From a virus: 64,000 bases of DNA. Within the stretch, counting starts at the first letter, position 1; every line of letters begins with the position of its first letter. A program made the translations under genes and the position numbers. The stretch spans positions 1 to 64,000 of IMG/VR virus record IMGVR_UViG_3300048438_000153; one strand, given 5' to 3'. The notes beneath the pieces were generated by a model. The model did not search any database and was not told where the DNA came from. It was given only the letters and a program-made list of their open reading frames with translations. Below are positions 1-64,000 of this stretch, piece by piece.

Positions 1-64
1 AGGTGTGAGAGAGGGGCTTAAACTTCCTAACCTAACTCCCCCTCCTCACAGAAAGGTTTCTATC

Positions 65-580
65 ATGGGATACGTCAAGATCCTCAATATCATTCTAGCT
101 CTCCTGAGCTGGAACGGAGCGCCGACAGGTCGCTTATTGAGCGCACCTGTCCTCGACCACCTGACTTCGGTAGCAAAAGCTATCGAGTCAGCGCCAACCT
201 CGTATCAGGTGCGCGTCATCGCGCTCGGGTACGAGGAGTCACGCTTCGGGTTTCAGCACGTCCTTAAGGGGCGCAAGCTGAAGGTGTCGAGCGGTGCGTG
301 TGGGATTTTCCAACAGTTGCCTCGGTACGCTCTCGCGGGGAAGACCACCTGTGCGAAGCTCCAACAGCCTAAAGAGGCTGTGAGGCAAGCTCTCGCATAC
401 CTGAAGATGATTGAGAAGAGGTTCAAGCCTCGTCACAAGGGCAAGGGTGAGCTTCGCATGGATCGGGCGATGTGCCATTACTTCTCGGGCAACCGATGTG
501 ATCGGAGCGCGAGAAAGTATTCGCAACGCCACCGAGCCACACGCCTAAAGACTCTCCGTCTTTGGAAGGAGTGGAGATGA
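65..580 (+). CDS. Lytic transglycosylase-like (SLT-fold) peptidoglycan enzyme
   Basis: Probable cell-wall lytic enzyme cutting the glycan strand of peptidoglycan, 171 residues. The ATG at 65 is preferred over the in-frame GTG at 5 because AGAAAGG lies just upstream and the protein then starts with a hydrophobic segment (residues about 5-16, KILNIILALLSW), suggesting a signal anchor or export signal. The catalytic signature of family-1 transglycosylases is visible: YEESRF with candidate acid E58, then SSGACGIFQ at 75-83, matching the usual ES and GLMQ motifs. The C-terminus is Arg/Lys-rich. It overlaps the next gene by ATGA (577-580). It could serve at DNA entry as a virion enzyme or in lysis; the sequence does not decide. 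The fold is fairly sure, the role is not. Confidence 0.72.
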   Translation: MGYVKILNIILALLSWNGAPTGRLLSAPVLDHLTSVAKAIESAPTSYQVRVIALGYEESRFGFQHVLKGRKLKVSSGACGIFQQLPRYALAGKTTCAKLQQPKEAVRQALAYLKMIEKRFKPRHKGKGELRMDRAMCHYFSGNRCDRSARKYSQRHRATRLKTLRLWKEWR

Positions 581-774
581 GGAGGTGTCAGCGTTGCGAT
601 AATCACGCCCGCATGTACAAATGCTCTTGGTACAACAGGCAGGAAATCTGCCTGTCATGCGCCGAGAAAGAGACACATCGCGCTGACTATCGAGCTTGCC
701 GAGAGGCGGAGCTTGAGGCGGTTCGATCGGGTGACTTCAACTTCACTTTCCTTTCAGCTTGGAAGGAGGGATGA
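577..774 (+). CDS. Small zinc-ribbon protein
   Basis: 65 residues. The ATG at 577 has an AAGGAG site about 5 bases upstream inside the preceding gene and overlaps its stop as ATGA, so the two are translationally coupled; the in-frame TTG at 562 is less likely. Cysteine pairs CQRC at the start and CLSC in the middle form a zinc ribbon around an aromatic, basic stretch. The C-terminal part (REAELEAVRSGDFNF) resembles a small conserved family seen in many phages and proteobacteria, usually annotated as hypothetical. No function is assigned. It is the last gene before a strong terminator. Confidence 0.75.
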   Translation: MRRCQRCDNHARMYKCSWYNRQEICLSCAEKETHRADYRACREAELEAVRSGDFNFTFLSAWKEG

Positions 775-851
775 GGTCGGGGGGGGGCGCGAACGCGCTC
801 CTCCCTTATGAGTTCACGAGGGTGTATTTTGACCCCATGTTGTAGAACGAC

Positions 852-899
852 AAAAGGGCGCTCGCAAGGTCAAATCATCGACCTTACGAGCGCCCTTTT
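852..899. terminator. Bidirectional rho-independent terminator
   Basis: Two 20-base arms (852-871 and 880-899) pair almost perfectly (one C/A mismatch), with an 8-base loop, an A-run on the left and a T-rich tail on the right. It lies between converging genes (ending at 774 and 927) and should stop transcription in both directions. A shorter GC hairpin (GCGCG/CGCGC) sits just upstream after a nine-G run at 779-787. Confidence 0.9.
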
Positions 900-926
900 G
901 TTTTGTTTTCTTTTCTCAGCGTCTTA

Positions 927-2009
927 TTAGAGTAGCCCGTTTTGCTTGAGGATATTTGAGAGGTTGTTTCGGGCTTCCATCGCTTTCTGTTCCGCAGAGG
1001 CGAGGGGGGCTGAAAAAGAGGCTTCTAGTTTATCTGCGCGTCGGGAGGAGACCCGAGCCTCCTCTCTAAGTCTCGTGACTTCCTGTTTCTTGATCTCGGC
1101 TTCGCTGAGAAGATTTTCAAAGATGCGCTTTGCTTCGCTTGTAGCCATGAGAGCTTCAGCTACGGTCTGCCATTTCTCTTGTTGGAGATTCTCTTGTTGG
1201 GTTTGGAGTTGAGGTAGAGGCATAACTTTGTAGTGTCCGTGTGAGATACGCTCAAGAGCGCCTAGTCTCCTCAACGTGGAAATAACATTAGTGGGCCACT
1301 TAAAGTCACCGACAGACTTTAGGTCGCTAGAAAGGACATCTTGTCTATGTTTGATTTGGTCGTAAAGAATATCCGCATCGAGTGGGTTAAGCTCTCCTTT
1401 CAAAATAAGCCCTCTCTGTAGGAGAATAGAGTTTGAATCTACTAAAGACTTTATGGCGCGCGCGAAGCGATGCCTTGTACACTCTGAAGAGAGCGAGGTT
1501 ACGTCCTCACGGACTTTATCGTAGCTGTTGATGTCAGAGGTCAAGTGATCCCAAATAGCCCTCTGAACAGGGCATACAAGTGCGATTGTTTTTATGTTAC
1601 TCTGAGTAACCCTGTATATAGGGGGGAGTTGCTGACAGATGTAACGTCCTTGATCTACTCGGAGTAGTCCTTGATCACTAAGGAGGGTTTCGAGAGCGGA
1701 ATCGGTGGTCGAAGATTCTTTCTCTGAGAGGGAGTGAATATCTTTGTATCGGTATGTAGTCCCTTCAGTCAGCTTATTGTAGAGTTCAGCCGAGTTAGTG
1801 GGTTTCCACTCGCCCTGAGTAAGAGTGTAATAGTCACTGTTTCTCGTAGCGAATCCTCGATGAACAATGCCGTTGATGTTGCTTCTGATCTCACCTTCTG
1901 AAGCATTTGGAAACATCTTAGCGATGTTTCGATAGGAAAGAGTCTTTTTTGGGGAGTTGTCGAGGAGGGCGACGATGGATCTTCTTAGTCTGTGTGTGTC
2001 TGTGATCAT
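927..2009 (-). CDS. Protein with probable winged-helix repeats and C-terminal coiled coil
   Basis: 360 residues, not recognised as a named family. Residues about 1-130 hold what look like two winged-helix units: each has a helix-rich segment (RNIAKMFPNASEGEIRSNI; KDIHSLSEKESSTTDSALE) followed by a short beta-wing with YYTL or GRYIC. A similar unit may recur near 220-270 (KWPTNVISTLRRLGALERI, HGHYKVM). The last 80 residues are charged and heptad-like, a probable coiled coil for dimer formation. This suggests a DNA-binding regulator or nucleoid-type protein. It overlaps the upstream gene by ATGA (2006-2009) and is the last gene of its operon before the terminator at 852-899. Confidence 0.7.
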   Translation of the reverse strand: MITDTHRLRRSIVALLDNSPKKTLSYRNIAKMFPNASEGEIRSNINGIVHRGFATRNSDYYTLTQGEWKPTNSAELYNKLTEGTTYRYKDIHSLSEKESSTTDSALETLLSDQGLLRVDQGRYICQQLPPIYRVTQSNIKTIALVCPVQRAIWDHLTSDINSYDKVREDVTSLSSECTRHRFARAIKSLVDSNSILLQRGLILKGELNPLDADILYDQIKHRQDVLSSDLKSVGDFKWPTNVISTLRRLGALERISHGHYKVMPLPQLQTQQENLQQEKWQTVAEALMATSEAKRIFENLLSEAEIKKQEVTRLREEARVSSRRADKLEASFSAPLASAEQKAMEARNNLSNILKQNGLL

Positions 2010-2290
2010 GTTTCTTTCTCGATGAGGTCTAGCGCCTCAGTGACGATATCAGGGAGAGCCTCGATGAGTGGCGAAGCTCTATCGACATATATGATTTCGG
2101 AAAGCTCTTTTTGCTTTCCCTCAACAAAAACGAAAATTTCTTTCCTTGACCGCACCCTCGCGCTGAAGAAATAGGGGAGGGCTTCTTGGGTCTGTGTGTC
2201 AGTTAGTCTGAAGGAAATATGGTCTTCTCTCACCTCTTCTTTCTTGAAGGTTGCGGTCACTCCCTCGCTCTGTATGTGGATGTGAATCAT
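2006..2290 (-). CDS. Hypothetical protein (94 residues)
   Basis: Not recognised. A small beta-rich protein with a basic middle (RVRSRKE) and an acidic helical C-terminus. The start has a clean AAGGAG site about 9 bases upstream. Its stop overlaps the start of the 360-residue winged-helix gene as ATGA, so both are coupled; it may be a partner or modulator of that protein, which is inference from position only. Confidence 0.65.
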   Translation of the reverse strand: MIHIHIQSEGVTATFKKEEVREDHISFRLTDTQTQEALPYFFSARVRSRKEIFVFVEGKQKELSEIIYVDRASPLIEALPDIVTEALDLIEKET

Positions 2291-2294
2291 CAGG

Positions 2295-2753
2295 TCATCT
2301 CCTTAAAAATCTCCCCGAGGGGTAACACTTCATCAGGCACTTAGCGCATACACATATGATAGTCTCGACAGGGTAAAAATCGCTGTTTCTAGTGAGGACT
2401 CGACAGTACTTTCTGATGAGTCTTCTAGGGGGCTTAAGGCCAAGTATACTACAGCGAGCCATTTCTGCACTGAGTAGGTCAAACACTCTCTCTGCTATCT
2501 GTACCTGAACGCTTAGTTTCTTGGCTTCCCTCAGTTCTTTCTCAAACTGATTGGGAGAGATAATCTGAATAGGGACAGAGGGGCATCGCCCTGTAGGGAA
2601 GCAGTCGGACGTATTCTTGTACGCCTCGTCTCCTGTCTTTTTATAGAGGTGTCTCAGCTTAGCGTAGCTCGTAAGCAACTCTACCGTCGCGTTCTCTGCA
2701 TTCAAGTGCCTATGGAAGAGTGTAAGCTCCTCAAGATACTTGATCGGCTTCAT
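2295..2753 (-). CDS. Hypothetical cysteine-containing protein (152 residues)
   Basis: Not recognised. Mostly helical and basic. The C-terminus carries a tight cysteine cluster (CVCAKCLMKC) that could bind zinc, and two more cysteines occur around residues 50-60 (DCFPTGRC). It lies four bases from the next gene and directly after the 541-residue acidic protein, so it belongs to the same transcript. No function can be given. Confidence 0.65.
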   Translation of the reverse strand: MKPIKYLEELTLFHRHLNAENATVELLTSYAKLRHLYKKTGDEAYKNTSDCFPTGRCPSVPIQIISPNQFEKELREAKKLSVQVQIAERVFDLLSAEMARCSILGLKPPRRLIRKYCRVLTRNSDFYPVETIICVCAKCLMKCYPSGRFLRR

Positions 2754-2757
2754 AGTC

Positions 2758-4383
2758 TTACGAACCTATCGCCTTAGCGTTCATGCACATTGCGCTCAGA
2801 GCGCAGACCTGAGCGCACTGAGTGCGATCAACACCCTCTGCTCCGAAGCATCCAAGAGAGCTTCCCTCGACGTGGTGAGTCTTCCAACCCTCTAGTCCCT
2901 TAAGGGCGCGCTCGCTCGTCTTCTCGATCACTTTAAGGATTTTTGACGTGTAGCCCTTCAGCCCCTTCTTCTTAGCGTCTGCGAGGATGAGTGCCTGCTT
3001 CTTTCTGCGTTCTTCAGGGATGAAGTCGAGGGGCGTTACGTCCTCAGAGAAAGAAAGGACAACCTCTCCGCTCTGCGCCTCGCTCAAGTAGACGTCACCA
3101 CCCTCAATTGCGCCCCACACGTTACCCTCGACAAGCTCTAGGAAGATACTCTGAGCATCCTCTACGGTAGGCTCAATCTCCACCTCATCATCAAAGAGGT
3201 TATCGAGGTTGAGCGCGTCAGAAACCACAGTGTCTTCTGTGGACTCGTCAACATCGAAGGGAGGCTCGGACTCAGAGTTATCTGTGAGTGTGTAACCCTC
3301 AGCTTGAGGCTCAGTAGGCTCAGCAGAAAGGTCTTTCTTGACAGTCTCGACCATATCAATGGGTCGGGTGTACTCAAGACCCTCAGCGTCAACACCTACG
3401 CGGATCTCTTTCTCCTCATCGACCCAAGCCTGAGTCTCGATTCCGAACGTCTCCACCTCTTGGAGAGTGAGCGATTCTCCCTCCTCATCATCAACCTTAT
3501 TTCCCTCAGCGTCGAAAGTGACTCTCACAGTAACGGAGGCGTCGTCTACCCAATCAACCTCAACCTGAGTCTGACCCTCTTCAAGTTCAGTGTCGATATC
3601 CATCAAGTTAGCTTCCTCTGAGAAGCCAATCGCTTCCTCATACGCTTCCTCAAGTTCAGTGTCGATATCCATCAAGTTAGCTTCTTCAACCTGAGCTTCA
3701 ACCTGAGCTTCAACCTGAGCTTCAACCTGAGCCTGAGCCTGAGCCTCCTCGATAACCTCTTGAGCCTCCTCTACAGGAGAGAGGTCATTCTGAGGAAAGA
3801 ACTGAGCACGCTCAACGGCTGTGATCTCAACCTCCCAAGCACGCCCTTTCTCATCCACCTCTACTCGGATTTCTTTCTCACGGTCGAGGTAAGCGTAGAT
3901 AGATCGCTTTGAGGTAGGTTTGAGTAAGTCTCCGTCAGCGATATCATCCTCATCTCTCGCCATAGGGGGCTGATGCTCCTCTTTCTCCTCATCCTGAGAC
4001 ATGGACGATGGGATAGTCTGAGTCTCCTCGACCACCTCTTGCTCGACCACATTTTCAGCTTTCTTTCGAGGCTTGCGCGTTACCTTCTTCGTCTCTTTCT
4101 CAGGGGCTTCTGCGTTAGGGTCAGTGCTGATATAGAACCATCGAGGGGAGAAACAGATGCCCTCGTTCTTCATCTTCTTAGCGACGTGGGCGAAGCTCTC
4201 CACGAAACGGAAACGACCTTCAGGGTACTTTGCATTGGGCTTGGTGCGCCCGAAGTCCTCATAATTTGCCCCCTCAAGCTCTAAGATCTTATCTTTAACC
4301 TCTTGAGTGTGGGCGACACCTCCGAGCGCGTTAATCGCCTCAACCATACGAGCCTCAATCACCTTGCTTGTGTCTTTACGCAT
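2758..4383 (-). CDS. Acidic repeat protein with N-terminal helix-turn-helix-like domain
   Basis: 541 residues in three parts. Residues 1-86 look like a compact winged-helix domain (helices, then GICFSPRWFYIS as a wing), similar in shape to HARE-HTH modules; this is inference. Residues about 95-110 are basic (KKVTRKPRKK). A long, very acidic low-complexity region follows, with EAQV tandem repeats and two copies of EEANLMDIDTELEE. The C-terminal 130 residues form a Lys-rich helical domain ending in a cysteine cluster (CFGAEGVDRTQCAQVCALSAMC). An acidic body on a DNA-binding head could be a DNA mimic or a transcription-interfering factor. Its transcript appears to begin at the element at 4641, after a 250-base non-coding leader. 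Confidence 0.75.
   Translation of the reverse strand: MRKDTSKVIEARMVEAINALGGVAHTQEVKDKILELEGANYEDFGRTKPNAKYPEGRFRFVESFAHVAKKMKNEGICFSPRWFYISTDPNAEAPEKETKKVTRKPRKKAENVVEQEVVEETQTIPSSMSQDEEKEEHQPPMARDEDDIADGDLLKPTSKRSIYAYLDREKEIRVEVDEKGRAWEVEITAVERAQFFPQNDLSPVEEAQEVIEEAQAQAQVEAQVEAQVEAQVEEANLMDIDTELEEAYEEAIGFSEEANLMDIDTELEEGQTQVEVDWVDDASVTVRVTFDAEGNKVDDEEGESLTLQEVETFGIETQAWVDEEKEIRVGVDAEGLEYTRPIDMVETVKKDLSAEPTEPQAEGYTLTDNSESEPPFDVDESTEDTVVSDALNLDNLFDDEVEIEPTVEDAQSIFLELVEGNVWGAIEGGDVYLSEAQSGEVVLSFSEDVTPLDFIPEERRKKQALILADAKKKGLKGYTSKILKVIEKTSERALKGLEGWKTHHVEGSSLGCFGAEGVDRTQCAQVCALSAMCMNAKAIGS
3581..3732. repeat. Intragenic direct and tandem repeats
   Basis: A perfect 35-base direct repeat (3581-3615 and 3650-3684) encodes the duplicated LMDIDTELEE segment. 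It is followed directly by four perfect tandem 12-base units, TTCAACCTGAGC, at 3685-3732, encoding EAQV. All are in frame, so copy number can change without breaking the gene. Confidence 0.9.
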
Positions 4384-4399
4384 TGGGCAAATATCTTTC

Positions 4400-4640
4400 T
4401 CTACTCTCGTTGAGTAGTCTTAAAGTGTGTGTTCTTTCATATCGGAAAGTGAAGCCTTTCGGCCTCATAAAGCCACATAGGGGAGTCGAACCCTCCATCA
4501 CATCGGGGACAACACTCTATGTTTCAAAAGTGCTATTCGTTCACCTTCTCTCTCAAAGGCTAGATGTGAGACACCATTTGTCTGTGACTGTGGACTGCCC
4601 TTAAGGGCAGAACTACCTCAGCTAACGCCCCTAGAGGAGT
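4400..4640 (-). ncRNA. Candidate structured non-coding RNA or long 5' leader
   Basis: No credible gene lies between 4384 and 4669. Reading the minus strand from the promoter-like element at 4641, the RNA would contain a perfect hairpin CTGCCC-TTAA-GGGCAG (4595-4610), a 7-base pairing between 4563-4569 and 4498-4504, a T-arm-like segment GGTTCGACTCCCC (4481-4493) with an ATGTGGC tail typical of a tRNA 3' half, and a GAAA-loop hairpin (4451-4466). A proper tRNA cloverleaf could not be closed: the T stem has a mismatch and the 5' acceptor arm does not match. It may be a decayed tRNA, a tRNA-like RNA or a regulatory leader of the 541-residue gene. Confidence 0.35.
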
Positions 4641-4676
4641 GTTACTCTTAGTTACCCATTTCGGATACCTCAACTC
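4641..4676 (-). promoter_or_regulatory. Repeated early element, copy A
   Basis: On the minus strand it begins TTGAGGTATCC and ends GGTAACTAAGAGTAA, matching both ends of the other copies while the middle is shorter. It overlaps the stop codon of the gene at 4670-5134 and points into the structured non-coding stretch, not straight at a gene. Confidence 0.55.
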
Positions 4677-5134
4677 GCCCAACTCCAAGCGCGGTAGTCC
4701 TCAACGCCAACCTTGAGATACCACTGACCATTGATCGCCATGAAGACATCGCCCACTGAGAAAGTCTTAGCGGTTTCCTCATCCACGTTGTAGTCTCTCA
4801 GCACAAGAGCCCTAACCGTGTCCTCTCCCTCTGCTTTCTCGTAGAAACCACCATCGAGAATGATGCGCTCGTCAATGTCGTCAGTCAGAGCCATGAGCTT
4901 CTCCTCAAGAGACAGTCTGAGCTTATCCTCCTCCGTCTCAGGCTCTTGCTCCGAGAAATGGCAGTAGTCATCTTCAAGATAGACAGGAGGCTTGAGAGCC
5001 TTATTTGACGAAATCTCGTAAGCGCGCTCCAAGATCTCTTTCTTTTCAGGGATGGGCAAGTCACCCATAACTTCTTTCTTAAGAAGGGTCACTTGCTCTA
5101 CGGCATCTTTGAGTCGCTTGATGTAGTGGTTCAT
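4670..5134 (-). CDS. Hypothetical acidic protein (154 residues)
   Basis: Not recognised. The N-terminal half is helical and charged; the C-terminal part (YNVDEETAKTFSVGDVFMAINGQWYLKVG) looks like a small beta domain. The start has AAAGGA about 10 bases upstream. Its last codons overlap copy A of the repeated element. It sits among genes of similar size in the minus-strand accessory block; phage genes of this kind are often early host-takeover factors, which here is inference from context. Confidence 0.6.
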   Translation of the reverse strand: MNHYIKRLKDAVEQVTLLKKEVMGDLPIPEKKEILERAYEISSNKALKPPVYLEDDYCHFSEQEPETEEDKLRLSLEEKLMALTDDIDERIILDGGFYEKAEGEDTVRALVLRDYNVDEETAKTFSVGDVFMAINGQWYLKVGVEDYRAWSWAS

Positions 5135-5188
5135 AGATATTTTCCTTTAGGGGTGGTGACGTATGCCCCTCCACGATGGAGTCTTAGC

Positions 5189-5698
5189 TTAGTGGGCGAG
5201 GGAGTTTGACTTGATATACTCAAGTGTCTCTAGCGCGTAGTCATGGTTCGCTTGCCATTGTTTCAACTCCTCGTCAGAAATGATCTCCTCAATAGAGAAC
5301 TTGGAGATGATGCACTGACGACCCTCGAAGTCCGTAAGAATAAAGTCTCCGTTCTTCTTTCTCATCCAAGTGGCGCGAGCCGTGATTCCGCCTGAAGTCA
5401 CAGAGATGAACCCGTCAGAAACAGGTCTAAACTCAGTGAAGTGCGTGTGTGTCTCGGGCATCTTGAAGTCCTCAAACTCCTCTGCGTGGATGATCTCCAC
5501 AGATGTCGAGATTCGACATCCCTTAGATGCGATCTTGAGGTCTGAAGGGAGGTTGTGATGTCTCCACGTCCTAAGAACAAGACGCTGTGTCTCAGGGAAA
5601 TCATACGGATCGACGAAAGAAGTCTCGCAATACGTCTCGCGCACCATGTCTGAGTTATGTCGAACGTCTTTTTGGAATACAAGCTTGAACTCGCTCAT
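5189..5698 (-). CDS. Hypothetical protein (169 residues)
   Basis: Not recognised. A mixed alpha/beta protein with a central beta-rich region (VSDGFISVTSGGITARATW) and an acidic helical tail. AGGAG is placed well before the ATG, and repeated element copy B lies about 40 bases upstream, so it probably has its own promoter. No catalytic motif is seen. Confidence 0.65.
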   Translation of the reverse strand: MSEFKLVFQKDVRHNSDMVRETYCETSFVDPYDFPETQRLVLRTWRHHNLPSDLKIASKGCRISTSVEIIHAEEFEDFKMPETHTHFTEFRPVSDGFISVTSGGITARATWMRKKNGDFILTDFEGRQCIISKFSIEEIISDEELKQWQANHDYALETLEYIKSNSLAH

Positions 5699-5738
5699 GT
5701 CTTTTCTCCTGAGCCCTCTTTAGGGGCTCTGTCTAGTG

Positions 5739-5795
5739 ATTACTCTTAGTTACCCAATCCTGTTACCTCACCAATACCTCAACTTGAAACTTTCC
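5739..5795 (-). promoter_or_regulatory. Repeated early element, copy B
   Basis: On the minus strand it reads TTGAGGTATTGGTGAGGTAA, then a GATTGGG block and TAACTAAGAGTAAT. It ends about 40 bases before the ATG at 5698. A region of 58 bases (5756-5813), which also covers the last codons of the upstream gene, is identical but for one base to copy C (6346-6403), showing recent duplication. Confidence 0.7.
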
Positions 5796-6302
5796 CTAAG
5801 TGCCTAGAATCTCATCCCAAAACCACATCACGCCCTCTGTATCTACCGCGCCGACGAAGGTTGTGTACGCTACGATCTTAGCCCCTTCTCCAACTAGGAT
5901 CTCATCGTCAGTGTCAATGTAGTCATGCACCTGACGCTGAGTGCTCCAACTGTTAAGAGTACGAATCATAAAGTGCTGGAGATCCTGAAGAACATCCGAC
6001 TTGGGTATCATCTCAGCGCCCAAGATCTGATAAAACTCAGCTCCGTTGTTCTTTTCCCCAATGAGGCAGAAATGAACGGCAAAGCATCCCTCAACACCCT
6101 CTTCAGAGTGAACCTTCAAGTGAGATCTTTTGAGCGCCCCTGATCGTCTTAGGTCATGATTGAAGCACCTACCATCAAAGAACTCCCGATCCTCGGGGCG
6201 AGAGTTGCCTAAGTCGATGATCAACTCTGTAGCTACGGCCTTGATTGATTGGAAAGTAGGTGGAAGCCCGCTGACGTCGATTCGCTTTAGTGTTCCCATC
6301 AT
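5796..6302 (-). CDS. Hypothetical protein (168 residues)
   Basis: Not recognised. A soluble alpha/beta protein with Trp/Phe near the C-terminus (GVMWFWDEILGT). Two ATG codons stand in tandem at the start; GAGG lies upstream within the sequence joining it to element copy C. The 3' end, including ILGT and stop, belongs to the 58-base duplicated segment found again at 6346-6403. Confidence 0.65.
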   Translation of the reverse strand: MMGTLKRIDVSGLPPTFQSIKAVATELIIDLGNSRPEDREFFDGRCFNHDLRRSGALKRSHLKVHSEEGVEGCFAVHFCLIGEKNNGAEFYQILGAEMIPKSDVLQDLQHFMIRTLNSWSTQRQVHDYIDTDDEILVGEGAKIVAYTTFVGAVDTEGVMWFWDEILGT

Positions 6303-6329
6303 TGTTAGTTACCTCTCTGAAGTGGTGTT

Positions 6330-6385
6330 TACTCTTACTCTCTCAATCCTGTTACCTCACCAATACCTCAACTTGAAACTTTCCC
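6330..6385 (-). promoter_or_regulatory. Repeated early element, copy C
   Basis: On the minus strand: TTGAGGTATTGGTGAGGTAA, then GATTGAGAGAG and TAAGAGTAAA, ending about 26 bases before the start at 6302. The left part of the element is identical to copy B; the right part is closer to copy D. Confidence 0.7.
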
Positions 6386-6571
6386 TAAGTTCCTAGAATC
6401 TCTTCTTATCGAAGATTGATTTCTTTGATCATAGCTTTCGCAGGGGCATCTGCGCCCATAAAACTCTTCGTACACTTCGCATGAAGAGGGTTGTGAGGGG
6501 TGTTGATGAAAACGCTCGCTGTTATCAGCTAACCGTTGCTCTTCACAATCCGAGAAACTCTGAGAGCTCAT
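6368..6571 (-). CDS. Possible small hydrophilic protein (67 residues)
   Basis: The start overlaps the stop of the 106-residue gene as ATGA, which favours translation. The sequence is Ser/Arg/Gln-rich with a few cysteines and no family resemblance. The last residues (DSRNLGKVSS) are encoded by the duplicated 58-base segment read in a different frame from the gene at 5796, so the C-terminus looks captured by that duplication. It may be a decayed or newly formed gene. Confidence 0.4.
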   Translation of the reverse strand: MSSQSFSDCEEQRLADNSERFHQHPSQPSSCEVYEEFYGRRCPCESYDQRNQSSIRRDSRNLGKVSS

Positions 6572-6888
6572 TGAGAAACCTCCTTAGAGCTGTACGGCAA
6601 GCTCTCCCAACCCGACTGTGCCACCACCACTGTTCCGTAGAAAGAGGGGAAATGCTCGTTGCGAGGGAGGGGGATCAAGCGCGCCTCTTCATGAACGAGA
6701 TATGACTCGTTACTCTGAGTGTCGAAATGAATGAGCTCCCATGAGGGAAACACCCTCTCAAGATCTCGTGAGTGGATCTCCTCAACTGCTTGGAAGCCCT
6801 TGCCCCCGATCAAGTGCTGAATGTCGTTGAAACACTTAACTTCGCGTGTCTCCATTGCTGAGTTTGTTGGATAAACTTTTACTTTCAT
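6568..6888 (-). CDS. Hypothetical protein (106 residues)
   Basis: Not recognised. A small alpha/beta protein with no motif of known function. A very good AGGAG site precedes the ATG. The 74-base gap upstream (6889-6962) has no copy of the repeated element and contains an AT-rich GATATATTAAG stretch that could be a promoter -10 region. Confidence 0.6.
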   Translation of the reverse strand: MKVKVYPTNSAMETREVKCFNDIQHLIGGKGFQAVEEIHSRDLERVFPSWELIHFDTQSNESYLVHEEARLIPLPRNEHFPSFYGTVVVAQSGWESLPYSSKEVSQ

Positions 6889-6962
6889 GTATCTCTTTCT
6901 CCTTGCCCACTAGTCAGGGGCGTAATATCGGGTTAGTCTTAATATATCGTAAAGGTAGCTCT

Positions 6963-7592
6963 TCAAGAGCCAATAACGTCAAGCCAAGAATAAAACTCTC
7001 TGTGCTTGACGGTGACATCTTCACCGTCAAGAAGGGTTTCTTTCTTGTACTCAATAGTCTCGAAGCCGAGTGAACACATTCTCTTAACCTCTCTTTCTCC
7101 GTAAATGAGGTTTCCATCATCATCCTCAGATGTAATGACGAGAAGACTCTCACCCTCTGTGGTTGAGGTTAAGAGAATCCTGTTAACGAGTCGCTGAGCG
7201 ACCTCAAGACCCAAGATAGGGAGATCAACCTCCCTCAAATGATCTACCGAGCCGAGATTCTCAACGATCACCTGACCAAAAACAGGACTTCGATCTCCCT
7301 TTGAGGGGAAGAAAGAGAAGAGAACCTCTGCCCAAACCTCTGAAGGTTTGTCTCCACCTAAGTTTAAGTAACAACTGAGCCAGAGATCAGATAAATCAGC
7401 GCGCTGAGAAAAGACATTTTCCACCTCATCCCTCACACCCATTGCTCTTAAAGCTTTACGAATGCATTCAGTGAGTGCGTTTGATCTAGATAGGGAGATC
7501 TCTTGATACTCGGGTCGATCTCTATACTTTGTGGCATGAAAGTCTGAGTCATTTACCTCAAGCTCCCCTGTGTGATCACACTTAACGTACAT
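6963..7592 (-). CDS. Hypothetical protein (209 residues)
   Basis: Not recognised. An acidic soluble protein with mixed helices and strands; the middle (WLSCYLNLGGDKPSEVWAEV) and the end (EFYSWLDVIGS) are hydrophobic enough to form a core. AGAAAGGA stands before the ATG. It lies 12 bases after the 193-residue gene and is probably co-transcribed with it from element copy D. Confidence 0.65.
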   Translation of the reverse strand: MYVKCDHTGELEVNDSDFHATKYRDRPEYQEISLSRSNALTECIRKALRAMGVRDEVENVFSQRADLSDLWLSCYLNLGGDKPSEVWAEVLFSFFPSKGDRSPVFGQVIVENLGSVDHLREVDLPILGLEVAQRLVNRILLTSTTEGESLLVITSEDDDGNLIYGEREVKRMCSLGFETIEYKKETLLDGEDVTVKHREFYSWLDVIGS

Positions 7593-7604
7593 AATAGTCC
7601 TTTC

Positions 7605-8186
7605 TCACATATAGGGCTTTAAGATAGGGAAGCCTCCCTCCCAATCATCAATCACCGAGAATGATTTCTCGCGCTCCATGAAGTCCTGAGCAACTTTCTT
7701 AGCGTCAAACTCCACTCCGAAATACTCCCAACCGTCAGGGATGACTCCCAACACACAGTCTGAGAGGTTATCTTCTCTCGGAAGCGACTCTCCATCCTCC
7801 ATAAAGGCGGTTAACTGCTCTATTGTGTACTCGTTCGTAGTAAGAGTCACATCAATCAGCTTCCCATCGAGCGTCAGCCAAGCATGATGGATAGGGATGC
7901 CCCCTTTTCGACAGAAAAAACCCTCACAATACTTAAGACGCTCGCCTAACTGAGAGGAACTCATCAGGCTCATGTACTGCGCGTTGAAGAAACACTGCTT
8001 CGCTTGCGGTTCAAAAGCGATGCACATCGTCTCCACGAGGTCTTGCTGTTCCTCTGTCAGACACTCTGAGTGAGTAAATGCTTTTCCATTGTCTGTCAGA
8101 TATCTCGCCATAGGGTCTTTGTGACCCATCATCTCCGCGCTCTCTGCTCGAAACTTCAAATAGCTCTCTACCCCGTTGATTTCCAT
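7605..8186 (-). CDS. Hypothetical protein (193 residues)
   Basis: Not recognised. The ATG at 8186 (protein begins MEINGVESYLKF) is chosen because a longer upstream reading would translate the repeated intergenic element as protein. The core contains GIPIHHAWLTLDGKLIDVTL, a pattern I associate with small transglutaminase- or NlpC-like folds in phage hypothetical proteins, with an ETMCIAFEPQAKQCFFNAQYMS segment carrying a possible nucleophile Cys before an Asn/Ala helix. This is a weak structural guess, not an assignment. Confidence 0.65.
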   Translation of the reverse strand: MEINGVESYLKFRAESAEMMGHKDPMARYLTDNGKAFTHSECLTEEQQDLVETMCIAFEPQAKQCFFNAQYMSLMSSSQLGERLKYCEGFFCRKGGIPIHHAWLTLDGKLIDVTLTTNEYTIEQLTAFMEDGESLPREDNLSDCVLGVIPDGWEYFGVEFDAKKVAQDFMEREKSFSVIDDWEGGFPILKPYM

Positions 8187-8222
8187 GACTTTATCTTTCC
8201 CCTCGTATGAGGATCGCTTAGT

Positions 8223-8270
8223 GATTACTCTTACTCTCCCAATCCTGATACTCCACCAATACCTCAACTC
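8223..8270 (-). promoter_or_regulatory. Repeated early element, copy D
   Basis: On the minus strand: TTGAGGTATTGGTGGAGTAT, then CAGGATTGGGAGAG and TAAGAGTAAT, ending about 37 bases before the start at 8186. Its left end overlaps the last codons of the gene at 8264. Confidence 0.65.
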
Positions 8271-8644
8271 AAAATCTGATCTATGTCGCTGAAAAGGTAA
8301 AAGAAGATTTCTGAGCACCTCTCAGGAGTTAAGAAATCCTTGCCGAATCGAGGGTAAAAACTAAAATACTCAAGGGATGACTCGAAAGCCCTATCTCTCA
8401 AAGAGGTCTTGTTCTTAAAGATCTCTTTCGCGAGATCCTGTGCCCCCTCAAGAGTCTCTGCCTTACTTAGCTTGAGGCGTCCCCCACAGTCGTTATAACG
8501 AATAGAAGTTAAGCTATGGAAGTTAGCTTCGATGACATAGTAAGACCCTATTTTATTAATATAGCTTCCTTGTACGACAACTCCATCAGACTTGATCTTC
8601 CACAGACGATACCCTCTGACTTTATTAAAAGTGATCTTTCCCAC
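8264..8644 (-). CDS. Hypothetical protein (126 residues), GTG start
   Basis: Not recognised. The start is GTG at 8644 (MGKITFNKVRGYRLWKI) with GAAAGGG upstream. The first half is beta-rich, with a pattern (GSYINKIGSYYVIEANFHS) suggesting an antiparallel sheet; a Lys-rich helix follows (LSKAETLEGAQDLAKEIFKN), a layout common in small phage proteins that display query data to a helix. Element copy E lies about 21 bases upstream. Confidence 0.6.
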   Translation of the reverse strand: MGKITFNKVRGYRLWKIKSDGVVVQGSYINKIGSYYVIEANFHSLTSIRYNDCGGRLKLSKAETLEGAQDLAKEIFKNKTSLRDRAFESSLEYFSFYPRFGKDFLTPERCSEIFFYLFSDIDQILS

Positions 8645-8664
8645 GTCAAACCCTTTCTAGTTGA

Positions 8665-8712
8665 GACTCTTAGTTACTTTCCCAAACCTGTTACCTCACC
8701 AATACCTCAACT
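8665..8712 (-). promoter_or_regulatory. Repeated early element, copy E
   Basis: On the minus strand: TTGAGGTATTGGTGAGGTAA, then CAGGTTTGGG and AAAGTAACTAAGAGT. Only about 21 bases separate it from the GTG start, which limits the leader to little more than the ribosome site if transcription starts just after TAACTA. Confidence 0.65.
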
Positions 8713-8916
8713 CAACCTCCTCTGATTCTCTAGCCAAAGACGCGCCGAGTGAGAGAGATCCACCACATCCACTCGGTTCACTCCAATAACCTTTCTTTCT
8801 GTTACAGCCTCCGCGTCCCTCTCCGCTAAGAGCCTCAGACTATATGCCCGACTAACTCTCCCAATGTGCGCCGAGTCTATAGGCTGACCCGTTAATCTGT
8901 CTTGTAAGTAGTACAC
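8707..8916 (-). CDS. Small hypothetical basic protein (69 residues), GTG start
   Basis: Not recognised. Arg-rich and mostly helical (AHIGRVSRAYSLRLLAERDAE). The GTG start at 8916 has a GAGAGA purine stretch upstream; an out-of-frame ATG lies two bases earlier. First gene of the minus-strand accessory block, reading away from the control region at 8917-9188. Its stop is followed immediately by element copy E. Confidence 0.5.
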   Translation of the reverse strand: MYYLQDRLTGQPIDSAHIGRVSRAYSLRLLAERDAEAVTERKVIGVNRVDVVDLSHSARLWLENQRRLS

Positions 8917-9188
8917 ATTCTCTCTCTTTCTTTCTTAATAAGCCCTACTCTCTTCCCATGCCCTATAAAGACTACACAAAATCACCGCTGTATCCAAAAA
9001 CCCTCCCTTGAAATCAAAACGAAAGATTCTTAAATACTTATCTGTCTCCACTCAGGGGGGGAACCTCACTTAACCCTATAAAATCCCCATCTAACTCTCT
9101 CTTGTAGTGCGATGCGGAGGGTATAACCTAGAAGACTTTCTTAAAGTAGGGACACTAGACAACAAAACACAGTGAAAGAGAGGGATGT
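8917..9188. other. Divergent control region between early (-) and structural (+) operons
   Basis: 272 bases without a gene. It holds a purine/pyrimidine-rich start region for the minus gene, a candidate + promoter at 9008-9036, two TATAAA stretches (8964-8971 and 9077-9084) that resemble the T4-type late promoter core TATAAATA, a run of seven G at 9055-9061, and GAGAGGG before the ATG at 9189. No promoter is proved. Confidence 0.5.
9008..9036 (+). promoter_or_regulatory. Candidate promoter for the + structural operon
   Basis: TTGAAA at 9008-9013, a 17-base spacer, then TAAATA at 9031-9036. The -35 box is five of six to consensus and the spacing is ideal, but the -10 box is weak. TAAATACT also resembles a T4-type late core. 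Either reading would start transcription about 150 bases before the first structural gene. Confidence 0.35.
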
Positions 9189-9770
9189 ATGCCAACACCG
9201 TTAGAGTTGGAGAGTAGTGTAAGGGCAAGCGACCCTACGGGTATCTTTCTCAGTCCTATGGGTGGGCTTAAGTTGAAGGGTATTTGTGTGGGTATCTCTA
9301 CATGGTTGAGGGTGGGCTATACAGTGAGTTCTTTCTCTGTGGGTTCAGGGGGGGTGGGTGCTTGTCAGGGTAGTCTCTTTCTTAATGTGGGGGGGGCATC
9401 TTCTCTTATGTTGAGGAGTCTAACAGGGACAGGACAGATGAGTGGTTTACTTGTATCGTCTTATGCTTCTGCACTAGGAAATGGGATAGCGAGTCTACCT
9501 TATCTTATTAGCGGTGTGAGTCCTTCAGTGGGGGTAGGTACATTCACAGTGACGGGTGGTGTGGGAGAGCCTATTAGTTTAGTGGGTGCTCTTCAGAGTG
9601 GATTAGTGAGTGTGGGTTATAATGGAGTGGTGTCATCTTTGGAGATAGGCGGTATTTCTGAGGGTGTAGTGAGTTTATTTACTGTGGGAGTGAGTGGAAC
9701 AGGCGGAGTGGTAGGCACACCTAGTCCGTCGGGTTTATCTGCACCTAATGCGCCATTGTTTGTGCTTTAA
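9189..9770 (+). CDS. Gly/Val/Ser-rich probable virion protein (193 residues)
   Basis: First gene of the + structural operon. The protein has almost no charged residues after residue 30 and consists of short beta-prone runs with Gly turns. The phrase GSLFLNVGGASSL recurs as GSVFLNVGGVSLL in the next, 2884-residue protein, so the two are partly related. A decoration-type or fibre-cap structural role is plausible. The gene is extremely G/T-rich on its coding strand, and contains runs of seven (9348-9354) and eight (9389-9396) G. Confidence 0.6.
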   Translation: MPTPLELESSVRASDPTGIFLSPMGGLKLKGICVGISTWLRVGYTVSSFSVGSGGVGACQGSLFLNVGGASSLMLRSLTGTGQMSGLLVSSYASALGNGIASLPYLISGVSPSVGVGTFTVTGGVGEPISLVGALQSGLVSVGYNGVVSSLEIGGISEGVVSLFTVGVSGTGGVVGTPSPSGLSAPNAPLFVL

Positions 9771-9779
9771 GGAAAAGAC

Positions 9780-12700
9780 ATGAAAGAGATCATATTAGAC
9801 GCGAGGTCAAGTAACCGTAATGACACCTCTACAGGGTTAGCTCTACGAGAAGTCTTAGACAGGGGGGCTTATGTAGGGGGCTTACGAGGAGACTTGATGT
9901 TTCTTTCTGAGGGTAACGGAAAGATCATTGATCGTGATGTTTCCGTAAGCGAGTTGGGTGAGGGTTCTTTCTTAGAGGTTCGTGGTGGTGATGTTCTTTA
10001 TGGTGGGGTGAGGGGATTGAGTGAGGGAGACTATGTGAAGAGGGGCGTAGTTCTTTCTTGGACTCGTAATGACACAGAGCGCGTAAGATTTAGCGGAGAC
10101 TTTGATTTATTGGGAGGGGGAAACCGCTTGTCATTGGGTGTAGTGGGAGGTGATTTAGCTAGGTTGGTTTCTTTCTCTGAGGGTGTGGAGTTACGCATAG
10201 GGGGGGATGGTTTAGACGATAGCGAGTGGTCATCGAAGATTGGGGGTGGCGAGATTGTTTTCACGGATGGGGAGTTGGGTGAGTATGTGTTCTTGGGAGA
10301 TGAGAAAGTAGTGTATGGAGGAGACGGAAGTCTTAGGATAAAGGAGGGTGAGTTTGATGAGGGCTTAGAGGTTTGGTTTGTGGGGGTGGAGCTTTTGGGA
10401 GTGGAGGTGTTGGGAGTGGATTCAGGAGAGGCTTTTCTTTCTCCTGTACCTTATGTGTATGAGCACATTTATTTGAGGGTAGGCTCAGAGGGTCACATAG
10501 GCTCAGAGCAGATGACGTATTGTTATTCTGACGCGGAGTGTAGGGGGTTAGATTTAGGGGAGTACGGAGTGGCTTTGAGTCTCTCTAGTGGGCTATTGAG
10601 GTTTGGTTCTAGTTACGAGGGTAAAGAGATCAGGTATGAGGGATTACTCTTAGGTAGGTGTGGTGAGTTAGTCTCTGAGCAAGTGGTGACGAATGGAGGT
10701 TTAGTGAGCGAGGGAGATATTCTTTCTACGGGTGTGGACAGTGTATCGGGAGAGCTTGTTGGTTTAGGTTATGGGAGTGTGTTTCTTAATGTAGGGGGGG
10801 TGTCATTATTGCCTGTGGTTTCGGGGGACAAGGTGAGGTCGGGAGACAGGGCTTATTTCGGTAGTGATGGGCGCATTAGATTGAAGCGTGGGGTTGAGTT
10901 ATTGGGTCAGGTTCGAGGCACAGGTATTTTGAAGTTGGTTCAGAGTTTCTTTCCTTGTCGCATGGAGAGGGTGGGTGTGTCACAGAAGAAAGTGTTGGGT
11001 CTTGATGGGAGTGTGGACTTAGCGAGTGGTGGTGTGGTGAGCTACACGCCTGATGGAGTTGTGACAGGAAACGGTGTGATATCTCCCTCGGGTCATTTAG
11101 TCTTAGGAGATGGGGAGGACTTCGCGAGCTATGATGAGTCTTTGGGTGCAGTGCCTTTGGGTCTAGGTACAGGAGTTGTGTTAGCTCTTAGGGGCGAGGG
11201 TGTGAATGGCTTTAGAGAGCTTGAGGATTTCATTGTTTCTGACGGCTTGAGGTCGGGGAGTACTTTCTCTTTCTTAGACTTTGTTCCGCGCACTGACTTT
11301 AGTGGTTATGGCGTGGGGTCTAACTATTTCAAAGCGGGTGAAGAGGTCTTGAAGCTCGGGGAGGACTTGGAGTATGACTTCGCTGACAGGAGAGCGCCGA
11401 AGGTAGGTTGGATAGAGGGGCGTACTCGTGCTTCAGAGTTAAAGAACCCGACTTCTTTCTTTCAGTTGGAATCGGGTGTTGTTGTGGGCTCGACCTCGAT
11501 CAAGCTCTCTAGTGGTACGAGCGTGGAGGTCTTAACAGAGGGCTTAGACTATGACTTACCCTTTGAGGCTCAGGGGGGCTTTGCGCGTCAGATCGCTGAG
11601 TTAGGTGGAGAGCGCACTAGGGGCTATAAGAGCGTCAAGGTGAGTGACACTGAGGCGATTCTTTCTGACTTGGTTTTAGAGCCTTCGGTGGGCAACTACC
11701 TTGTCTATGAGGGAGACTCTCTTTACAGGGAGGTTCTTTCTTTCTTAAAGGAGGAGAGTGGTGGTCATCGTGTAGAGTTGAGCAGTGGTTCTATCTATGA
11801 CCTGAGAGGAAACGAGACTGTGGGAGACTTAACAGGAGGTTGGGTCTTATACGAGGGGGTGTTAGGGGATGTCTCGGGTGGTGAAGTGAACCTCATGAGA
11901 GTCAACGATGAGTGTTTCGTGGACTTGCCCCTCTCTGACGAGCCTTTCTTGAGGGTCTACAAGACGTATTCAGCGAGTACAGCTCAGGAGGTGGGCTTAG
12001 TCTTATCTAAGGTGAGTCCAAAGAGTGTTCTTTCTGCTCGTCTTGAGGGTGGTTCAGATGTACCTCTCGTTGTTCTTTCTAATGAGGTATTGCCTAATAG
12101 AGTCATGGATGTCTCTTCGGCACATTACGTGAGCGGAGACTATAAAATCTTAGTAGACGGTGTAGAGAACACTTCTTTTTCAGTGGGCGCTGAGGGTTTG
12201 ATTTCTTTCTCACCTGTGATTGATGACTTAAGCGAGGTAGTTTTTCAGCCTCAGCCGAGATCTCTTGAGACTCAAGTTGAGTACCTGAACGGAGTGATGG
12301 GTTCATCTCTCCCTGTGGTAAAAGTCTTAGAGGAGCTCGTGGACACTGAGTATCGGGTTCAGCCGATCACAGGGGTTATTTCTTTCTCACAGCCTTTAGA
12401 CGAGGCTGTTGGCGTGGAGGTCTTGTATACTCCCGTAGACCCTGAGACTCAGGAGGCTCTTTCTCAGAAGAGAGAGACGATTTTGTTTGTCAAGACGCTT
12501 GAGACGTGTACTCGCGTTAGTGACAGGCTTTTTACTTTCTCTGAGAGCGCATACTTGGATATCACGCCACAGGTGTATGTGGACGTCTTAGAAGCATCAG
12601 GTGTGGTAGTCAGAGATGGCGAGATCGAGTTTGTCTTTGACGTGGCTGAGTCTGCGACGGTAGCTATTTCTTATGTGAGGGAGGGATCACTTGGCGGTGA

Positions 12701-15700
12701 GTACACGGTCAAGGTAGCAGAAGAGATATTCAAACCCTTTATTCAGTTGAGCGCCCACGCTAGTGAGATGACTCTTTCTGAGAGGTCGAGCATCCCTGAG
12801 TTATCTGTGGGTGAGGTGTTGGATTTGGGTTCTCACAGTGTGCTCGTTTCGGGAGTCTCGGGGAACGTGATTTCTTTCTCGCCACCTTTGAGGTTTGGCT
12901 TGAATGTGAGCTCAATCAAGCGCACGAGTAGAGCGGATTTATTTCTGTCAGTGGAGGGCGCGGATTTGACCTCTAAAGGCAAGTCCTCAGACCTTTTCTT
13001 AAAGGGAAACTACAGGGATTTAATCGCCCCTAACTCAGTGTTGATCCTTGAGGGATCGACTCCACATAGGGTCAGGAACGTAGTCTTCTTAGAGGAGGGG
13101 GTAACTCAAGTCGCCGTCTATGGTTACGCTTCGGCTCATGTCCTTTCTTCTTTCTCGGTGTCTGTTAGGCCGATACCGAATGAGGGGGATGTGGTCTTGG
13201 GCGGAGTCGGCGCGGTAGCGGTGGACTTGGGTTCAGTCTTAATCAAGGAAAGGAACGGACTTGGGTTGCCTTTAGAGCCGAGTGTGGACTACTTACTTGA
13301 GCCCGACACAGGAGTCGTGACCCTCATTAACGGACATCGCGTTGAGGAGGGTACGCGTTATACTCTGAGGTACACCGCGATCAGCTCTGTTTCACCCACC
13401 TATAATGCTGACGGTTCAGTGAGCTATCCTAAGTACAGCGCGACTTATTCTGTGAGAACGGACGCGAGCAAGTATGAGGGCTTACCCTTACTTGCTAAGT
13501 GCGTGATTGAGACGAAAGACAAGTTCATTCTCCCTATCGTGGATGAGGATTCTTACTCAGCCGAGATTTCAGCACAGCTCCTTCAGGAATCCTCTCCTAC
13601 TTCGGGAGAGAAGCAGGGATCTACGCCTTCTCCTAGACAGGGTGTGTCAGTGGGCTTGTTTGATAACCTCGCGAGAGATGTCATCGCGAGGAATAAGATT
13701 TCTTTCTACCACGCAGTTTCTAACGTGGTGGATGATTGGGTCAGTACCACCACAGGTAAGGTTGTTGGCGATCAAGATGGACGCTTTAGGTTCGATATTG
13801 AACAGGGAGACCTCAACTATGTGGGAGACGGACTCGAAGACCCTGTAACAAGAGTCTTAAAACCACGCTACGCGCCTCTTGAGTTCCTAGAGGGTATCGA
13901 CATAACCCTCACCGAGAAAGATGACTACAGTGGGCTTTCTGTGAACACTCTGAGAGGTGTCTACAGAGGTCAGGTTTCTTTCGTAGAGAATGAGATGGAC
14001 GATTACGTTTTAGTAGGGACAAAGACAGTGCGGTCGTTGAGCCTGATCGCTCCTTTCTTAAGTGTGGATCTCGTGCCTCGGTACGCTCAGATGTGGAAGC
14101 CTCACGGATATTCTAGACTCTACCCTGAGCGTGGTTCTTTCTTCTCCGTTCTCTACCCTTCTGACGTGGGTTACTCTTACCCTGAGACGGAGGGCTCTGT
14201 GATCGGTCAGATCGAGAACGGCTCTAAGGGGGAGATCAAGGGCATTACAGGGATATCTTCACTGAGAAAGCGCCCTTGTCGTATGAGGGTTCTCGACTTC
14301 AAGCCGTATGGCTACCCTTCAGTGGTGGGGTCTAAGGGCAGACCGACTTTCTTAGTGTCTGTCGTCTCCTACGACGAGTTCCCTTATGACGCTCAGGGCA
14401 ACCCTGACACGTCTAAGTTGATTTATGAGGGTAATCCTACAGGTGAGTTCCCTTCGGTGATTACAGGCAATCCTAGTCTTTCTTTCGGAGGTCTTTCTGT
14501 AGGCTCTGTTCTTGAGCTTGGGCGACAGGGATCAGGTTTCTCTGTGCTGTTAGATAACTCTGAACAAAAGCAGTCAGACGCTAATCTCTTTCCCGATCTC
14601 TTCTCGTCAGCACCCAAGAAAGTACGAGTGAGAGAAGTCGTTGAGGGGTGTTATGTGGTATTGGAGGGGCGCGCTAGTTCAATGGAGTGGAGTGGGCTAA
14701 GTCTTACAGAGGCGAACCCTAGAAAGGGAGATACTCTCCTTGAGTCTTTACAGGGAGATATTGACGACACCGAGAGCAGAGGAGGCTTCTTCAGAGTCGG
14801 TTCTGACGTGGGAGTCAATAACGGCTCGGGTGAGGTGGTCGATATATCTCTCCCTTCAGTGAGTGATCCCAACTTCCCCTTAAAAGAAATCTTCGAGCAA
14901 AACACGCCGAGCCCCCTCTTGTCTTTCGAGGGAGAGGTTCAGTTCGCTAACCGAGAAACATCTCCTTTCTTGTTTTCCGCGCTCTTGGGTGACGCACTCA
15001 ATGACAGTGGAGACGAGTCTATCCCTTATCTCTCTCAGTTAAGCGAGAGGGAGCTTCTCGCTGACGTGACTCAAGCGATGGGAGGTATCCTCAGAATAAC
15101 TGAGGGAGGTTCTTATGTGTACCCTGACGAGATCCCTGATGACGAGGGTGAGATCGCTTCAGGCAAGCTCATTCTTTCCTCTAGCCTAACGCCTTTCTCA
15201 GACGGCGAGATAGGCTCTAAGGATGTTGAGCAAGGGGATTTAGTCTTAGTAGATCTCTCTGATGGCGCTTCAGGTCTGATTGAAGTCTCTACTGTAGATG
15301 GAGGCATCTTACCTCCGAGGTTTAAAGCCCCTGTAAGTCAGGGTAATCTTCAGTACAAGCTCACGGACTACTATGAGGCTGATGTTTCTGTTTCGGGCAT
15401 TGGGTTGAGGATAGGTCAGTTTCAGTTTGGAGGGGGCTACCTCACTAAATTCTTACTTGCTACGAACGCGACACCTACGGACTACTTGACCTATGACGCG
15501 CTCATCACTTTCATAGAGCAAGCGACGAGCGGAAAGCACAACTCTTTCGATCTTTCTTTCTTAGGGGCTATGCTTAACTTCGTCTATGACGGTGCTTGGG
15601 AGATCTTTGACAATTTGTCAGGCAACCACATCTCCGTAAATATAGACACTTACGGCGCTAATCAGGGACAGCCTATTGTGGATCGAGGCTTTGAGATTTT

Positions 15701-18434
15701 CTCTCCCACTCCTGTCATCAGCCAAGCTGTGTGGACTACTGTGATCATCCCTAACGGCGGTGTTCTTTCTACGATAGATCACGTCACTGAGACGTATATT
15801 CTTGACGGCGCGTCCTCGACAGGACACGACTTTAAAGTCTCGCTCAACTTCCTTGAAACGGACGTATACTTGGGGGGCAACCCAACAACAGAGGTCGGAG
15901 GTAGCCAAACTGCTCAGATTCTCTCTGACAGGCTCTCTCTTTCCGAGAATGGGTCTTTCTTAGGGGGGCTTGCTTCCTCTAACGCAGAGCTAGAAATTGG
16001 GGTCTGTGACGTAGGCGCTGTAGCAAACAGTGACATCAACTCTACAGCCAACATTAACGGCGGAGTAGGGTTCAACCCACTGACAGGATCTGCCAATACT
16101 CTTAGAGTCCCTGCTTTCTACGGCTACGGAAACACACCCATTTCTAAGAGTGGATTGAAGCTCACAACTCTCGTCGGCTCAAGGGTCACAGAGGGAAGCA
16201 CGATCTACGAGGAAGTGGGAGCTACTCTTAACTATGACTTGGGTGCTGTGGAAGCTTCAGGCGACCTTTCTTTCTCAAGACCTCAAGACCTGATCTTCAT
16301 TGATGGTGGGCATAGCTCAGGAACTCATAGGATTGAGGGCGTCATAACTGAGCCTATCACCTCTGCTGAGTACACAGTGTTTGCGCCCAAGATAATGAAC
16401 CTTACTGACAATGGAGACGGCACTTTCGATATAGAGCTTTCTTCCCTAGTAAGTGAGTATTATGACCCTTCGCCTGTAGAGGTGAGCGTGATCATAAGCC
16501 AAGCTAACATCAGGAGCGCAGACGCACCCACCGCGAATGCTTCGGGAGTTATTCTTACTGTAGACTCGGTTGATGGCTCGACGCTCACTGTCTCAGGGAT
16601 TGTATCTGATCTTGATGGTGTGGGTGTCGAGGGAGGCATCTCTGACTTGATCCGAGAGGGACAAGACCTCATAGGATTTGATCGAGTGTCTTTTGACCCG
16701 AACAAGACAGAGATCGGTTTTTCTTTCTTAAGGTTCAGCGCCTCAGCGATTGACGGCGATAGTAGCTTCACACCTCATGGCGTGGGTCTTTCTTTCGACA
16801 TTAACCCGACCAACAGTTCTTTCTCTAACGGCTTGGGTTATCTCTATCTCAATAACAGCGCGCCCCCTCCAAGTGTTCACTACTTACTGACAGGAGATAA
16901 GATCACGCTCACAGTGGATATTAAGAAAGGACTCTACATCGACCCTTCTTTCCCTCGTATGTGTAACAACTATGGGAGCTCAAACCCTAACTACTTCGGC
17001 ACAGCGACGGCTTATGGTCTGTATGACCCTAGTGGGGCTTTCACCTCTGAAATAGTAGATGTCTCTGTGAGGAGGTTGAGGCGGTTCAGTGACATATTCT
17101 TGAGGCTCTCTTCTTCTTTCTCCGCGCTCAACCCTCTCTATGAGATTAGGAGAGGGCTTGTAAACACTTTAACGAAGCTCGGAAATATTGTAACTCTTAC
17201 CGCGAGCCCTGTTAATCGTGAGGGAGTCTCAGACCCTAGTGGAAAGGACACTCAAGTAGGAGATTTCGCCGAGGCGGTTTCTATGGGCGATAAGATCACA
17301 GTTCTTAATAGCGACGGTGATCAGGCAATGAGACTCAAGGTTCTTTCTGTTGGCTCTGAGGTCAAGTGCCTCTACATCTCGGGTGATATCCCTGTAGGTG
17401 CTTCTTCTTTCTCTGTTGAGGTGAGAAATGGGATTGTCCCTCAAGAACAGATATTCGATAAGTTCGTGGGTCTTTCTTTCTCTGAGATATACAGCTCGGA
17501 GCTTGGGAAGGTTCAAGGGGGTTCTCTGAGGGATGGGAACGCATCTCTCAACTTCCTTTCTTTCGAGAGTCTCATCGGTCAATATATCTTAATAGATCCA
17601 CAGGGATCACTAGACACTCCTGACGAGTACGGCGCACCGCCTCAAGGTGATACAGGAAAGATTAGCACTACAGGCTATGTCGTGGGATCTGTGAGCCCCT
17701 TCGACGACAACCGAGGACTCTATAAGATCGTGGGCGTGGAGGCAGATAATCTTACGGTTGAGCCTGTCATCCCTGTGGAGGGCATTGCGCCCTCTGACTA
17801 TAGCTTCCTACCTAGCGTGAACGGTGTTGATGGCACAGCACTTAGAGACACCGCCCCTCAAGCTAACGGAACACACGACGACCCCTCTAATAGCTCTTTC
17901 TCTATTGAGCCTTTCTCATACAAGATTCTGAAAGCTAACACAGAGGTGGCTGAAGAGATGATCGCCTCGGTGATGATGATGAGGGAAAGAACGCTCTCTT
18001 GGATGGAGCTTCTTTCTTCTTTCAACGAGATCAGACCCTACACATGGTCTGAGTATGTGTCGGAGGGTCTGATTTCTGAGGTGGGTGAGGACGATAAGAC
18101 TTATCTCACGAATGAGGAGCTTTTAGTCGTAGAGGGCAACACAGGAGTCACACCGCTTGACGTTCCTTTCGTGACGAACAGTAGGTGTCTTTCTGTGTTG
18201 GCTAGGCGCTTTTTAGTGGAAGACGACAGGCTTCTCTTTGAGGGTTACTCTGAGGTTGGAGATGCCCTCCCAAGTCTATTAGAGAATGGTATCTCCTTTA
18301 TAGAAGCGCGAGAGAAGAGGTACTCTTGGTTAAATGTACGGGCGGGTTTGCTTACAGGCACACTTGCTAAGATTGACCGAGTGGACTTCAACAACCCTAA
18401 CAACAAGGCGTTAGAGGACATTAACGATGAGTGA
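9780..18434 (+). CDS. Giant virion structural protein (2884 residues)
   Basis: A single uninterrupted frame with AAGGAAAA before the ATG. It is beta-rich throughout, with many short repeats of the type GYKSVKVSD, VDYLLEPDTGVVTL and YRVQPITGVISFSQP that read like strings of immunoglobulin-like or fibre-type modules. The first 500 residues are Gly/Val/Glu-rich; around residue 1290 a Ser/Pro/Gln linker (SSPTSGEKQGSTPSPRQG) separates two halves; the last 170 residues are helical (AEEMIASVMMMRERTLSWMELL). I infer a baseplate- or tail-associated host-recognition protein. Coding-strand G excess is extreme at the 5' end and disappears by about 14 kb. It overlaps the next gene by 8 bases. Confidence 0.75.
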   Translation: MKEIILDARSSNRNDTSTGLALREVLDRGAYVGGLRGDLMFLSEGNGKIIDRDVSVSELGEGSFLEVRGGDVLYGGVRGLSEGDYVKRGVVLSWTRNDTERVRFSGDFDLLGGGNRLSLGVVGGDLARLVSFSEGVELRIGGDGLDDSEWSSKIGGGEIVFTDGELGEYVFLGDEKVVYGGDGSLRIKEGEFDEGLEVWFVGVELLGVEVLGVDSGEAFLSPVPYVYEHIYLRVGSEGHIGSEQMTYCYSDAECRGLDLGEYGVALSLSSGLLRFGSSYEGKEIRYEGLLLGRCGELVSEQVVTNGGLVSEGDILSTGVDSVSGELVGLGYGSVFLNVGGVSLLPVVSGDKVRSGDRAYFGSDGRIRLKRGVELLGQVRGTGILKLVQSFFPCRMERVGVSQKKVLGLDGSVDLASGGVVSYTPDGVVTGNGVISPSGHLVLGDGEDFASYDESLGAVPLGLGTGVVLALRGEGVNGFRELEDFIVSDGLRSGSTFSFLDFVPRTDFSGYGVGSNYFKAGEEVLKLGEDLEYDFADRRAPKVGWIEGRTRASELKNPTSFFQLESGVVVGSTSIKLSSGTSVEVLTEGLDYDLPFEAQGGFARQIAELGGERTRGYKSVKVSDTEAILSDLVLEPSVGNYLVYEGDSLYREVLSFLKEESGGHRVELSSGSIYDLRGNETVGDLTGGWVLYEGVLGDVSGGEVNLMRVNDECFVDLPLSDEPFLRVYKTYSASTAQEVGLVLSKVSPKSVLSARLEGGSDVPLVVLSNEVLPNRVMDVSSAHYVSGDYKILVDGVENTSFSVGAEGLISFSPVIDDLSEVVFQPQPRSLETQVEYLNGVMGSSLPVVKVLEELVDTEYRVQPITGVISFSQPLDEAVGVEVLYTPVDPETQEALSQKRETILFVKTLETCTRVSDRLFTFSESAYLDITPQVYVDVLEASGVVVRDGEIEFVFDVAESATVAISYVREGSLGGEYTVKVAEEIFKPFIQLSAHASEMTLSERSSIPELSVGEVLDLGSHSVLVSGVSGNVISFSPPLRFGLNVSSIKRTSRADLFLSVEGADLTSKGKSSDLFLKGNYRDLIAPNSVLILEGSTPHRVRNVVFLEEGVTQVAVYGYASAHVLSSFSVSVRPIPNEGDVVLGGVGAVAVDLGSVLIKERNGLGLPLEPSVDYLLEPDTGVVTLINGHRVEEGTRYTLRYTAISSVSPTYNADGSVSYPKYSATYSVRTDASKYEGLPLLAKCVIETKDKFILPIVDEDSYSAEISAQLLQESSPTSGEKQGSTPSPRQGVSVGLFDNLARDVIARNKISFYHAVSNVVDDWVSTTTGKVVGDQDGRFRFDIEQGDLNYVGDGLEDPVTRVLKPRYAPLEFLEGIDITLTEKDDYSGLSVNTLRGVYRGQVSFVENEMDDYVLVGTKTVRSLSLIAPFLSVDLVPRYAQMWKPHGYSRLYPERGSFFSVLYPSDVGYSYPETEGSVIGQIENGSKGEIKGITGISSLRKRPCRMRVLDFKPYGYPSVVGSKGRPTFLVSVVSYDEFPYDAQGNPDTSKLIYEGNPTGEFPSVITGNPSLSFGGLSVGSVLELGRQGSGFSVLLDNSEQKQSDANLFPDLFSSAPKKVRVREVVEGCYVVLEGRASSMEWSGLSLTEANPRKGDTLLESLQGDIDDTESRGGFFRVGSDVGVNNGSGEVVDISLPSVSDPNFPLKEIFEQNTPSPLLSFEGEVQFANRETSPFLFSALLGDALNDSGDESIPYLSQLSERELLADVTQAMGGILRITEGGSYVYPDEIPDDEGEIASGKLILSSSLTPFSDGEIGSKDVEQGDLVLVDLSDGASGLIEVSTVDGGILPPRFKAPVSQGNLQYKLTDYYEADVSVSGIGLRIGQFQFGGGYLTKFLLATNATPTDYLTYDALITFIEQATSGKHNSFDLSFLGAMLNFVYDGAWEIFDNLSGNHISVNIDTYGANQGQPIVDRGFEIFSPTPVISQAVWTTVIIPNGGVLSTIDHVTETYILDGASSTGHDFKVSLNFLETDVYLGGNPTTEVGGSQTAQILSDRLSLSENGSFLGGLASSNAELEIGVCDVGAVANSDINSTANINGGVGFNPLTGSANTLRVPAFYGYGNTPISKSGLKLTTLVGSRVTEGSTIYEEVGATLNYDLGAVEASGDLSFSRPQDLIFIDGGHSSGTHRIEGVITEPITSAEYTVFAPKIMNLTDNGDGTFDIELSSLVSEYYDPSPVEVSVIISQANIRSADAPTANASGVILTVDSVDGSTLTVSGIVSDLDGVGVEGGISDLIREGQDLIGFDRVSFDPNKTEIGFSFLRFSASAIDGDSSFTPHGVGLSFDINPTNSSFSNGLGYLYLNNSAPPPSVHYLLTGDKITLTVDIKKGLYIDPSFPRMCNNYGSSNPNYFGTATAYGLYDPSGAFTSEIVDVSVRRLRRFSDIFLRLSSSFSALNPLYEIRRGLVNTLTKLGNIVTLTASPVNREGVSDPSGKDTQVGDFAEAVSMGDKITVLNSDGDQAMRLKVLSVGSEVKCLYISGDIPVGASSFSVEVRNGIVPQEQIFDKFVGLSFSEIYSSELGKVQGGSLRDGNASLNFLSFESLIGQYILIDPQGSLDTPDEYGAPPQGDTGKISTTGYVVGSVSPFDDNRGLYKIVGVEADNLTVEPVIPVEGIAPSDYSFLPSVNGVDGTALRDTAPQANGTHDDPSNSSFSIEPFSYKILKANTEVAEEMIASVMMMRERTLSWMELLSSFNEIRPYTWSEYVSEGLISEVGEDDKTYLTNEELLVVEGNTGVTPLDVPFVTNSRCLSVLARRFLVEDDRLLFEGYSEVGDALPSLLENGISFIEAREKRYSWLNVRAGLLTGTLAKIDRVDFNNPNNKALEDINDE

Positions 18435-18618
18435 GTGGAAAGCACCTACAGACAACCCTAAGTATCCTGATCAGATCTCGGAGATGATTTCTAATCTTAA
18501 GAAAGTCACTGAGATGCTTGAGGGTCAGATCAGACAGGACGAAGCCTCTATTAAGCGACTTGAGCTTGAGATGAAAAAGTTCGAGGCGCAGAGAAAGAAA
18601 GGAGGCGGTAATGGCTGA
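18427..18618 (+). CDS. Short coiled-coil protein (63 residues)
   Basis: Charged, heptad-like helix from residue 15 to 57 (ISNLKKVTEMLEGQIRQDEA), ending in GGGNG. It overlaps both neighbours by 8 bases (18427-18434 and 18611-18618), so all three are translationally coupled. Probably an assembly or linker component of the same virion substructure; no family is recognised. Confidence 0.7.
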   Translation: MSEWKAPTDNPKYPDQISEMISNLKKVTEMLEGQIRQDEASIKRLELEMKKFEAQRKKGGGNG

Positions 18619-21121
18619 TTTAAAGGCGCTCCCACCACCAACATGGGTTGATATCGTTGACTCAGACAAAGCGAACAAGTGGATTGACGACAATGTAAAG
18701 CCGATTCAAGAAGCGATTGATGGGGCGTATGTTTTCCTCATCTCGATATTTGAAACCCTCTCTAAAGGGCTCGATTTTGTCTCCTCTCTTGTGACAGATG
18801 TCGCCGACCCTATTTCTTTGATTCTTAAAAAGATCATTGAGGTCATCGAGACTCTCCTTAAAGACCTGAGAAACGCAGGTTTTTACATCACTTGGGACAG
18901 TGCTTTCAAGACGCTCCCGAACTTCTCGAAATTCAGAGGAGGTTACGGTCGCGTTTCTTCTGATCTGACAAAAAAGCTCACCGACCCTCAAGATACGAGC
19001 CGACCTCAGTTTAGCCCTCTCACTTCTGTGATTACGCTTACGGCTTATGCGGATTTGGGTGTAACAGGCGCGGGCTTTGACGCGAAGGATTTCGCTCAGA
19101 AAGGAAAGACAGGTTTTTCTGCGCTTGATGCTTTTCTTAATCTTTTCAGCGTGACGAGAACATCCTCAAATTACCTCCCTCCTCTCTTGCTGAAGCCTGT
19201 TCTCTTTGCGGAGAACAGCGACGGCGATGCCTACGCACTTGATTCAAACCTAATCAATGCAGACACAAACATCGCGGGATTCTCGGCGGTATGGCAGAAC
19301 CCTCCCTCTAAGAAACTTAACTTCTTTGACGTTGACCTTCCACCAGGGTCGTATGTTGTCACTGTCACAACGCGAGCTAATCCTCTCGACCTGTATGTTG
19401 AACTACCCTTAGAGAGAACCTCATCGCCATCTGATAGTGTCTCTACTGTAATATCTCCTGTTTACTTTCAGAAAGAAAAACAGGGTGAGTTTACGGGTCA
19501 CGCTACTACGCTTGTCGCGCCCCGAATCAGAGATGTGTCAGACTCTCTGTTTGTGAAATATAATGGCGAGAAAGTGTCGTATACCAAGTTCGCTGAAGAG
19601 ACTAAGAGTTTCTATTACCATACATTCAATGTTGGAGTGGTCTTTGGGAGCTCAGAATACAACCTCGACCTCAAGTTTGATGAGCTTCCTACCAAGCTGT
19701 ACGATCTCGATAAAGGGGAGTACACAGAGAACATAGAGACGTACTATATCTATGTTTCTTCACACACAGATGAAGTGAAGGCTTACCGCGATAAGTCTGA
19801 AGTGACTCTCGGAGAAACGAGCGGAACTGACCTAGACTATGTGCTGACAAAGGATGAGGGCGCGAACTACCTCTCAACCTCTTCAGGTAAGCCACCTCCT
19901 CCGTTCAGTAAACCCTCAAGCGCAAGTAGGAAATCCTCTGAAAAGATCAAGTTTGTAAGGGCGCTCAGGGAGAGTCTCTTAATGTTCATGCTAGCTGAAG
20001 AGTACTTTCATAAGTCTCCATCCAACCCTCTAGGTATTTCTAGAGTGACGGACTCAGATCGGGCTAAGATTTACTCCGTGTTTTGGGCGAAGGACGCCAA
20101 GTCTCTCTACGACAAGTATGATCATGATCGAGATGACGTGAATAGCTTTAGAGATGAGTTAGAAGATGAAGTGAAAGACGCGGTGACTACCTTTCTAGGT
20201 CGAGGCACACCGTCGAAGAAAGTCCTCAGCTCTTTCGAGAGCGATATTGACACAATCTTAAGTGAAGATGACTTCCCTCTGATCTATCCCACGCTTGATC
20301 TAGAGTATAGAGAAGAGGATGACTTTGAGTCTCAATATGGTCTCTTTCCTGACAGGTATTTAGGGCTGTCGGAGAGGTTAGATAAAGAGGATAAAGTCCA
20401 AGATTTTCTTAGCGACCGTAGGGATAATATAGTCCTACCTTTACAGAGCTTCGGAGACACCGACTGTTCTTTCTTCTACAGGGAGGGAGAAAAGGCTGAG
20501 AGTATGCCTTCTCTGTTATTTAACAACTCTTTCTTACAAGAAAAGTATTTGGCCTCTGTTAGACTGTTGGGTTTGACCCTAACCGAGCCCGACCACGCTT
20601 CTGCCCAAGGAGAATGGATCTTCCTAAGACTTCTTGCAGATGGACTCCCCTCAGTAGAGCAGTTCTTGGAGTCCATTCTCGCGGCGGTCAAGTCATTGTC
20701 CGACGGCATTAATGGGATCATTGACGCCATAAAAAGATACATCGCGCTCTTACAGCAGAGGATTGCTTCTATCAGAGCTTTTGTTACTCGGCTCAAGAGA
20801 CTCTTAGATGCAATTCTTTCTATTCGACTGCCTAGTGGACTTCGTTATCTCTTAGCAGAGGCAGATGGGACTGAGGGTCTTATTTCTGCCTTCAGAGGCG
20901 CTGAGAACCAACCGCCTTCAGGAGAGCTTGTCTATAGTACATATGCAACCTTTGTGTTTGGAGGTTTACCCTCTATCTTTGTTGACTTTCTTCTTTCTCT
21001 TATCTCCGACCAATCAACGATAGATCAGGTGAATGAGGTGTTCACAGGAAACAAAGACGGGGAGACAGACAATCAGATCTTCTTAGGGGTTGGAAATGAA
21101 GGTGGGGGGGGTCAATCATGA
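18611..21121 (+). CDS. Virion-type protein (836 residues) with amphipathic helical ends
   Basis: GGAGG precedes the ATG. The N-terminus (residues 30-90) and residues about 690-760 are amphipathic or hydrophobic helices (SDGINGIIDAIKRYIALLQQ); the middle is mixed beta-rich. Near the C-terminus FGGLPSIFVDFLLSLIS is strongly hydrophobic. The layout suggests a structural protein packed into the tail or baseplate, not an enzyme. The gene ends in a run of eight G (21104-21111), and its stop overlaps the next start as ATGA. Not recognised by family. Confidence 0.7.
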   Translation: MADLKALPPPTWVDIVDSDKANKWIDDNVKPIQEAIDGAYVFLISIFETLSKGLDFVSSLVTDVADPISLILKKIIEVIETLLKDLRNAGFYITWDSAFKTLPNFSKFRGGYGRVSSDLTKKLTDPQDTSRPQFSPLTSVITLTAYADLGVTGAGFDAKDFAQKGKTGFSALDAFLNLFSVTRTSSNYLPPLLLKPVLFAENSDGDAYALDSNLINADTNIAGFSAVWQNPPSKKLNFFDVDLPPGSYVVTVTTRANPLDLYVELPLERTSSPSDSVSTVISPVYFQKEKQGEFTGHATTLVAPRIRDVSDSLFVKYNGEKVSYTKFAEETKSFYYHTFNVGVVFGSSEYNLDLKFDELPTKLYDLDKGEYTENIETYYIYVSSHTDEVKAYRDKSEVTLGETSGTDLDYVLTKDEGANYLSTSSGKPPPPFSKPSSASRKSSEKIKFVRALRESLLMFMLAEEYFHKSPSNPLGISRVTDSDRAKIYSVFWAKDAKSLYDKYDHDRDDVNSFRDELEDEVKDAVTTFLGRGTPSKKVLSSFESDIDTILSEDDFPLIYPTLDLEYREEDDFESQYGLFPDRYLGLSERLDKEDKVQDFLSDRRDNIVLPLQSFGDTDCSFFYREGEKAESMPSLLFNNSFLQEKYLASVRLLGLTLTEPDHASAQGEWIFLRLLADGLPSVEQFLESILAAVKSLSDGINGIIDAIKRYIALLQQRIASIRAFVTRLKRLLDAILSIRLPSGLRYLLAEADGTEGLISAFRGAENQPPSGELVYSTYATFVFGGLPSIFVDFLLSLISDQSTIDQVNEVFTGNKDGETDNQIFLGVGNEGGGGQS

Positions 21122-21978
21122 GCTTTCAGTGGTCAGTCTTATTTCGTGAAGGATCGTGGCGCGACTTCAGGGACTTCGCGCTCAATCAAAGAAAGAACGT
21201 GCAGGCTAGGTTCGACACTATCAACTATGAGCTTGAGCGCATAGGTCGAGTCTCTGTCGTCTATAAGAGGCAAGATCCCGACGACTCTTTTTCACGCATG
21301 ACAGAGAGAAGGATTGGGGTCAGAATAAAGACCAACACAAGCCTCTCTAAGCTCCTCAGAGCGTATGTCGCTCAAGGCGGTAACTACTTTGACATTTCTA
21401 TGTTTCTCAAGCCCGATTCTTACGAAGAAGTAGAGGACGAGGAGGGCAACGTGAGGAGGAAAGAGTTCCAACCCTACACGGGTGTCATCGCGCCCGCGAG
21501 TGGAGATGTGATTTCTGATAAGATTGATCTCACAGGTGTCACAGACATTTGGAAAGACCCTACTCGTAAACTAGGTGACAAGGGTTCTATATGGGAAGAG
21601 GACTCTACCAAGCTCGTAGGCGACCGCGTATTAGCGATGCAAGGGTGGATATCTCAGGAAATCAAGCAACTGAGAAATGACCTTGAAGCGCGGATCATCA
21701 AGCTCTGCGATCTCAGGGAACAATTAATCTTAGAAAGAGATGAGATCATCATTTCTGCGATAGGGGGCTCGGTGGCTGATACTGAGTTTAATCCTGAAGC
21801 TACCTTAGAAGACCTCCACGTCTCCAAAATTGTATATGCCTTTGATACTGACTTCTATGAGGTGAAAGAGGACGGAACTCCCGACTTCACTAAGCCAAGA
21901 TCTGGGCGCGGTGTGAAGCAGTTCTTAAACCTTTTGGAAGATGCCCCTACAGGGGAAGAGAAATACACAACACTGTGA
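21118..21978 (+). CDS. Probable virion-associated protein (286 residues)
   Basis: Coupled to the previous gene through ATGA. The sequence has an N-terminal helical, basic part (FALNQRKNVQARFDTINYEL), a beta-rich middle and a helical bundle near residues 185-220 (ISQEIKQLRNDLEARIIKL). It closes the run of tightly overlapping structural genes. No known family or catalytic motif; a baseplate or neck component is a guess from context. Confidence 0.65.
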   Translation: MSFQWSVLFREGSWRDFRDFALNQRKNVQARFDTINYELERIGRVSVVYKRQDPDDSFSRMTERRIGVRIKTNTSLSKLLRAYVAQGGNYFDISMFLKPDSYEEVEDEEGNVRRKEFQPYTGVIAPASGDVISDKIDLTGVTDIWKDPTRKLGDKGSIWEEDSTKLVGDRVLAMQGWISQEIKQLRNDLEARIIKLCDLREQLILERDEIIISAIGGSVADTEFNPEATLEDLHVSKIVYAFDTDFYEVKEDGTPDFTKPRSGRGVKQFLNLLEDAPTGEEKYTTL

Positions 21979-21985
21979 GGTAAAC

Positions 21986-23284
21986 ATGAGAAAGACAGCG
22001 TATGAATATGGGTTGATGACCCTCGAAGAATTCTTAGATCACAGAAATCCAGGCGGTAAGACACATGAGAGTGGGTCTTATTCTTTCTCTGTAGACTCGA
22101 TGAATCAAGACTACTCAATCGTCGGGTACAGGATGGTTGAAGAGAGAAAGAGCGAGTACACCGTCTATGGTAAGAGTGACAAGTCGGCTTTCTTCTTCTG
22201 TAAAAACTACAAAATCAAAGCAGTCATCGCTAAGGGCGTGATCTATTACACCTATACGAGAGAGAAGAATCATATTCTCAGCCGTCCCCTCACAAGAGGT
22301 GTGCATTATGGCTACATCTACCCTCGTGACATGGGCTTGAGAGAAAAGAAAGTAAAGTACCCTGAAGACTACATGGGATTAGTCTCGGACATCGTAGAGA
22401 TGAACACTAGAAGATACCCTCATCTCCTTGAGAGGTTTGAGAATGACGGCGAATGCTTCTCTGTTAGGAGTGAAGAACCGCTCGTAGGCAAGAATCAGGG
22501 AGTCTCTATCGGCATCTTTAATGAGTCAGGCTACAAGGTCGCTACAGCACAAGATGAATGGGGGGCAACCTTAATCGGTGTGGCTCGCGAATATCGAAGC
22601 CGAGGGTTCAGCAAAGTCGTCTCTCGTTATTGGCTTCAGTATAACCCTGACAAGAAGTCAGGGGGGATGACTCCCGCAGGGCATAACGCGGCGGTCAGCT
22701 TTTGGGCTGACACCGTGAGAAAGATGCACTCAGAGGGAGTGTACGAAGAGAGGATTCTTAGTGGGGAGATCACTCAGGATAGAGTAGATGAAATCCTTGA
22801 AGCTCTCCCTCCGAAAGAAGTCAGAAAGATCGAGCGAGAAAGAACGATAGAGCCCACAGGTGAACTCCTCATGTTAGAGGGAGACTTTTCTTTCGTCGTC
22901 TACGATAAGTCTTTCTTAGTCGAGCAAGACGATAGGTTCATCTATGGGTATGGACTCTTGAGAGACAGTAGCGACGTAGGTGATTTTTTCTTTCAGTTAG
23001 ACTATGACAGAAAGTACGATGATACGGTGACTCGTATCGCGCTTCAATTCGCTAAGAATCGAGACAATAACCCACTCTATGATGGTCAAGGTGATCACTA
23101 CAGTGACCTCCTTGAAGTAGAGGGCATCTCAGAGATCAGAAGAGAAGGCGAGTACCTCTACATAGAAAGAGATTTAGTAGACTACTCTCCGCTCGTATAT
23201 CGAGATAAGATTTACAGAGGTCGCATCGACAAGTACGATGAGATGAAGCTTAACCTAGAAGAAAGAGCAGTCGCCAAGTGGTGA
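21986..23284 (+). CDS. GNAT acetyltransferase-like protein (432 residues)
   Basis: The ATG at 21986 is used (GTGAGGT upstream); an upstream in-frame ATG would lie inside the preceding gene. Residues about 193-210 (GATLIGVAREYRSRGF) match the acetyl-CoA-binding motif A of GNAT enzymes (R/Q-x-x-G-x-G/A, here R204-S-R-G-F), followed by SGGMTPAG and a helix. Related sequences occur in phages and are annotated as acetyltransferases. The rest is charged, with beta-rich N- and C-terminal parts. The protein starts MRKTAYE, similar to the leader of three other proteins here. The substrate is unknown. Confidence 0.55.
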   Translation: MRKTAYEYGLMTLEEFLDHRNPGGKTHESGSYSFSVDSMNQDYSIVGYRMVEERKSEYTVYGKSDKSAFFFCKNYKIKAVIAKGVIYYTYTREKNHILSRPLTRGVHYGYIYPRDMGLREKKVKYPEDYMGLVSDIVEMNTRRYPHLLERFENDGECFSVRSEEPLVGKNQGVSIGIFNESGYKVATAQDEWGATLIGVAREYRSRGFSKVVSRYWLQYNPDKKSGGMTPAGHNAAVSFWADTVRKMHSEGVYEERILSGEITQDRVDEILEALPPKEVRKIERERTIEPTGELLMLEGDFSFVVYDKSFLVEQDDRFIYGYGLLRDSSDVGDFFFQLDYDRKYDDTVTRIALQFAKNRDNNPLYDGQGDHYSDLLEVEGISEIRREGEYLYIERDLVDYSPLVYRDKIYRGRIDKYDEMKLNLEERAVAKW

Positions 23285-23303
23285 CTGTAAAAAGGAAACT
23301 CTT

Positions 23304-23525
23304 ATGCTAAAGCAAGATGACATTAGGATGCTCTCGGTGATTGGCGAGATGCCTGAACTCACAATCACGGAAGTGAAGAGAGAGTGGAGAGCTCGCTCGG
23401 GTCGAACTGACGCGGAGGCAGTTCTCAACAACCTCAATGCGAGAGGTCTTATTCTTATCGAAAGAGAGCTAGACGCAATCTTGATCTCTTCTAAGGGCGC
23501 GACCTATATCAAGAGGGGCTCTTAA
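23304..23525 (+). CDS. Small winged-helix protein (73 residues)
   Basis: AAAGGAAA precedes the ATG. The pattern is a helix (QDDIRMLSVIGEMP), the TITEVKREW helix, a recognition-like helix (DAEAVLNNLNARGLILIE) and a terminal beta-wing (DAILISSKGATYI), typical of a one-domain DNA-binding regulator. The 3' end overlaps the converging 90-residue gene by four bases. Its target is unknown. Confidence 0.6.
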   Translation: MLKQDDIRMLSVIGEMPELTITEVKREWRARSGRTDAEAVLNNLNARGLILIERELDAILISSKGATYIKRGS

Positions 23526-23794
23526 AGCTCAGCGAGGTCGAGAAACTCTTTCGACACAAATATGGGCGTGTGATCTCCGTAATACGCGCCCTGTACGTTA
23601 TACTCGAACCACTCAACCGCCTTGAGGTGAGCCTCTTCTTCTGAAGTCTCCTCATCTGAGAACTCTTCTTTCCAATGTGATATGAGCGCGTCTTGGTCAT
23701 AAGCGAGCACTGCGTTGTGATTAACGCGGGCGATTCCTATGATCATCGGGTCAAAGGCTTCTCTCGGCTCTAGAAACACTAGATTATCTTCCAT
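23522..23794 (-). CDS. Conserved hypothetical protein (90 residues)
   Basis: The stretch KAVEWFEYNVQGAYYGDHTPIF is typical of a small family common in phages and bacterial genomes (usually worded EYFEFNVVGAYVGEHTPIF). The family's function is not known to me. The start is ATG at 23794 with GAGGT upstream. It converges with the winged-helix gene and diverges from 23882. Confidence 0.7.
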   Translation of the reverse strand: MEDNLVFLEPREAFDPMIIGIARVNHNAVLAYDQDALISHWKEEFSDEETSEEEAHLKAVEWFEYNVQGAYYGDHTPIFVSKEFLDLAEL

Positions 23795-23809
23795 AACTCA
23801 GACCTCTTT

Positions 23810-23826
23810 ACTATATGATGTATAGT
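23810..23826. promoter_or_regulatory. Palindromic operator candidate in divergent gap
   Basis: ACTATA, a 5-base spacer, then TATAGT: a perfect 6+6 inverted repeat midway between the divergent starts at 23794 and 23882. TATGAT or TATAGT could serve as a -10 box in either direction. The nearby winged-helix protein (23304) is an obvious candidate regulator, but this is inference. Confidence 0.4.
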
Positions 23827-23881
23827 GGGTGAGCGCGGTGCTTACCCTTACTAATCTTAGTACCGATTGAGGAGCATGGAA

Positions 23882-24184
23882 ATGGGAAAGACTCTTTGGG
23901 GGTTCGACAAGGAATGTCTAGCTATGGGTCGCTTACACAACTACCTGTCAAACGTCGATGGTATCGACGCTGAGAAAGTAGGTCGCGTGATGGCTTGGGC
24001 TCGCGAGGTGTTCGATAAGGATCAGCTTTACACGAAAGAAATAAAGCTGACTATCGAAACACTCTTAACATCAGGTTCAGATGAGGACAAAGAGTTCGCT
24101 CAGTATGCTAAAGACGCAGTTGAGAAAGACAACTTCGGCATCTTGAGAATGCCCCGAGATTACCGTATGAGGTATCGACGCTGA
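23882..24184 (+). CDS. Hypothetical protein (100 residues)
   Basis: The ATG at 23882 is chosen because GAGGAG (23869-23874) lies seven bases upstream; an ATG at 23876 is too close. The leader AGTACCGATTGA just before is shared with the gene at 30345. The protein is helical and acidic with a Tyr/Arg-rich end (MPRDYRMRYRR). Not recognised. Confidence 0.6.
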   Translation: MGKTLWGFDKECLAMGRLHNYLSNVDGIDAEKVGRVMAWAREVFDKDQLYTKEIKLTIETLLTSGSDEDKEFAQYAKDAVEKDNFGILRMPRDYRMRYRR

Positions 24185-24189
24185 TTACC

Positions 24190-24233
24190 TTGAGGTATTG
24201 GTGAGGTATCAGGATTGGGTGACTAAGGGTAAT
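24190..24233 (+). promoter_or_regulatory. Repeated early element, copy F (plus strand)
   Basis: The only plus-strand copy: TTGAGGTATTGGTGAGGTAT, then CAGGATTGGG and TGACTAAGGGTAAT, ending 24 bases before the ATG at 24257. Being flipped together with its gene, it strengthens the case that the element works in an oriented way, like a promoter. Confidence 0.7.
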
Positions 24234-24256
24234 CATCATACTCTTAGGAGAAAATC

Positions 24257-24859
24257 ATGGGCGCAAAGAGATACTACTACGATAAACTAAGTCACTGCAA
24301 AGATTGGATTATTTGGACAGACCCCTTCACATATCGCCTCATTAGGCTAATGAGTGGGGAGATGCCTTGTGGCATACAGACCTCATGCGGAAGTCGCACT
24401 TACATCTTCAATGGGGAACATTCGTTCACAATGACTAACTCGGCGTATGGGATGTATAACTGTTCAGAGTCTTACTCTGAAAAGAAGATGTACGAGATGC
24501 TGACCTCTTGGTGTCGTAAGGAATGTCACATAAGGGATGGCTTAGACGAAAAGATCAAGTGGTGTCTCCAAGCGCCTGATGACCTGTATGACAAGCTCAT
24601 GCGTTTTCCGAGAGACTACACTCAATGCGAGCTGAGAACCGCTTGTCTTAACAATGATCGACATCATGAGGTTGGAGTAGCCAAGTTTTGGGGGGCAGAC
24701 CAACAATCAGTTGAGGTCAATGGTAACCTTCTTTACTTAAGCCTAAAAGGTTATCGGGAGAACACTAGAAAAACCTTAGAAAACGTCTACTTGTCTAAGA
24801 CAAGAGGATCTATGTATCAGACTTTTAGATACTCCGCTCATAAGATCACTAGGCTTTAG
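24257..24859 (+). CDS. Hypothetical cysteine-rich protein (200 residues)
   Basis: Not recognised. Contains many cysteines (CKD, PCGIQTSCGS, NCSE, WCRKEC, WCLQ, CELRTAC) spread over the first two thirds, so zinc binding or disulfides are possible. Rich in Tyr and Met. TTAGGAG stands before the ATG, directly after element copy F, so it probably belongs to the same regulon as the minus-strand early genes. Confidence 0.6.
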   Translation: MGAKRYYYDKLSHCKDWIIWTDPFTYRLIRLMSGEMPCGIQTSCGSRTYIFNGEHSFTMTNSAYGMYNCSESYSEKKMYEMLTSWCRKECHIRDGLDEKIKWCLQAPDDLYDKLMRFPRDYTQCELRTACLNNDRHHEVGVAKFWGADQQSVEVNGNLLYLSLKGYRENTRKTLENVYLSKTRGSMYQTFRYSAHKITRL

Positions 24860-24934
24860 ATGTCTTCAAGATTGACTAAGGTTGTTTCCATCACTCAAGG
24901 CACTCTTAATCGCTTTCATCATTGACCCTGACTC

Positions 24935-25198
24935 TCAGGCTTCCAACAACCTTTTCTTGACGTAGTTCTGAAGCTTCTTACGGCTAGCACCCTCGATCTT
25001 GAGGTACTCAGCGATATGATTTCTTAACTCTCTGTCCCTATTGATTATGTGTTGTAAGTCAACAGAGTTCTTGAATGATTCGTCTAGTTGGACAAAGAGA
25101 GTCTCAAGAACCTTCGTCTCTTTATTAGGATCTTCAAGTTCAAGACGGGCGATTCTCATTTCAAGATCTTGGATGATTTCTGAAGCTGTTCTTCTCAT
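24935..25198 (-). CDS. Short helical protein with shared N-terminal leader (87 residues)
   Basis: Begins MRRTASEIIQDLEMRIARLE, a leader shared with the genes at 25215 and 27259. The rest is helical and charged with no known family. AAAGGA precedes the ATG. The leader could be an interaction or virion-targeting peptide, by analogy with T4 internal proteins whose N-termini are cut after a Glu by the head protease; this is inference. Confidence 0.6.
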   Translation of the reverse strand: MRRTASEIIQDLEMRIARLELEDPNKETKVLETLFVQLDESFKNSVDLQHIINRDRELRNHIAEYLKIEGASRKKLQNYVKKRLLEA

Positions 25199-25214
25199 GA
25201 CTGATTCCTTTATT

Positions 25215-25553
25215 TTAAGAGTACTTCTGAATATCCGTATTAAGGATATCTTTCATGGCGTCGAAAGAAACAGGACCCCACCCAACAGCACCATCAGGTG
25301 TTAGCGCCAAGAGTCCATTTCTCATGTGTATCTCATAAGAGAGTACGTTTCCATTAGCTAGATAGATAGAGACACTATTTCGACCAGAACTCTGAAGCTC
25401 TTTCTTTACGCTCTCAACTCCCCTTTGACGCCCAAAAAGCAGTGCGAGTTTGTAGATATATTCGAGGTCAACGTACTTCACAGAAGCCTTTCTTTCGAGA
25501 CGAGTGATGCGCCTCTCAAGCTCATTGATTACTTCTGAAGCTGTTTTTCTCAT
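25215..25553 (-). CDS. Protein with shared N-terminal leader (112 residues)
   Basis: The ATG at 25553 is chosen: GGAGAAAG lies upstream and the protein then begins with the shared leader MRKTASEVINELERRITRLE. The remainder is a small beta-rich domain (SVSIYLANGNVLSYEIHM, GLLALTPDGAVGWG). Not recognised. It lies head-to-tail with the 87-residue gene (16-base gap), probably one operon whose two proteins share the same leader. Confidence 0.6.
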   Translation of the reverse strand: MRKTASEVINELERRITRLERKASVKYVDLEYIYKLALLFGRQRGVESVKKELQSSGRNSVSIYLANGNVLSYEIHMRNGLLALTPDGAVGWGPVSFDAMKDILNTDIQKYS

Positions 25554-25664
25554 AGTCTTTCTCCATTCATGGGTGGCTGTACACATTCAGGCTTAATAAA
25601 CTAACTACCAAAGTGTAAAGAGACAAAAAATATGAGGAAGCTCGTAGGGAAAAGCTAAAAAATC

Positions 25665-25694
25665 TTATTCGGCCTGTGCGGATTACGGTATAAT
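25665..25694 (+). promoter_or_regulatory. Candidate promoter of the tRNA cluster
   Basis: A perfect TATAAT at 25689-25694 with a weaker TTATTC about 18 bases upstream. It lies 70 bases before the first tRNA-like gene and is the best sigma-70-type -10 box seen in the window. Confidence 0.6.
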
Positions 25695-25763
25695 GTAACA
25701 TGGCGCTGAGAGGACTTCGATCTCAGCCCTCTGATCTTTGACATTTCGCATAAGTCTTACTCC

Positions 25764-25838
25764 ACACCTAAAGCTCAACGGAAAGAGCGGTCAGTGGGCT
25801 TCCTCTGACTACTACAGGTTCGATTCCTGTTAGGTGTG
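25764..25838 (+). tRNA. tRNA-like gene with abnormal anticodon arm
   Basis: Acceptor arms pair perfectly (25764-25770 with 25831-25837), the D arm is GCTC/GAGC, and the T arm is ACAGG TTCGATT CCTGT. The anticodon stem GTCAG/CTGAC (25790-25794, 25805-25809) encloses ten bases, TGGGCTTCCT, instead of seven, so no anticodon can be assigned. Two extra G-C pairs could close the loop to GCTT. It may be a degenerate tRNA or one with an odd loop; the GGG after a T could read Pro, but that is a guess. Confidence 0.6.
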
Positions 25839-25840
25839 CT

Positions 25841-25922
25841 AGACTACCTCCTTACTTTCTTACAACATCGTAGTTTGAGAGTAAGGTTTAGCAACTTCGG
25901 GGGGGGGTGCTGTAGTCTTTTT
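25841..25922 (+). ncRNA. Candidate three-way-junction RNA ending in a T-run
   Basis: Seven-base outer stem AGACTAC/GTAGTCT (25841-25847, 25912-25918), a ten-pair inner hairpin (25850-25859 with 25877-25886), and a second small hairpin AGCA/TGCT holding a CTTCGG tetraloop and a nine-G run, then TTTT. It starts three bases after the tRNA-like gene and ends just before tRNA-Arg. It could be a terminator, a processing signal or a small RNA. Confidence 0.5.
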
Positions 25923-25924
25923 AA

Positions 25925-25997
25925 GCACTCATAGCTCAGTCGGAAGAGCACCACTTTCCTAAAGTGGGGGTCACAGGTTCGAGCCCTGTTGAGTGTA
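25925..25997 (+). tRNA. tRNA-Arg, anticodon CCT
   Basis: Complete cloverleaf: acceptor GCACTCA/TGAGTGT, D arm GCTC/GAGC, anticodon stem CCACT/AGTGG with loop TTCCTAA (anticodon CCT at 25958-25960, reads AGG), T arm ACAGG/CCTGT. Discriminator A; no encoded CCA. Confidence 0.92.
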
Positions 25998-26000
25998 TTA

Positions 26001-26214
26001 GACCATATCTACTTTCTTTTATTACTTCCTTAAATAAAAGAAAATCGTGTAGGTGCGATTTAGCTTTAAAGCAAGCACAAGGACAGTAAACTCACAAAAG
26101 CCCTTAGTCGTGAGGAACTGATATGGAACAAGGTAGGTCAAACTCTTAGACCTAAGAAGCTAAGAAACTTCTCCACTACACTTAAGAGTACAATATAAAA
26201 ATAGGAGTATAGTC
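26001..26214 (+). ncRNA. Structured intergenic stretch, possible RNA
   Basis: No gene is seen. An 11-pair AT-rich hairpin (26013-26023 with 26033-26043), an AATCG/CGATT hairpin right after, a GCTTTAAAGC palindrome, and TAGGTC/GACCTA near 26131-26150 suggest folded RNA. It ends in an AT-rich segment (CAATATAAAAATAGGAG) that gives the ribosome site of the 25-residue gene at 26215 and may hold its promoter. Confidence 0.35.
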
Positions 26215-26292
26215 ATGGGAAACCCTAACTATCCATCTTCGACACCTAACCCAAGCGGTGGTGGTCGAGGTAACGCGCCAAAAGGTAAATAA
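26215..26292 (+). CDS. 25-residue Gly/Pro/Asn-rich peptide gene
   Basis: A good AGGAG (26203-26207) sits seven bases before the ATG. The peptide contains NPNYPSSTPNP followed by SGGGRGNAPKGK: unstructured, basic, without hydrophobic core. Codons are intact and it lies alone inside the tRNA cluster. It is far below normal gene-finder cutoffs. Function unknown; the strong ribosome site is the main support. Confidence 0.5.
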   Translation: MGNPNYPSSTPNPSGGGRGNAPKGK

Positions 26293-26308
26293 GGTATAGA
26301 TAATCACG

Positions 26309-26366
26309 TAGCACTTAAAGTGCTTCTTCCACCCACTGTCGTTCCTAGTGGGTTGTGGTAAAAAAG
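26309..26366 (+). other. Two hairpins after the 25-residue gene
   Basis: AGCACTT/AAGTGCT (26310-26324) and CCCACT/AGTGGG (26332-26352). The second is followed by TAAAAAAGG and not a T-run, so it is a doubtful terminator. Both precede the second tRNA-Arg and may help processing. Confidence 0.4.
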
Positions 26367-26375
26367 GAACATTAA

Positions 26376-26448
26376 GCACCAATAGCTCAGTCGGAAGAGC
26401 AGGGGCCTTCTAAGCCCAAGGTCGTAGGTTCGAGCCCTACTTGGTGCG
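26376..26448 (+). tRNA. tRNA-Arg, anticodon TCT
   Basis: Acceptor GCACCAA/TTGGTGC, D arm GCTC/GAGC, anticodon stem GGGGC/GCCCA (outermost pair mismatched) with loop CTTCTAA (anticodon TCT at 26409-26411, reads AGA), T arm GTAGG/CCTAC, discriminator G. Very similar in its D loop to the tRNA at 25925, indicating common origin. Confidence 0.9.
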
Positions 26449-26623
26449 TTATCTAACCTTATTCTTTCTTAATAGGATAAAGCCCTTGCCCTCAGAACAG
26501 ATATTGCCCGACTATTCAGTGTTCATCTATTGTTTTTTGATGGGGGTGACTCTCTTCTATTTATTTAAGAAAGAATAGGTTCTTATCAAGTACATAAATA
26601 AGAATGAAAAAAAGGGTCCTGTA
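26449..26623 (+). other. Intergenic stretch with inverted repeat
   Basis: No gene is seen in these 175 bases. ATTCTTTCTTAATA (26461-26474) and TATTTAAGAAAGAAT (26562-26576) are inverted copies about 90 bases apart. ACATAAATAAG near 26590 is a late-promoter-like AT box 30 bases before the gene at 26624. Confidence 0.4.
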
Positions 26624-26950
26624 ATGAAGATCAGTCAAGAGACACTCCATATCACTGAACAAGCAATCTCAACCTCAAGAGATCATCTCGTTTACCTACA
26701 TTCCTGTGGCTTAGGGGATTACCCTACAATTGAAGACATTCTGAACGGCGCGAAGATCGTGGCAACGTATCTTTCTCAGGGCAGAGAAATGAGCCCCGAC
26801 ATCAAAACCTATGCACTCGATTTTGCGTTCTCATATGAGTATGGGAGAGCGGAAGAGGAGTGTACAACTGATCTTTCTTTATATAATATCTTAGATATCG
26901 CCCAAAAGATCGAAAATGAGTTTCCCTCGATCTGTGATAAGGACTCTTAA
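26624..26950 (+). CDS. Hypothetical acidic helical protein (108 residues)
   Basis: Not recognised. Almost wholly helical (TEQAISTSRDHLVYLHSCGL, NGAKIVATYLS), acidic towards the C-terminus. AAAGGG lies upstream of the ATG. First gene after the tRNA cluster on the plus strand. Confidence 0.6.
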   Translation: MKISQETLHITEQAISTSRDHLVYLHSCGLGDYPTIEDILNGAKIVATYLSQGREMSPDIKTYALDFAFSYEYGRAEEECTTDLSLYNILDIAQKIENEFPSICDKDS

Positions 26951-27026
26951 CAGAGATCGAAATCGCGCTGATATCCTCTGACAGCCCATCCCTACCCACT
27001 TTACATTAAGAAAGGACTTATGTGAA

Positions 27027-27167
27027 ATGTACGCAGAGCGAACAATCTACTGCTTAAAGTGTAAACGCGAGACGTGGGAGGGGTCAAAATGCCCTACCAC
27101 TAACCGTAAAGAGAATTGCTCAGACAGAGAGTCATCTAAGAAAGAAATCAACCCAAAATGGGGCTGA
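27027..27167 (+). CDS. Small cysteine-motif protein (46 residues)
   Basis: MYAERTIYCLKCKRETWEG begins a zinc-ribbon-like peptide with cysteines at 9, 12, 22 and 31. AAAGGA stands 11 bases upstream; an ATG-TGA start-stop pair lies between them (27019-27024), which might tune its translation. Too short for standard calling, but intact. Confidence 0.5.
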   Translation: MYAERTIYCLKCKRETWEGSKCPTTNRKENCSDRESSKKEINPKWG

Positions 27168-27258
27168 GATTGAGGAGGGGGTCAGAGGCGTTCTTATTCG
27201 GTAGACTTTATATGTTTTCTCACAAATGATCTCTTTAACAGCTAAACGGAGAAAAACC

Positions 27259-27843
27259 ATGAGAAGATCTGCATCAGAAGTCCTTCATAATCTTGAGAAC
27301 AGGATTGCTCGTCTTGAGAAACAGTCAACTCATTATGACGGCGATCTGTACTGTCCCGATTGCTACCACACGCCACTTGAAGCTTTAGGTGGGGGTTATT
27401 ATTTTTGTGAGAAATGTGGCCATCAGCCCCACGTTAGTGAACTTGATACATCGGGGAAAAAAGCGTCTACTATCAGGCCCTCTTTTGTTTCAAATCGAGA
27501 GTCTGTTTTAAGATTCTTTGAGGATAAGATCACGCCTATCATCGCGGGCATGGGTCTTGGGGAAAGCTTGAATCGTAACCTTGTTTCCATTAGAGTTACT
27601 TCTTCTGAAGATCGGTTTAACTTTTTGGTGTCCTTTAACCATCAAGAGTTCTCTTTCTCACACGAGTTTCCTGAGCAGATCGCGTTCAGTTATCTGTTCG
27701 TGTCGGACTCTGACGGAAGAGTAGTATCTTCCACTCGAAAATCTGGAAAGGCGATTGATCTTAATGAATTTATGAGGCATTGGGACTTATATGACTCTAG
27801 AAGAAAAGGGGATCATGTTAAGGTTAGTATTAACCTTAGTTAA
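27259..27843 (+). CDS. Zinc-ribbon protein with shared N-terminal leader (194 residues)
   Basis: The ATG at 27259 follows GGAGAAAA; the longer frame upstream is not used. Residues 1-20 (MRRSASEVLHNLENRIARLE) are the leader shared with 24935 and 25215. Residues about 31-55 hold a zinc ribbon, CPDC...CEKC. The remainder is a beta-rich domain of unknown type. An eight-pair hairpin (27819-27838) overlaps the gene end and precedes a short T-run, a possible weak terminator. Confidence 0.65.
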   Translation: MRRSASEVLHNLENRIARLEKQSTHYDGDLYCPDCYHTPLEALGGGYYFCEKCGHQPHVSELDTSGKKASTIRPSFVSNRESVLRFFEDKITPIIAGMGLGESLNRNLVSIRVTSSEDRFNFLVSFNHQEFSFSHEFPEQIAFSYLFVSDSDGRVVSSTRKSGKAIDLNEFMRHWDLYDSRRKGDHVKVSINLS

Positions 27844-28048
27844 GTCAGCTTTTAAATAAATACGCTCTAAAGTCCTTTCTTTGCGTATTCTCTTTTGAGC
27901 TTTCTTGTTAGGTTGGACATAGTAAGTCCCATCCCTTAAAAAAACCTCATGTTTTTGGTGTTCTTTGCTTCACTGAGAGGTATTCTTACACACCTAAATC
28001 TATGTGGAAAAGAGGTTTGCTGTGTGGTGTATCGAGGTAATCAAAAAG
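27844..28048 (+). other. Non-coding gap of 205 bases
   Basis: AT-rich, with TTTTAAATAAATACG at 27851-27865 resembling a late-type promoter box. I see no other gene, tRNA or strong hairpin here. Confidence 0.4.
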
Positions 28049-28186
28049 ATGAATGAGTCTCCCTCACTTCCTAGAGGTCATAAAACTACTAAGAGAGATA
28101 AAGAGAGAGATCTCAGAGAGCAGATTGAGAAGACAAAAGCTCAGTTGGAGTGCCTCAAAGAGTCTTTAGCCGAGCTCGAAAAGTAA
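28049..28186 (+). CDS. Short coiled-coil protein (45 residues)
   Basis: The ATG at 28049 has GAGGT about ten bases upstream; a GTG at 28004 would add 15 residues. The C-terminal 28 residues are a clear charged coiled coil (REQIEKTKAQLECLKESLAE). The 3' end overlaps an opposing small gene (28141-28278) by 46 bases; one of the two could be false. Confidence 0.45.
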   Translation: MNESPSLPRGHKTTKRDKERDLREQIEKTKAQLECLKESLAELEK

Positions 28187-28278
28187 ACTCTTTTCTCTTC
28201 TACTTTCTTAGGCTCTGCCTGAGCAATACCAAAGAGCGCGAGCAGAGAGAGGACGCAGGCACACAGCTTGTAAAGCAT
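28141..28278 (-). CDS. Small exported protein with signal peptide (45 residues)
   Basis: Reads on the minus strand from ATG at 28278. The N-terminus MLYKLCACVLSLLALFGIAQ, followed by A-EPKK, is a typical signal peptide with an AQA cleavage site, and the mature part is about 24 charged residues. GAGGG stands seven bases before the ATG. Two micro-frames just upstream (28294-28387) end in overlaps with each other, which may be chance. Such small exported proteins in phages can act in lysis or superinfection exclusion; nothing here decides. Confidence 0.45.
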   Translation of the reverse strand: MLYKLCACVLSLLALFGIAQAEPKKVEEKRVYFSSSAKDSLRHSN

Positions 28279-28463
28279 CTCAGCCCTCACCGACTGCTAA
28301 GAGTAAGGACGGCTAAAAGCACTCTGTTTCTCATGGCGGTTTCTTTCTTAACGTGGTGGGTAGGCAGATACGCCAAAAGGTCATCTCCCCGATAAATAAA
28401 CTATGGGAGGGCTCGCATAGGTTCTGATATGTGGTTGGGAGACTCGAATGAAAGGGTATAAGA

Positions 28464-28991
28464 ATGAGAGTCAAACACTATACAGGAATCGGCTCGCGTG
28501 AGACACCACAGAAAGTCCTACTTCAGATGGAGAAGATCGGCTCTTTCTTCGCTGAGAAAGGCTATGTGCTTCGCTCAGGAGGGGCAAAGGGCGCAGATAC
28601 TTACTTTGAGCGTGGGTGTAATAACGTCAGGGGGTTCAAGCAGATATGGCGACCCTCTGAGAGTCACTTCCCTCTACAGGAGTGGGCTATTGAGAAAGCC
28701 TCTGACGTCTGTTGGGAGTACCCTCTCGAAAAGATGAAGGCTTACACCATCGGCTTAATCACTCGAAATATGTATCAAATCTACGGTGATTCTGAATCCG
28801 TAGAGGGTATCATCCCCGTAGACTTCGTGGTCTATTGGAGTAACGGAAATCCTTTGGAAGAAGGTCGGGATTCAGGTGGGACGCGCTATGCCGTGAGAGC
28901 AGCGAGCGCCATCGGTATTCCGACCTACAACCTGAGAACACAGAAAGAAGAGTTCGCAGATTTTCTGAGGGCTCTGAAGGAAGAGAACTGA
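28464..28991 (+). CDS. SLOG-superfamily (DprA/YspA-like) nucleotide-binding protein
   Basis: 175 residues with the Rossmann-type signature of SLOG proteins: YTGIGSRETP at residues 6-15 and RSGGAKGAD at 37-45, the loops that hold a nucleotide phosphate. A further GRDSGGTRYAVRAASAIGIP near residues 133-152 closes the fold. The family includes DprA and YspA proteins and nucleotide-ligand sensors or hydrolases in conflict systems; phage copies are common and their substrate is unknown. AAGGGT precedes the ATG. It starts a run of co-directional genes to 30243. Confidence 0.75.
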   Translation: MRVKHYTGIGSRETPQKVLLQMEKIGSFFAEKGYVLRSGGAKGADTYFERGCNNVRGFKQIWRPSESHFPLQEWAIEKASDVCWEYPLEKMKAYTIGLITRNMYQIYGDSESVEGIIPVDFVVYWSNGNPLEEGRDSGGTRYAVRAASAIGIPTYNLRTQKEEFADFLRALKEEN

Positions 28992-28993
28992 AC

Positions 28994-29221
28994 ATGGAGA
29001 AACTAGGTGCAGTCGCCTTTATTGGACTCTTTATCTTATTTTTTTACCTAGACCTCACAAGGATTGTGGAAGTCCACATCTGTGAATCTCAAGGTGTAAC
29101 TCAGTACGTTAGCTTTAGCCCTCGACCTGATCTCTTAAGCGTGGGTGACTGTAGGGTCGTTGAGATGTCAAAATCATCCTACTATAATTTGAAAAGACTT
29201 ATGAAAGAAGGTCAAAGATGA
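28994..29221 (+). CDS. Small membrane protein (75 residues)
   Basis: One N-terminal membrane helix (GAVAFIGLFILFFYLDL, residues 5-21) followed by a soluble basic domain with two cysteines (HICESQ, GDCRVV). Probably N-in with the rest in the periplasm. AAGGAAGAG lies upstream inside the preceding gene. The stop overlaps the next start by ATGA. No family is recognised. Confidence 0.65.
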   Translation: MEKLGAVAFIGLFILFFYLDLTRIVEVHICESQGVTQYVSFSPRPDLLSVGDCRVVEMSKSSYYNLKRLMKEGQR

Positions 29222-29433
29222 AGCATTTGAGAGTTGTGTTGAAGTGGGTAGAACCCACCGTAGACGGCCTGACTTACGAAGGTGAGACCCCTTACTCTGA
29301 GTTGCCTGAAAAGATCGAGATTCCTCTTGGCGAGGATCATGGTGAGATTGATGAGCACGACTTACTTGACCACATCTCAGACACCTATGGTTGGGTCATT
29401 AAGTTTTACGAAGTCCACGTTATCGAAGAGTGA
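29218..29433 (+). CDS. Hypothetical acidic protein (71 residues)
   Basis: Not recognised. Coupled to the membrane protein by an ATGA overlap. Beta-alpha-beta-like, acidic in the middle (PLGEDHGEIDEHDLLDHI). May partner the membrane protein. Confidence 0.6.
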   Translation: MKHLRVVLKWVEPTVDGLTYEGETPYSELPEKIEIPLGEDHGEIDEHDLLDHISDTYGWVIKFYEVHVIEE

Positions 29434-29439
29434 GTTAGA

Positions 29440-30243
29440 ATGGGCGCTCCTAAGTGGTCAGTTGAAGATGTGCTTACCATTTCTGTGATGGTGGACTTTC
29501 TCACTCTTAAAGAACTGAGCGAGAGAATGGGGCGCAGTGAAGGCGCGGTGAGGCGAAAGCTCCATTCTTTGGGTCTGAGGGTCAAGCACCATCAATCGAG
29601 AAAGAAGCCTCCTAGCTCGTGGTCTGAAGATGAGATCAAATATCTTAAGACAGCGGTAAAGAAGAAGACCATCCCTGAAATGGCTTCTCACCTCAAAAGG
29701 TCTGTCAGTTCGGTTAACTACAAGCTCCGTCACTTGGGGATTCCTGTGCGCTCGGTTAGAGGTTACAAGAGAACCAAGAAAAGAAAAGGAGAGTGGACTC
29801 GGAAAGAGACTTCTTTCTTAAGGGAAAATGTAGGTCTGATGACATCCCTAGAGATCTCGGAGCATATAAAGCGTACTCCCCTCTCAATCAAGTTGAAAGC
29901 CACTAAGATGAATCTTTCACTACAGATCAATCCTTGGACTGAAAGTGACTTTGAAACCTTAACTCAACGCATTCAAGAGGGAGTGTCTTTCACCGCGCTC
30001 TCTCAAGAGCTAGGGAGAAGCCCTGAAGCTGTAAGAGCGAAAGCGAGATGTTTGATGATTGCGCCGAGCAATCGGTGGACAGATGAAGAGAATTCCACCT
30101 TACTCTCTCTTAGAGATGATCAAGGGCTTTCTTTCCGAGAAATCTCAGCTCGCCTACAGAAGTCAGTTTTCTCTGTGAGAAAGAAGTACAACCGATTAGT
30201 CAAAGCCTCTCATACAGGAGGCAATCTTAGCGATCAAGGGTAG
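29440..30243 (+). CDS. DNA-binding protein with five Myb/SANT-like repeats
   Basis: 267 residues made of five units of about 45-58 residues. Each opens with a conserved Trp in a W-S/T-x-x-E-like context (W6, W61, W119, W166, W213) and continues with helix, short turn and a recognition helix (RSEGAVRRKLHSLGL, RSVSSVNYKLRHLGI, RSPEAVRAKARCLMI). This is the three-helix Myb/SANT-like fold; most prokaryotic proteins carry one or two copies. Basic linkers between units (KKPP, KRTKKRKGE) fit DNA contact. It could read a long DNA site or several spaced copies of a short site, and thus regulate phage or host genes. It lies six bases after the previous gene. Confidence 0.8.
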   Translation: MGAPKWSVEDVLTISVMVDFLTLKELSERMGRSEGAVRRKLHSLGLRVKHHQSRKKPPSSWSEDEIKYLKTAVKKKTIPEMASHLKRSVSSVNYKLRHLGIPVRSVRGYKRTKKRKGEWTRKETSFLRENVGLMTSLEISEHIKRTPLSIKLKATKMNLSLQINPWTESDFETLTQRIQEGVSFTALSQELGRSPEAVRAKARCLMIAPSNRWTDEENSTLLSLRDDQGLSFREISARLQKSVFSVRKKYNRLVKASHTGGNLSDQG

Positions 30244-30294
30244 GTTAGGACATCTACCGCACCTATATTTTCAGGTTGTGGAAAGCGACGGACT

Positions 30295-30331
30295 CAATCG
30301 GTATAAATCCCCATCAGAAAAGTACCGATTG
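30295..30331 (+). promoter_or_regulatory. Inverted repeat and leader before the 30345 gene
   Basis: CAATCGGTA (30295-30303) and TACCGATTG (30323-30331) are perfect 9-base inverted arms around 19 bases. The right arm carries AGTACCGATTGA, which is also found before the gene at 23882. TATAAATC at 30302-30309 could be the -10 box or a late-type core. Confidence 0.45.
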
Positions 30332-30344
30332 AAAGGCAGTAGAG

Positions 30345-31142
30345 ATGAATAAAAAGTCTGTCGCGAAAGCAAGAAACCTTAACAAGCAAAAGAAAGCCCT
30401 CCGCCGAAAGAGAAAGGCTAAGGCTCGTCTCAAGAAGAAAAGACTCCTCAAGAACATGGTGGGGAAGCCTCAGATTAACATTGAGAACTTCCTCTTCCGC
30501 TATGCTGTAGAGAATATGGCGAACGTCTCTTTCTCCTACTTGGAGAAAGGCACTAACTACTATCTCAGCAACGATGACGTTGATCTGACTCTAGAGCAGT
30601 TCTTAACGAATCGTAAAGCAGACACCTATTTCTCCTGTGGTGTTCGTGGCGCTTTCAAAGATGGGGATCTTCAAGTCTCAAAACCGCTCACATGGATACC
30701 TGAAGCGGAGCGACCCACAGTCAAAGATTACCTCGCTGAGCTGTGGAATCCTGAAGTCGAAGCTGATGGGGTCAAGCAAGTGAACTCGTTCACGTTCTTT
30801 CTCTATGACGACGATGACTTTGCAGAGGATGAATACGGCGATCATTTCTTAGTGTGTTGTGTCATGGTTTCGGGAGTCACAAAAGACCACATTGAGGGCT
30901 ATCTAGTGATGAGAAACGCATACGAGAAGGACGGCGCTCTCTGCCTTGAAGGGGAGAACCTATTCTTAGACCATGAAGATGTTCTTTCTGTGATCGTGCC
31001 TCCAATGATAAACCTCCCTGAGCCTCCTACAGAAGAGCCTGAGTCTCCTACAGAAGAGCCTGAGTCTCCTACAGAAGAGCCTGAGTCTCCTGTAGAGGAT
31101 GAACCTAATAGTTCAGAGAAAGAAGTTGAGGTCGATGGGTAA
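30345..31142 (+). CDS. Protein with basic head and Pro/Glu repeat tail (265 residues)
   Basis: Residues 1-38 are almost all Lys/Arg/Ala (KKALRRKRKAKARLKKKRLL), a nucleic-acid-binding style tail; residues 40-215 form a globular alpha/beta domain not recognised; the C-terminus holds three copies of SPTEEPE, encoded by a 21-base tandem repeat. A basic head and acidic tail suggest bridging of DNA or RNA and a partner protein. AAAGG precedes the ATG. Confidence 0.65.
   Translation: MNKKSVAKARNLNKQKKALRRKRKAKARLKKKRLLKNMVGKPQINIENFLFRYAVENMANVSFSYLEKGTNYYLSNDDVDLTLEQFLTNRKADTYFSCGVRGAFKDGDLQVSKPLTWIPEAERPTVKDYLAELWNPEVEADGVKQVNSFTFFLYDDDDFAEDEYGDHFLVCCVMVSGVTKDHIEGYLVMRNAYEKDGALCLEGENLFLDHEDVLSVIVPPMINLPEPPTEEPESPTEEPESPTEEPESPVEDEPNSSEKEVEVDG
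31026..31088 (+). repeat. Three perfect 21-base tandem repeats
   Basis: Units at 31026-31046, 31047-31067 and 31068-31088 are identical and in frame, each encoding PTEEPES. A fourth, diverged unit follows. Copy number could change by slippage without loss of the frame. Confidence 0.95.
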
Positions 31143-31509
31143 GTGCTTCGTTAAATGGGAACTGCAAGAGGACGTTACTTGGAAATGGAGGTGCTCTCGG
31201 TATTGGCTCAATCAAGGTAAGGCGTTCAGAGAATCTTCTGAAGTCTGCTATCACTACCAATGTAAAGGGCGCGCTGAGCGAGTCATACACCCTCTCATCG
31301 AGGGGGGACTTGAAGAAGTTCAAGACCCCCCTAAGACTACTCCTATATGTGCATGGTATCGGTGCGATCAGCCTGTCGCTCCCAACAAGTTAAGACATTG
31401 CTCAGAAGTCTGTCGAAAGAGACAGAACCGATGGGATTACAAACAGCGCAAGAAGAAAGAGCGTAAGGATGCCAAGAGACAAGAGAAAGATCACAATCTA
31501 TCTGACTGA
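31135..31509 (+). CDS. Zinc-binding basic protein (124 residues)
   Basis: The ATG at 31135 overlaps the previous stop by eight bases and has GAGG upstream. Cysteine sets occur near residues 20-43 (WRCSRY, VCYHYQC) and 72-94 (CAWYRCDQPV, HCSEVCRKRQNRW), the latter a C-x4-C, C-x3-C zinc motif. The C-terminus is Lys/Arg-rich. Probably nucleic-acid-binding; family unknown. Confidence 0.6.
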   Translation: MGKCFVKWELQEDVTWKWRCSRYWLNQGKAFRESSEVCYHYQCKGRAERVIHPLIEGGLEEVQDPPKTTPICAWYRCDQPVAPNKLRHCSEVCRKRQNRWDYKQRKKKERKDAKRQEKDHNLSD

Positions 31510-31657
31510 AGAAGTCAGACAAGAGATCGGGAAAGAAGCGGAGAGACTTGACCGCACTACGAGTTGGCTACTGAGGAAGGCTTGGCTCATCGCTCAAGAA
31601 GAGATTAAGTCTTATCCCTCAATCCCTACTTATGAGGACGATAGCGACCCCACCTGA
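31469..31657 (+). CDS. Ribbon-helix-helix DNA-binding protein (62 residues)
   Basis: KRKITIYLTEEVRQEIGKEA is a typical ribbon strand and first helix; DRTTSWLLRKAWLIAQEEI is the second helix. The wording is close to a small family (TIGR04563-like, usually DRSLSWVVQRAW) that I associate with Myxococcota. It should bind DNA as a dimer. It overlaps the previous gene by 41 bases; GTAAGG ends directly before the ATG, an unusually short spacing. Closely followed by a terminator. Confidence 0.7.
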   Translation: MPRDKRKITIYLTEEVRQEIGKEAERLDRTTSWLLRKAWLIAQEEIKSYPSIPTYEDDSDPT

Positions 31658-31721
31658 CTCGTCGGCATAGGTGTCTCTGACTCATCAGTCTCACCTCTTG
31701 ACTAACCACCGCTCTTAACGA

Positions 31722-31776
31722 AGCCCTGTCTCCCCCCTCTTCTACATACACTGAGGGTAGTGACAGGGCTTTTATT
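31722..31776 (+). terminator. Rho-independent terminator
   Basis: Nine-base arms AGCCCTGTC (31722-31730) and GACAGGGCT (31762-31770), an inner CCCTC/GAGGG pairing, then TTTATT. It ends the 30345-31657 operon. An opposing frame at 31626-31904 covers it but is weakly supported. Confidence 0.85.
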
Positions 31777-31945
31777 ATGTGCGACATCATCATAGTAACA
31801 GAGCCTTTATCTTGATCTTTCTCTAAGTGGTCTTGATCAGAGAAGTCCTCTGTTTGAAAGTAGATAGAGAGGGCTTCCCTTATTTGCGCTCGATTAATAC
31901 TCACTTTATATCCCGAATGTCTTAACTGAAGAAAGAAGGTGAGTC

Positions 31946-32419
31946 ATGGATAGACTGTATGATTTGATGGTCAGGGTAGCTCGCCTTGAACGCACATCGA
32001 AAGTAAAAAGTACGAAAGCTGAAGATGTGTTTTTTGACAACCCTCTCCATAAGTCTGTGAAGCAACTCGCTGAGTCCAAGGCTCTTTCTAATGACCCCGA
32101 CACAGCTAAGCACAGCATAGGGATGTCCGACAACCCTGACAGGACTAAAGAAGAAGCTAAGAAAGAGGCTCTCGTAGCTCCACCCCCTCCTTCAGAAATC
32201 AAAGAAAAGCCTGGCGGAAAAGAGTTTTCCACTCTTAACCAACTCGTCATCGACACAGAAGAGAAAGTAAAGGGTGTTCCAAAGGGCTTCGGGGAAGCGC
32301 CGAAAGTAGACCCTGAAGAGCCTCTTCCTGAAGCATCTAAAGACATGAAGCAGATCAAGAAAGAGGTCGTTAAGAAAGTAATGAGGAGAAAAGGCTATGT
32401 CATCACTAACTCTAAATGA
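31946..32419 (+). CDS. Hydrophilic, probably virion-associated protein (157 residues)
   Basis: Begins MDRLYDLMVRVARLERTSKV, loosely like the shared leader of other proteins here, then a Lys/Glu/Pro-rich disordered body and a basic end (KKEVVKKVMRRKGY). AAGGTGA precedes the ATG. The disordered body fits an internal head or scaffolding-type protein; inference only. Confidence 0.6.
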   Translation: MDRLYDLMVRVARLERTSKVKSTKAEDVFFDNPLHKSVKQLAESKALSNDPDTAKHSIGMSDNPDRTKEEAKKEALVAPPPPSEIKEKPGGKEFSTLNQLVIDTEEKVKGVPKGFGEAPKVDPEEPLPEASKDMKQIKKEVVKKVMRRKGYVITNSK

Positions 32420-32963
32420 GACACCCGAGAACTTAGATATCATCCGTAATGGTGATCGCTTCGCCGCTACTATTGGGCCTCTCCTCAGAAGGTCGAAATG
32501 GAAAGGTGGTACTTGGGTTAAGTATGTCGAAGATGAAATCGACACTACGAGCTTCACGGTAGAGAAATCAGACGGCATTTATACCTGTGGTTTCGTGATC
32601 TACGGGAGTGAAGATTATGACAACGCGAGAGTGTCTAACTACCGCAACTTCACTAGCTATCAGAATACCTCTTCAATCGCACCCGCTCTAGGTACTGCGA
32701 CGCTTACGCTAGTGGCAGGTGGAGGGCGCTTTCTTTTCAAACAGTTCGAGTCTTTCAGACTAGACGCTCAGGGAAACAGGACTCTCCCCGCCAACTATCA
32801 GCTCAATCAAGAGCTTAAAGTCTCAGAAAACGGACTGCTCTGTAATGATGATGACGCTGACCTTATAGCTAAGACAGGAGGGGCTAAAGCCCTGATCGTA
32901 GGGATTTGCTGTCTTTTACCCACCACCCAAGTCCCGAAACTCGGGCTCGATTACAAGTTCTAG
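32397..32963 (+). CDS. Probable virion protein (188 residues)
   Basis: Starts inside the end of the previous gene (23-base overlap) with GAGGAGAAAAGG upstream. Beta-rich, no signal peptide; the pattern RSKWKGGTWVKYVEDEIDTT and the strand-like middle suggest a head or decoration protein. Not assigned. Confidence 0.6.
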   Translation: MSSLTLNETPENLDIIRNGDRFAATIGPLLRRSKWKGGTWVKYVEDEIDTTSFTVEKSDGIYTCGFVIYGSEDYDNARVSNYRNFTSYQNTSSIAPALGTATLTLVAGGGRFLFKQFESFRLDAQGNRTLPANYQLNQELKVSENGLLCNDDDADLIAKTGGAKALIVGICCLLPTTQVPKLGLDYKF

Positions 32964-32971
32964 GAGATACT

Positions 32972-33460
32972 ATGAGTACTAAGAAAAGAATGATTATAAG
33001 AGTCGCTTCTGCTCACATGGAGAAGCAAGCTTTATTCGGGTTATTTGACAAGATGTTCAAGGACAGCCCTGACAGTTCAAAACATCATAAGACAAGCTAC
33101 AACAGCTATACTCTTATGATGTTTGGTAGCCCTCAGAGGGGCGTTCAGGCTGAATGGCTTAAAAACAGTCTCGGCTTCGAGCGCGGTCAAGATTCCATTA
33201 CATTGAGCCTCAAAGGGAAAGAGATCCTCGTCACTGTCGGGACAAAAGTTCTTCAGAAAAACAGGGACTACAGAGACAACATCACAGACCTCTTCACTAC
33301 GATTACGGCGTCGGGCGTTGATTCTAACATCTCAGACAGAGAGCTTGAGAGCTTCTTGAGAGATCTTCTTAGGAAAGAGCGTGTTCCTAAAGCGTACATC
33401 AAGACTCAGGATGAGGTTGTACGTCAGCTAGACATCAGTACTACGAGCGTTTACAGGTAA
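32972..33460 (+). CDS. Hypothetical protein (162 residues)
   Basis: The ATG at 32972 has AGGAG upstream. N-terminus MSTKKRMIIRVASAHMEKQA is a basic amphipathic helix similar in style to head-targeting peptides of phage virion proteins. The rest is alpha/beta with a helical acidic C-terminus. Lies between a probable virion protein and a metallopeptidase. Confidence 0.6.
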   Translation: MSTKKRMIIRVASAHMEKQALFGLFDKMFKDSPDSSKHHKTSYNSYTLMMFGSPQRGVQAEWLKNSLGFERGQDSITLSLKGKEILVTVGTKVLQKNRDYRDNITDLFTTITASGVDSNISDRELESFLRDLLRKERVPKAYIKTQDEVVRQLDISTTSVYR

Positions 33461-33466
33461 TCTCCC

Positions 33467-34489
33467 ATGCCTAGCTTGCGAAACACCCCTCTGTTTAGAA
33501 TCAAGAAATTGATCAAGAGCATGGTGAACTCTGTGGATTCGATGTGGGAATACCCCCCCTACCAAGAACATATGCTTCCTCAAGAGTTTGAGGCGGTGAA
33601 CCGCGAGCTAGATAGAGACTTCAGGCTCTCAGTTCAACACCTCTATGGGCGCAGAACTGTTGCTGAGAATAACTATTGGGGGAGGGACTTCGGCTATTTC
33701 TTGGAGATCTTCAAGATGTCTCAGAATACCTACGGGACAATCAGAGACTATGAGGATTTACTTGAGAAAGTAAAGACCCTAGAGCCTCTCGTCAAAGAAA
33801 GAGATCGTAGGTTCAAAGACCAAGAGACGATAGAGAGAAAAGCCTTTACCCATAAAGGATTTAAGGTTGAGGCGAAGGATCTCAGTGAGGCGGTTATTGA
33901 AGCCATGCTTGAGCCTCTTGATCTCCTCGACCACCTCTTTAAGAAAAGAAAGGTCACAGTTCTCCTTCATGAGTCTCTCAGTAAGGTCGTTCTCCGATCA
34001 AACCCTGAAGACGAAATAGAGGGCGGTTGGGGCATCTCTGGCGCGGTGTATGTTCAAGGAAAAAAGATCGTCTGCCTCTACGACACTTTGCTTGACCAAA
34101 CCTGTCACATCTCAGGCTTAAAAAGCATCGTCTTCACCTTTGTCCATGAGATAGGCCATTGGCTTCATTTAGACTTTCTTTCTGTAGACGCTAGAGATTA
34201 TTGGAATAAGTCATGGGAAGGCGTCATCCCGAAAGGCATGAACTACCTCACCTATGAACAGGCGTCTAAGAACGAAACTCTTAGAAGTCTAGGCATCCCC
34301 ACGCCTTATGGACACAGAGATCCGTATGAAGACTTCGCGGAGACTTTCGCTCACTTCATTCTTAAGCCCGAGATGCTCTCTGAGAAGGCTCTTGAAAGAA
34401 TGAAAGAAACGCTTAGGATGAGCTATCGAGCGGGGCGCTCATTTATGCGTCTCGCGCACCACTCTCCTGATCTCTTCATGGACGATTGA
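33467..34489 (+). CDS. HExxH zinc metallopeptidase (340 residues)
   Basis: Contains VHEIGHWLH at about 226-234 with zinc ligands H227 and H231 and catalytic E228, followed by an acidic helix EDFAETFAH, where E292 is a likely third zinc ligand. This is the gluzincin-like arrangement. The N-terminal 200 residues are helical and charged. A phage peptidase in this position could be a virion-delivered protein or a maturation protease; the classical head proteases are serine types, so a host-directed effector is possible. Its 3' end overlaps the opposing gene by 51 bases. Confidence 0.75.
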   Translation: MPSLRNTPLFRIKKLIKSMVNSVDSMWEYPPYQEHMLPQEFEAVNRELDRDFRLSVQHLYGRRTVAENNYWGRDFGYFLEIFKMSQNTYGTIRDYEDLLEKVKTLEPLVKERDRRFKDQETIERKAFTHKGFKVEAKDLSEAVIEAMLEPLDLLDHLFKKRKVTVLLHESLSKVVLRSNPEDEIEGGWGISGAVYVQGKKIVCLYDTLLDQTCHISGLKSIVFTFVHEIGHWLHLDFLSVDARDYWNKSWEGVIPKGMNYLTYEQASKNETLRSLGIPTPYGHRDPYEDFAETFAHFILKPEMLSEKALERMKETLRMSYRAGRSFMRLAHHSPDLFMDD

Positions 34490-34753
34490 ATCAACTGCGA
34501 AGACCAGCGCCCGTTCAATATCGCACTCAATAAGAGAATGTCCCCCAAGACCACTTGAGGCTTCGACGTTGAACTTATCGTCACCTACGATTCGGATGAC
34601 TACAGACTCGCCTTTCTTGTCTTTTAACGCCACTGAGTTTGGCGTCATAGCGAGCGTCACTCTTAAAGAAGAGGTGATATCCCCTCTAGGGAAAGAGCCG
34701 AGTGGCGCTTGGCAGATAGACTTAATCATCTTCAAGAGTTCTAGGGAGGTCAT
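34439..34753 (-). CDS. Hypothetical protein (104 residues)
   Basis: Not recognised. Alpha/beta, with a sheet-like middle (SLRVTLAMTPNSVALKD). AAAGG lies upstream. It overlaps the metallopeptidase tail by 51 bases and the upstream zinc protein by 32 bases. Last gene of the minus giant-protein operon. Confidence 0.55.
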   Translation of the reverse strand: MTSLELLKMIKSICQAPLGSFPRGDITSSLRVTLAMTPNSVALKDKKGESVVIRIVGDDKFNVEASSGLGGHSLIECDIERALVFAVDSIVHEEIRRVVRETHK

Positions 34754-34934
34754 GGCTTGCCTTTCTTTTCTTAGGGAACTTAGCTCTGAGACTAGTCAGA
34801 CAAGGGCTACAGACACCCGAATCGTCTGACCAAGAGAGTCCCCAATCAATAGGCTCTTTCGGAAGACCAAGACCACACACAGTGCAACAAAAATGGTTTC
34901 TCACCGCTTTGCCTTGACCTTTCTTTCTACCCAT
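34722..34934 (-). CDS. Small zinc-ribbon protein (70 residues)
   Basis: Basic N-terminus MGRKKGQGKAVRNHF, then C-C-x2-C and, about 23 residues later, C-x2-C (VCSPC), a zinc ribbon; a basic tail follows. GGAG precedes the ATG. Function unknown. Confidence 0.6.
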   Translation of the reverse strand: MGRKKGQGKAVRNHFCCTVCGLGLPKEPIDWGLSWSDDSGVCSPCLTSLRAKFPKKRKASHDLPRTLEDD

Positions 34935-34945
34935 CTCGGAACTCC

Positions 34946-37900
34946 TTAGTTTTTAAAGTTGAAGATACTCTTATCAAGACTCAGCTTAGCTGGATCATTA
35001 TCTTCAGGAGGCTGACTGTTGCCCTTCATCAAAGGTAGACCCTTGACTCTGAAGCGGTCGGCACAAGCGAATCCTTCACCATATCCGCTAGGAGAGATTT
35101 CCCCACCTATCTTGAGGGGCAGAGGCGAGAGCCTGTCGTTCTTGCCCTTAAAGACAGCTTGCGTGGCGATTAAGAGCTGTATCTCATCACCATGTGATCG
35201 CACAGAAAGGTTCTGTGCGTTGAAAGCAGTCTCCTCGAAGTTCCTGACGAGCATCGCACGACAAGCGAGGGCTGATCCCTTTAGTACAGGATTTAGCTCT
35301 TCAGAGAAAGAGTCGTTGAGGAAAGTCAGAGGAGCGCCCTTCACGTCACCTGATCCGCCGTACACACTACCGCCACCTCTAAAGACCCTGTATTTCTTTG
35401 TGCCTCCCGCTAAGGGGAACGCGCCGTAAGAAAGAACGTCTCCGTCTCCCATGTGGAGAACCTCACCTGACCCACCCGTAATCTTAGTGTAAGGTCTACC
35501 CTTCTCATCAGCTCCTACAGACGAAGGCAAGGATGTCAGCTTACTTCCAAAGGTTTGGAGGCGAGCAGAGCCGTCTCTTAAGATGTCCTCACACATGAAA
35601 TCGTGATCACTTACGAGAATCCCTAAAGGGAGTCTAGAAGTGAGTCCAACAAGAGAAATGTCGATGTCTCTTGCCTCGAAATCAGACAGGAAAGAAATCG
35701 CATTGACAGGTTTAGTCTTACCTCCTGTCATGCTCACGGTGCTCAAGGTCGGGTTGTCATAGTTAGACCCTACTCGACCACCGCTGAACAGCTTCGTTTT
35801 GATGCCTGTGTCAGAGCGTGCTCCACCTGTAGAAGCAGAAAGTAATGATACACTAAGAGTTGTGTTGTTACCGTCTTCACCTAACGTGGGAGAGAAGAAG
35901 GTGAAAGAAACAGAGGTGTTTCTTTCTTCAGTCACAAAGTCAACGAGAGTGCCGTTAAAAGAAGCCACGATTTCCTGTACGAGATCACTGAAGCTCGCGG
36001 GCGGTGAATTGACGTCTACTTGGTAAGTAAAGATCCCCTGACCCCTTGAGTCATCAACCTCAATCATTAAGTAAGAATCCGAGCCATTACTGTTTGAGTA
36101 GAAGTCAAAGAAAAGGAAGAAGATCGTGACTGTCGCGCTCGCTCTCTCAGACCCATCTCCCAACACCTCTGTGAAAAGACCAATCTTAGTTTGAGGGAGA
36201 GCCTGAGTCGGACTCAGGGCCACGCGCTCTCCTGATGCGATAAGAGCAGAGTCAGAGATGTAGTTAGAGTAGCCCACGTCTTTTAGAGTATTGCGACGAA
36301 CAAGACCGCCCATAGCCCCTGTTCCCATCGTCGTGTAGAAATCCATAGAGGCAAGCACCTCCAAAGACCTCTTGTTAGCTACCTCAATCGCGCTCGTCCC
36401 ATCTGTCTCTTCCTGTCCTCTCGGAGTGTTAAGAAGATAAGTGTTTGAAGGAGGTATTAAACCATACCTATACGCCTGATCAGTATAGCTAGGGGACGCG
36501 CCTCCAATCGTTTGGAAAGGGTCGCCCTGATACACTGTTCGAGTACCCGCGATGTAGACCTCATCTGTGTGAGAAACAGGAGAGGGAAGACACATTCTTA
36601 TGTTAGTGAGCGCAGTCCCTCCCCCAACACCTACGAGGCTGTCAGAGGCATCGTACTTTCTAGCGAGAACAAAGTTGTTCTCATTGATGAAGCCTACACC
36701 GAAACCAAAGACTGTACACTCAACGACGTACTCAAAGTCTGAGAAAGAGTTGCCGTCTACATAAGTTGGGATCTTGGAGATGTCGAGAGCGTGCTCTGTC
36801 ACCACATAAGTGTGGGATTCCTCTTCACCCTCCACCGTGATCTCAGCTCCACCTCCTCTAAGAATATAGAGAGGGAAGAGATCACTGTCTTTCCTCAAGA
36901 GGTTAGTTGGAGGAAGACCCCCCGCGTTGCCTGTTGGCGTCTCTCTGTCCGTCTCATGTGAGCCGATGCTCGCGTTAGGAGCGAGCGCGTTGAAGTCCTG
37001 AGCCTCATAAATACCGTACAGGCGCACAATGCCAAAGAATGGAGGGAGCTTGATGCCGTTTAAGACATCTCCGAACTCGGATGAAGGCTTCCCTGTGAGG
37101 CTGATCTTCTTAGCTACGAAAGCGCCCTGATTAGCGAGGTTAGAGTTCGCCACCCATTGGCCGTAAGTGCTCCCCCCCACTCCTGTGGCGAAAACGAGAG
37201 GGTAAACACCTGATCCGTTGTACTGACCGCCAATCACTCTGAAAGAAGAAGAGGTGGTGTTTCTTTGATCTGAGAAAAGGTGGTTGTAGCCCTCCATGTA
37301 AGGGTCTACGTCACTCGTCTTCACATGGTAAGGGATGTCTTGCCTACCGAAAGTGGGCATGATCTCTTGAGGAACGGCGTAGACCTCAGTCCTTGCGTCG
37401 TTAAACAAGTTAAGAGCGCCGAACTTATCTGTGTTCCCATCTGCGTATTTCTCGTTTCCTAACACGCTCGAAGAAAGGGTGTGTCCTGAAAGTCTGATAC
37501 CCTGATCTGAGAAAGGTCTGAGAACAACCGTCTTAGACCCAACATCAATGAAAGCCTCGGATTCTTTCTTAATCTCGCTGTTAGAGATTTCTTCCCTGTC
37601 TTCAGGGTCGAGCTTACTCCAACTCTCAATGTGGTTATTCACAGGGAGATAGACTTCACCATTAGGGAGAGGCATTTCATTCACAGCGTCCACATCAAGA
37701 CGAGAAGGTGCGTTCCTGAGATAGTCAGAGGTGATGTTTCTTAAAGCGATGGTATGGATGTCATCAAGTACCCTCGCGCTCGCGCCCCTCGCGGGCGGAT
37801 ACTGCAAGGTTGTCGAGATGGCGATTGGCGCGCTTCTTTCTGCTACGAGAGGGAGGTTCGCGTGTGTAGCTCTGTCCGAATCTGAACAAGACGTAAACGC

Positions 37901-40300
37901 GATCATGCACTCGTCGTCTCGGCTGTCGAGGTACTGAGTCCTCATCTCTGCAAAGAGAGTATGCGTCGGCTCATTGACGAACAGACTGTCGTTAGACCCA
38001 ACTCTGAGAAGATACACCCAATTTTGTGGAGTTCCCTCCCCATTCCATGCTGTGTATGTGGGCGCGTCATTGTAAGAAAGAATCCCGCCTTCAAGGAGAG
38101 AAGAGTTAGACCCCGCACCAATAATCTTAAAGACACCATTATTCGTGATCTGCTGATCTTTGTCTCCATAAAGGACTAGATACGCCTTTGAGGAAAGACC
38201 ACTCAGATCGCGCTGATTATCTGTAATCAAATCATCAAGAGTCGTTGTGTTATAAAGAATGTTGGCGGTGTAGATCGCGTCTAAGTCTGAAGCTACCTTG
38301 ATTGCCCACACATCCGTGTAGATCGCAGTCCTTCTTTCCCACGCGAGATTCCTAAGATTTCCTGTGGTGGTTTCTGCGACTAGTCCACTCGCAGTAAAGA
38401 AATCCTCACCAAGCACGATATAGGGATCTTCAAACTTACTAACCGCTGTTGGAGACACATACTCACCTTGAGTACCCGACTCTCCAAAACCATTCGGTCT
38501 GTTGTAGTTCGTGAACTTAATCTTGAATGGGTCAAATCGACCCTCTGACTCTTCAGGAGAAATGAACCTCACCACTTTTGTGTCGAGGTCAGGCTTGAGC
38601 CCCCCACGCGCCCCTGACGCATTGTCAGAACCGCCGATATTGAACTTAATGAAAGAGCCATTCTGAACAGGGTTCGTCGCGTAAAAGAACGCCGTAGGAT
38701 TGAACTTCGCACCGATAGTCCATGTAGAAAGAAGAGACGCATCTATAGATACGGATGTAAGACCATTCGAGTTCGTCGCTGTCGTAGGGTCTACTAAGAA
38801 AGTAACATCGTCTTGTCTTACAGGGGCATCTGACCAAGTAGTTCTAATCCCATCGGGAGCGTCAACGATACTCGCATAGTTGCGTGCTTCTCCTCCAAGA
38901 CTAACGAGGACAGAAACCTCCTCTACTTTCTTTCCTATGCTATTCGATCCTGAACCCGCTTGCTTGTAGGTGGTCCTCATGTCTCCTACAAGCAAGTCAC
39001 GCACAGAGCTCTCTAAGATTCGGTTGTAGTCCCACTCACCGAGAGAAACAGAGTGCCTGAGATCGAGGACATCATCACTCACGATTTGGTCTGCGAAAAG
39101 ACCATCGGGTCGGGCTACGTGGATCTCAATCTTACTGCCTACTGCGTGGTTCTTGGCTTGTGTGCCAGCTCGCCCTCTCCCCTCGATAGTAAATGTCTTA
39201 GCACCTGTATCTACCGCGCTTATGGAGATGACCTCTTTCTCCTGACCTTCACCGATTACTAAGAATCTCTTTCCTGACCCCCCCTGAGCTATGCCGAAGA
39301 AAGAAGGGTCGTCGAGCGCGGAGCTGAACCCCCCTGATGTCGCATAGCTGATGTTCGCAGATGGCACTGCGTCATCATAGCTGAGTGCTGTCCCTAGTGT
39401 TGTCTCAGAAAGTAACTCTGAAGACTCCGTAGGTCTGCGAGAAATAGAGCCATTGTGGTTAGGAGCACCCGCAGAGATCGCTTGATAGAGATTAGAGTTC
39501 CTTCTGAACACCGCACATACAGGGATCGCGTACACATAACCGTCTACAGCTCCCAAGTCATTCTTAGAAGCTGTGTCTCCATCCCCCGCTCTCCAAAGAC
39601 CCACGTCGCCGTTTTCTTTCTGATTGGAGAACGTGTAGCCGAGCACAGGATTTGCAGTAGCGCCCTGAGCTAAGACGTTTGCATCACCGAGACCTGAAGG
39701 GTGACTCACGATGTCTACGTTTGCACCTTGAACTCTTAAGCGGTACTGAACTTGGACTCTCTTAGTTGTCTCGAACCCTAGTGTGGGGTCGATCATCTCA
39801 TCGGCAAAGCTAGAGGCGGTATACAGCACGTTTCCATACGGATAGACTGTAGATGCGTCAGGTCTGTTGTTTGAGTCGCTAGGATCTAAGACTGCCTTCC
39901 AAACTTCGAGAAAGACTACATTCGTTTCAGAGTCAGTCGTGGGCGGTGTGGGGAGCTTAACTACGTTAGTGACCCCATCAGAACTCTCAGTCCCGATCAC
40001 AGGGATAACCCACCCATTTACGAGAGCTACGAGAGGGTTGTCTAAACCTCTCTTAACTTCAAAGTAGTTTGTAGACTGATCGAAGAAAGAGAAATCGTCG
40101 TCAGCTCTTGTTGGGTCAAGTAGGAAACCACTGTGAGTCGTCTTTCTAATCACTTCAGAAAGAGCCTCTGACCCTATTTGCCCAACGAGGTTGAGCTCGC
40201 TGTCCATAGGGGGCTTTCCCGCTTGCCATATCACCTGTGAGAGTTGACGGTCTATGACCTCCATCACTCTGCTTACACCATCTTTGAAGTTATCAGCCAT
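34946..40300 (-). CDS. Giant virion protein with DSELN module (1784 residues)
   Basis: The ATG at 40300 is preferred to TTG at 40306; GGAG lies upstream. Residues 20-40 (VIWQAGKPPMDSELNL) and later VFLEVWKAV, TKRVQVQYRLRV, VDGYVYAIPVCAVFRRN and RPDGLFADQ match in order a module at the start of the 1077-residue protein (57821), so the two are paralogues for about the first 450 residues. QxGxxxxDSELN also recalls the QQGRVLLDADWNE opening of DUF6519-type surface proteins; this is a resemblance only. The rest is beta-rich. Probably a tail-fibre or baseplate protein. Confidence 0.75.
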   Translation of the reverse strand: MADNFKDGVSRVMEVIDRQLSQVIWQAGKPPMDSELNLVGQIGSEALSEVIRKTTHSGFLLDPTRADDDFSFFDQSTNYFEVKRGLDNPLVALVNGWVIPVIGTESSDGVTNVVKLPTPPTTDSETNVVFLEVWKAVLDPSDSNNRPDASTVYPYGNVLYTASSFADEMIDPTLGFETTKRVQVQYRLRVQGANVDIVSHPSGLGDANVLAQGATANPVLGYTFSNQKENGDVGLWRAGDGDTASKNDLGAVDGYVYAIPVCAVFRRNSNLYQAISAGAPNHNGSISRRPTESSELLSETTLGTALSYDDAVPSANISYATSGGFSSALDDPSFFGIAQGGSGKRFLVIGEGQEKEVISISAVDTGAKTFTIEGRGRAGTQAKNHAVGSKIEIHVARPDGLFADQIVSDDVLDLRHSVSLGEWDYNRILESSVRDLLVGDMRTTYKQAGSGSNSIGKKVEEVSVLVSLGGEARNYASIVDAPDGIRTTWSDAPVRQDDVTFLVDPTTATNSNGLTSVSIDASLLSTWTIGAKFNPTAFFYATNPVQNGSFIKFNIGGSDNASGARGGLKPDLDTKVVRFISPEESEGRFDPFKIKFTNYNRPNGFGESGTQGEYVSPTAVSKFEDPYIVLGEDFFTASGLVAETTTGNLRNLAWERRTAIYTDVWAIKVASDLDAIYTANILYNTTTLDDLITDNQRDLSGLSSKAYLVLYGDKDQQITNNGVFKIIGAGSNSSLLEGGILSYNDAPTYTAWNGEGTPQNWVYLLRVGSNDSLFVNEPTHTLFAEMRTQYLDSRDDECMIAFTSCSDSDRATHANLPLVAERSAPIAISTTLQYPPARGASARVLDDIHTIALRNITSDYLRNAPSRLDVDAVNEMPLPNGEVYLPVNNHIESWSKLDPEDREEISNSEIKKESEAFIDVGSKTVVLRPFSDQGIRLSGHTLSSSVLGNEKYADGNTDKFGALNLFNDARTEVYAVPQEIMPTFGRQDIPYHVKTSDVDPYMEGYNHLFSDQRNTTSSSFRVIGGQYNGSGVYPLVFATGVGGSTYGQWVANSNLANQGAFVAKKISLTGKPSSEFGDVLNGIKLPPFFGIVRLYGIYEAQDFNALAPNASIGSHETDRETPTGNAGGLPPTNLLRKDSDLFPLYILRGGGAEITVEGEEESHTYVVTEHALDISKIPTYVDGNSFSDFEYVVECTVFGFGVGFINENNFVLARKYDASDSLVGVGGGTALTNIRMCLPSPVSHTDEVYIAGTRTVYQGDPFQTIGGASPSYTDQAYRYGLIPPSNTYLLNTPRGQEETDGTSAIEVANKRSLEVLASMDFYTTMGTGAMGGLVRRNTLKDVGYSNYISDSALIASGERVALSPTQALPQTKIGLFTEVLGDGSERASATVTIFFLFFDFYSNSNGSDSYLMIEVDDSRGQGIFTYQVDVNSPPASFSDLVQEIVASFNGTLVDFVTEERNTSVSFTFFSPTLGEDGNNTTLSVSLLSASTGGARSDTGIKTKLFSGGRVGSNYDNPTLSTVSMTGGKTKPVNAISFLSDFEARDIDISLVGLTSRLPLGILVSDHDFMCEDILRDGSARLQTFGSKLTSLPSSVGADEKGRPYTKITGGSGEVLHMGDGDVLSYGAFPLAGGTKKYRVFRGGGSVYGGSGDVKGAPLTFLNDSFSEELNPVLKGSALACRAMLVRNFEETAFNAQNLSVRSHGDEIQLLIATQAVFKGKNDRLSPLPLKIGGEISPSGYGEGFACADRFRVKGLPLMKGNSQPPEDNDPAKLSLDKSIFNFKN

Positions 40301-40314
40301 TTTCAATATTCTCC

Positions 40315-41034
40315 TTAAAATATAAGGGCATACGAGAGTATGTAGAGATCGTTAATGGAGCTTTCATTAAGGAAAGCGATCCGAACCTCTCCTGTCTTTT
40401 GCTCGAAAGAAAAAGGAGCGAGGCGTTCGATCTTCTCGTATGTATTTCCATCGTTCTCAGATATATAAACAGAATACTCGCTCTCAGAAGCCTCGACATA
40501 TCTCATCACGGTAGGCTCATTCTTATCTGCGTCTGCGTAATTGGTGAGATCTACAGGAGTGGTGTCATGCCTTACTCCCTTTCTCACGATGCGCCAATAC
40601 ATCAAGAAAGTCTCTCGACCTTCACCGTCACTCGTAAGAGCTGTCAGGTCGATATTCTGAGTAATGAGCAAACCGTTCCTACCCGCAGGAGTTTCCTTTG
40701 GAACACAAGCCACGTTGGGTGTCTCTCCTACCCTAAATCGACAAGGGATATGCCCCGTTTCTTTCGGAAAGAGAGCCGAACCATCAAACTCCGCAGAGGA
40801 GTCGAGGAGAGGCTTGTAAATCAGGTGGTCGTAGGAGGGGTAAGACTCCAAGAACTTACCCTCTATGCTAGAAATAAGAGTAGGGAGATCGAAAGGGTTA
40901 TTAGCCCCTAGCTCATTTCCTATCTCTATGCAGTCAGGAAAGTCGAGGATATACTTTCCGTTCATGTAGACATACTCGTCGAAAGACTTGATAGTCTGAA
41001 CGGGTAGGTCGTCTTTTCGGGTCATGATGATCAT
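40315..41034 (-). CDS. Virion-type protein (239 residues)
   Basis: The ATG at 41034 overlaps the stop of the 4204-residue gene as TGATG with GGAGAAG before it, so translation is probably coupled. Mixed alpha/beta with beta-rich second half (SEYSVYISENDGNTYEKI) and a final hydrophobic strand (LYILSYALIF). A small partner or capping protein of the giant fibre is likely from position. No family recognised. Confidence 0.6.
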   Translation of the reverse strand: MIIMTRKDDLPVQTIKSFDEYVYMNGKYILDFPDCIEIGNELGANNPFDLPTLISSIEGKFLESYPSYDHLIYKPLLDSSAEFDGSALFPKETGHIPCRFRVGETPNVACVPKETPAGRNGLLITQNIDLTALTSDGEGRETFLMYWRIVRKGVRHDTTPVDLTNYADADKNEPTVMRYVEASESEYSVYISENDGNTYEKIERLAPFSFEQKTGEVRIAFLNESSINDLYILSYALIF

Positions 41035-44000
41035 CAGTCTTCTCCCATCGTGTTCACATCGAGTGTCCAAGCTGTACCATCAGCAGTCTCAACCTCGAAC
41101 GCGCATTTCACAGAAGAAATCCAAGCTCCGTTGTTTGAGAAAGAAGTCAGACCCCCAAAAGGTCGGCTAGGCCAAGGCACAGTCGCCTCAAGATAGACTC
41201 GCGCTCCAACAGGGAGCATCGAACCACTCTGAGAGGGGATGCCGTAGTAGTCCAAAATCTTATCGAGCCAGTTACCGACCTTGAAGCGTCTGTCTTTCGG
41301 GTCTGTTCCTCGACTCACCTCAAGTGAGCGCCCATATCTACCAAGAGAGGCAAACTGTCTGCCTGAGATGTCCGTGTAGAGGGTGTCTGCGTACAAGCTT
41401 CCTCCACTAAGCTTAGGCATAGTGATCGCAGAACTCGGAGCTTCAAAAGCATCCCCTACAGGAGTGAGTGCTATAGTGAAACTGTGGGGGCTAGATTTAG
41501 GAGACTGTCTTAAAGAGTTGGCGTCTGTCGTTCCGAAGTTACCGCCTTGAAAGTCCTCTTCATTGATGAAGGTTTCAAGAGAAATGGATGGGTGAGCAAT
41601 CGTAATCCCTGTGCTCGCCGAGTGATGGAGAGCGAGCTCATAGTTAGTGTTCTCAGGAGAGAACATCCCTGTGTCTGAGAATAAGCCTGAAGAGAAAGAA
41701 GAAAGAACACCACCACTTGTCCTCGAAGATCGTGGCATAGGGCTCGCTAAGACTGAGGCGCTTCTAATATCCTCAAAAGTCGCGAGATCGGGCAGATTGA
41801 TGTTTGCCCCTAGACCCTTCCAATTTGTAAGTGTGGTTTCTGAAGAGTAGAAGTTCTGACCACCCCACACAATCGGAGAGAAAGAGTTTACGTCAAAGTC
41901 TGAATAGATGTGGTTCTCAGATGCCGTGGAGCGAAGGTGTCCGTTGACTGTGCCTGTCGCAGAAAGACTCTCAGGATATTGGAATGAAGAAACCGTATTT
42001 CCTTTCGCTCCAAAACCTGTGTAGGCGTCGCCTACAGACCAATCGCTCACAGCTCCGCCATCTCTCTTAAATCGAACAGGGCCTACTGTGACGAACCTCT
42101 CCATGACGTTAGGCATCAAGTCTCCCGCTTCTCGGTTCACATAGAGAGGCACGATGATTGTGCCTCCTGAGAAACGGGGCTTTCCTCTGAGCGCAGAAAC
42201 GCCATCCACAATCGAGTACCGCGTCGAGTTGCTTGAATGGTTATAAGAAGAAGTAGGAGCGCGCCCACCAAAGGCGCTTCCGTTACCGCCACCGATAGAC
42301 GAGAAACTGTACTCCTGATCCATGAGGTCAGACCAATCATCAGTCGAGTTGTCTGATCTGTCCATGAAGAAGGTGTCTTCAGAGTTTCCGATGGATCCGG
42401 GTATTTCTACGACGAGGTTAAAGGTCATCGCAGAGTTCGTGGCTTTTCTCTTGTAGAACTCATAATCTGAAGGATCTTCTGCTTGAGAGATTCTTTCTGT
42501 TCGTGTGACAGTGTTATCAAGGTTGTCATATCTACCTGAAGCTACTGAGTTGTAGTGCTCTTTCGAGTTCGTGTCGAACAGTGATCCAGGTAGGTCTGCG
42601 AAGTCTCCGTTCAACCCAAAGTTGATCCACATCCTAGTTAGTCTTGAGCCTTTCGGTGTGCGCCCGAGATAGGGACTGTTAATCCCCGACCCAACCGAGC
42701 TAGACTGAGTGAAGCTGTCCGTGAGGTCAATTCTCAGAGTCGGAGGTGGCGTCGTCTCATCTATGAAGGCGCTCTTAAAACCAATGTAGAGTGGCGTTTG
42801 AATCTGCCACCACTCACCTGAAGGACTCCAAGTGTAGATGGCGTTGATCATTGTGTCAGAAACGTCACTGTACTTGTCATAACTTCTCTTAGATTCAGTG
42901 TTCCCACCCTCTGTATGGGGATTCCAAGCGAGCTGACCTCCGTTTTTACTTGCGTGTACGAAAGGATTGCCCGTCTTAGGGTTAGTGTTACCGATAGTGG
43001 TAACAGTTCCAAAATACCTGTAGCTCTGAGATGCGTTCTCTCGACCCATGAGAAGCCAAGGGCGAGAGACATCCATCATGATGCGCTCTCCGAACACATA
43101 ATCTGAGCCCCAACCACTATCAAGTGTAGATGCGATTGAGACTGAAGGCACATCATCTCCAGGCACTGTGGTGGGGTCATCATCTACGATTAAGAAACCA
43201 CTCCCATGTTCTTGGATGAAGTTGAGAGGGTCTGTAAACCTCGTATTTATAGCCCCTGTAGTCTCAAGGGCAAGCGGAGACGCGGGGACAACCATAGGTG
43301 CAACACCATACTGACCATGAGCCATCACCACAGATGAGTTAGCTGAGGAAGGCTTAATCGTCACTATCCTTTCTCTCGCTACAGGCTGAAGGGCATAGAG
43401 AATAGGGAAGTTAAGAGATCCTGTGTCGGGTAGTTCATTTGTTTCGGAGTCAGGCCAATTACCCATCACAGAAAGAGGGGCGTAGGAAACCTCAATCCCT
43501 TTCTGAGTGAAACCGCCTCTCGTTCGACAGATGATGTCCTCAACAGAGTAAGACTCGCAGTCGCCTCCCAAGAGAATATCTCCTGTAGAGGGGCATCGGT
43601 TCACCCTGAAAATGTCCGTACCCAAGTCGAACGGATCGTTATTCTCAAGGTCTTTCTTTCTCTGCCAACCAGATGCCCACGCGAAAGGATTCACATAGGT
43701 GCTAGGAAGCTCGTTTTGAAGGCGCTCATTCTGAGTGTATGTAGGCTGTCCAAAGCGATAAGGTCGAGGCTTAGTGAGGTGGACGTAAGACCCCACGTTT
43801 TCCTCAAGAAGAGGCGCTGAGAACACCCAACGAATACCGCCACTTGCTGACTGACTCTTAGTGTAGAGAGTCTCATCTGCAAGATCGAAAGTGCGAGGGG
43901 TCATAACGTATGTCGGGTCATTCTGATCTAAGACATATACGTCATAGTTAAATGCGCTCAAGCTCGCGTTTGTAGAGTAGCCCTCATACTGATTAGGGTA

Positions 44001-47000
44001 GTAGCTGTTCTTGTCTGCCCAAGCCACACTGATGTTGGAGTTGACTCCGCTCAGTCTGAAGAACCCTCTAGACTCCCTATCGTGAGATAGGGTCGTCTTG
44101 TCAGTAGAAAGATGAGTGGTTGAGTCAATCTGAGGGTGGAACTGTAAGTCCACCTGTAAGAAACATCCTCTGTTGACTACGTTCTTTCTCTGAAGCTTCG
44201 TGAGAAGCGAGGTGTCGATCTCGCAAGTGATGCCACACACTACAAATCCCTTGCTCCCGAGGACAGGGAAACGAGCGTTGTAGTCAGGTACGGCATACTT
44301 AACTTTCCACTTGATCCACTTAGCGTCTGCGTAAGAACCCCAACCTGTGTACGTCGCGCTGTTCGCTTGGTTGTATGCTTTAAGAGAGCTTCCGATACGA
44401 ACACCGTTGAAGTTGTTGTTATCATTCAAAAATCTTACAAGTAGATCGGTAGACCCCTCGTTGATTAGCGAAGTTACAGGGTCTAAGACTGAGTGGTCTG
44501 CAACTACTCCGAAGAACCTATTCGAGCCGTCCTCAGCCCAAAGGTTAACGCCCATCCAAAGAGGAGAGGTTGGCTCGTACCCTACGAGATTCTGATCTGC
44601 TCTTCCTGAGACAGTAGTGCCTGAGTAGGAAGCTAAAAAAGACTCCGAGAATTCAGAAGAAACAGGGAAGAAAGGATCAGCTACGTGGACGTCGTAGTCT
44701 TTCTCTGCGTCGTCTAGGTAGATTCTCTTTCCATTAGAGGAAGCATCGAGACACGCCCCAAGTACCATGTTTCTAGAGCGCATTGGGAGAACAGAGCCGT
44801 CTCCCGACTTCCAATCCCTAATGTACTCACCGCTTCTCTTAATCTTTCTAACCACAGCCACGTCAAAGAGGTCGAGATTAGCTGAAGAGATCCCTGTGTA
44901 TGGGTTGACGAGATAGTCTTTCTGAATGTCGATGATGACGTACCAACCCACATAAGCGTACTCGTAAGTCCCACAGACGTATATTTTTCTACCGATGTCA
45001 CTCTCTAAGAAAGAGTAGTCTCGATCATAGAAAATCGCGTCAGCTTCCTCAATGTAAGTCGTGTAGGAGGTCGCCTTATCGAACGGCACAGCGATCCCAC
45101 CCTTAACTGATCTGTGACCGAGCACAGGAACGAACTCCACATTAGGCACAACTCTGAACTTATGTCCGACAAGAGGTCTACGAACATAGCCATTGTCGGA
45201 GACATCTCCGAAGCCGTTTTTCTGAGAGCTCGCGTCGTTTCTGTCTAAGCAGTCTTGCTCGTAGTCAAAGTCACCTGAGAGATCATAGAAAATCTCAGGT
45301 GACGTGTTGCCATTATTGCCTATCGCGCTCCCCGCAGTCATTTTTCTTATCGGAGCGCGGGAGAAAGAAAGGTTGGGGTTTGAGTCTAGCTCATCGTAAT
45401 CTGAGAAATAGAGGTTGTTGTGTGCATACTTAACCACATCTCCAGGCTGAGAAATGGGCTTAAGGTGAGAGTGCCAACCTCTATACCTTCCGACATCACC
45501 TACTGTGTAGAAAGTACCTGTGGTAACATCTTCAAGTATCATCCCATCAAGAAGTCTTACTTGCATATTTGATGTCATAGGGTCATCAGGAGACTCTAGG
45601 ATATCGCTTCTCTGAGTCGCTGATAAACCCTCAGAGATCAGATCATTTTGAGTGAGGTTGAAGTCATAGTCATATGTGTTGTTTACACCCCAGTCAGGTA
45701 ACCCTACAGGGTAGTCAATCTTATTAACATATCTGTTGTCGTCTGCCTGAGAAAGAGCACTCTGCACATCAGGGTATAGGTCGAGGTATGGAGTGGAGGA
45801 GCTGTAGGTTGTGCTGAAACCTAAGCTGAACCCATAAAGAGCTGTGTCTATACTAGCTAATCTGAAGAAAAGGACAGACAAGTCAGGCGTGCCTGTGTCA
45901 GCTACGTTAGCGCCCGTAACTACATAGAATCTATCAACATATAAAGGCAGATCGAAAGCACCCCCCGCGTTCCAAGTGCCTCCACCCGTAGGCAAGTTAG
46001 CTGAGTTAGCAGCCTTAACAAAAGGTCGCCCATTTCCTACAGGGTCAGTTTTCTGCTCTATGGGTGCAGTAGCGGTTGCACCGTAAGTCGCGGTATCTAT
46101 CTCCACAAAGACCTTTCTCTTATTATAGTCGAGATAGAAAACAGCGAAGCCCTCGTCACTGTTAGCTGACGAGCTGTTGTAGTAAGCATAAACATAGATC
46201 GTGCGAGTGTCTGAGGGATTCTCGAAAAGAACACTCTGACCACCCCATGTCACGCTCTCGTTTGAGCGTGAGTGGTGGTAAGCCTGAGAAAGAATGCCCG
46301 CATCAAACTCATCTACTCTATCCGAAATCCCTCCGCCCGAGTTAGTCTTAGGGCTGTGGCTGACAGGGAAATATCGACTTGACGCTGTTTCTCTTTCAAA
46401 GACACCATGCTCTTGCATGACGTTCCCAAGAGTCACAGCAAAGTTGCCTCCATACGCAAACCTAGAAGGTCCGTTATAGAACTCGTACAGAGGCAAGTCC
46501 GTAGGAGAAATACCTGTCCTAATCTTAGTCTTTGACCCGTACCCAATCGAGGTAAGCTCTTCGGTGAAGCTGTTGGCGCGCTCAAAGACCCTACCCCCAA
46601 GAGTAGAAGGTCCTTTCGGAAGCAACATACACTCACCGTAAGTCGGGATTTCAAGACCTCTCAAGCCTCGGTCAGACTTAGCTCCCTTCGCCATAGAAGC
46701 GACGATATCTGCACCTGTTGCGTCTTGTGGTCTGAAAGCTCTTTCGTAGACAACTGTGCCTCCTGTCTTAACCCTGATCCCTGTCTTTGACCAAGGCAAG
46801 ATTGTATCACTAGGCAGAGGTGGAGGTGGCGCGCTCAAGAAGTAGCTAGGTAGAGAGCCTGTGCCATAAGAGTTAGGGATGGAGTCTTGAATGAGAGCGA
46901 TGTAACCCTGTGAGTTATTTCCGCCATTCCAAGCACCGAAGGCGCTCCATCTCTCTCCGAAACTCAAGAGCCTTGACTGATAACTCTTAGTAGTGCTCGC

Positions 47001-50000
47001 TGATAGATCGGCCTCGTTCTTTCTAGCGAAAGCACCGTTTGCTGTGCGCGCATCATCAATTACTAAGTCTGAGTCATGACCCGCGACAACCACATCGCCA
47101 TAGAACTCGGCGCGGTTGAAACGACTTGGGAGGGAGACAGCGTTGCCGTCTCTCAAGTCGAGGCGAGAGTCCATGAGTGGGCTAGAATAGATACTAAGAC
47201 TACCTAGTGAGTCGAAGTTTCCTTTCTGCGGATGTACTCGAACAGCGTTACCCGAAACCACGCCAAGACCACCATCGAGAACAACACCTAAGCCGAACCT
47301 CTCAGGGTAGCCAAGAGACACATACCCTGACTCACCATTCTCAAAGAGTTGCTTGGTTGTACTGCTCGCTGACTCGTCAAGTCGATCTGATCTCTCTGAA
47401 GAGTAGACAGCTAGACGGGCGGGTGAGTCTCCGATGAAGTCTCCAATGCGAGTTCTTAAAGAGTCAACGAAGCTCAAGGGCTCTCTAGAAAGAGTCTCTC
47501 CCTGATAGGTCGTCTGATAAGAGGTCAAGAACGCAAGGGAAGATGTCTTTCCTCTATGATCCATATTTCGATGGACACCGAGAAGTCTTAGTCCTAGAGT
47601 AGTGTCCCTGAGCGTCTCGTCTGAATCGAAGTAATCCATCGGCGCGAGCTCAAGGCTCAGGGGCATATCTGCGTTGTGGTTATCTGAGTAACCGAGCGGA
47701 ACGATTTCTGCGGGGAAAGAATCTCGACCCAATGCTCTAGGGTTCACCTCAAGACCGTGTAAGTCTGAAGGAGCGCCTGAAGGACTGCCCCCTTGATCCA
47801 CGACGTCAAAGACCACTACGTCATGGTAGTAGTTGCCCGCGCTCCTCTTCAGCACTCTCCAACTGTGACCTAGCTTAGCTGTAGGCTTAGAAAGAAGAGA
47901 GTTCTCGTAGTAGGTAGAGCCGATCACTAACTCTGAAGGAGTGAGCGCATTAGCCCCCTGATTAGAAGCAGACTGATCAGGGTAGATAGACCTGATCTCA
48001 TCGGACTCGACACGCACCATGATGTTCGCCACGATGGTGTTAAGAGATGATCTCGTATGGGTCGTATAATCGCTCCCATAGCCATGAAGAGTATTTCTAG
48101 TACCCTGACCTGATTCAATGTCAGAAGCGTCCACAGGCATTAAGACAGGAGTGTCTATGATCTTGTAGATACCCCAGTTGTCGTCATGGTTAACATCAGA
48201 GCCGTCTGTGTGCTTATATCTCATCAGAGCGACGTAAGCATCTCTTAAAGAAGGGAGTGCCATCGTCGGTATTTCTGAAGAAGAGAACTGCGCCATATGG
48301 AAGAGCGCGCTACCGATGTCAGCCTCAGTACCGTACTGATTCGGGAAGTTAGCCGAGACTTGTCTCTCTGTGCTCCCTACAGGCTCAGAAACCTCACGCC
48401 CGAGACTCTTGGAGATACCCTTAAGATCTGCTAGGGTAAGACCCAAAGAAATCGTGGCTGTTCTACGCACAGAAACATCCGTGATTGCTCCACTCGAAAC
48501 AGGGCCGAACAATCCCGCGCCTGACGGCATATGAGCGCCCCCCTGAGACTTCAGACTGAGGTTAGTGAAACCCTGTGCTGATTTCTGAGCTTGTAGTCCT
48601 GATGTGGTCGGGCCTGTACCTGTCTGATTGTAGGGCAAGAAAGCAGAGGTCACATCGAGAGTCACGTCAGCGTTCGAGATTAAGAAATCAGTGTTGGTAG
48701 GAGGCGCATAGTCCGTGTGCATGACAAACGCGGTGTTATCGTCAGACCCCAAGATCCTCATGTTTCTGATGAACAGGTTGATATCACCTGATACACGCAG
48801 ACCTGAGTTCCCCCCGAACACCGCCGACTTATAGTCTGACTTCTTTCCTTTCTCTCTCGTAGTATGACCAATCGTACTAGAGAAAGAACCTCCTGTTCCT
48901 AAAGGCAAGCTCACATAGGAGAACACACCATGCTCAAGGAAAGTCTCGAATACTCTTAACTCATCTTCTCCGTACTGACCAACGTCCTGACCACCTCTGT
49001 AGCCTGAAGTACCAAGACCGCCTGAGACAGAAGCGAAGCTGATCCCCGCATGAGTCTGAGGAAGTCCGTTGAACAGACCCAATCGACCCCCTGAAAGAAG
49101 AGACGCGCTCTGTGTTCCGAAAGAGCCGAAGCCTCCATCAATTGCGCCCACGTCTCTGTTCTCAGAGAACTCAGAATAACCGAGCTGTGTAGGCACTGAA
49201 GCGGTGGTCAGGAGACTCCTCAAGTTGCCTTGAGTCCAAAAGAAGCTGTTGCCCCCTACAACCGAAGCTGAGATTAAGTTGCTCCCTGTCGCCTCTGTGA
49301 AAGAAGCACTGAAGCTCTGCTCGCTCACATGGGCAAAGACAGGCTGATAGTAAGAAAGCCCACTGAAGCCCCCGTACTGTCCGTTCACCGCTTTAAGAGA
49401 AGCCTGATACTCGTACTTACCTACCGAGCTCTGAGAGCGCCATGTTACTTTCGCCTTAGCGATTCTCGGAGTTCCCGAAACACTTGCGTTCAAGTAGATG
49501 TCGTCACCTAGCTCGATCACGTTAGGTGAGTAGAGGTCGCGAGAGAAATACTCTGAAGACACAGAGACAATCATGTCTTCATATCCCGTGTGGAACTCGC
49601 TCATCAAGGGCTTAAAGAAGCTAGACCTTTCTCTTTTGTTAACAGAGAAAGTACAGACTAAACCGAGATAAGTGCTCTCCTGAACGTCTGTTGACGTAGG
49701 GTATACATAGTCACGAGATACCCATGTGTAAAGCCCTAGCTCCTCCTCATTGAGATCATCTTCTGAACTGAAGCCGAAGTGTGGATTGTCGAGCCAATGG
49801 TCTTGAGCCAAGAAATCGAAAGATTCTCCCACGTTCTTTTGACCGCCTGTCGCGTCTAAGAAAGGTAGGAGGTCAAAGTATCCAGTGCCGTCGTTAGTGT
49901 AGTAGTCAGGGGCGATCCTGTTTCTGATCGGGCTTCCTGAGTCTCTTTCGTTTCCGTCATAGATCCCATCTAAGAGTCTTAAATAGAGCGATGGCTGAGG

Positions 50001-53000
50001 GTAGCTACTGTATGACTGACTATAGATTTTTCTAGATGACCCAACACAAGGTCCGACAGGCAAGAACCCATTTCTATCGAAACCAAGCTCAGTTGTATTC
50101 CCCTCTGCTTGAGCACTTACACTCTTAACTTCAGCAGTCGCAGTATCAGGGAGTGTTTCTGACTCCCAATATAAGCCTATTCGGTTGTAGTCTTTATGAT
50201 CTTGACCCTCAAATATAATGTCGTAAACAGTCGATCCTGTCGCTTGCTCTGCTCTACCTAAAGAGGCTATGACGTTAATAAGTTGGTTCTCAGTTTTACT
50301 TGCCTCGTCTTTGAGATTGTCTCCTGAAATACCCCCCTCAATGAAAGGGATTTTCCCACACCCACGCCCTGTGCAGATCAACTCTATTGTGACATCTGTC
50401 CACAGAGCCGAGCCGTTGTTGGAGTGTCTAGGGTCATCATTAGTGACCCAAAGAACTTGTCGTTCACCATAAACAGTGTGATTTCCGTAGGCATCAATCT
50501 TAGCTTGGAGAGTAGGGTTTAGGGTCACATCCCCTGTGCCGTTGTCATACTCCTGATGGAAGCCCTCATAGAAGCCCGCTCTGTTGAGCAAGCGCGCAGA
50601 GTGTCCGAAGTAAAGGTCTTCGTTTAGAGACTCGCATATCGCTTTTGCCACGTCGAGAGTCTTAGAGAAATCACCGCTCATATCAACTAAAGAGTGAGGG
50701 AAGTCCGTCTCCGCTACAGAAACAGCTACAGTCACCCATTTACCCCCACCGACCTCCTCAAGAGAAAGAAGATATCTATGAGAGGGGAGTTTCGCTAGGT
50801 CACTAAAGTTACCCTCAGAAAGACTTTCTACGATAAAAGGAAGGTTCGCAGTAGATAAATAAGAGTATGAGGGAAAAACACTTGGACTCCGCCCTGAGAT
50901 CATGATCTGACTTGTGCTAGAGGCGTAGAAATAGTCTCTTACTGTGGGGTAAGTATCTGTGTAAGTGTTCTTGAGCGCGGTATTAAGCGCAGTAGAGAGC
51001 TCAATGTCTGTTTGAGCTGACCCTGTGTCATTCCTATAAGCGAGGAACTTACTCTGCCAAGGGTTAGATGGCGTATTCGCTGAGTCAAGACCTACGATGA
51101 TCCTCGCACCGTTCGTGAAAGAAACTACTTTCTTAGAAAGAACGGATGCGCCCTCCACGTTAAGGTAGAAGCCCGTATAGTCAGGCACTTCATCGCCAAG
51201 ATTCTCAAAGGCGCTCGCATCAAGAGTGATCATGTGCGAGTCGTTCGTGATCTCATCCTGATCTGTGTTACTCGTAGAAAGAAATACGACAGGCGCGACG
51301 GTCATTTGATCAGCAGGGAGCTCAGTTACATTAGAGGCGACAAGATCACCTCTCTTAAGCTCAAGACCTACTTCGTACCTACTCGAATCTATAGTCCACT
51401 TTCGTGTGTTAGAGTCATAGATGAGAGTGCTCTCGTCTGTCCTCAGACCGCTGATGGAAAGAGAAATACTTCCGTCAGGGTTGTAAGAAAGACCTCCGTC
51501 ATTGAAAGTGATAGACTCACTTCTAGCAGAGCGCCCTACTAGCGCGGATTGCTTGAAAGAAAGACGACCATGACGACTGAATCTGAACGTGGTCGTAGAC
51601 TCGATCTTCATTCCGTAGAAGGTCGAGTCAAAATCTACTTTCACATTGTCGAGCTTGATCCCATTGTTGAGGGTCGAGACGCCCCTGTAGATAAATCCTA
51701 AAGTCTTAGTCGTCTCAGGGAAAGCGAACGTGTCGAGGATATCCGCTTCGATACGCCCTGTGTGTGGGACTTGATCGACAGAAAGAGAAGGGATAAAGAT
51801 CGAGTTTGTTCCATCCCAAAAGATCGAGTGATCCACAGTGCTGATATCGAGAAGATCGTCAGACGCCATAATCTGAGGGATCTTAGGGAGTAGGTACGCG
51901 CCTTTCTCCATACCCTCGTCTAGTGTGGTGAGCCTCATACCGAAGCTCGCCTCTTGAGAGAGCGCAACACAAGAAATGAAGAGCACAGTTTTGCCACTCG
52001 GATTGGTGGCGTGAGACGTGATACTCAAGTCCTGACTATATGCGCTCTTGAGGTAGACGGTAGCCCCCTCATAATCGACGTCATAGAGGTCGGGAGAAAG
52101 AGGGTTCTCATAGTCAGCTACAAGAGAGTTTGTGTCTGCACTAATCTTAGTGGGGTAGACAACAACGCCAAAGCCAAGATCAAGGAGGTTGGAGGGCTCT
52201 GCACCACTCCAAGAGGAGCTACCGCCCCGACCAAGAGACGACTCACTAAGAGTGATCGCTTCGTTGTTGCTCGTAAGTGAAGGCGAGATAAGAGCCTTGA
52301 CGCGCGCTGACTCAATCTCCACTTTCTGAGCCACCGCGCTAGAAAGTAAGTCACTCACCGTGTTGTGGAGAGTGAACGTCACACTCACGTCGAAAGCATA
52401 GCTCGCATCCCAAGTGACCTTGCCCGTTGAGAGGTTCTGCTCGCTCACTCTTCTTAACGTGATCGTGTAGGGAGCACCGCCACCTACAATGCTGATGATC
52501 TCATAGAAACCATAGAAAGAGTTTACTTGCTCTGTAGTGAGCTCGCTACCGCCACTGACAGACGTAATTCTCAAGCACTTTCCGACGAGGAAAGACGTGC
52601 CGTATGAAGTGATAGCCTGAGCTCCCTGTGACGGAGCAGAAGAGCCTTCAGGGTAGATAGAGACTTTAAACTCACTAGCACTAGTCGGAGTGCCTACAAG
52701 ATTACCGACTAGTTTGCTCTCAGAATGAGTCAGCTCTGTAGGTACTGCGGTCTTGTTTTTAAGTCCATAGTTAGAGGCTGTCCCTGACGTAGCCTCTGTG
52801 TGGAAGTCTCCTACTTTCCAATTAGAAAGAGGAGGCTCGAAGTCCAATGAGGCAGATGTTTCAGGTGGCATCACAAAGAAAGTAGTCCCCCCACTCTGAG
52901 GAGCTTCAAGCATACGAGATGCTTTCTTTCTAAGGAACATGACCCCCACTACATCTCCCCCTGAGTCGAACCAATCTGAAAGAGGAGTGCGACTAGAAAG

Positions 53001-53648
53001 AGTGATCTCGGTTGAGGTCATAGACTCAACCCTGAAGATTTGATCTTGAGCGCGGTGGATATCGTCTCTAGCCACATAAGTTGGGGGAGTCCAAGTGCTC
53101 GCCCATTTCTCATAAGAGTTACTTACATAGTTGACTACAACATAGAGCCCACCGTGATCCGCCTCTAAGTCCTCAAGAGAGATCACTTCAGGGCTATCAG
53201 AAGCCTGTCCGATTCCGTACTCGGTGAGGATAGTCTTAGTGGCATGGTTGATCGTGAGCGTGTTTCCTGTATTGTCGAGAGTCCACGTCCAATCGACGAG
53301 CGGAGACTTGAGGGTAGCTCCTAGCACCTCGAAAGAAATCGGAGAGCCTAGCGAGGGCGCTCCCTTAACACCTATTCTATTGGTATTCTCGGTGTAAGGG
53401 ATGAAGTCAATATCCCCTACACCCACCTGACCTAGACCTGTCCTGATAGTTAACTCTGAACTAGTGTCTGTCGCGTCCTCTACTCGGTACTCACTAGCCC
53501 ATGAGCCGTTGAGTCGAGAAAGACCTGTTTTTACCTCTTCAGCTCTAATGACTCGATCCCTTGAGAAGCTCTCAGAAGAAGTGTCATTTGTGGCTTGGAT
53601 TCCTTGAGCAGATTTCTTTAGGCGATCAAGATCATTCGTAGAAGCCAT
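41034..53648 (-). CDS. Exceptionally large virion protein (4204 residues)
   Basis: One unbroken frame of 12.6 kb, among the largest proteins expected in any phage. AAGGAAAT precedes the ATG. The composition is Ser/Gly/Asp/Tyr-rich, cysteine-poor and beta-rich with no signal or membrane segments, as in tail fibres or giant baseplate-linked proteins. Blocks such as QEHGVFERETASS and LEHGVFSYVSLPLG recur in loosely similar wording. No known enzymatic motif (depolymerase, peptidase) could be picked out by eye. Its length and place inside the fibre operon make host recognition the simplest role. Confidence 0.78.
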   Translation of the reverse strand: MASTNDLDRLKKSAQGIQATNDTSSESFSRDRVIRAEEVKTGLSRLNGSWASEYRVEDATDTSSELTIRTGLGQVGVGDIDFIPYTENTNRIGVKGAPSLGSPISFEVLGATLKSPLVDWTWTLDNTGNTLTINHATKTILTEYGIGQASDSPEVISLEDLEADHGGLYVVVNYVSNSYEKWASTWTPPTYVARDDIHRAQDQIFRVESMTSTEITLSSRTPLSDWFDSGGDVVGVMFLRKKASRMLEAPQSGGTTFFVMPPETSASLDFEPPLSNWKVGDFHTEATSGTASNYGLKNKTAVPTELTHSESKLVGNLVGTPTSASEFKVSIYPEGSSAPSQGAQAITSYGTSFLVGKCLRITSVSGGSELTTEQVNSFYGFYEIISIVGGGAPYTITLRRVSEQNLSTGKVTWDASYAFDVSVTFTLHNTVSDLLSSAVAQKVEIESARVKALISPSLTSNNEAITLSESSLGRGGSSSWSGAEPSNLLDLGFGVVVYPTKISADTNSLVADYENPLSPDLYDVDYEGATVYLKSAYSQDLSITSHATNPSGKTVLFISCVALSQEASFGMRLTTLDEGMEKGAYLLPKIPQIMASDDLLDISTVDHSIFWDGTNSIFIPSLSVDQVPHTGRIEADILDTFAFPETTKTLGFIYRGVSTLNNGIKLDNVKVDFDSTFYGMKIESTTTFRFSRHGRLSFKQSALVGRSARSESITFNDGGLSYNPDGSISLSISGLRTDESTLIYDSNTRKWTIDSSRYEVGLELKRGDLVASNVTELPADQMTVAPVVFLSTSNTDQDEITNDSHMITLDASAFENLGDEVPDYTGFYLNVEGASVLSKKVVSFTNGARIIVGLDSANTPSNPWQSKFLAYRNDTGSAQTDIELSTALNTALKNTYTDTYPTVRDYFYASSTSQIMISGRSPSVFPSYSYLSTANLPFIVESLSEGNFSDLAKLPSHRYLLSLEEVGGGKWVTVAVSVAETDFPHSLVDMSGDFSKTLDVAKAICESLNEDLYFGHSARLLNRAGFYEGFHQEYDNGTGDVTLNPTLQAKIDAYGNHTVYGERQVLWVTNDDPRHSNNGSALWTDVTIELICTGRGCGKIPFIEGGISGDNLKDEASKTENQLINVIASLGRAEQATGSTVYDIIFEGQDHKDYNRIGLYWESETLPDTATAEVKSVSAQAEGNTTELGFDRNGFLPVGPCVGSSRKIYSQSYSSYPQPSLYLRLLDGIYDGNERDSGSPIRNRIAPDYYTNDGTGYFDLLPFLDATGGQKNVGESFDFLAQDHWLDNPHFGFSSEDDLNEEELGLYTWVSRDYVYPTSTDVQESTYLGLVCTFSVNKRERSSFFKPLMSEFHTGYEDMIVSVSSEYFSRDLYSPNVIELGDDIYLNASVSGTPRIAKAKVTWRSQSSVGKYEYQASLKAVNGQYGGFSGLSYYQPVFAHVSEQSFSASFTEATGSNLISASVVGGNSFFWTQGNLRSLLTTASVPTQLGYSEFSENRDVGAIDGGFGSFGTQSASLLSGGRLGLFNGLPQTHAGISFASVSGGLGTSGYRGGQDVGQYGEDELRVFETFLEHGVFSYVSLPLGTGGSFSSTIGHTTREKGKKSDYKSAVFGGNSGLRVSGDINLFIRNMRILGSDDNTAFVMHTDYAPPTNTDFLISNADVTLDVTSAFLPYNQTGTGPTTSGLQAQKSAQGFTNLSLKSQGGAHMPSGAGLFGPVSSGAITDVSVRRTATISLGLTLADLKGISKSLGREVSEPVGSTERQVSANFPNQYGTEADIGSALFHMAQFSSSEIPTMALPSLRDAYVALMRYKHTDGSDVNHDDNWGIYKIIDTPVLMPVDASDIESGQGTRNTLHGYGSDYTTHTRSSLNTIVANIMVRVESDEIRSIYPDQSASNQGANALTPSELVIGSTYYENSLLSKPTAKLGHSWRVLKRSAGNYYHDVVVFDVVDQGGSPSGAPSDLHGLEVNPRALGRDSFPAEIVPLGYSDNHNADMPLSLELAPMDYFDSDETLRDTTLGLRLLGVHRNMDHRGKTSSLAFLTSYQTTYQGETLSREPLSFVDSLRTRIGDFIGDSPARLAVYSSERSDRLDESASSTTKQLFENGESGYVSLGYPERFGLGVVLDGGLGVVSGNAVRVHPQKGNFDSLGSLSIYSSPLMDSRLDLRDGNAVSLPSRFNRAEFYGDVVVAGHDSDLVIDDARTANGAFARKNEADLSASTTKSYQSRLLSFGERWSAFGAWNGGNNSQGYIALIQDSIPNSYGTGSLPSYFLSAPPPPLPSDTILPWSKTGIRVKTGGTVVYERAFRPQDATGADIVASMAKGAKSDRGLRGLEIPTYGECMLLPKGPSTLGGRVFERANSFTEELTSIGYGSKTKIRTGISPTDLPLYEFYNGPSRFAYGGNFAVTLGNVMQEHGVFERETASSRYFPVSHSPKTNSGGGISDRVDEFDAGILSQAYHHSRSNESVTWGGQSVLFENPSDTRTIYVYAYYNSSSANSDEGFAVFYLDYNKRKVFVEIDTATYGATATAPIEQKTDPVGNGRPFVKAANSANLPTGGGTWNAGGAFDLPLYVDRFYVVTGANVADTGTPDLSVLFFRLASIDTALYGFSLGFSTTYSSSTPYLDLYPDVQSALSQADDNRYVNKIDYPVGLPDWGVNNTYDYDFNLTQNDLISEGLSATQRSDILESPDDPMTSNMQVRLLDGMILEDVTTGTFYTVGDVGRYRGWHSHLKPISQPGDVVKYAHNNLYFSDYDELDSNPNLSFSRAPIRKMTAGSAIGNNGNTSPEIFYDLSGDFDYEQDCLDRNDASSQKNGFGDVSDNGYVRRPLVGHKFRVVPNVEFVPVLGHRSVKGGIAVPFDKATSYTTYIEEADAIFYDRDYSFLESDIGRKIYVCGTYEYAYVGWYVIIDIQKDYLVNPYTGISSANLDLFDVAVVRKIKRSGEYIRDWKSGDGSVLPMRSRNMVLGACLDASSNGKRIYLDDAEKDYDVHVADPFFPVSSEFSESFLASYSGTTVSGRADQNLVGYEPTSPLWMGVNLWAEDGSNRFFGVVADHSVLDPVTSLINEGSTDLLVRFLNDNNNFNGVRIGSSLKAYNQANSATYTGWGSYADAKWIKWKVKYAVPDYNARFPVLGSKGFVVCGITCEIDTSLLTKLQRKNVVNRGCFLQVDLQFHPQIDSTTHLSTDKTTLSHDRESRGFFRLSGVNSNISVAWADKNSYYPNQYEGYSTNASLSAFNYDVYVLDQNDPTYVMTPRTFDLADETLYTKSQSASGGIRWVFSAPLLEENVGSYVHLTKPRPYRFGQPTYTQNERLQNELPSTYVNPFAWASGWQRKKDLENNDPFDLGTDIFRVNRCPSTGDILLGGDCESYSVEDIICRTRGGFTQKGIEVSYAPLSVMGNWPDSETNELPDTGSLNFPILYALQPVARERIVTIKPSSANSSVVMAHGQYGVAPMVVPASPLALETTGAINTRFTDPLNFIQEHGSGFLIVDDDPTTVPGDDVPSVSIASTLDSGWGSDYVFGERIMMDVSRPWLLMGRENASQSYRYFGTVTTIGNTNPKTGNPFVHASKNGGQLAWNPHTEGGNTESKRSYDKYSDVSDTMINAIYTWSPSGEWWQIQTPLYIGFKSAFIDETTPPPTLRIDLTDSFTQSSSVGSGINSPYLGRTPKGSRLTRMWINFGLNGDFADLPGSLFDTNSKEHYNSVASGRYDNLDNTVTRTERISQAEDPSDYEFYKRKATNSAMTFNLVVEIPGSIGNSEDTFFMDRSDNSTDDWSDLMDQEYSFSSIGGGNGSAFGGRAPTSSYNHSSNSTRYSIVDGVSALRGKPRFSGGTIIVPLYVNREAGDLMPNVMERFVTVGPVRFKRDGGAVSDWSVGDAYTGFGAKGNTVSSFQYPESLSATGTVNGHLRSTASENHIYSDFDVNSFSPIVWGGQNFYSSETTLTNWKGLGANINLPDLATFEDIRSASVLASPMPRSSRTSGGVLSSFSSGLFSDTGMFSPENTNYELALHHSASTGITIAHPSISLETFINEEDFQGGNFGTTDANSLRQSPKSSPHSFTIALTPVGDAFEAPSSAITMPKLSGGSLYADTLYTDISGRQFASLGRYGRSLEVSRGTDPKDRRFKVGNWLDKILDYYGIPSQSGSMLPVGARVYLEATVPWPSRPFGGLTSFSNNGAWISSVKCAFEVETADGTAWTLDVNTMGED

Positions 53649-53714
53649 AGGTGATTTCCTTCGCTTAATATTTTACATGAACCATGCAATGAAGGGTGGT
53701 TGATTAAAGAACAA

Positions 53715-56700
53715 TCAGAGGAACACAACCTCGTCCTCATCGAAGTTCTTTCCGTTAGACATCCTTAAGACATCTATACCCACGAGCCCTCTCCTTTCTC
53801 GGAATGGCGTGTTTGTAGCCATCGCACTCGGGCTGTGACCAAAGAACAAAGAGCCATCTGTTCCCTTTGTATTATAAGGGAATACGACCTTCACAAGCAC
53901 AGGACACTCACCTTCAGAGTTAGTGAAGAAAGAAGCATTACCGCCCACCTCGATTTCAAGATCAGTGAAGTAAAGAGCCTCTTCTTTTAACACACCTTCT
54001 TGATGAGAAATGAGACATCCCGCGCCATCCTGATTGATGTGCTGTTTGCTAGGTCCTTCTCCATCGTTCCTACCTACGTCCATCCAAGTGGTAAGGCCGG
54101 GCACTTTAGCGTAAATCTCAACGCCCCTGTCATCAGCCACAGGTACATTCCCCAAGTACCTGAAGTTCTCAAACTCAAGGCCAACAAGTCTGAGCTTAAA
54201 TCGACTCGTACCTACCATGCTCTCGGGAGCGCCTGACTGTGAGAAAGAAACATCAAAGACTCGAACGAAAGAAAAGTCTCTTTCAACGAAGGCAGAAGGG
54301 GTTGCTATGTCGTAGTTCGGCTGACCGTAATACTTAGAGGTGATCCCCGCCGTGTACGCACCTAGATGATAGATATTATCCCAATCTGCGCTGTAGCTCG
54401 CGTTAGGTACGAAAGAAGTGTCTAAGTAGTTGTCTAATGGGCGAGTTAAGACTCCTCTTCGTGGCTGTCCGTACTTACCTCCACTCAAGACGCTATCTGC
54501 GACAATCGGTAAGCCCCTCACTTGCGCGTTGCCTTCAACACCTTGAGATCCTGAGTAAGCCGACCACTCCCAATGGTAGTTATTTCTGAGGTAGCCCGCG
54601 CTCCCATGCTTGGCGTTAGCGCCTGTGTCAGAGGTCGCTCCGTCATCTCGCACAGAAAGAGAAATAGGGTTGAACCCTAGAGGCAGACCTCCGCCAATAA
54701 GATTATTCTCTGACGTGATGTCCGTAAACCTGTAGTCAAGCCTGTAGGACTCGTCTAGGAATCGCTCTTGAGTATCTTTCCTAGCCGTTAAGATACTACT
54801 ATGAGGCTTTCTTCTCATAGGAACAACCGACTCGTCATAGGCAGAGAGGTTGATGATCGTATCTATCTGCCCCTTACCGATCCCATGAACCGCAGTGATC
54901 CCTGTATCAGTCTCTAAGAAGTTGCCGTAAGTGGGCGCTGAACCTGTTGGGTAAACCTCATGAAGATTGAAAGTGTTTACGTCGAAAGCAACAGGTAAGA
55001 AAGTATTAAAGGTCAGAGCCCCTGTGTGAGTCACTAGACCCACGCTGTCTACCGCAAACTCTGAGACACCGAAGTCAGTTCCAAAAGAGAGCCTGTCCCA
55101 TTGAGTCATGTTAGGTGTGACAGTGTTCTGAGCTGTCGTTGCGCCCCCGAGCGTCCATGTCGCTAAGTCTTGACCGTTTGCTGTCGCTTCTTCCTCTGTA
55201 GAAATCACTACCAAGAAAATAGGTTGAGGCGCGGTCAGTCTCTTAGCATAAAGCTCAGACCCATACTCAATGTAGTATTTCTCACTCTCTACTGCTAAGA
55301 AAGAACCTGAAATCTCAGGGGAAGCCCCATTCGTGGAGTTCGAGTTAGCCCTGTAAATAGGGTACGGCACAGTCGGGTGAGAGGAGTTCGCTTCCTCAAT
55401 TTCTGTTGACCCTGTGAGAGTCAAGGTCTGATATACTCTGAAGCCCTCTTGGTCATACCTGAACACCGAGAAATAGTAGTCGGATTGCTGATATCCCGCA
55501 GGATAGTAGAAAGTAACGTATGCAGTCTTAGTGGGCGCTGATTCAATGAGAGAGTAAAGCCTAGATGAATGGTAGAGCAACTTCCTAGAAGCACTGAGTT
55601 CATCTCCACCCGCCTGATTAGGTAGTACAGTCTTAGAGGTCGCGAGTCCATCGTAGTGGTATGTGGGGTCTTTCACATAAAGACCTGTCAGCGCGCCCTC
55701 AGAGAAAGAACAAAAGCCATTGTCACCTTCAGGGTAAATGAGCAGATCAATCTTCCCTGTATCGCTCACAATATTTGTGCTCAAGTTTGTATTACTCTGA
55801 TCAGGTGTCACCATGATGTGCTGTGTATTTACGCCCAACTGAGACAGGTCTGTTGTGTAAGCCGTGACCTGATCTCCCCCTGTAAGACTCGCGATGGAAA
55901 TCTCGTAGATGTTGAACGGCTCTTTGAACTTCCTGACCGACGCGCTCTCTTCAGCTTCAAGGTAATGTGGGTACTCATAGTCGCCTGTGATCGTGAGGAG
56001 CGCGAGAGACTTGAGGTAGAAAGCGAGTCGGTTTCTTTTCTCAGGCTGATTGACGACGTTTTGGTACTTAAGAGGAACGCTCCCCTTCGGTACAAGATAC
56101 TTGACTCCCGAGATCACAGTGAAATACCCCTGTGAGGGGAGCAGAGGGTCAACTCCTCCTAGAAAATCAGGGTAGAAACCTTGAAGCGAGAGAGTGTCAT
56201 GATGCCAATAGTCAGTGCTTCTCGTTAAGACTCTGACATTGGGGCGTACAAGAGAGTTAGAAACAGATGCTGTGGAGGGCTCGATCTGTGGGACGCCTGT
56301 CTCAGAAAACCCGTCCGAATCTACTGCGATGTTGTCTACGTTCTCCGCTTCAAGGGCGTTGAGGAAGTTGACACTCCACAGCTCATCTTCTGAAGGCTGA
56401 ATGCCGTCTCTGACAAGGTTCTCGAAAGCGTCTTCAGTCTTGAAATGGACGAGCGCATACGAACCCTTAGATCGACCTGTATCACTCAAAGAAGGGTCTA
56501 AGAGTGAGTAGTCTACGACGTGTCTAAACCGCGCCACTTGGAAAGTATAATGATCCTCTCCAAAGGTCACATAGTTGCCCGCCGTAGTGAACGGAGTCGA
56601 GGTAGACGCAGGCTGTACGACAGAGAAGAACCTCTCTCTTTCTGAAGTAGGTGTAGTTAACCCACTCGGCTCATATGTCGAGAGCATAGGAAGCCTGTAA

Positions 56701-57818
56701 GAAAGAAAGTTAGTCGCTCCCTCAACCCAAGACGCACCGTCCCAAGAATAAGCCCCACCCAACACAGGAAGATGACCCTTCACGGTGTCGGTAGTCGGCA
56801 CTCCGTCTCCAAAGTAGCAAGCGTTGACTTCTCTCAAGAGTCTTACTGACCCTAGAGATGTACCCTTGTTCGCTTGGAGCTCAGCGACGGCAACTCCTCC
56901 ACCGCTCAAGTCAGCTCTCTTCTTTCCTGTCTGCATCTCGTACAGATCAAACTGTCCTGTGAGCTTGCTAGGGAAAGTAAACTGATCGTCTCCTGAGATG
57001 AAAATCGGCTTGTCTGTCTCTTCAAGACCCATGCTCAGATTAACCGCACAGACTACTCGGCTCTTTATGTCAGCGACACTTGAGGCGGGTGAGAAAGAAA
57101 GATTAGTTGTGACTCCATCCTCCCACCTTAAGAGAGCTAGAGTTCCTCGATCAGAAGGAAAGAGAAGCCCCGACACGGTGAAACCCTCTTTCGCAGAAGA
57201 GAGCTCAGTGAGGTTCACGTCATCTCTAGGCACTACTCTAGTGTGCTGATGAACCCGACCTGTGTCTTTCTGCATACTACTTAAGAAAGAAGCACCCTCA
57301 CCTCCACCTAAGAGCGTGATCGGATTATCGAGAACATTGAACGTAGAGTCTGTTCTAGGGTCAGCGCCCGATCCGTCTCCTGATGGATTAGGCATGGTCA
57401 AGTGATAGCCGAAAGTATCTTGAGTGGGTAGTAAGAAATGGCTAGCAGTGTCGGCTACCGTGACCCCCTCAAAAGTGATGCTCGTCTTTCTTTCCCACAC
57501 GGGGCTGTCTGCTTGCTTGAGCATCCCCCAATCGGGCTCTCCTGAGTGGGTCGCAGAGAGAGAACCGAAAGAGTAAGTCTTATTCGTCTCTCCGAGTCTC
57601 GGAGGCTTGTTTTTCACCTGAGAAGCGAGGTCATCAAAGTGACTCTGCGCCTCATCACCGAGGTACGTCTCGAAAGGGTTCTCAGCAGAGATTTGAGAAG
57701 CATCATACGCATCTTGGTTCATCAAAATCTGAGTGGAGTTGTTGCCCCTCGCGTGGTCGTTGCACTTGCTCGATCCCGCGCCTACTCTAAGATCACTTGG
57801 GTCAGTTGTCTTTGGCAT
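53715..57818 (-). CDS. Large virion fibre-type protein (1367 residues)
   Basis: GGAG precedes the ATG, which lies three bases after the upstream stop. Beta-rich, Ser/Asp/Tyr-rich. The last 160 residues (FKLRLVGLEFENF, YFTDLEIEVGG, VLVKVVFPYNT) look like a compact beta-sandwich that could bind a ligand or sugar. No known domain is certain. Neighbour and likely partner of the 4204- and 1077-residue proteins. Confidence 0.72.
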   Translation of the reverse strand: MPKTTDPSDLRVGAGSSKCNDHARGNNSTQILMNQDAYDASQISAENPFETYLGDEAQSHFDDLASQVKNKPPRLGETNKTYSFGSLSATHSGEPDWGMLKQADSPVWERKTSITFEGVTVADTASHFLLPTQDTFGYHLTMPNPSGDGSGADPRTDSTFNVLDNPITLLGGGEGASFLSSMQKDTGRVHQHTRVVPRDDVNLTELSSAKEGFTVSGLLFPSDRGTLALLRWEDGVTTNLSFSPASSVADIKSRVVCAVNLSMGLEETDKPIFISGDDQFTFPSKLTGQFDLYEMQTGKKRADLSGGGVAVAELQANKGTSLGSVRLLREVNACYFGDGVPTTDTVKGHLPVLGGAYSWDGASWVEGATNFLSYRLPMLSTYEPSGLTTPTSERERFFSVVQPASTSTPFTTAGNYVTFGEDHYTFQVARFRHVVDYSLLDPSLSDTGRSKGSYALVHFKTEDAFENLVRDGIQPSEDELWSVNFLNALEAENVDNIAVDSDGFSETGVPQIEPSTASVSNSLVRPNVRVLTRSTDYWHHDTLSLQGFYPDFLGGVDPLLPSQGYFTVISGVKYLVPKGSVPLKYQNVVNQPEKRNRLAFYLKSLALLTITGDYEYPHYLEAEESASVRKFKEPFNIYEISIASLTGGDQVTAYTTDLSQLGVNTQHIMVTPDQSNTNLSTNIVSDTGKIDLLIYPEGDNGFCSFSEGALTGLYVKDPTYHYDGLATSKTVLPNQAGGDELSASRKLLYHSSRLYSLIESAPTKTAYVTFYYPAGYQQSDYYFSVFRYDQEGFRVYQTLTLTGSTEIEEANSSHPTVPYPIYRANSNSTNGASPEISGSFLAVESEKYYIEYGSELYAKRLTAPQPIFLVVISTEEEATANGQDLATWTLGGATTAQNTVTPNMTQWDRLSFGTDFGVSEFAVDSVGLVTHTGALTFNTFLPVAFDVNTFNLHEVYPTGSAPTYGNFLETDTGITAVHGIGKGQIDTIINLSAYDESVVPMRRKPHSSILTARKDTQERFLDESYRLDYRFTDITSENNLIGGGLPLGFNPISLSVRDDGATSDTGANAKHGSAGYLRNNYHWEWSAYSGSQGVEGNAQVRGLPIVADSVLSGGKYGQPRRGVLTRPLDNYLDTSFVPNASYSADWDNIYHLGAYTAGITSKYYGQPNYDIATPSAFVERDFSFVRVFDVSFSQSGAPESMVGTSRFKLRLVGLEFENFRYLGNVPVADDRGVEIYAKVPGLTTWMDVGRNDGEGPSKQHINQDGAGCLISHQEGVLKEEALYFTDLEIEVGGNASFFTNSEGECPVLVKVVFPYNTKGTDGSLFFGHSPSAMATNTPFRERRGLVGIDVLRMSNGKNFDEDEVVFL

Positions 57819-57820
57819 GA

Positions 57821-60800
57821 TTAAACTCCGCTAAGAAGAAGGTCTTGAGTCTTGTAAATACAAGCGACGGTACGACTCTCACTAGAGAACAAGACTTTGT
57901 TCTTTCTTGAGCTGTCGTTTGACTCATAAGGGAGGTGAGATAAACGAACGAGAACCACGAGTACGATCTCTCCATTTCTGAAGTGAATCTCGTTGTCCCC
58001 CGCGCTTGTGCTTTCAATCTTTGCTAGGAAAGGGAGCGCGTTCTTGTGGAGCACACTCTCGTCTAAAGACTGAGAATAAGCGTTAGGTAAGTAGCCTGAA
58101 GATACCTCCTTGTAGACTACCCTTCTCTCCGCGTCAAGGTCAGGGCTAGTGAGCGTGATGTTCCCTGTTGAGTCCATAGGGAGAACAGTAGAAAGAGCCA
58201 TCATTCCTGAGTTAAGAGAGATGTCTTCAAGAACCATCCTCGTTGACCCCATAAGATCGCTCTCGCCCGAGAAAGAAACGACACTAGGGTGGACTCCCAA
58301 CTGCACTGACGGCGCGGTGTAAGGGTAAGCGTCTTCAGAGGTTGATGACCCCGCCTGTATCGACCACAGCTTTTCTGAGACTTTGATCGGCTTGAGCGTC
58401 ACCTCATTAGGCACATTGAGAGGGGCGTTCTTCGCCCCAAAAGTCTGAGAAGACTTGGCTCGGTAGTAGACACCCACCTGATAGCCGTTGATACCACTGC
58501 TTGGCACTGCGCTTCTAGGGTATGTCTCGACAGTAACGAGGCGATGACCCGCGAAAGGCGCGTTCCATGAGAGATAAGAGTTGGTCGAACCCAACCCGCT
58601 AGAAAGAAGGTCTAGAGTCACAACCGCGTTGCCATTCGTGTTATCCGTCACAGTAGGCTCAAAAGATCCCGAGTCATCAACGTGCAACTTCCAAGGTAGT
58701 CTTAGTGCGGTAGAAAGGCTCGTCACGAAAGTATCCGTAATCGGGTTCACGACTCTTTCTAGCGCGACTTCGCGCACTCCCTCACGAAAGAAAATCAGGG
58801 GAGGTTGCGCCTCTGAGTCTGAAGCTCTTTGAGTAGAGTCATGCTCGACCACTGATCCTGTCGGAAAAACCTCTACGTCAGGGGAAAGAGAAGATCCTGA
58901 TGGAGTGGCTGACAGACCCTCTTGAGCGGGGTACTCTACGAGCAAAGTAAGAAAGACTCTCCGAGGAGAGCCGACTTCACCCACTGTAGGGTTTCCTACC
59001 ATCTTGTAGGAGGCGATATTCTGACCGCCTGTCACATCGGTGAGGTTTCTCCCCATTGTCAACGTGATAGAGGTTGTCCCTAGCCCCTCGACCTTAGAGA
59101 AATAAGTGCTCTGATTCACAATCGAGTTGTAATCTCCATCATCGTGCCAACACTCATTCTCAAGTACGTCAATGACCTTCGTTCCTGTAGGAAAGAGATC
59201 ATTAAGGTCGAGGTCTTGACCTGCTAACAGCACGTCCTCCCAATACCTAAAAGCGGAAGAGGAGTCGAGCTGTGAGATGTCTACTGTGACCTCATCTCCC
59301 TCATACCATTTCGTGCCTGTTCCTGAGACAACCACAGCGCCGTCATGGTTGTTCGTGCCATCAGGAAACACCTCTAAGACTAAGCGAGCTAAGTGAGGGG
59401 CGTCAGAGAACCTTGTAGCCACATGATCGAAGTTACGGATGAAGCTCCCTCTACCTGTGAGACTACCCTGACCTGGAGTGGGTGCGAACTGAGAGCGCCC
59501 AATCTCGTCGCATACGAGAGGAAGGACGCTTTGCTCACCACTACCATTAGCGAGATCCCTAAAGTCTGAAGAGTCCATGAACCACGTCTGTAAGGCGTTA
59601 TCGAGGAGTGTTCCGAACTGACGGTCGAGCTCCGCGCTGTAGTCTACACCTCTAGGAAACACTTTCTTTCTGAGATCGAGAACATCCGAGCTCGCGACCT
59701 GATCTGCAAAGAGCCCATCAGGTCGATCAGACTTACCCACAGGAATAGAAATAGCACCGCCTGTGTCAAGTGAAGTGTTCGTGGTGAGCGCGTGATCATA
59801 GAGTAGCCCATTGTTAGCCTGATTCTCAGGGTTGAACTCCCCCTCATTTCTCCTGAACACGAAACAGATAGGAATCGCGTACACATACCCATCTACAGTA
59901 TTAAGATCTGTTGCTGAGTTCTGTGTTCCGTCTCCCGCATAGTAAAGACCTGTGTCTTGGAAAGGGAAAGATCCGTCTGTAGCTCTTGAGAAAGAGTATC
60001 CGCCTTGAGGAGACAAGCTCCCTCCTCTCGCGAGGATGTCCGAGTTACTGAAGCCGTCAGGCTGTACTTTCGGATTGACTCCGATGCCTGTCCCTAACGT
60101 GAAGTTGTAGTCCTCAGAATAAACTCTGAACCTGTACTGCATCTGAACGCGCCGAGTCGTCTCCGCATTGAGTGTAGGGTCAGTGATGTCATCTGTGAGA
60201 TGAGAGCTCGCGTCAGACTCCGTGTTTCCCACATAGTAAATCTTATTGGGGGAGGGGATGCCTTCTCCGTTTGACCCACCTGTAGGATTGGAGACAGAGA
60301 TCGCAGAGGGGTCTGCCACTATTGTGGTGCTGAGAATAATGTTGTTCCCATCAACACCGCTGTCGAAAGTAAGAAAGACAAACCCTGTGCCTCTTGTCGT
60401 TGCGGTGACAGAAACTCCGCCAAGATCAACAGGAGCGAGCGCGTTGATCGCGTCTCTGATATTTCTCGCTGTCTCTGCTTCCGTAACTCCGATAGAAAAG
60501 TCCACGTCAGCGGTCAGCACAACAGCAGACGGAGCGCCTACAGGAGTCCCATCTAAAGTCACAATATCATTGGGTGCGAGGGATGCGTTGCTGTTTACTC
60601 TGAAGTATCCTGAAGCGTTCGTCGCGGGATTAACGAGCGCCCTCCACACCTCCAAGAAAACGAAATCGGTTCTCTTGATGTCGGGTGCTGTACCTGTGGG
60701 CGTCGAGGGGGCGCTCAGATTAATGTAGTTGAACCCTGTGCCTCCGCCATCGTTAGTCGCTGAGACGTACACCTCTTGACCGCCAATGTTGACGTGAAAG

Positions 60801-61054
60801 GGCTCAATGACGAGTTGATTAGCCTCGAAGCTTGGGTCTGTGGGGGCATAGAAAACAAAGCCCCCCTCACTCCCTGTAGGGTACTCAGAAATAACACCAC
60901 TTGGGAGGTTCTTCGCTTGTCTCTGACCCTGTATACTCTGAGCTAAGTTCAGCTCACTATCAAGGATTGATTTACCTGTCTGATAGACGACAGAAACCCA
61001 TGATCGAGAGGTCGGATCAAGGTGTCGTGATACTGTAGAAATATAGTCAGCCAT
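57821..61054 (-). CDS. Fibre-type virion protein with DSELN module (1077 residues)
   Basis: AAAGGTGA precedes the ATG. Residues 22-37 (VVYQTGKSILDSELNL), then VFLEVWRALV, TRRVQMQYRFRV, VDGYVYAIPICFVFRRN and RPDGLFADQ repeat the order of the module in the 1784-residue protein (34946). An insertion with a beta-domain near 140-230 distinguishes it. The shared N-terminus probably docks both to the same virion part; the C-terminal portions differ, as expected for receptor-binding proteins. Confidence 0.75.
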   Translation of the reverse strand: MADYISTVSRHLDPTSRSWVSVVYQTGKSILDSELNLAQSIQGQRQAKNLPSGVISEYPTGSEGGFVFYAPTDPSFEANQLVIEPFHVNIGGQEVYVSATNDGGGTGFNYINLSAPSTPTGTAPDIKRTDFVFLEVWRALVNPATNASGYFRVNSNASLAPNDIVTLDGTPVGAPSAVVLTADVDFSIGVTEAETARNIRDAINALAPVDLGGVSVTATTRGTGFVFLTFDSGVDGNNIILSTTIVADPSAISVSNPTGGSNGEGIPSPNKIYYVGNTESDASSHLTDDITDPTLNAETTRRVQMQYRFRVYSEDYNFTLGTGIGVNPKVQPDGFSNSDILARGGSLSPQGGYSFSRATDGSFPFQDTGLYYAGDGTQNSATDLNTVDGYVYAIPICFVFRRNEGEFNPENQANNGLLYDHALTTNTSLDTGGAISIPVGKSDRPDGLFADQVASSDVLDLRKKVFPRGVDYSAELDRQFGTLLDNALQTWFMDSSDFRDLANGSGEQSVLPLVCDEIGRSQFAPTPGQGSLTGRGSFIRNFDHVATRFSDAPHLARLVLEVFPDGTNNHDGAVVVSGTGTKWYEGDEVTVDISQLDSSSAFRYWEDVLLAGQDLDLNDLFPTGTKVIDVLENECWHDDGDYNSIVNQSTYFSKVEGLGTTSITLTMGRNLTDVTGGQNIASYKMVGNPTVGEVGSPRRVFLTLLVEYPAQEGLSATPSGSSLSPDVEVFPTGSVVEHDSTQRASDSEAQPPLIFFREGVREVALERVVNPITDTFVTSLSTALRLPWKLHVDDSGSFEPTVTDNTNGNAVVTLDLLSSGLGSTNSYLSWNAPFAGHRLVTVETYPRSAVPSSGINGYQVGVYYRAKSSQTFGAKNAPLNVPNEVTLKPIKVSEKLWSIQAGSSTSEDAYPYTAPSVQLGVHPSVVSFSGESDLMGSTRMVLEDISLNSGMMALSTVLPMDSTGNITLTSPDLDAERRVVYKEVSSGYLPNAYSQSLDESVLHKNALPFLAKIESTSAGDNEIHFRNGEIVLVVLVRLSHLPYESNDSSRKNKVLFSSESRTVACIYKTQDLLLSGV

Positions 61055-61066
61055 GACTCACCTTTC

Positions 61067-61699
61067 TTAAAAAGTAAGTCTCCAAGTAAGCGCGAGAACG
61101 CTACCTGCTAACTTATGGATTACAGGGAAAGTAATATAGTTGACGAGAACGTCATTTGTAGAGAGGTCAACTGCATTAGCGCCCTCTCTATCTGAGTTAT
61201 TCGCGACAGGGCTTGTGACTGAGGGATTGGCGTTCACGGTAGAAAGCAGACCCATCTCAGTAAGACTTGCCCCCGAAGCCTCTGTCTCAGTGAACACAGT
61301 GGTCAGGTCGATCACGTTTGTAGGGTAAGAGACTTCCTCGCCCACGCTGTTCCTGTAGACGATAGAAGAGAAAGGCTTTCTGATCAGCTCATTGTTCAGA
61401 CTTCTCTGTGTGTTCACGGCTATGTCAGGGTTCGTGATGTCTCCTGAAGCCCCATTTCCGAGCGCGAGCATACTTAAACCGCCCACGCCTACCTGACCAC
61501 TAAAGAGCATGGATGCTAAGATGCCTCCATCAAGAGTGTAGACGTTCCTCTTGTCGATCACGACCTCTTCGCGCCCATCAGGATGAAGGATACGCCCAAA
61601 GACATCTCCTCTGATCTTGTAGGTAGTCTCCTTCAGAGCGAGACTTGCGCCGATCCCAACGACTCTTGGGGGTGTTACTTTCTCATTAATCTTACTCAT
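61067..61699 (-). CDS. Tail-fibre/baseplate-type protein (210 residues)
   Basis: Two ATGs stand in tandem after AGGAGG; the second (61699) has the better spacing. The layout (GREEVVIDKRNVYTLDGGIL, GGLSMLALGNGAS, then a short strand TQRSLNNELIRKP) follows a common phage tail-protein theme in which a conserved T-x-G and a LALGNG-type loop precede repeated strands. Likely a small structural partner. Confidence 0.62.
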   Translation of the reverse strand: MSKINEKVTPPRVVGIGASLALKETTYKIRGDVFGRILHPDGREEVVIDKRNVYTLDGGILASMLFSGQVGVGGLSMLALGNGASGDITNPDIAVNTQRSLNNELIRKPFSSIVYRNSVGEEVSYPTNVIDLTTVFTETEASGASLTEMGLLSTVNANPSVTSPVANNSDREGANAVDLSTNDVLVNYITFPVIHKLAGSVLALTWRLTF

Positions 61700-61759
61700 C
61701 ATTTCCTCCTGTCGGGGTGATAACTTCTCTGACTCATAAATTATAGACCGTCTACCACG

Positions 61760-64000
61760 CTACAATACCGTTAATGTGATCACATAATCCCTAATCACAT
61801 TCGGGCTCTGATTAAGCCGAGTCGAGTCTCCAACCAAGCTCGTAGACTGATTCAAGACTAAGTTAGGTGCATACAGACTGCCCTCGTCCACAAGAACAGG
61901 CATTGGCGCTTTGAAGCCTGAGTAATCAACGTCTGTGAGATCATCGTCATAGAAGACTTCTTCGCCTGACCTTCCTGAAGAAGACTCTTCTTTCCTATGA
62001 TAGAAAGTTCTTTCTGTGTCGCCTACATGACCCCCTGTTAAGAGTCTTCTCCCTTGAGGGTTGCTCATGAGAGCTTCTACAGAGGGCGTCTCTATACTCA
62101 GTTTAGGGTCGAAGTTATAGGTCTTAGGCTCAATGAAAGGCACTTGTCCTTCACTCAGAGTTTCCCCACCTCTGTTCCAATCTTGGTTGGCTGTCAGAGG
62201 ACGGTTTGAGATCGCCTCTAAGCGCACCATTTCTCCATCAAGACCGTCTATGTATAAGACACCGCTATCGACTCTGTAATCAGCGATCTCGGAGCTGTCT
62301 GACAAGAGCGTGAGGGTGATGATGTAGCTAGGGATGAAACCGAAGGCGTGGAGTGGTACTGAACCATTGATGACCTTTGCGTTCCCTCTCGCTAAGTCTG
62401 ATATTCTTTCTTTCTCAATCCCTTGAAAGAGATCCGATTGATTGAGCTTCAGCGCGCCCAAAATCAAGTTCGCGTTGTTAAGCCCGTGAGTCCTCTTCAC
62501 AGAGGTTTTGACGCTAAAAAGCTCTTTCGTGAGCGGTGTCTCAGGAGATGCCGGAAATAAGCCTAGAGCGGGTAGGCTCGAAGTGCCTAATACCCTTAGA
62601 CTTTTCTCCTGATATAAGCCCCGGTTCGCGTCTGAATCAGGTGTCGTGACTCGCCTTCCGTTGTTGAGTACAAAAGAAGGGCTGTTGAGGTCTGTGTACG
62701 AGAACACATCACCTTCTCCATAGGGAACTCTGAAAGAAAGAACTGTACCTTCGGCCTCAAGTGTTGAAAGGGTCAGTCTATTAGTGATCGCGTCGTAACT
62801 CTCAATAACGAGCCCATCTATGCTCGTAAGGTCACTCGCGATGATAGGCATCCCCTTGAATGTCTTTCTCAGGGGGAGACTCAGCTCAACAGTGGTCTGT
62901 GTGTCAGTAGGGTCATTCTGAACTGTGACTTGAGTTGATCTGTACCTTAAAGGTGCGCTCTTCCAAGAGTAGTCTCGGAAAGTAACCTCTGAAAAGCCGT
63001 CTGTGGTAGCGATGTTGTCTGAGATGACCTCAAGCGCCCTAACATAGAAAGTGTTTCTCGCGCGCACCTCGATGAAGAAAGCAGACCCATCTAACAGAAG
63101 AAGCTCTCCCTCCCCTAAGAAAGAGAGGAGGCTGTTCCCTAAGTCGTTCGTAAAGTACCCATTGGTAATCGAGCTTGTTCCTGACTGAGACAGACGTGGT
63201 GCTTCCCAAGAATAAACTCCATCTTCAGGTCTAATCTCCTCTATAGAGACAGCGCGCCTGACTTGATGCTTGACTCCAACTCCGATTGCTCCTGTGTAGC
63301 CCACAGCTCTCGTTAGAAGACCTCCCGATTCCTCCACAAGACTCTTAAAGACTCGGATGCTTTTCCCTACTCCATACCCATAGACCACGCTCTCATAAGT
63401 ACCAGCTCTTGCTTTCCTCATGTTCTGTTGGAAAGAAGAGGCGTAAGTGAGACACAAGGGGCTCAAATCTCCCCACTCGACAAGACCATCTTCTGAAGAA
63501 ACCTCGTCATACTCGGGGGTAGCCTCAGTCGGATTATTTCTCAGGAAAGTAACCGTCTTGAACGAGGGGTGCGTGATGCTCTCACCTAGTAGAGAACTCA
63601 CCTCTCCTATCTTGACGTGGGCGGGCTTAGTGACGTTTAAGAGTTTTCTGATGTTCGCTTGGAGCTCAAGCACTTGCTGAGGTAGTCCGAAGTCTATTTC
63701 GTGTGTGTGCTCCGCGCCCTCTGAGTTAGTGTAGGGTTGAACCTCTCCGTTGATGACATCATGTTGGTGGAGATCATCTCCCCAAGAGTAGCCGATAGGA
63801 GAAAGGGTTGACCCGAGCCCCTGATCAGGAGCGAATACGAAGTGTCTATGCCCATCAGCCACCTTTGTGTAACTTAAGATAGACGTAAGGACGCTTATCA
63901 GGTGATTGTCAACCTGAGTGATCTCGACCCTAGAGCCACCCGAAGAGGTTGAGAGCAAGTCGAGGATCGCGCTCTCTTTCGACCCCTCAATCAACGCCAC
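61760..64000 (-). CDS. Partial large virion protein with His-pair loop (746+ residues)
   Basis: Continues past the right edge; the GTG at the boundary is probably not the true start. Beta-rich. Near the visible N-terminal end DGHRHFVFAPDQG, DLHQHDV and AEHTHEID give spaced H-x-H pairs, which could bind a metal as in some trimeric fibre tips. The Pro/Ser-poor C-terminal half is made of beta repeats. Belongs to the giant-protein operon. Confidence 0.65.
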   Translation of the reverse strand: MALIEGSKESAILDLLSTSSGGSRVEITQVDNHLISVLTSILSYTKVADGHRHFVFAPDQGLGSTLSPIGYSWGDDLHQHDVINGEVQPYTNSEGAEHTHEIDFGLPQQVLELQANIRKLLNVTKPAHVKIGEVSSLLGESITHPSFKTVTFLRNNPTEATPEYDEVSSEDGLVEWGDLSPLCLTYASSFQQNMRKARAGTYESVVYGYGVGKSIRVFKSLVEESGGLLTRAVGYTGAIGVGVKHQVRRAVSIEEIRPEDGVYSWEAPRLSQSGTSSITNGYFTNDLGNSLLSFLGEGELLLLDGSAFFIEVRARNTFYVRALEVISDNIATTDGFSEVTFRDYSWKSAPLRYRSTQVTVQNDPTDTQTTVELSLPLRKTFKGMPIIASDLTSIDGLVIESYDAITNRLTLSTLEAEGTVLSFRVPYGEGDVFSYTDLNSPSFVLNNGRRVTTPDSDANRGLYQEKSLRVLGTSSLPALGLFPASPETPLTKELFSVKTSVKRTHGLNNANLILGALKLNQSDLFQGIEKERISDLARGNAKVINGSVPLHAFGFIPSYIITLTLLSDSSEIADYRVDSGVLYIDGLDGEMVRLEAISNRPLTANQDWNRGGETLSEGQVPFIEPKTYNFDPKLSIETPSVEALMSNPQGRRLLTGGHVGDTERTFYHRKEESSSGRSGEEVFYDDDLTDVDYSGFKAPMPVLVDEGSLYAPNLVLNQSTSLVGDSTRLNQSPNVIRDYVITLTVL

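Follow-up and report, generated by a model that had tools for sequence, protein, structure and literature searches.

Why the coding strand of a jumbo phage genome should become extremely rich in G where one very long gene begins, and lose that richness within a few kilobases, is the question raised by the left part of the record IMGVR_UViG_3300048438_000153, of which bases 1–64000 make up the stretch under study (referred to as the window). An earlier note on this DNA had counted 25 G and 4 C at 9961–10020, 26 G and 3 C at 10261–10320, 17 G and 16 C at 14041–14100, and slightly more C than G at 17101–17160, and these counts proved exact (14 G and 17 C for the last). The remainder of the 275,102-base record was read as eleven stretches, and the whole was scored in 1-kb bins. 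It was clear that the local bias is genuine and that the genome-wide skew plot is not flat, since the GC skew of +0.58 at 10–11 kb was the largest absolute value of the record, with the 11–12 kb and 9–10 kb bins ranking third and fourth, respectively. Moreover, the same kilobase was the most strand-biased one of the record in keto skew (i.e., G+T minus A+C), which, in contrast to GC skew, hardly depends on the strand of the genes in this record (–0.028 for plus-strand and –0.021 for minus-strand genes). Record-wide, keto was flat at –0.02 (robust SD of 0.036), whereas the 10–11 kb bin reached +0.39, and the four bins from 9 to 13 kb deviated by +6.3, +11.5, +7.6, and +5.8 SD. Given this deviation of 11.5 robust SD and its repetition in relatives, chance or local noise was rejected, as was a whole-genome replichore skew, since keto was flat outside the biased arms and no replichore-wide G+T skew with a single sign change at an origin was seen.

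A run finder (500-base windows) returned just two runs in the record, at 9101–13301 (+) and 273101–274301 (–). The first of these (referred to as arm a), also traced in a 300-base profile and by 1-kb robust z-scores, is a stretch in which the coding strand has an extreme excess of G+T; the excess set in abruptly near 9.1 kb, peaked at 10.0–10.9 kb, and had faded by 13–15 kb, with a tail reaching to about 15 kb. Its description as a bias of G over C captured the G excess but was incomplete, in that T also exceeded A (AT skew of about –0.2) and G+C content stayed constant (0.46–0.52). Arm a starts with a 193-aa ORF (9189..9770, +) without PHROG or Pfam match, followed by a 2884-aa ORF (P0001; 9780..18434, +), in which the bias was strongest in the first 500 codons and faded within the gene. 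The fading inside one gene thus held for the 2884-aa gene, but the onset lies upstream, in intergenic DNA at about 9.1 kb, and the bias spans the 193-aa gene as well. No PHROG match was found for P0001, and no family match confirms the earlier label of structural operon. The expected shift in protein composition did accompany the bias, with Gly and Val making up 30% of residues 1–500 and 19% of residues 1500–2884.

The sign of the skew flipped between windows 9000–9199 and 9100–9299, around an intergenic switch point (9040..9188, +) from which the plus strand is C-rich leftward and G-rich rightward, and which is a putative promoter region. The onset is located where a transcript should begin, as had been proposed. 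A consensus scan revealed no sigma-70-like promoter at 9.1 kb, where a promoter is still possible, and the predicted RNA fold of 9040..9188 was no better than that of shuffled sequences. Leftward of the switch point, a weaker arm b (8501..9100, –) diverged from arm a, with G over C on the minus strand and a keto of 0.13–0.18 in the 300-base profile. As a separate observation, no gene of the record had a more negative coding keto (–0.16) than the last one of the leftward block (927–2009, –); there the plus strand is G+T-rich (+4.7 SD), as if exposure came from the other side.

At silent sites, two-fold C/(C+T) dropped to 0.15 in the first gene and 0.39 in the first 500 codons of P0001, compared to a reference of 0.56, and was restored to 0.54 at 11.3–12.8 kb. 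In parallel, G/(A+G) ran along the arm as 0.76, 0.73, 0.73, 0.69, and 0.68, compared to a reference of 0.57. The C-to-T part is thus gone within about 2 kb of the start, while the A-to-G part declines more slowly, and a similar reach of A-to-G beyond C-to-T was found in two relatives (G003 and G007). Both the silent C-to-T excess near the start on the coding strand and the A-to-G excess that outreaches it are features of transcription-associated asymmetry. In the second arm (273101–274301), C/(C+T) was 0.30–0.49 and G/(A+G) 0.77–0.78, and Fisher tests on pooled silent counts, which treat sites as independent, yielded 6e-8 and 3e-5 for arm a and 2e-3 and 2e-8 for the second arm. Four-fold sites shifted more than non-silent positions, although the latter shifted too. 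The C-to-T change previously invoked was borne out by the fall in silent C/(C+T), but as sole cause it was rejected, since it would lower G+C, whereas G+C stayed constant and A dropped as well. Constant G+C requires an A-to-G component, and deamination of an exposed strand is expected to produce just such a joint loss of C and A and rise of G and T. C was lost from arm a in every neighbour context (0.46–0.72-fold by 5′ and 0.42–0.71-fold by 3′ neighbour), with no strong preference on either side.

The second arm is the outward counterpart of arm a on the minus strand and was missed by the earlier note, together with the conservation of the pair in relatives. Its shape resembles that of arm a, as it was biased from its start, peaked about 0.9 kb in, and faded over about 2.7 kb (300-base profile), while its genes are unrelated, encoding a 230-aa helix-turn-helix protein and an 845-aa protein without Pfam match. 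The right end of the record and its first 3.7 kb both recur unchanged in another contig of this virus (G002; 3300047375_001083), which bridges them with 10.8 kb of additional sequence. This makes the map circular, with two onsets about 20.7 kb apart that face outward, and a contig-end artefact was rejected. Within the bridging segment, which is absent from the record, an AAA ATPase lies beside a weak VWA-domain match (L095 5165–7339), and a 536-aa ORF there carries a long Gly/Asp/Glu/Lys repeat. This genome (G000) and the relatives G003, G009, and G007 share a conserved non-coding block that lies upstream of the second arm, even though the genes that follow differ. It comprises CATATTGAAAACGCATTGAAAATGA...TTTGAAACCATGTTT and then, at a distance, GGGGGGGTCTTA and CATATATTATTTG in G000, G003, and G009; it could be an origin, given its iteron-like TTGAAA repeats, or a promoter, given its AT-rich boxes.

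Copies of a promoter-like element (TTGAGGTATTGGTGAGGTAACAGGATTGGGTAACTAAGAGTAA) are clustered in the leftward block, both between the arms and next to them, and 10 of the 11 copies point leftward. One copy (TTGAGGTATTGGTGAGGTAACAGG...) lies at 8668..8711 (–), and the others in the window were found at 4642–4685, 5740–5783, 6329–6372, and 8225–8268 (all –) and at 24189–24232 (+). Stretch L012 contains five copies, all on the minus strand (2804–2847, 5791–5834, 6493–6536, 9374–9417, and 10122–10165). Independently, the 8-mer TTCTTTCT/AGAAAGAA occurred 307 times in coding sequence versus 53 expected from synonymous-codon shuffles (e.g., at 9901, 9965, 10051, 11734, and 12028 in the window), with 28 sense copies in the 2884-aa gene versus 2.2 expected. 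At 1.29 per kb, versus 0.06–0.10 per kb in relatives, it appears to be a genome-wide DNA motif peculiar to this phage. As a cause of the arms the motif was rejected, because it is enriched on the plus strand from 1 to 20 kb and shows no flip at 9.1 kb; it is a separate matter. Finally, several short words were strongly avoided in coding sequence (observed/expected of 119/1468 for CTGG/CCAG, 32/249 for CCGG, 111/427 for GGCC, 175/662 for AATT, and 17/166 for GGTCTC), with CTGG at 0.47 per kb versus 2.5–4.3 in relatives, possibly reflecting restriction-site avoidance.

Relatives were found through the DNA polymerase of the record, which retrieved contigs about 55% identical in that protein, while single-protein scans of viral contigs for P0001 and for a 447-aa protein gave no matches. 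Orthologs of P0001 (34–38% identity) were present in G003 (375.7 kb), G007 (290 kb), G009 (227 kb), and G004, and the comparison with relatives called for earlier revealed that the spike recurs where the orthologous gene begins, with keto in the strongest bins of –0.48 in G007, –0.32 in G003, and –0.28 in G009. In the first 40 kb of G004, which has the opposite orientation, keto was +0.29 at this start. Outward partner arms were returned by the run finder at 62.2–63.6 kb in G007 and 363.3–364.2 kb in G003, and a weak one, with a keto of 0.1–0.16 that is below the threshold of the run finder, lies at 107.8–112 kb in G009, with 24–30 kb between partners in these three relatives. Since G004 equals G009 and G011 equals G003 over the compared regions (the G011 stretch being one base apart), these are not independent, and such near-identical pairs offered no changes to polarise. 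We therefore counted four lineages, of which G003 and G009 are closely related (82–89% alike over most of the arm region). At 34–38% protein identity silent sites are saturated, so each deep lineage must have renewed the bias. The onset in G003 and G009 falls within a 200–250-base gap between co-directional genes, where a promoter would be. This gap is about 85% conserved and contains a stem-loop with one compensatory pair (in a comparison of two sequences), and the genes upstream of it are unbiased, at silent sites in G003 (those checked) and overall in G009. A third arm upstream of arm a in G003 and G009 was considered and rejected, as G+T over the minus-strand genes there is ordinary coding bias. 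As background from outside this group, we used lambda, a 50-kb part of T4, and a small number of 20-kb loci; genes beyond the window were called as the longest ORFs in stretches of 20 kb.

The second arm of G007 allowed coding sense to be separated from DNA strand. Three plus-strand genes with a four-fold C/(C+T) of 0.00 are followed by a minus-strand gene (63543–64472), antisense to the arm, in which this ratio was inverted (0.77 and 0.70, versus 0.43) and G/(G+A) was 0.38 and 0.11, versus 0.47. The bias hence follows the DNA strand in a way that codon choice or protein needs cannot produce and, assuming that transcription runs through this gene, tracks the transcribed strand rather than the reading frame. 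The earlier view that gene-specific selection is not responsible is thereby sustained, as the bias affects all codon positions, recurs on other genes in the second arm and in relatives, and inverts in an antisense gene. Small proteins of the second arm and the region preceding it in G007 (L040 2353–3535, i.e., G007 62353–63535) and G003 (L070 2529–4896) have a short G-(E/K/D)-R-(V/R/Q)-W stretch in common near their N-termini and are possibly a paralogous family. In LR745208, no bias was seen where the distant homolog starts, and most genes beneath the sole run of LR745208.1 (L104 42000–48000) are on the opposite strand, with keto switching near 42 kb and a plus-strand G+T excess of up to 0.35 over mostly minus-strand ORFs. 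This further local arm is thus not tied to sense coding, and replication or antisense transcription would explain the run better than transcription in the sense direction.

Taken together, we favour, at a probability of roughly 0.52, a mutational origin of the bias, in which the non-template strand would be exposed downstream of each of two strong transcription starts and would mutate asymmetrically from C to T and from A to G. These starts, about 21 kb apart on the circular map and placed from the position of the bias onsets, would fire away from each other, and dense RNA polymerase traffic or RNA–DNA hybrids would keep the non-template (i.e., coding) strand single-stranded over the first kilobases. 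Deamination of C to T and of A to G on that strand would then cause a G+T drift at constant G+C, strongest for C-to-T within about 2 kb and extending further for A-to-G, with silent sites drifting first and proteins being carried along. On this reading the starts would be promoters, and mutation rather than selection would set the composition. Against it, only two arms exist per genome although many transcripts must begin elsewhere, and neither the unbiased homolog start nor the run over opposite-strand genes in LR745208 is anticipated. Nor does deamination account in full for the coding-strand purine excess (G over C beyond transitions). Moreover, G003 and G009 diverge by about 14% in the arm versus 11% elsewhere, which is barely higher and indicates no large rise in overall mutation rate. 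With one model per family, Pfam searches recognised neither a uracil glycosylase nor a multi-subunit RNA polymerase beta domain in these phages.

The same chemistry on the same strand could also stem from replication initiation, if an annealed transcript primed outward leading-strand synthesis at two R-loop origins and left the displaced strand single-stranded for a few kilobases. This would account for arms that number only two per genome, always point outward, and lie 21–30 kb apart, for the conserved iteron-like block upstream of the second arm, and for a keto switch in LR745208 that is independent of gene strand. T4, whose replication begins from R-loops at its origins (PMC3016281), offers a precedent, but no skew arms of such size occur in its first 50 kb, which contains oriA. 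As genome-wide leading-strand skew is absent and the G003/G009 onset sits at a promoter-like gene gap, we consider this origin of the arms possible but rather unlikely. Somewhat more doubtful still is its extension, in which the paired outward arms would be R-loop-primed origins in a whole group of huge phages, mappable by a composition scan alone, and exposure of the displaced strand would have driven the Gly/Val-rich proteins.

Selection at the RNA level, for a C-poor, G-rich leader kept against Rho-type termination or degradation of a long transcript, would fit the near absence of four-fold C in the G007 arms and the very long gene that begins at the arm. It seems improbable, however, since it would not need the depletion of A, and the bias runs into the antisense gene of G007 and fades long before the transcript ends. 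For a DNA deaminase with sequence preference, or host-defence hypermutation, one could cite the strong and local loss of C and the one or two PF00383 deaminase-fold genes per genome; yet C is lost in every context, A-to-G change is present, and these genes are most simply read as dCMP deaminases, leaving such an enzyme very improbable. Although 30% Gly and Val at the start of P0001 might suggest that Gly/Val-rich proteins brought the G along, protein composition or codon choice as main cause was ruled out by the biased silent sites and the inverted gene of G007, and the products of the second arm are an unrelated helix-turn-helix protein (G000) and other small proteins (G007 and G003), so that this explanation retains hardly any credibility. 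G-quadruplexes were also dismissed as a general cause, as their motifs occurred only in the G007 arms, plus one in G000.

Such strand exposure has probable counterparts in known systems. In mitochondria, replication is asymmetric and the exposed strand becomes G+T-rich through deamination of C and A, although the result there is a genome-wide gradient rather than local arms. At the 5′ ends of vertebrate genes, the non-template strand shows an excess of C-to-T change that is local to the first 1–2 kb and one of A-to-G change that reaches further (Polak, Querfurth and Arndt 2010, PMC2927911); the mammalian asymmetry, which extends beyond gene ends, is explained there by R-loops, transcription-coupled repair, and exposure of the non-template strand (PMC2927911). 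The layering in the phage arms is alike, but in vertebrates a small rate asymmetry emerges from averaging over thousands of genes, whereas in the phages two loci per genome approach the limit of composition, with four-fold C/(C+T) down to 0.00–0.12. In E. coli, the non-transcribed strand is likewise single-stranded and more mutable during transcription (e.g., PMC2866735), while composition arms on a kilobase scale were not described in the literature searched.

If transcription-linked exposure is indeed responsible, these phages would record strand exposure in an extreme, natural, and strictly local form, in which silent sites lose nearly all their C within kilobases of either fixed point and the pattern is renewed in each lineage. 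Promoters or origins of uncultured huge phages would then be readable from composition, and the arms would be a clean system for telling mutation associated with transcription apart from that associated with replication. Finally, the Gly/Val-rich makeup of proteins encoded near such starts need not reflect protein function.
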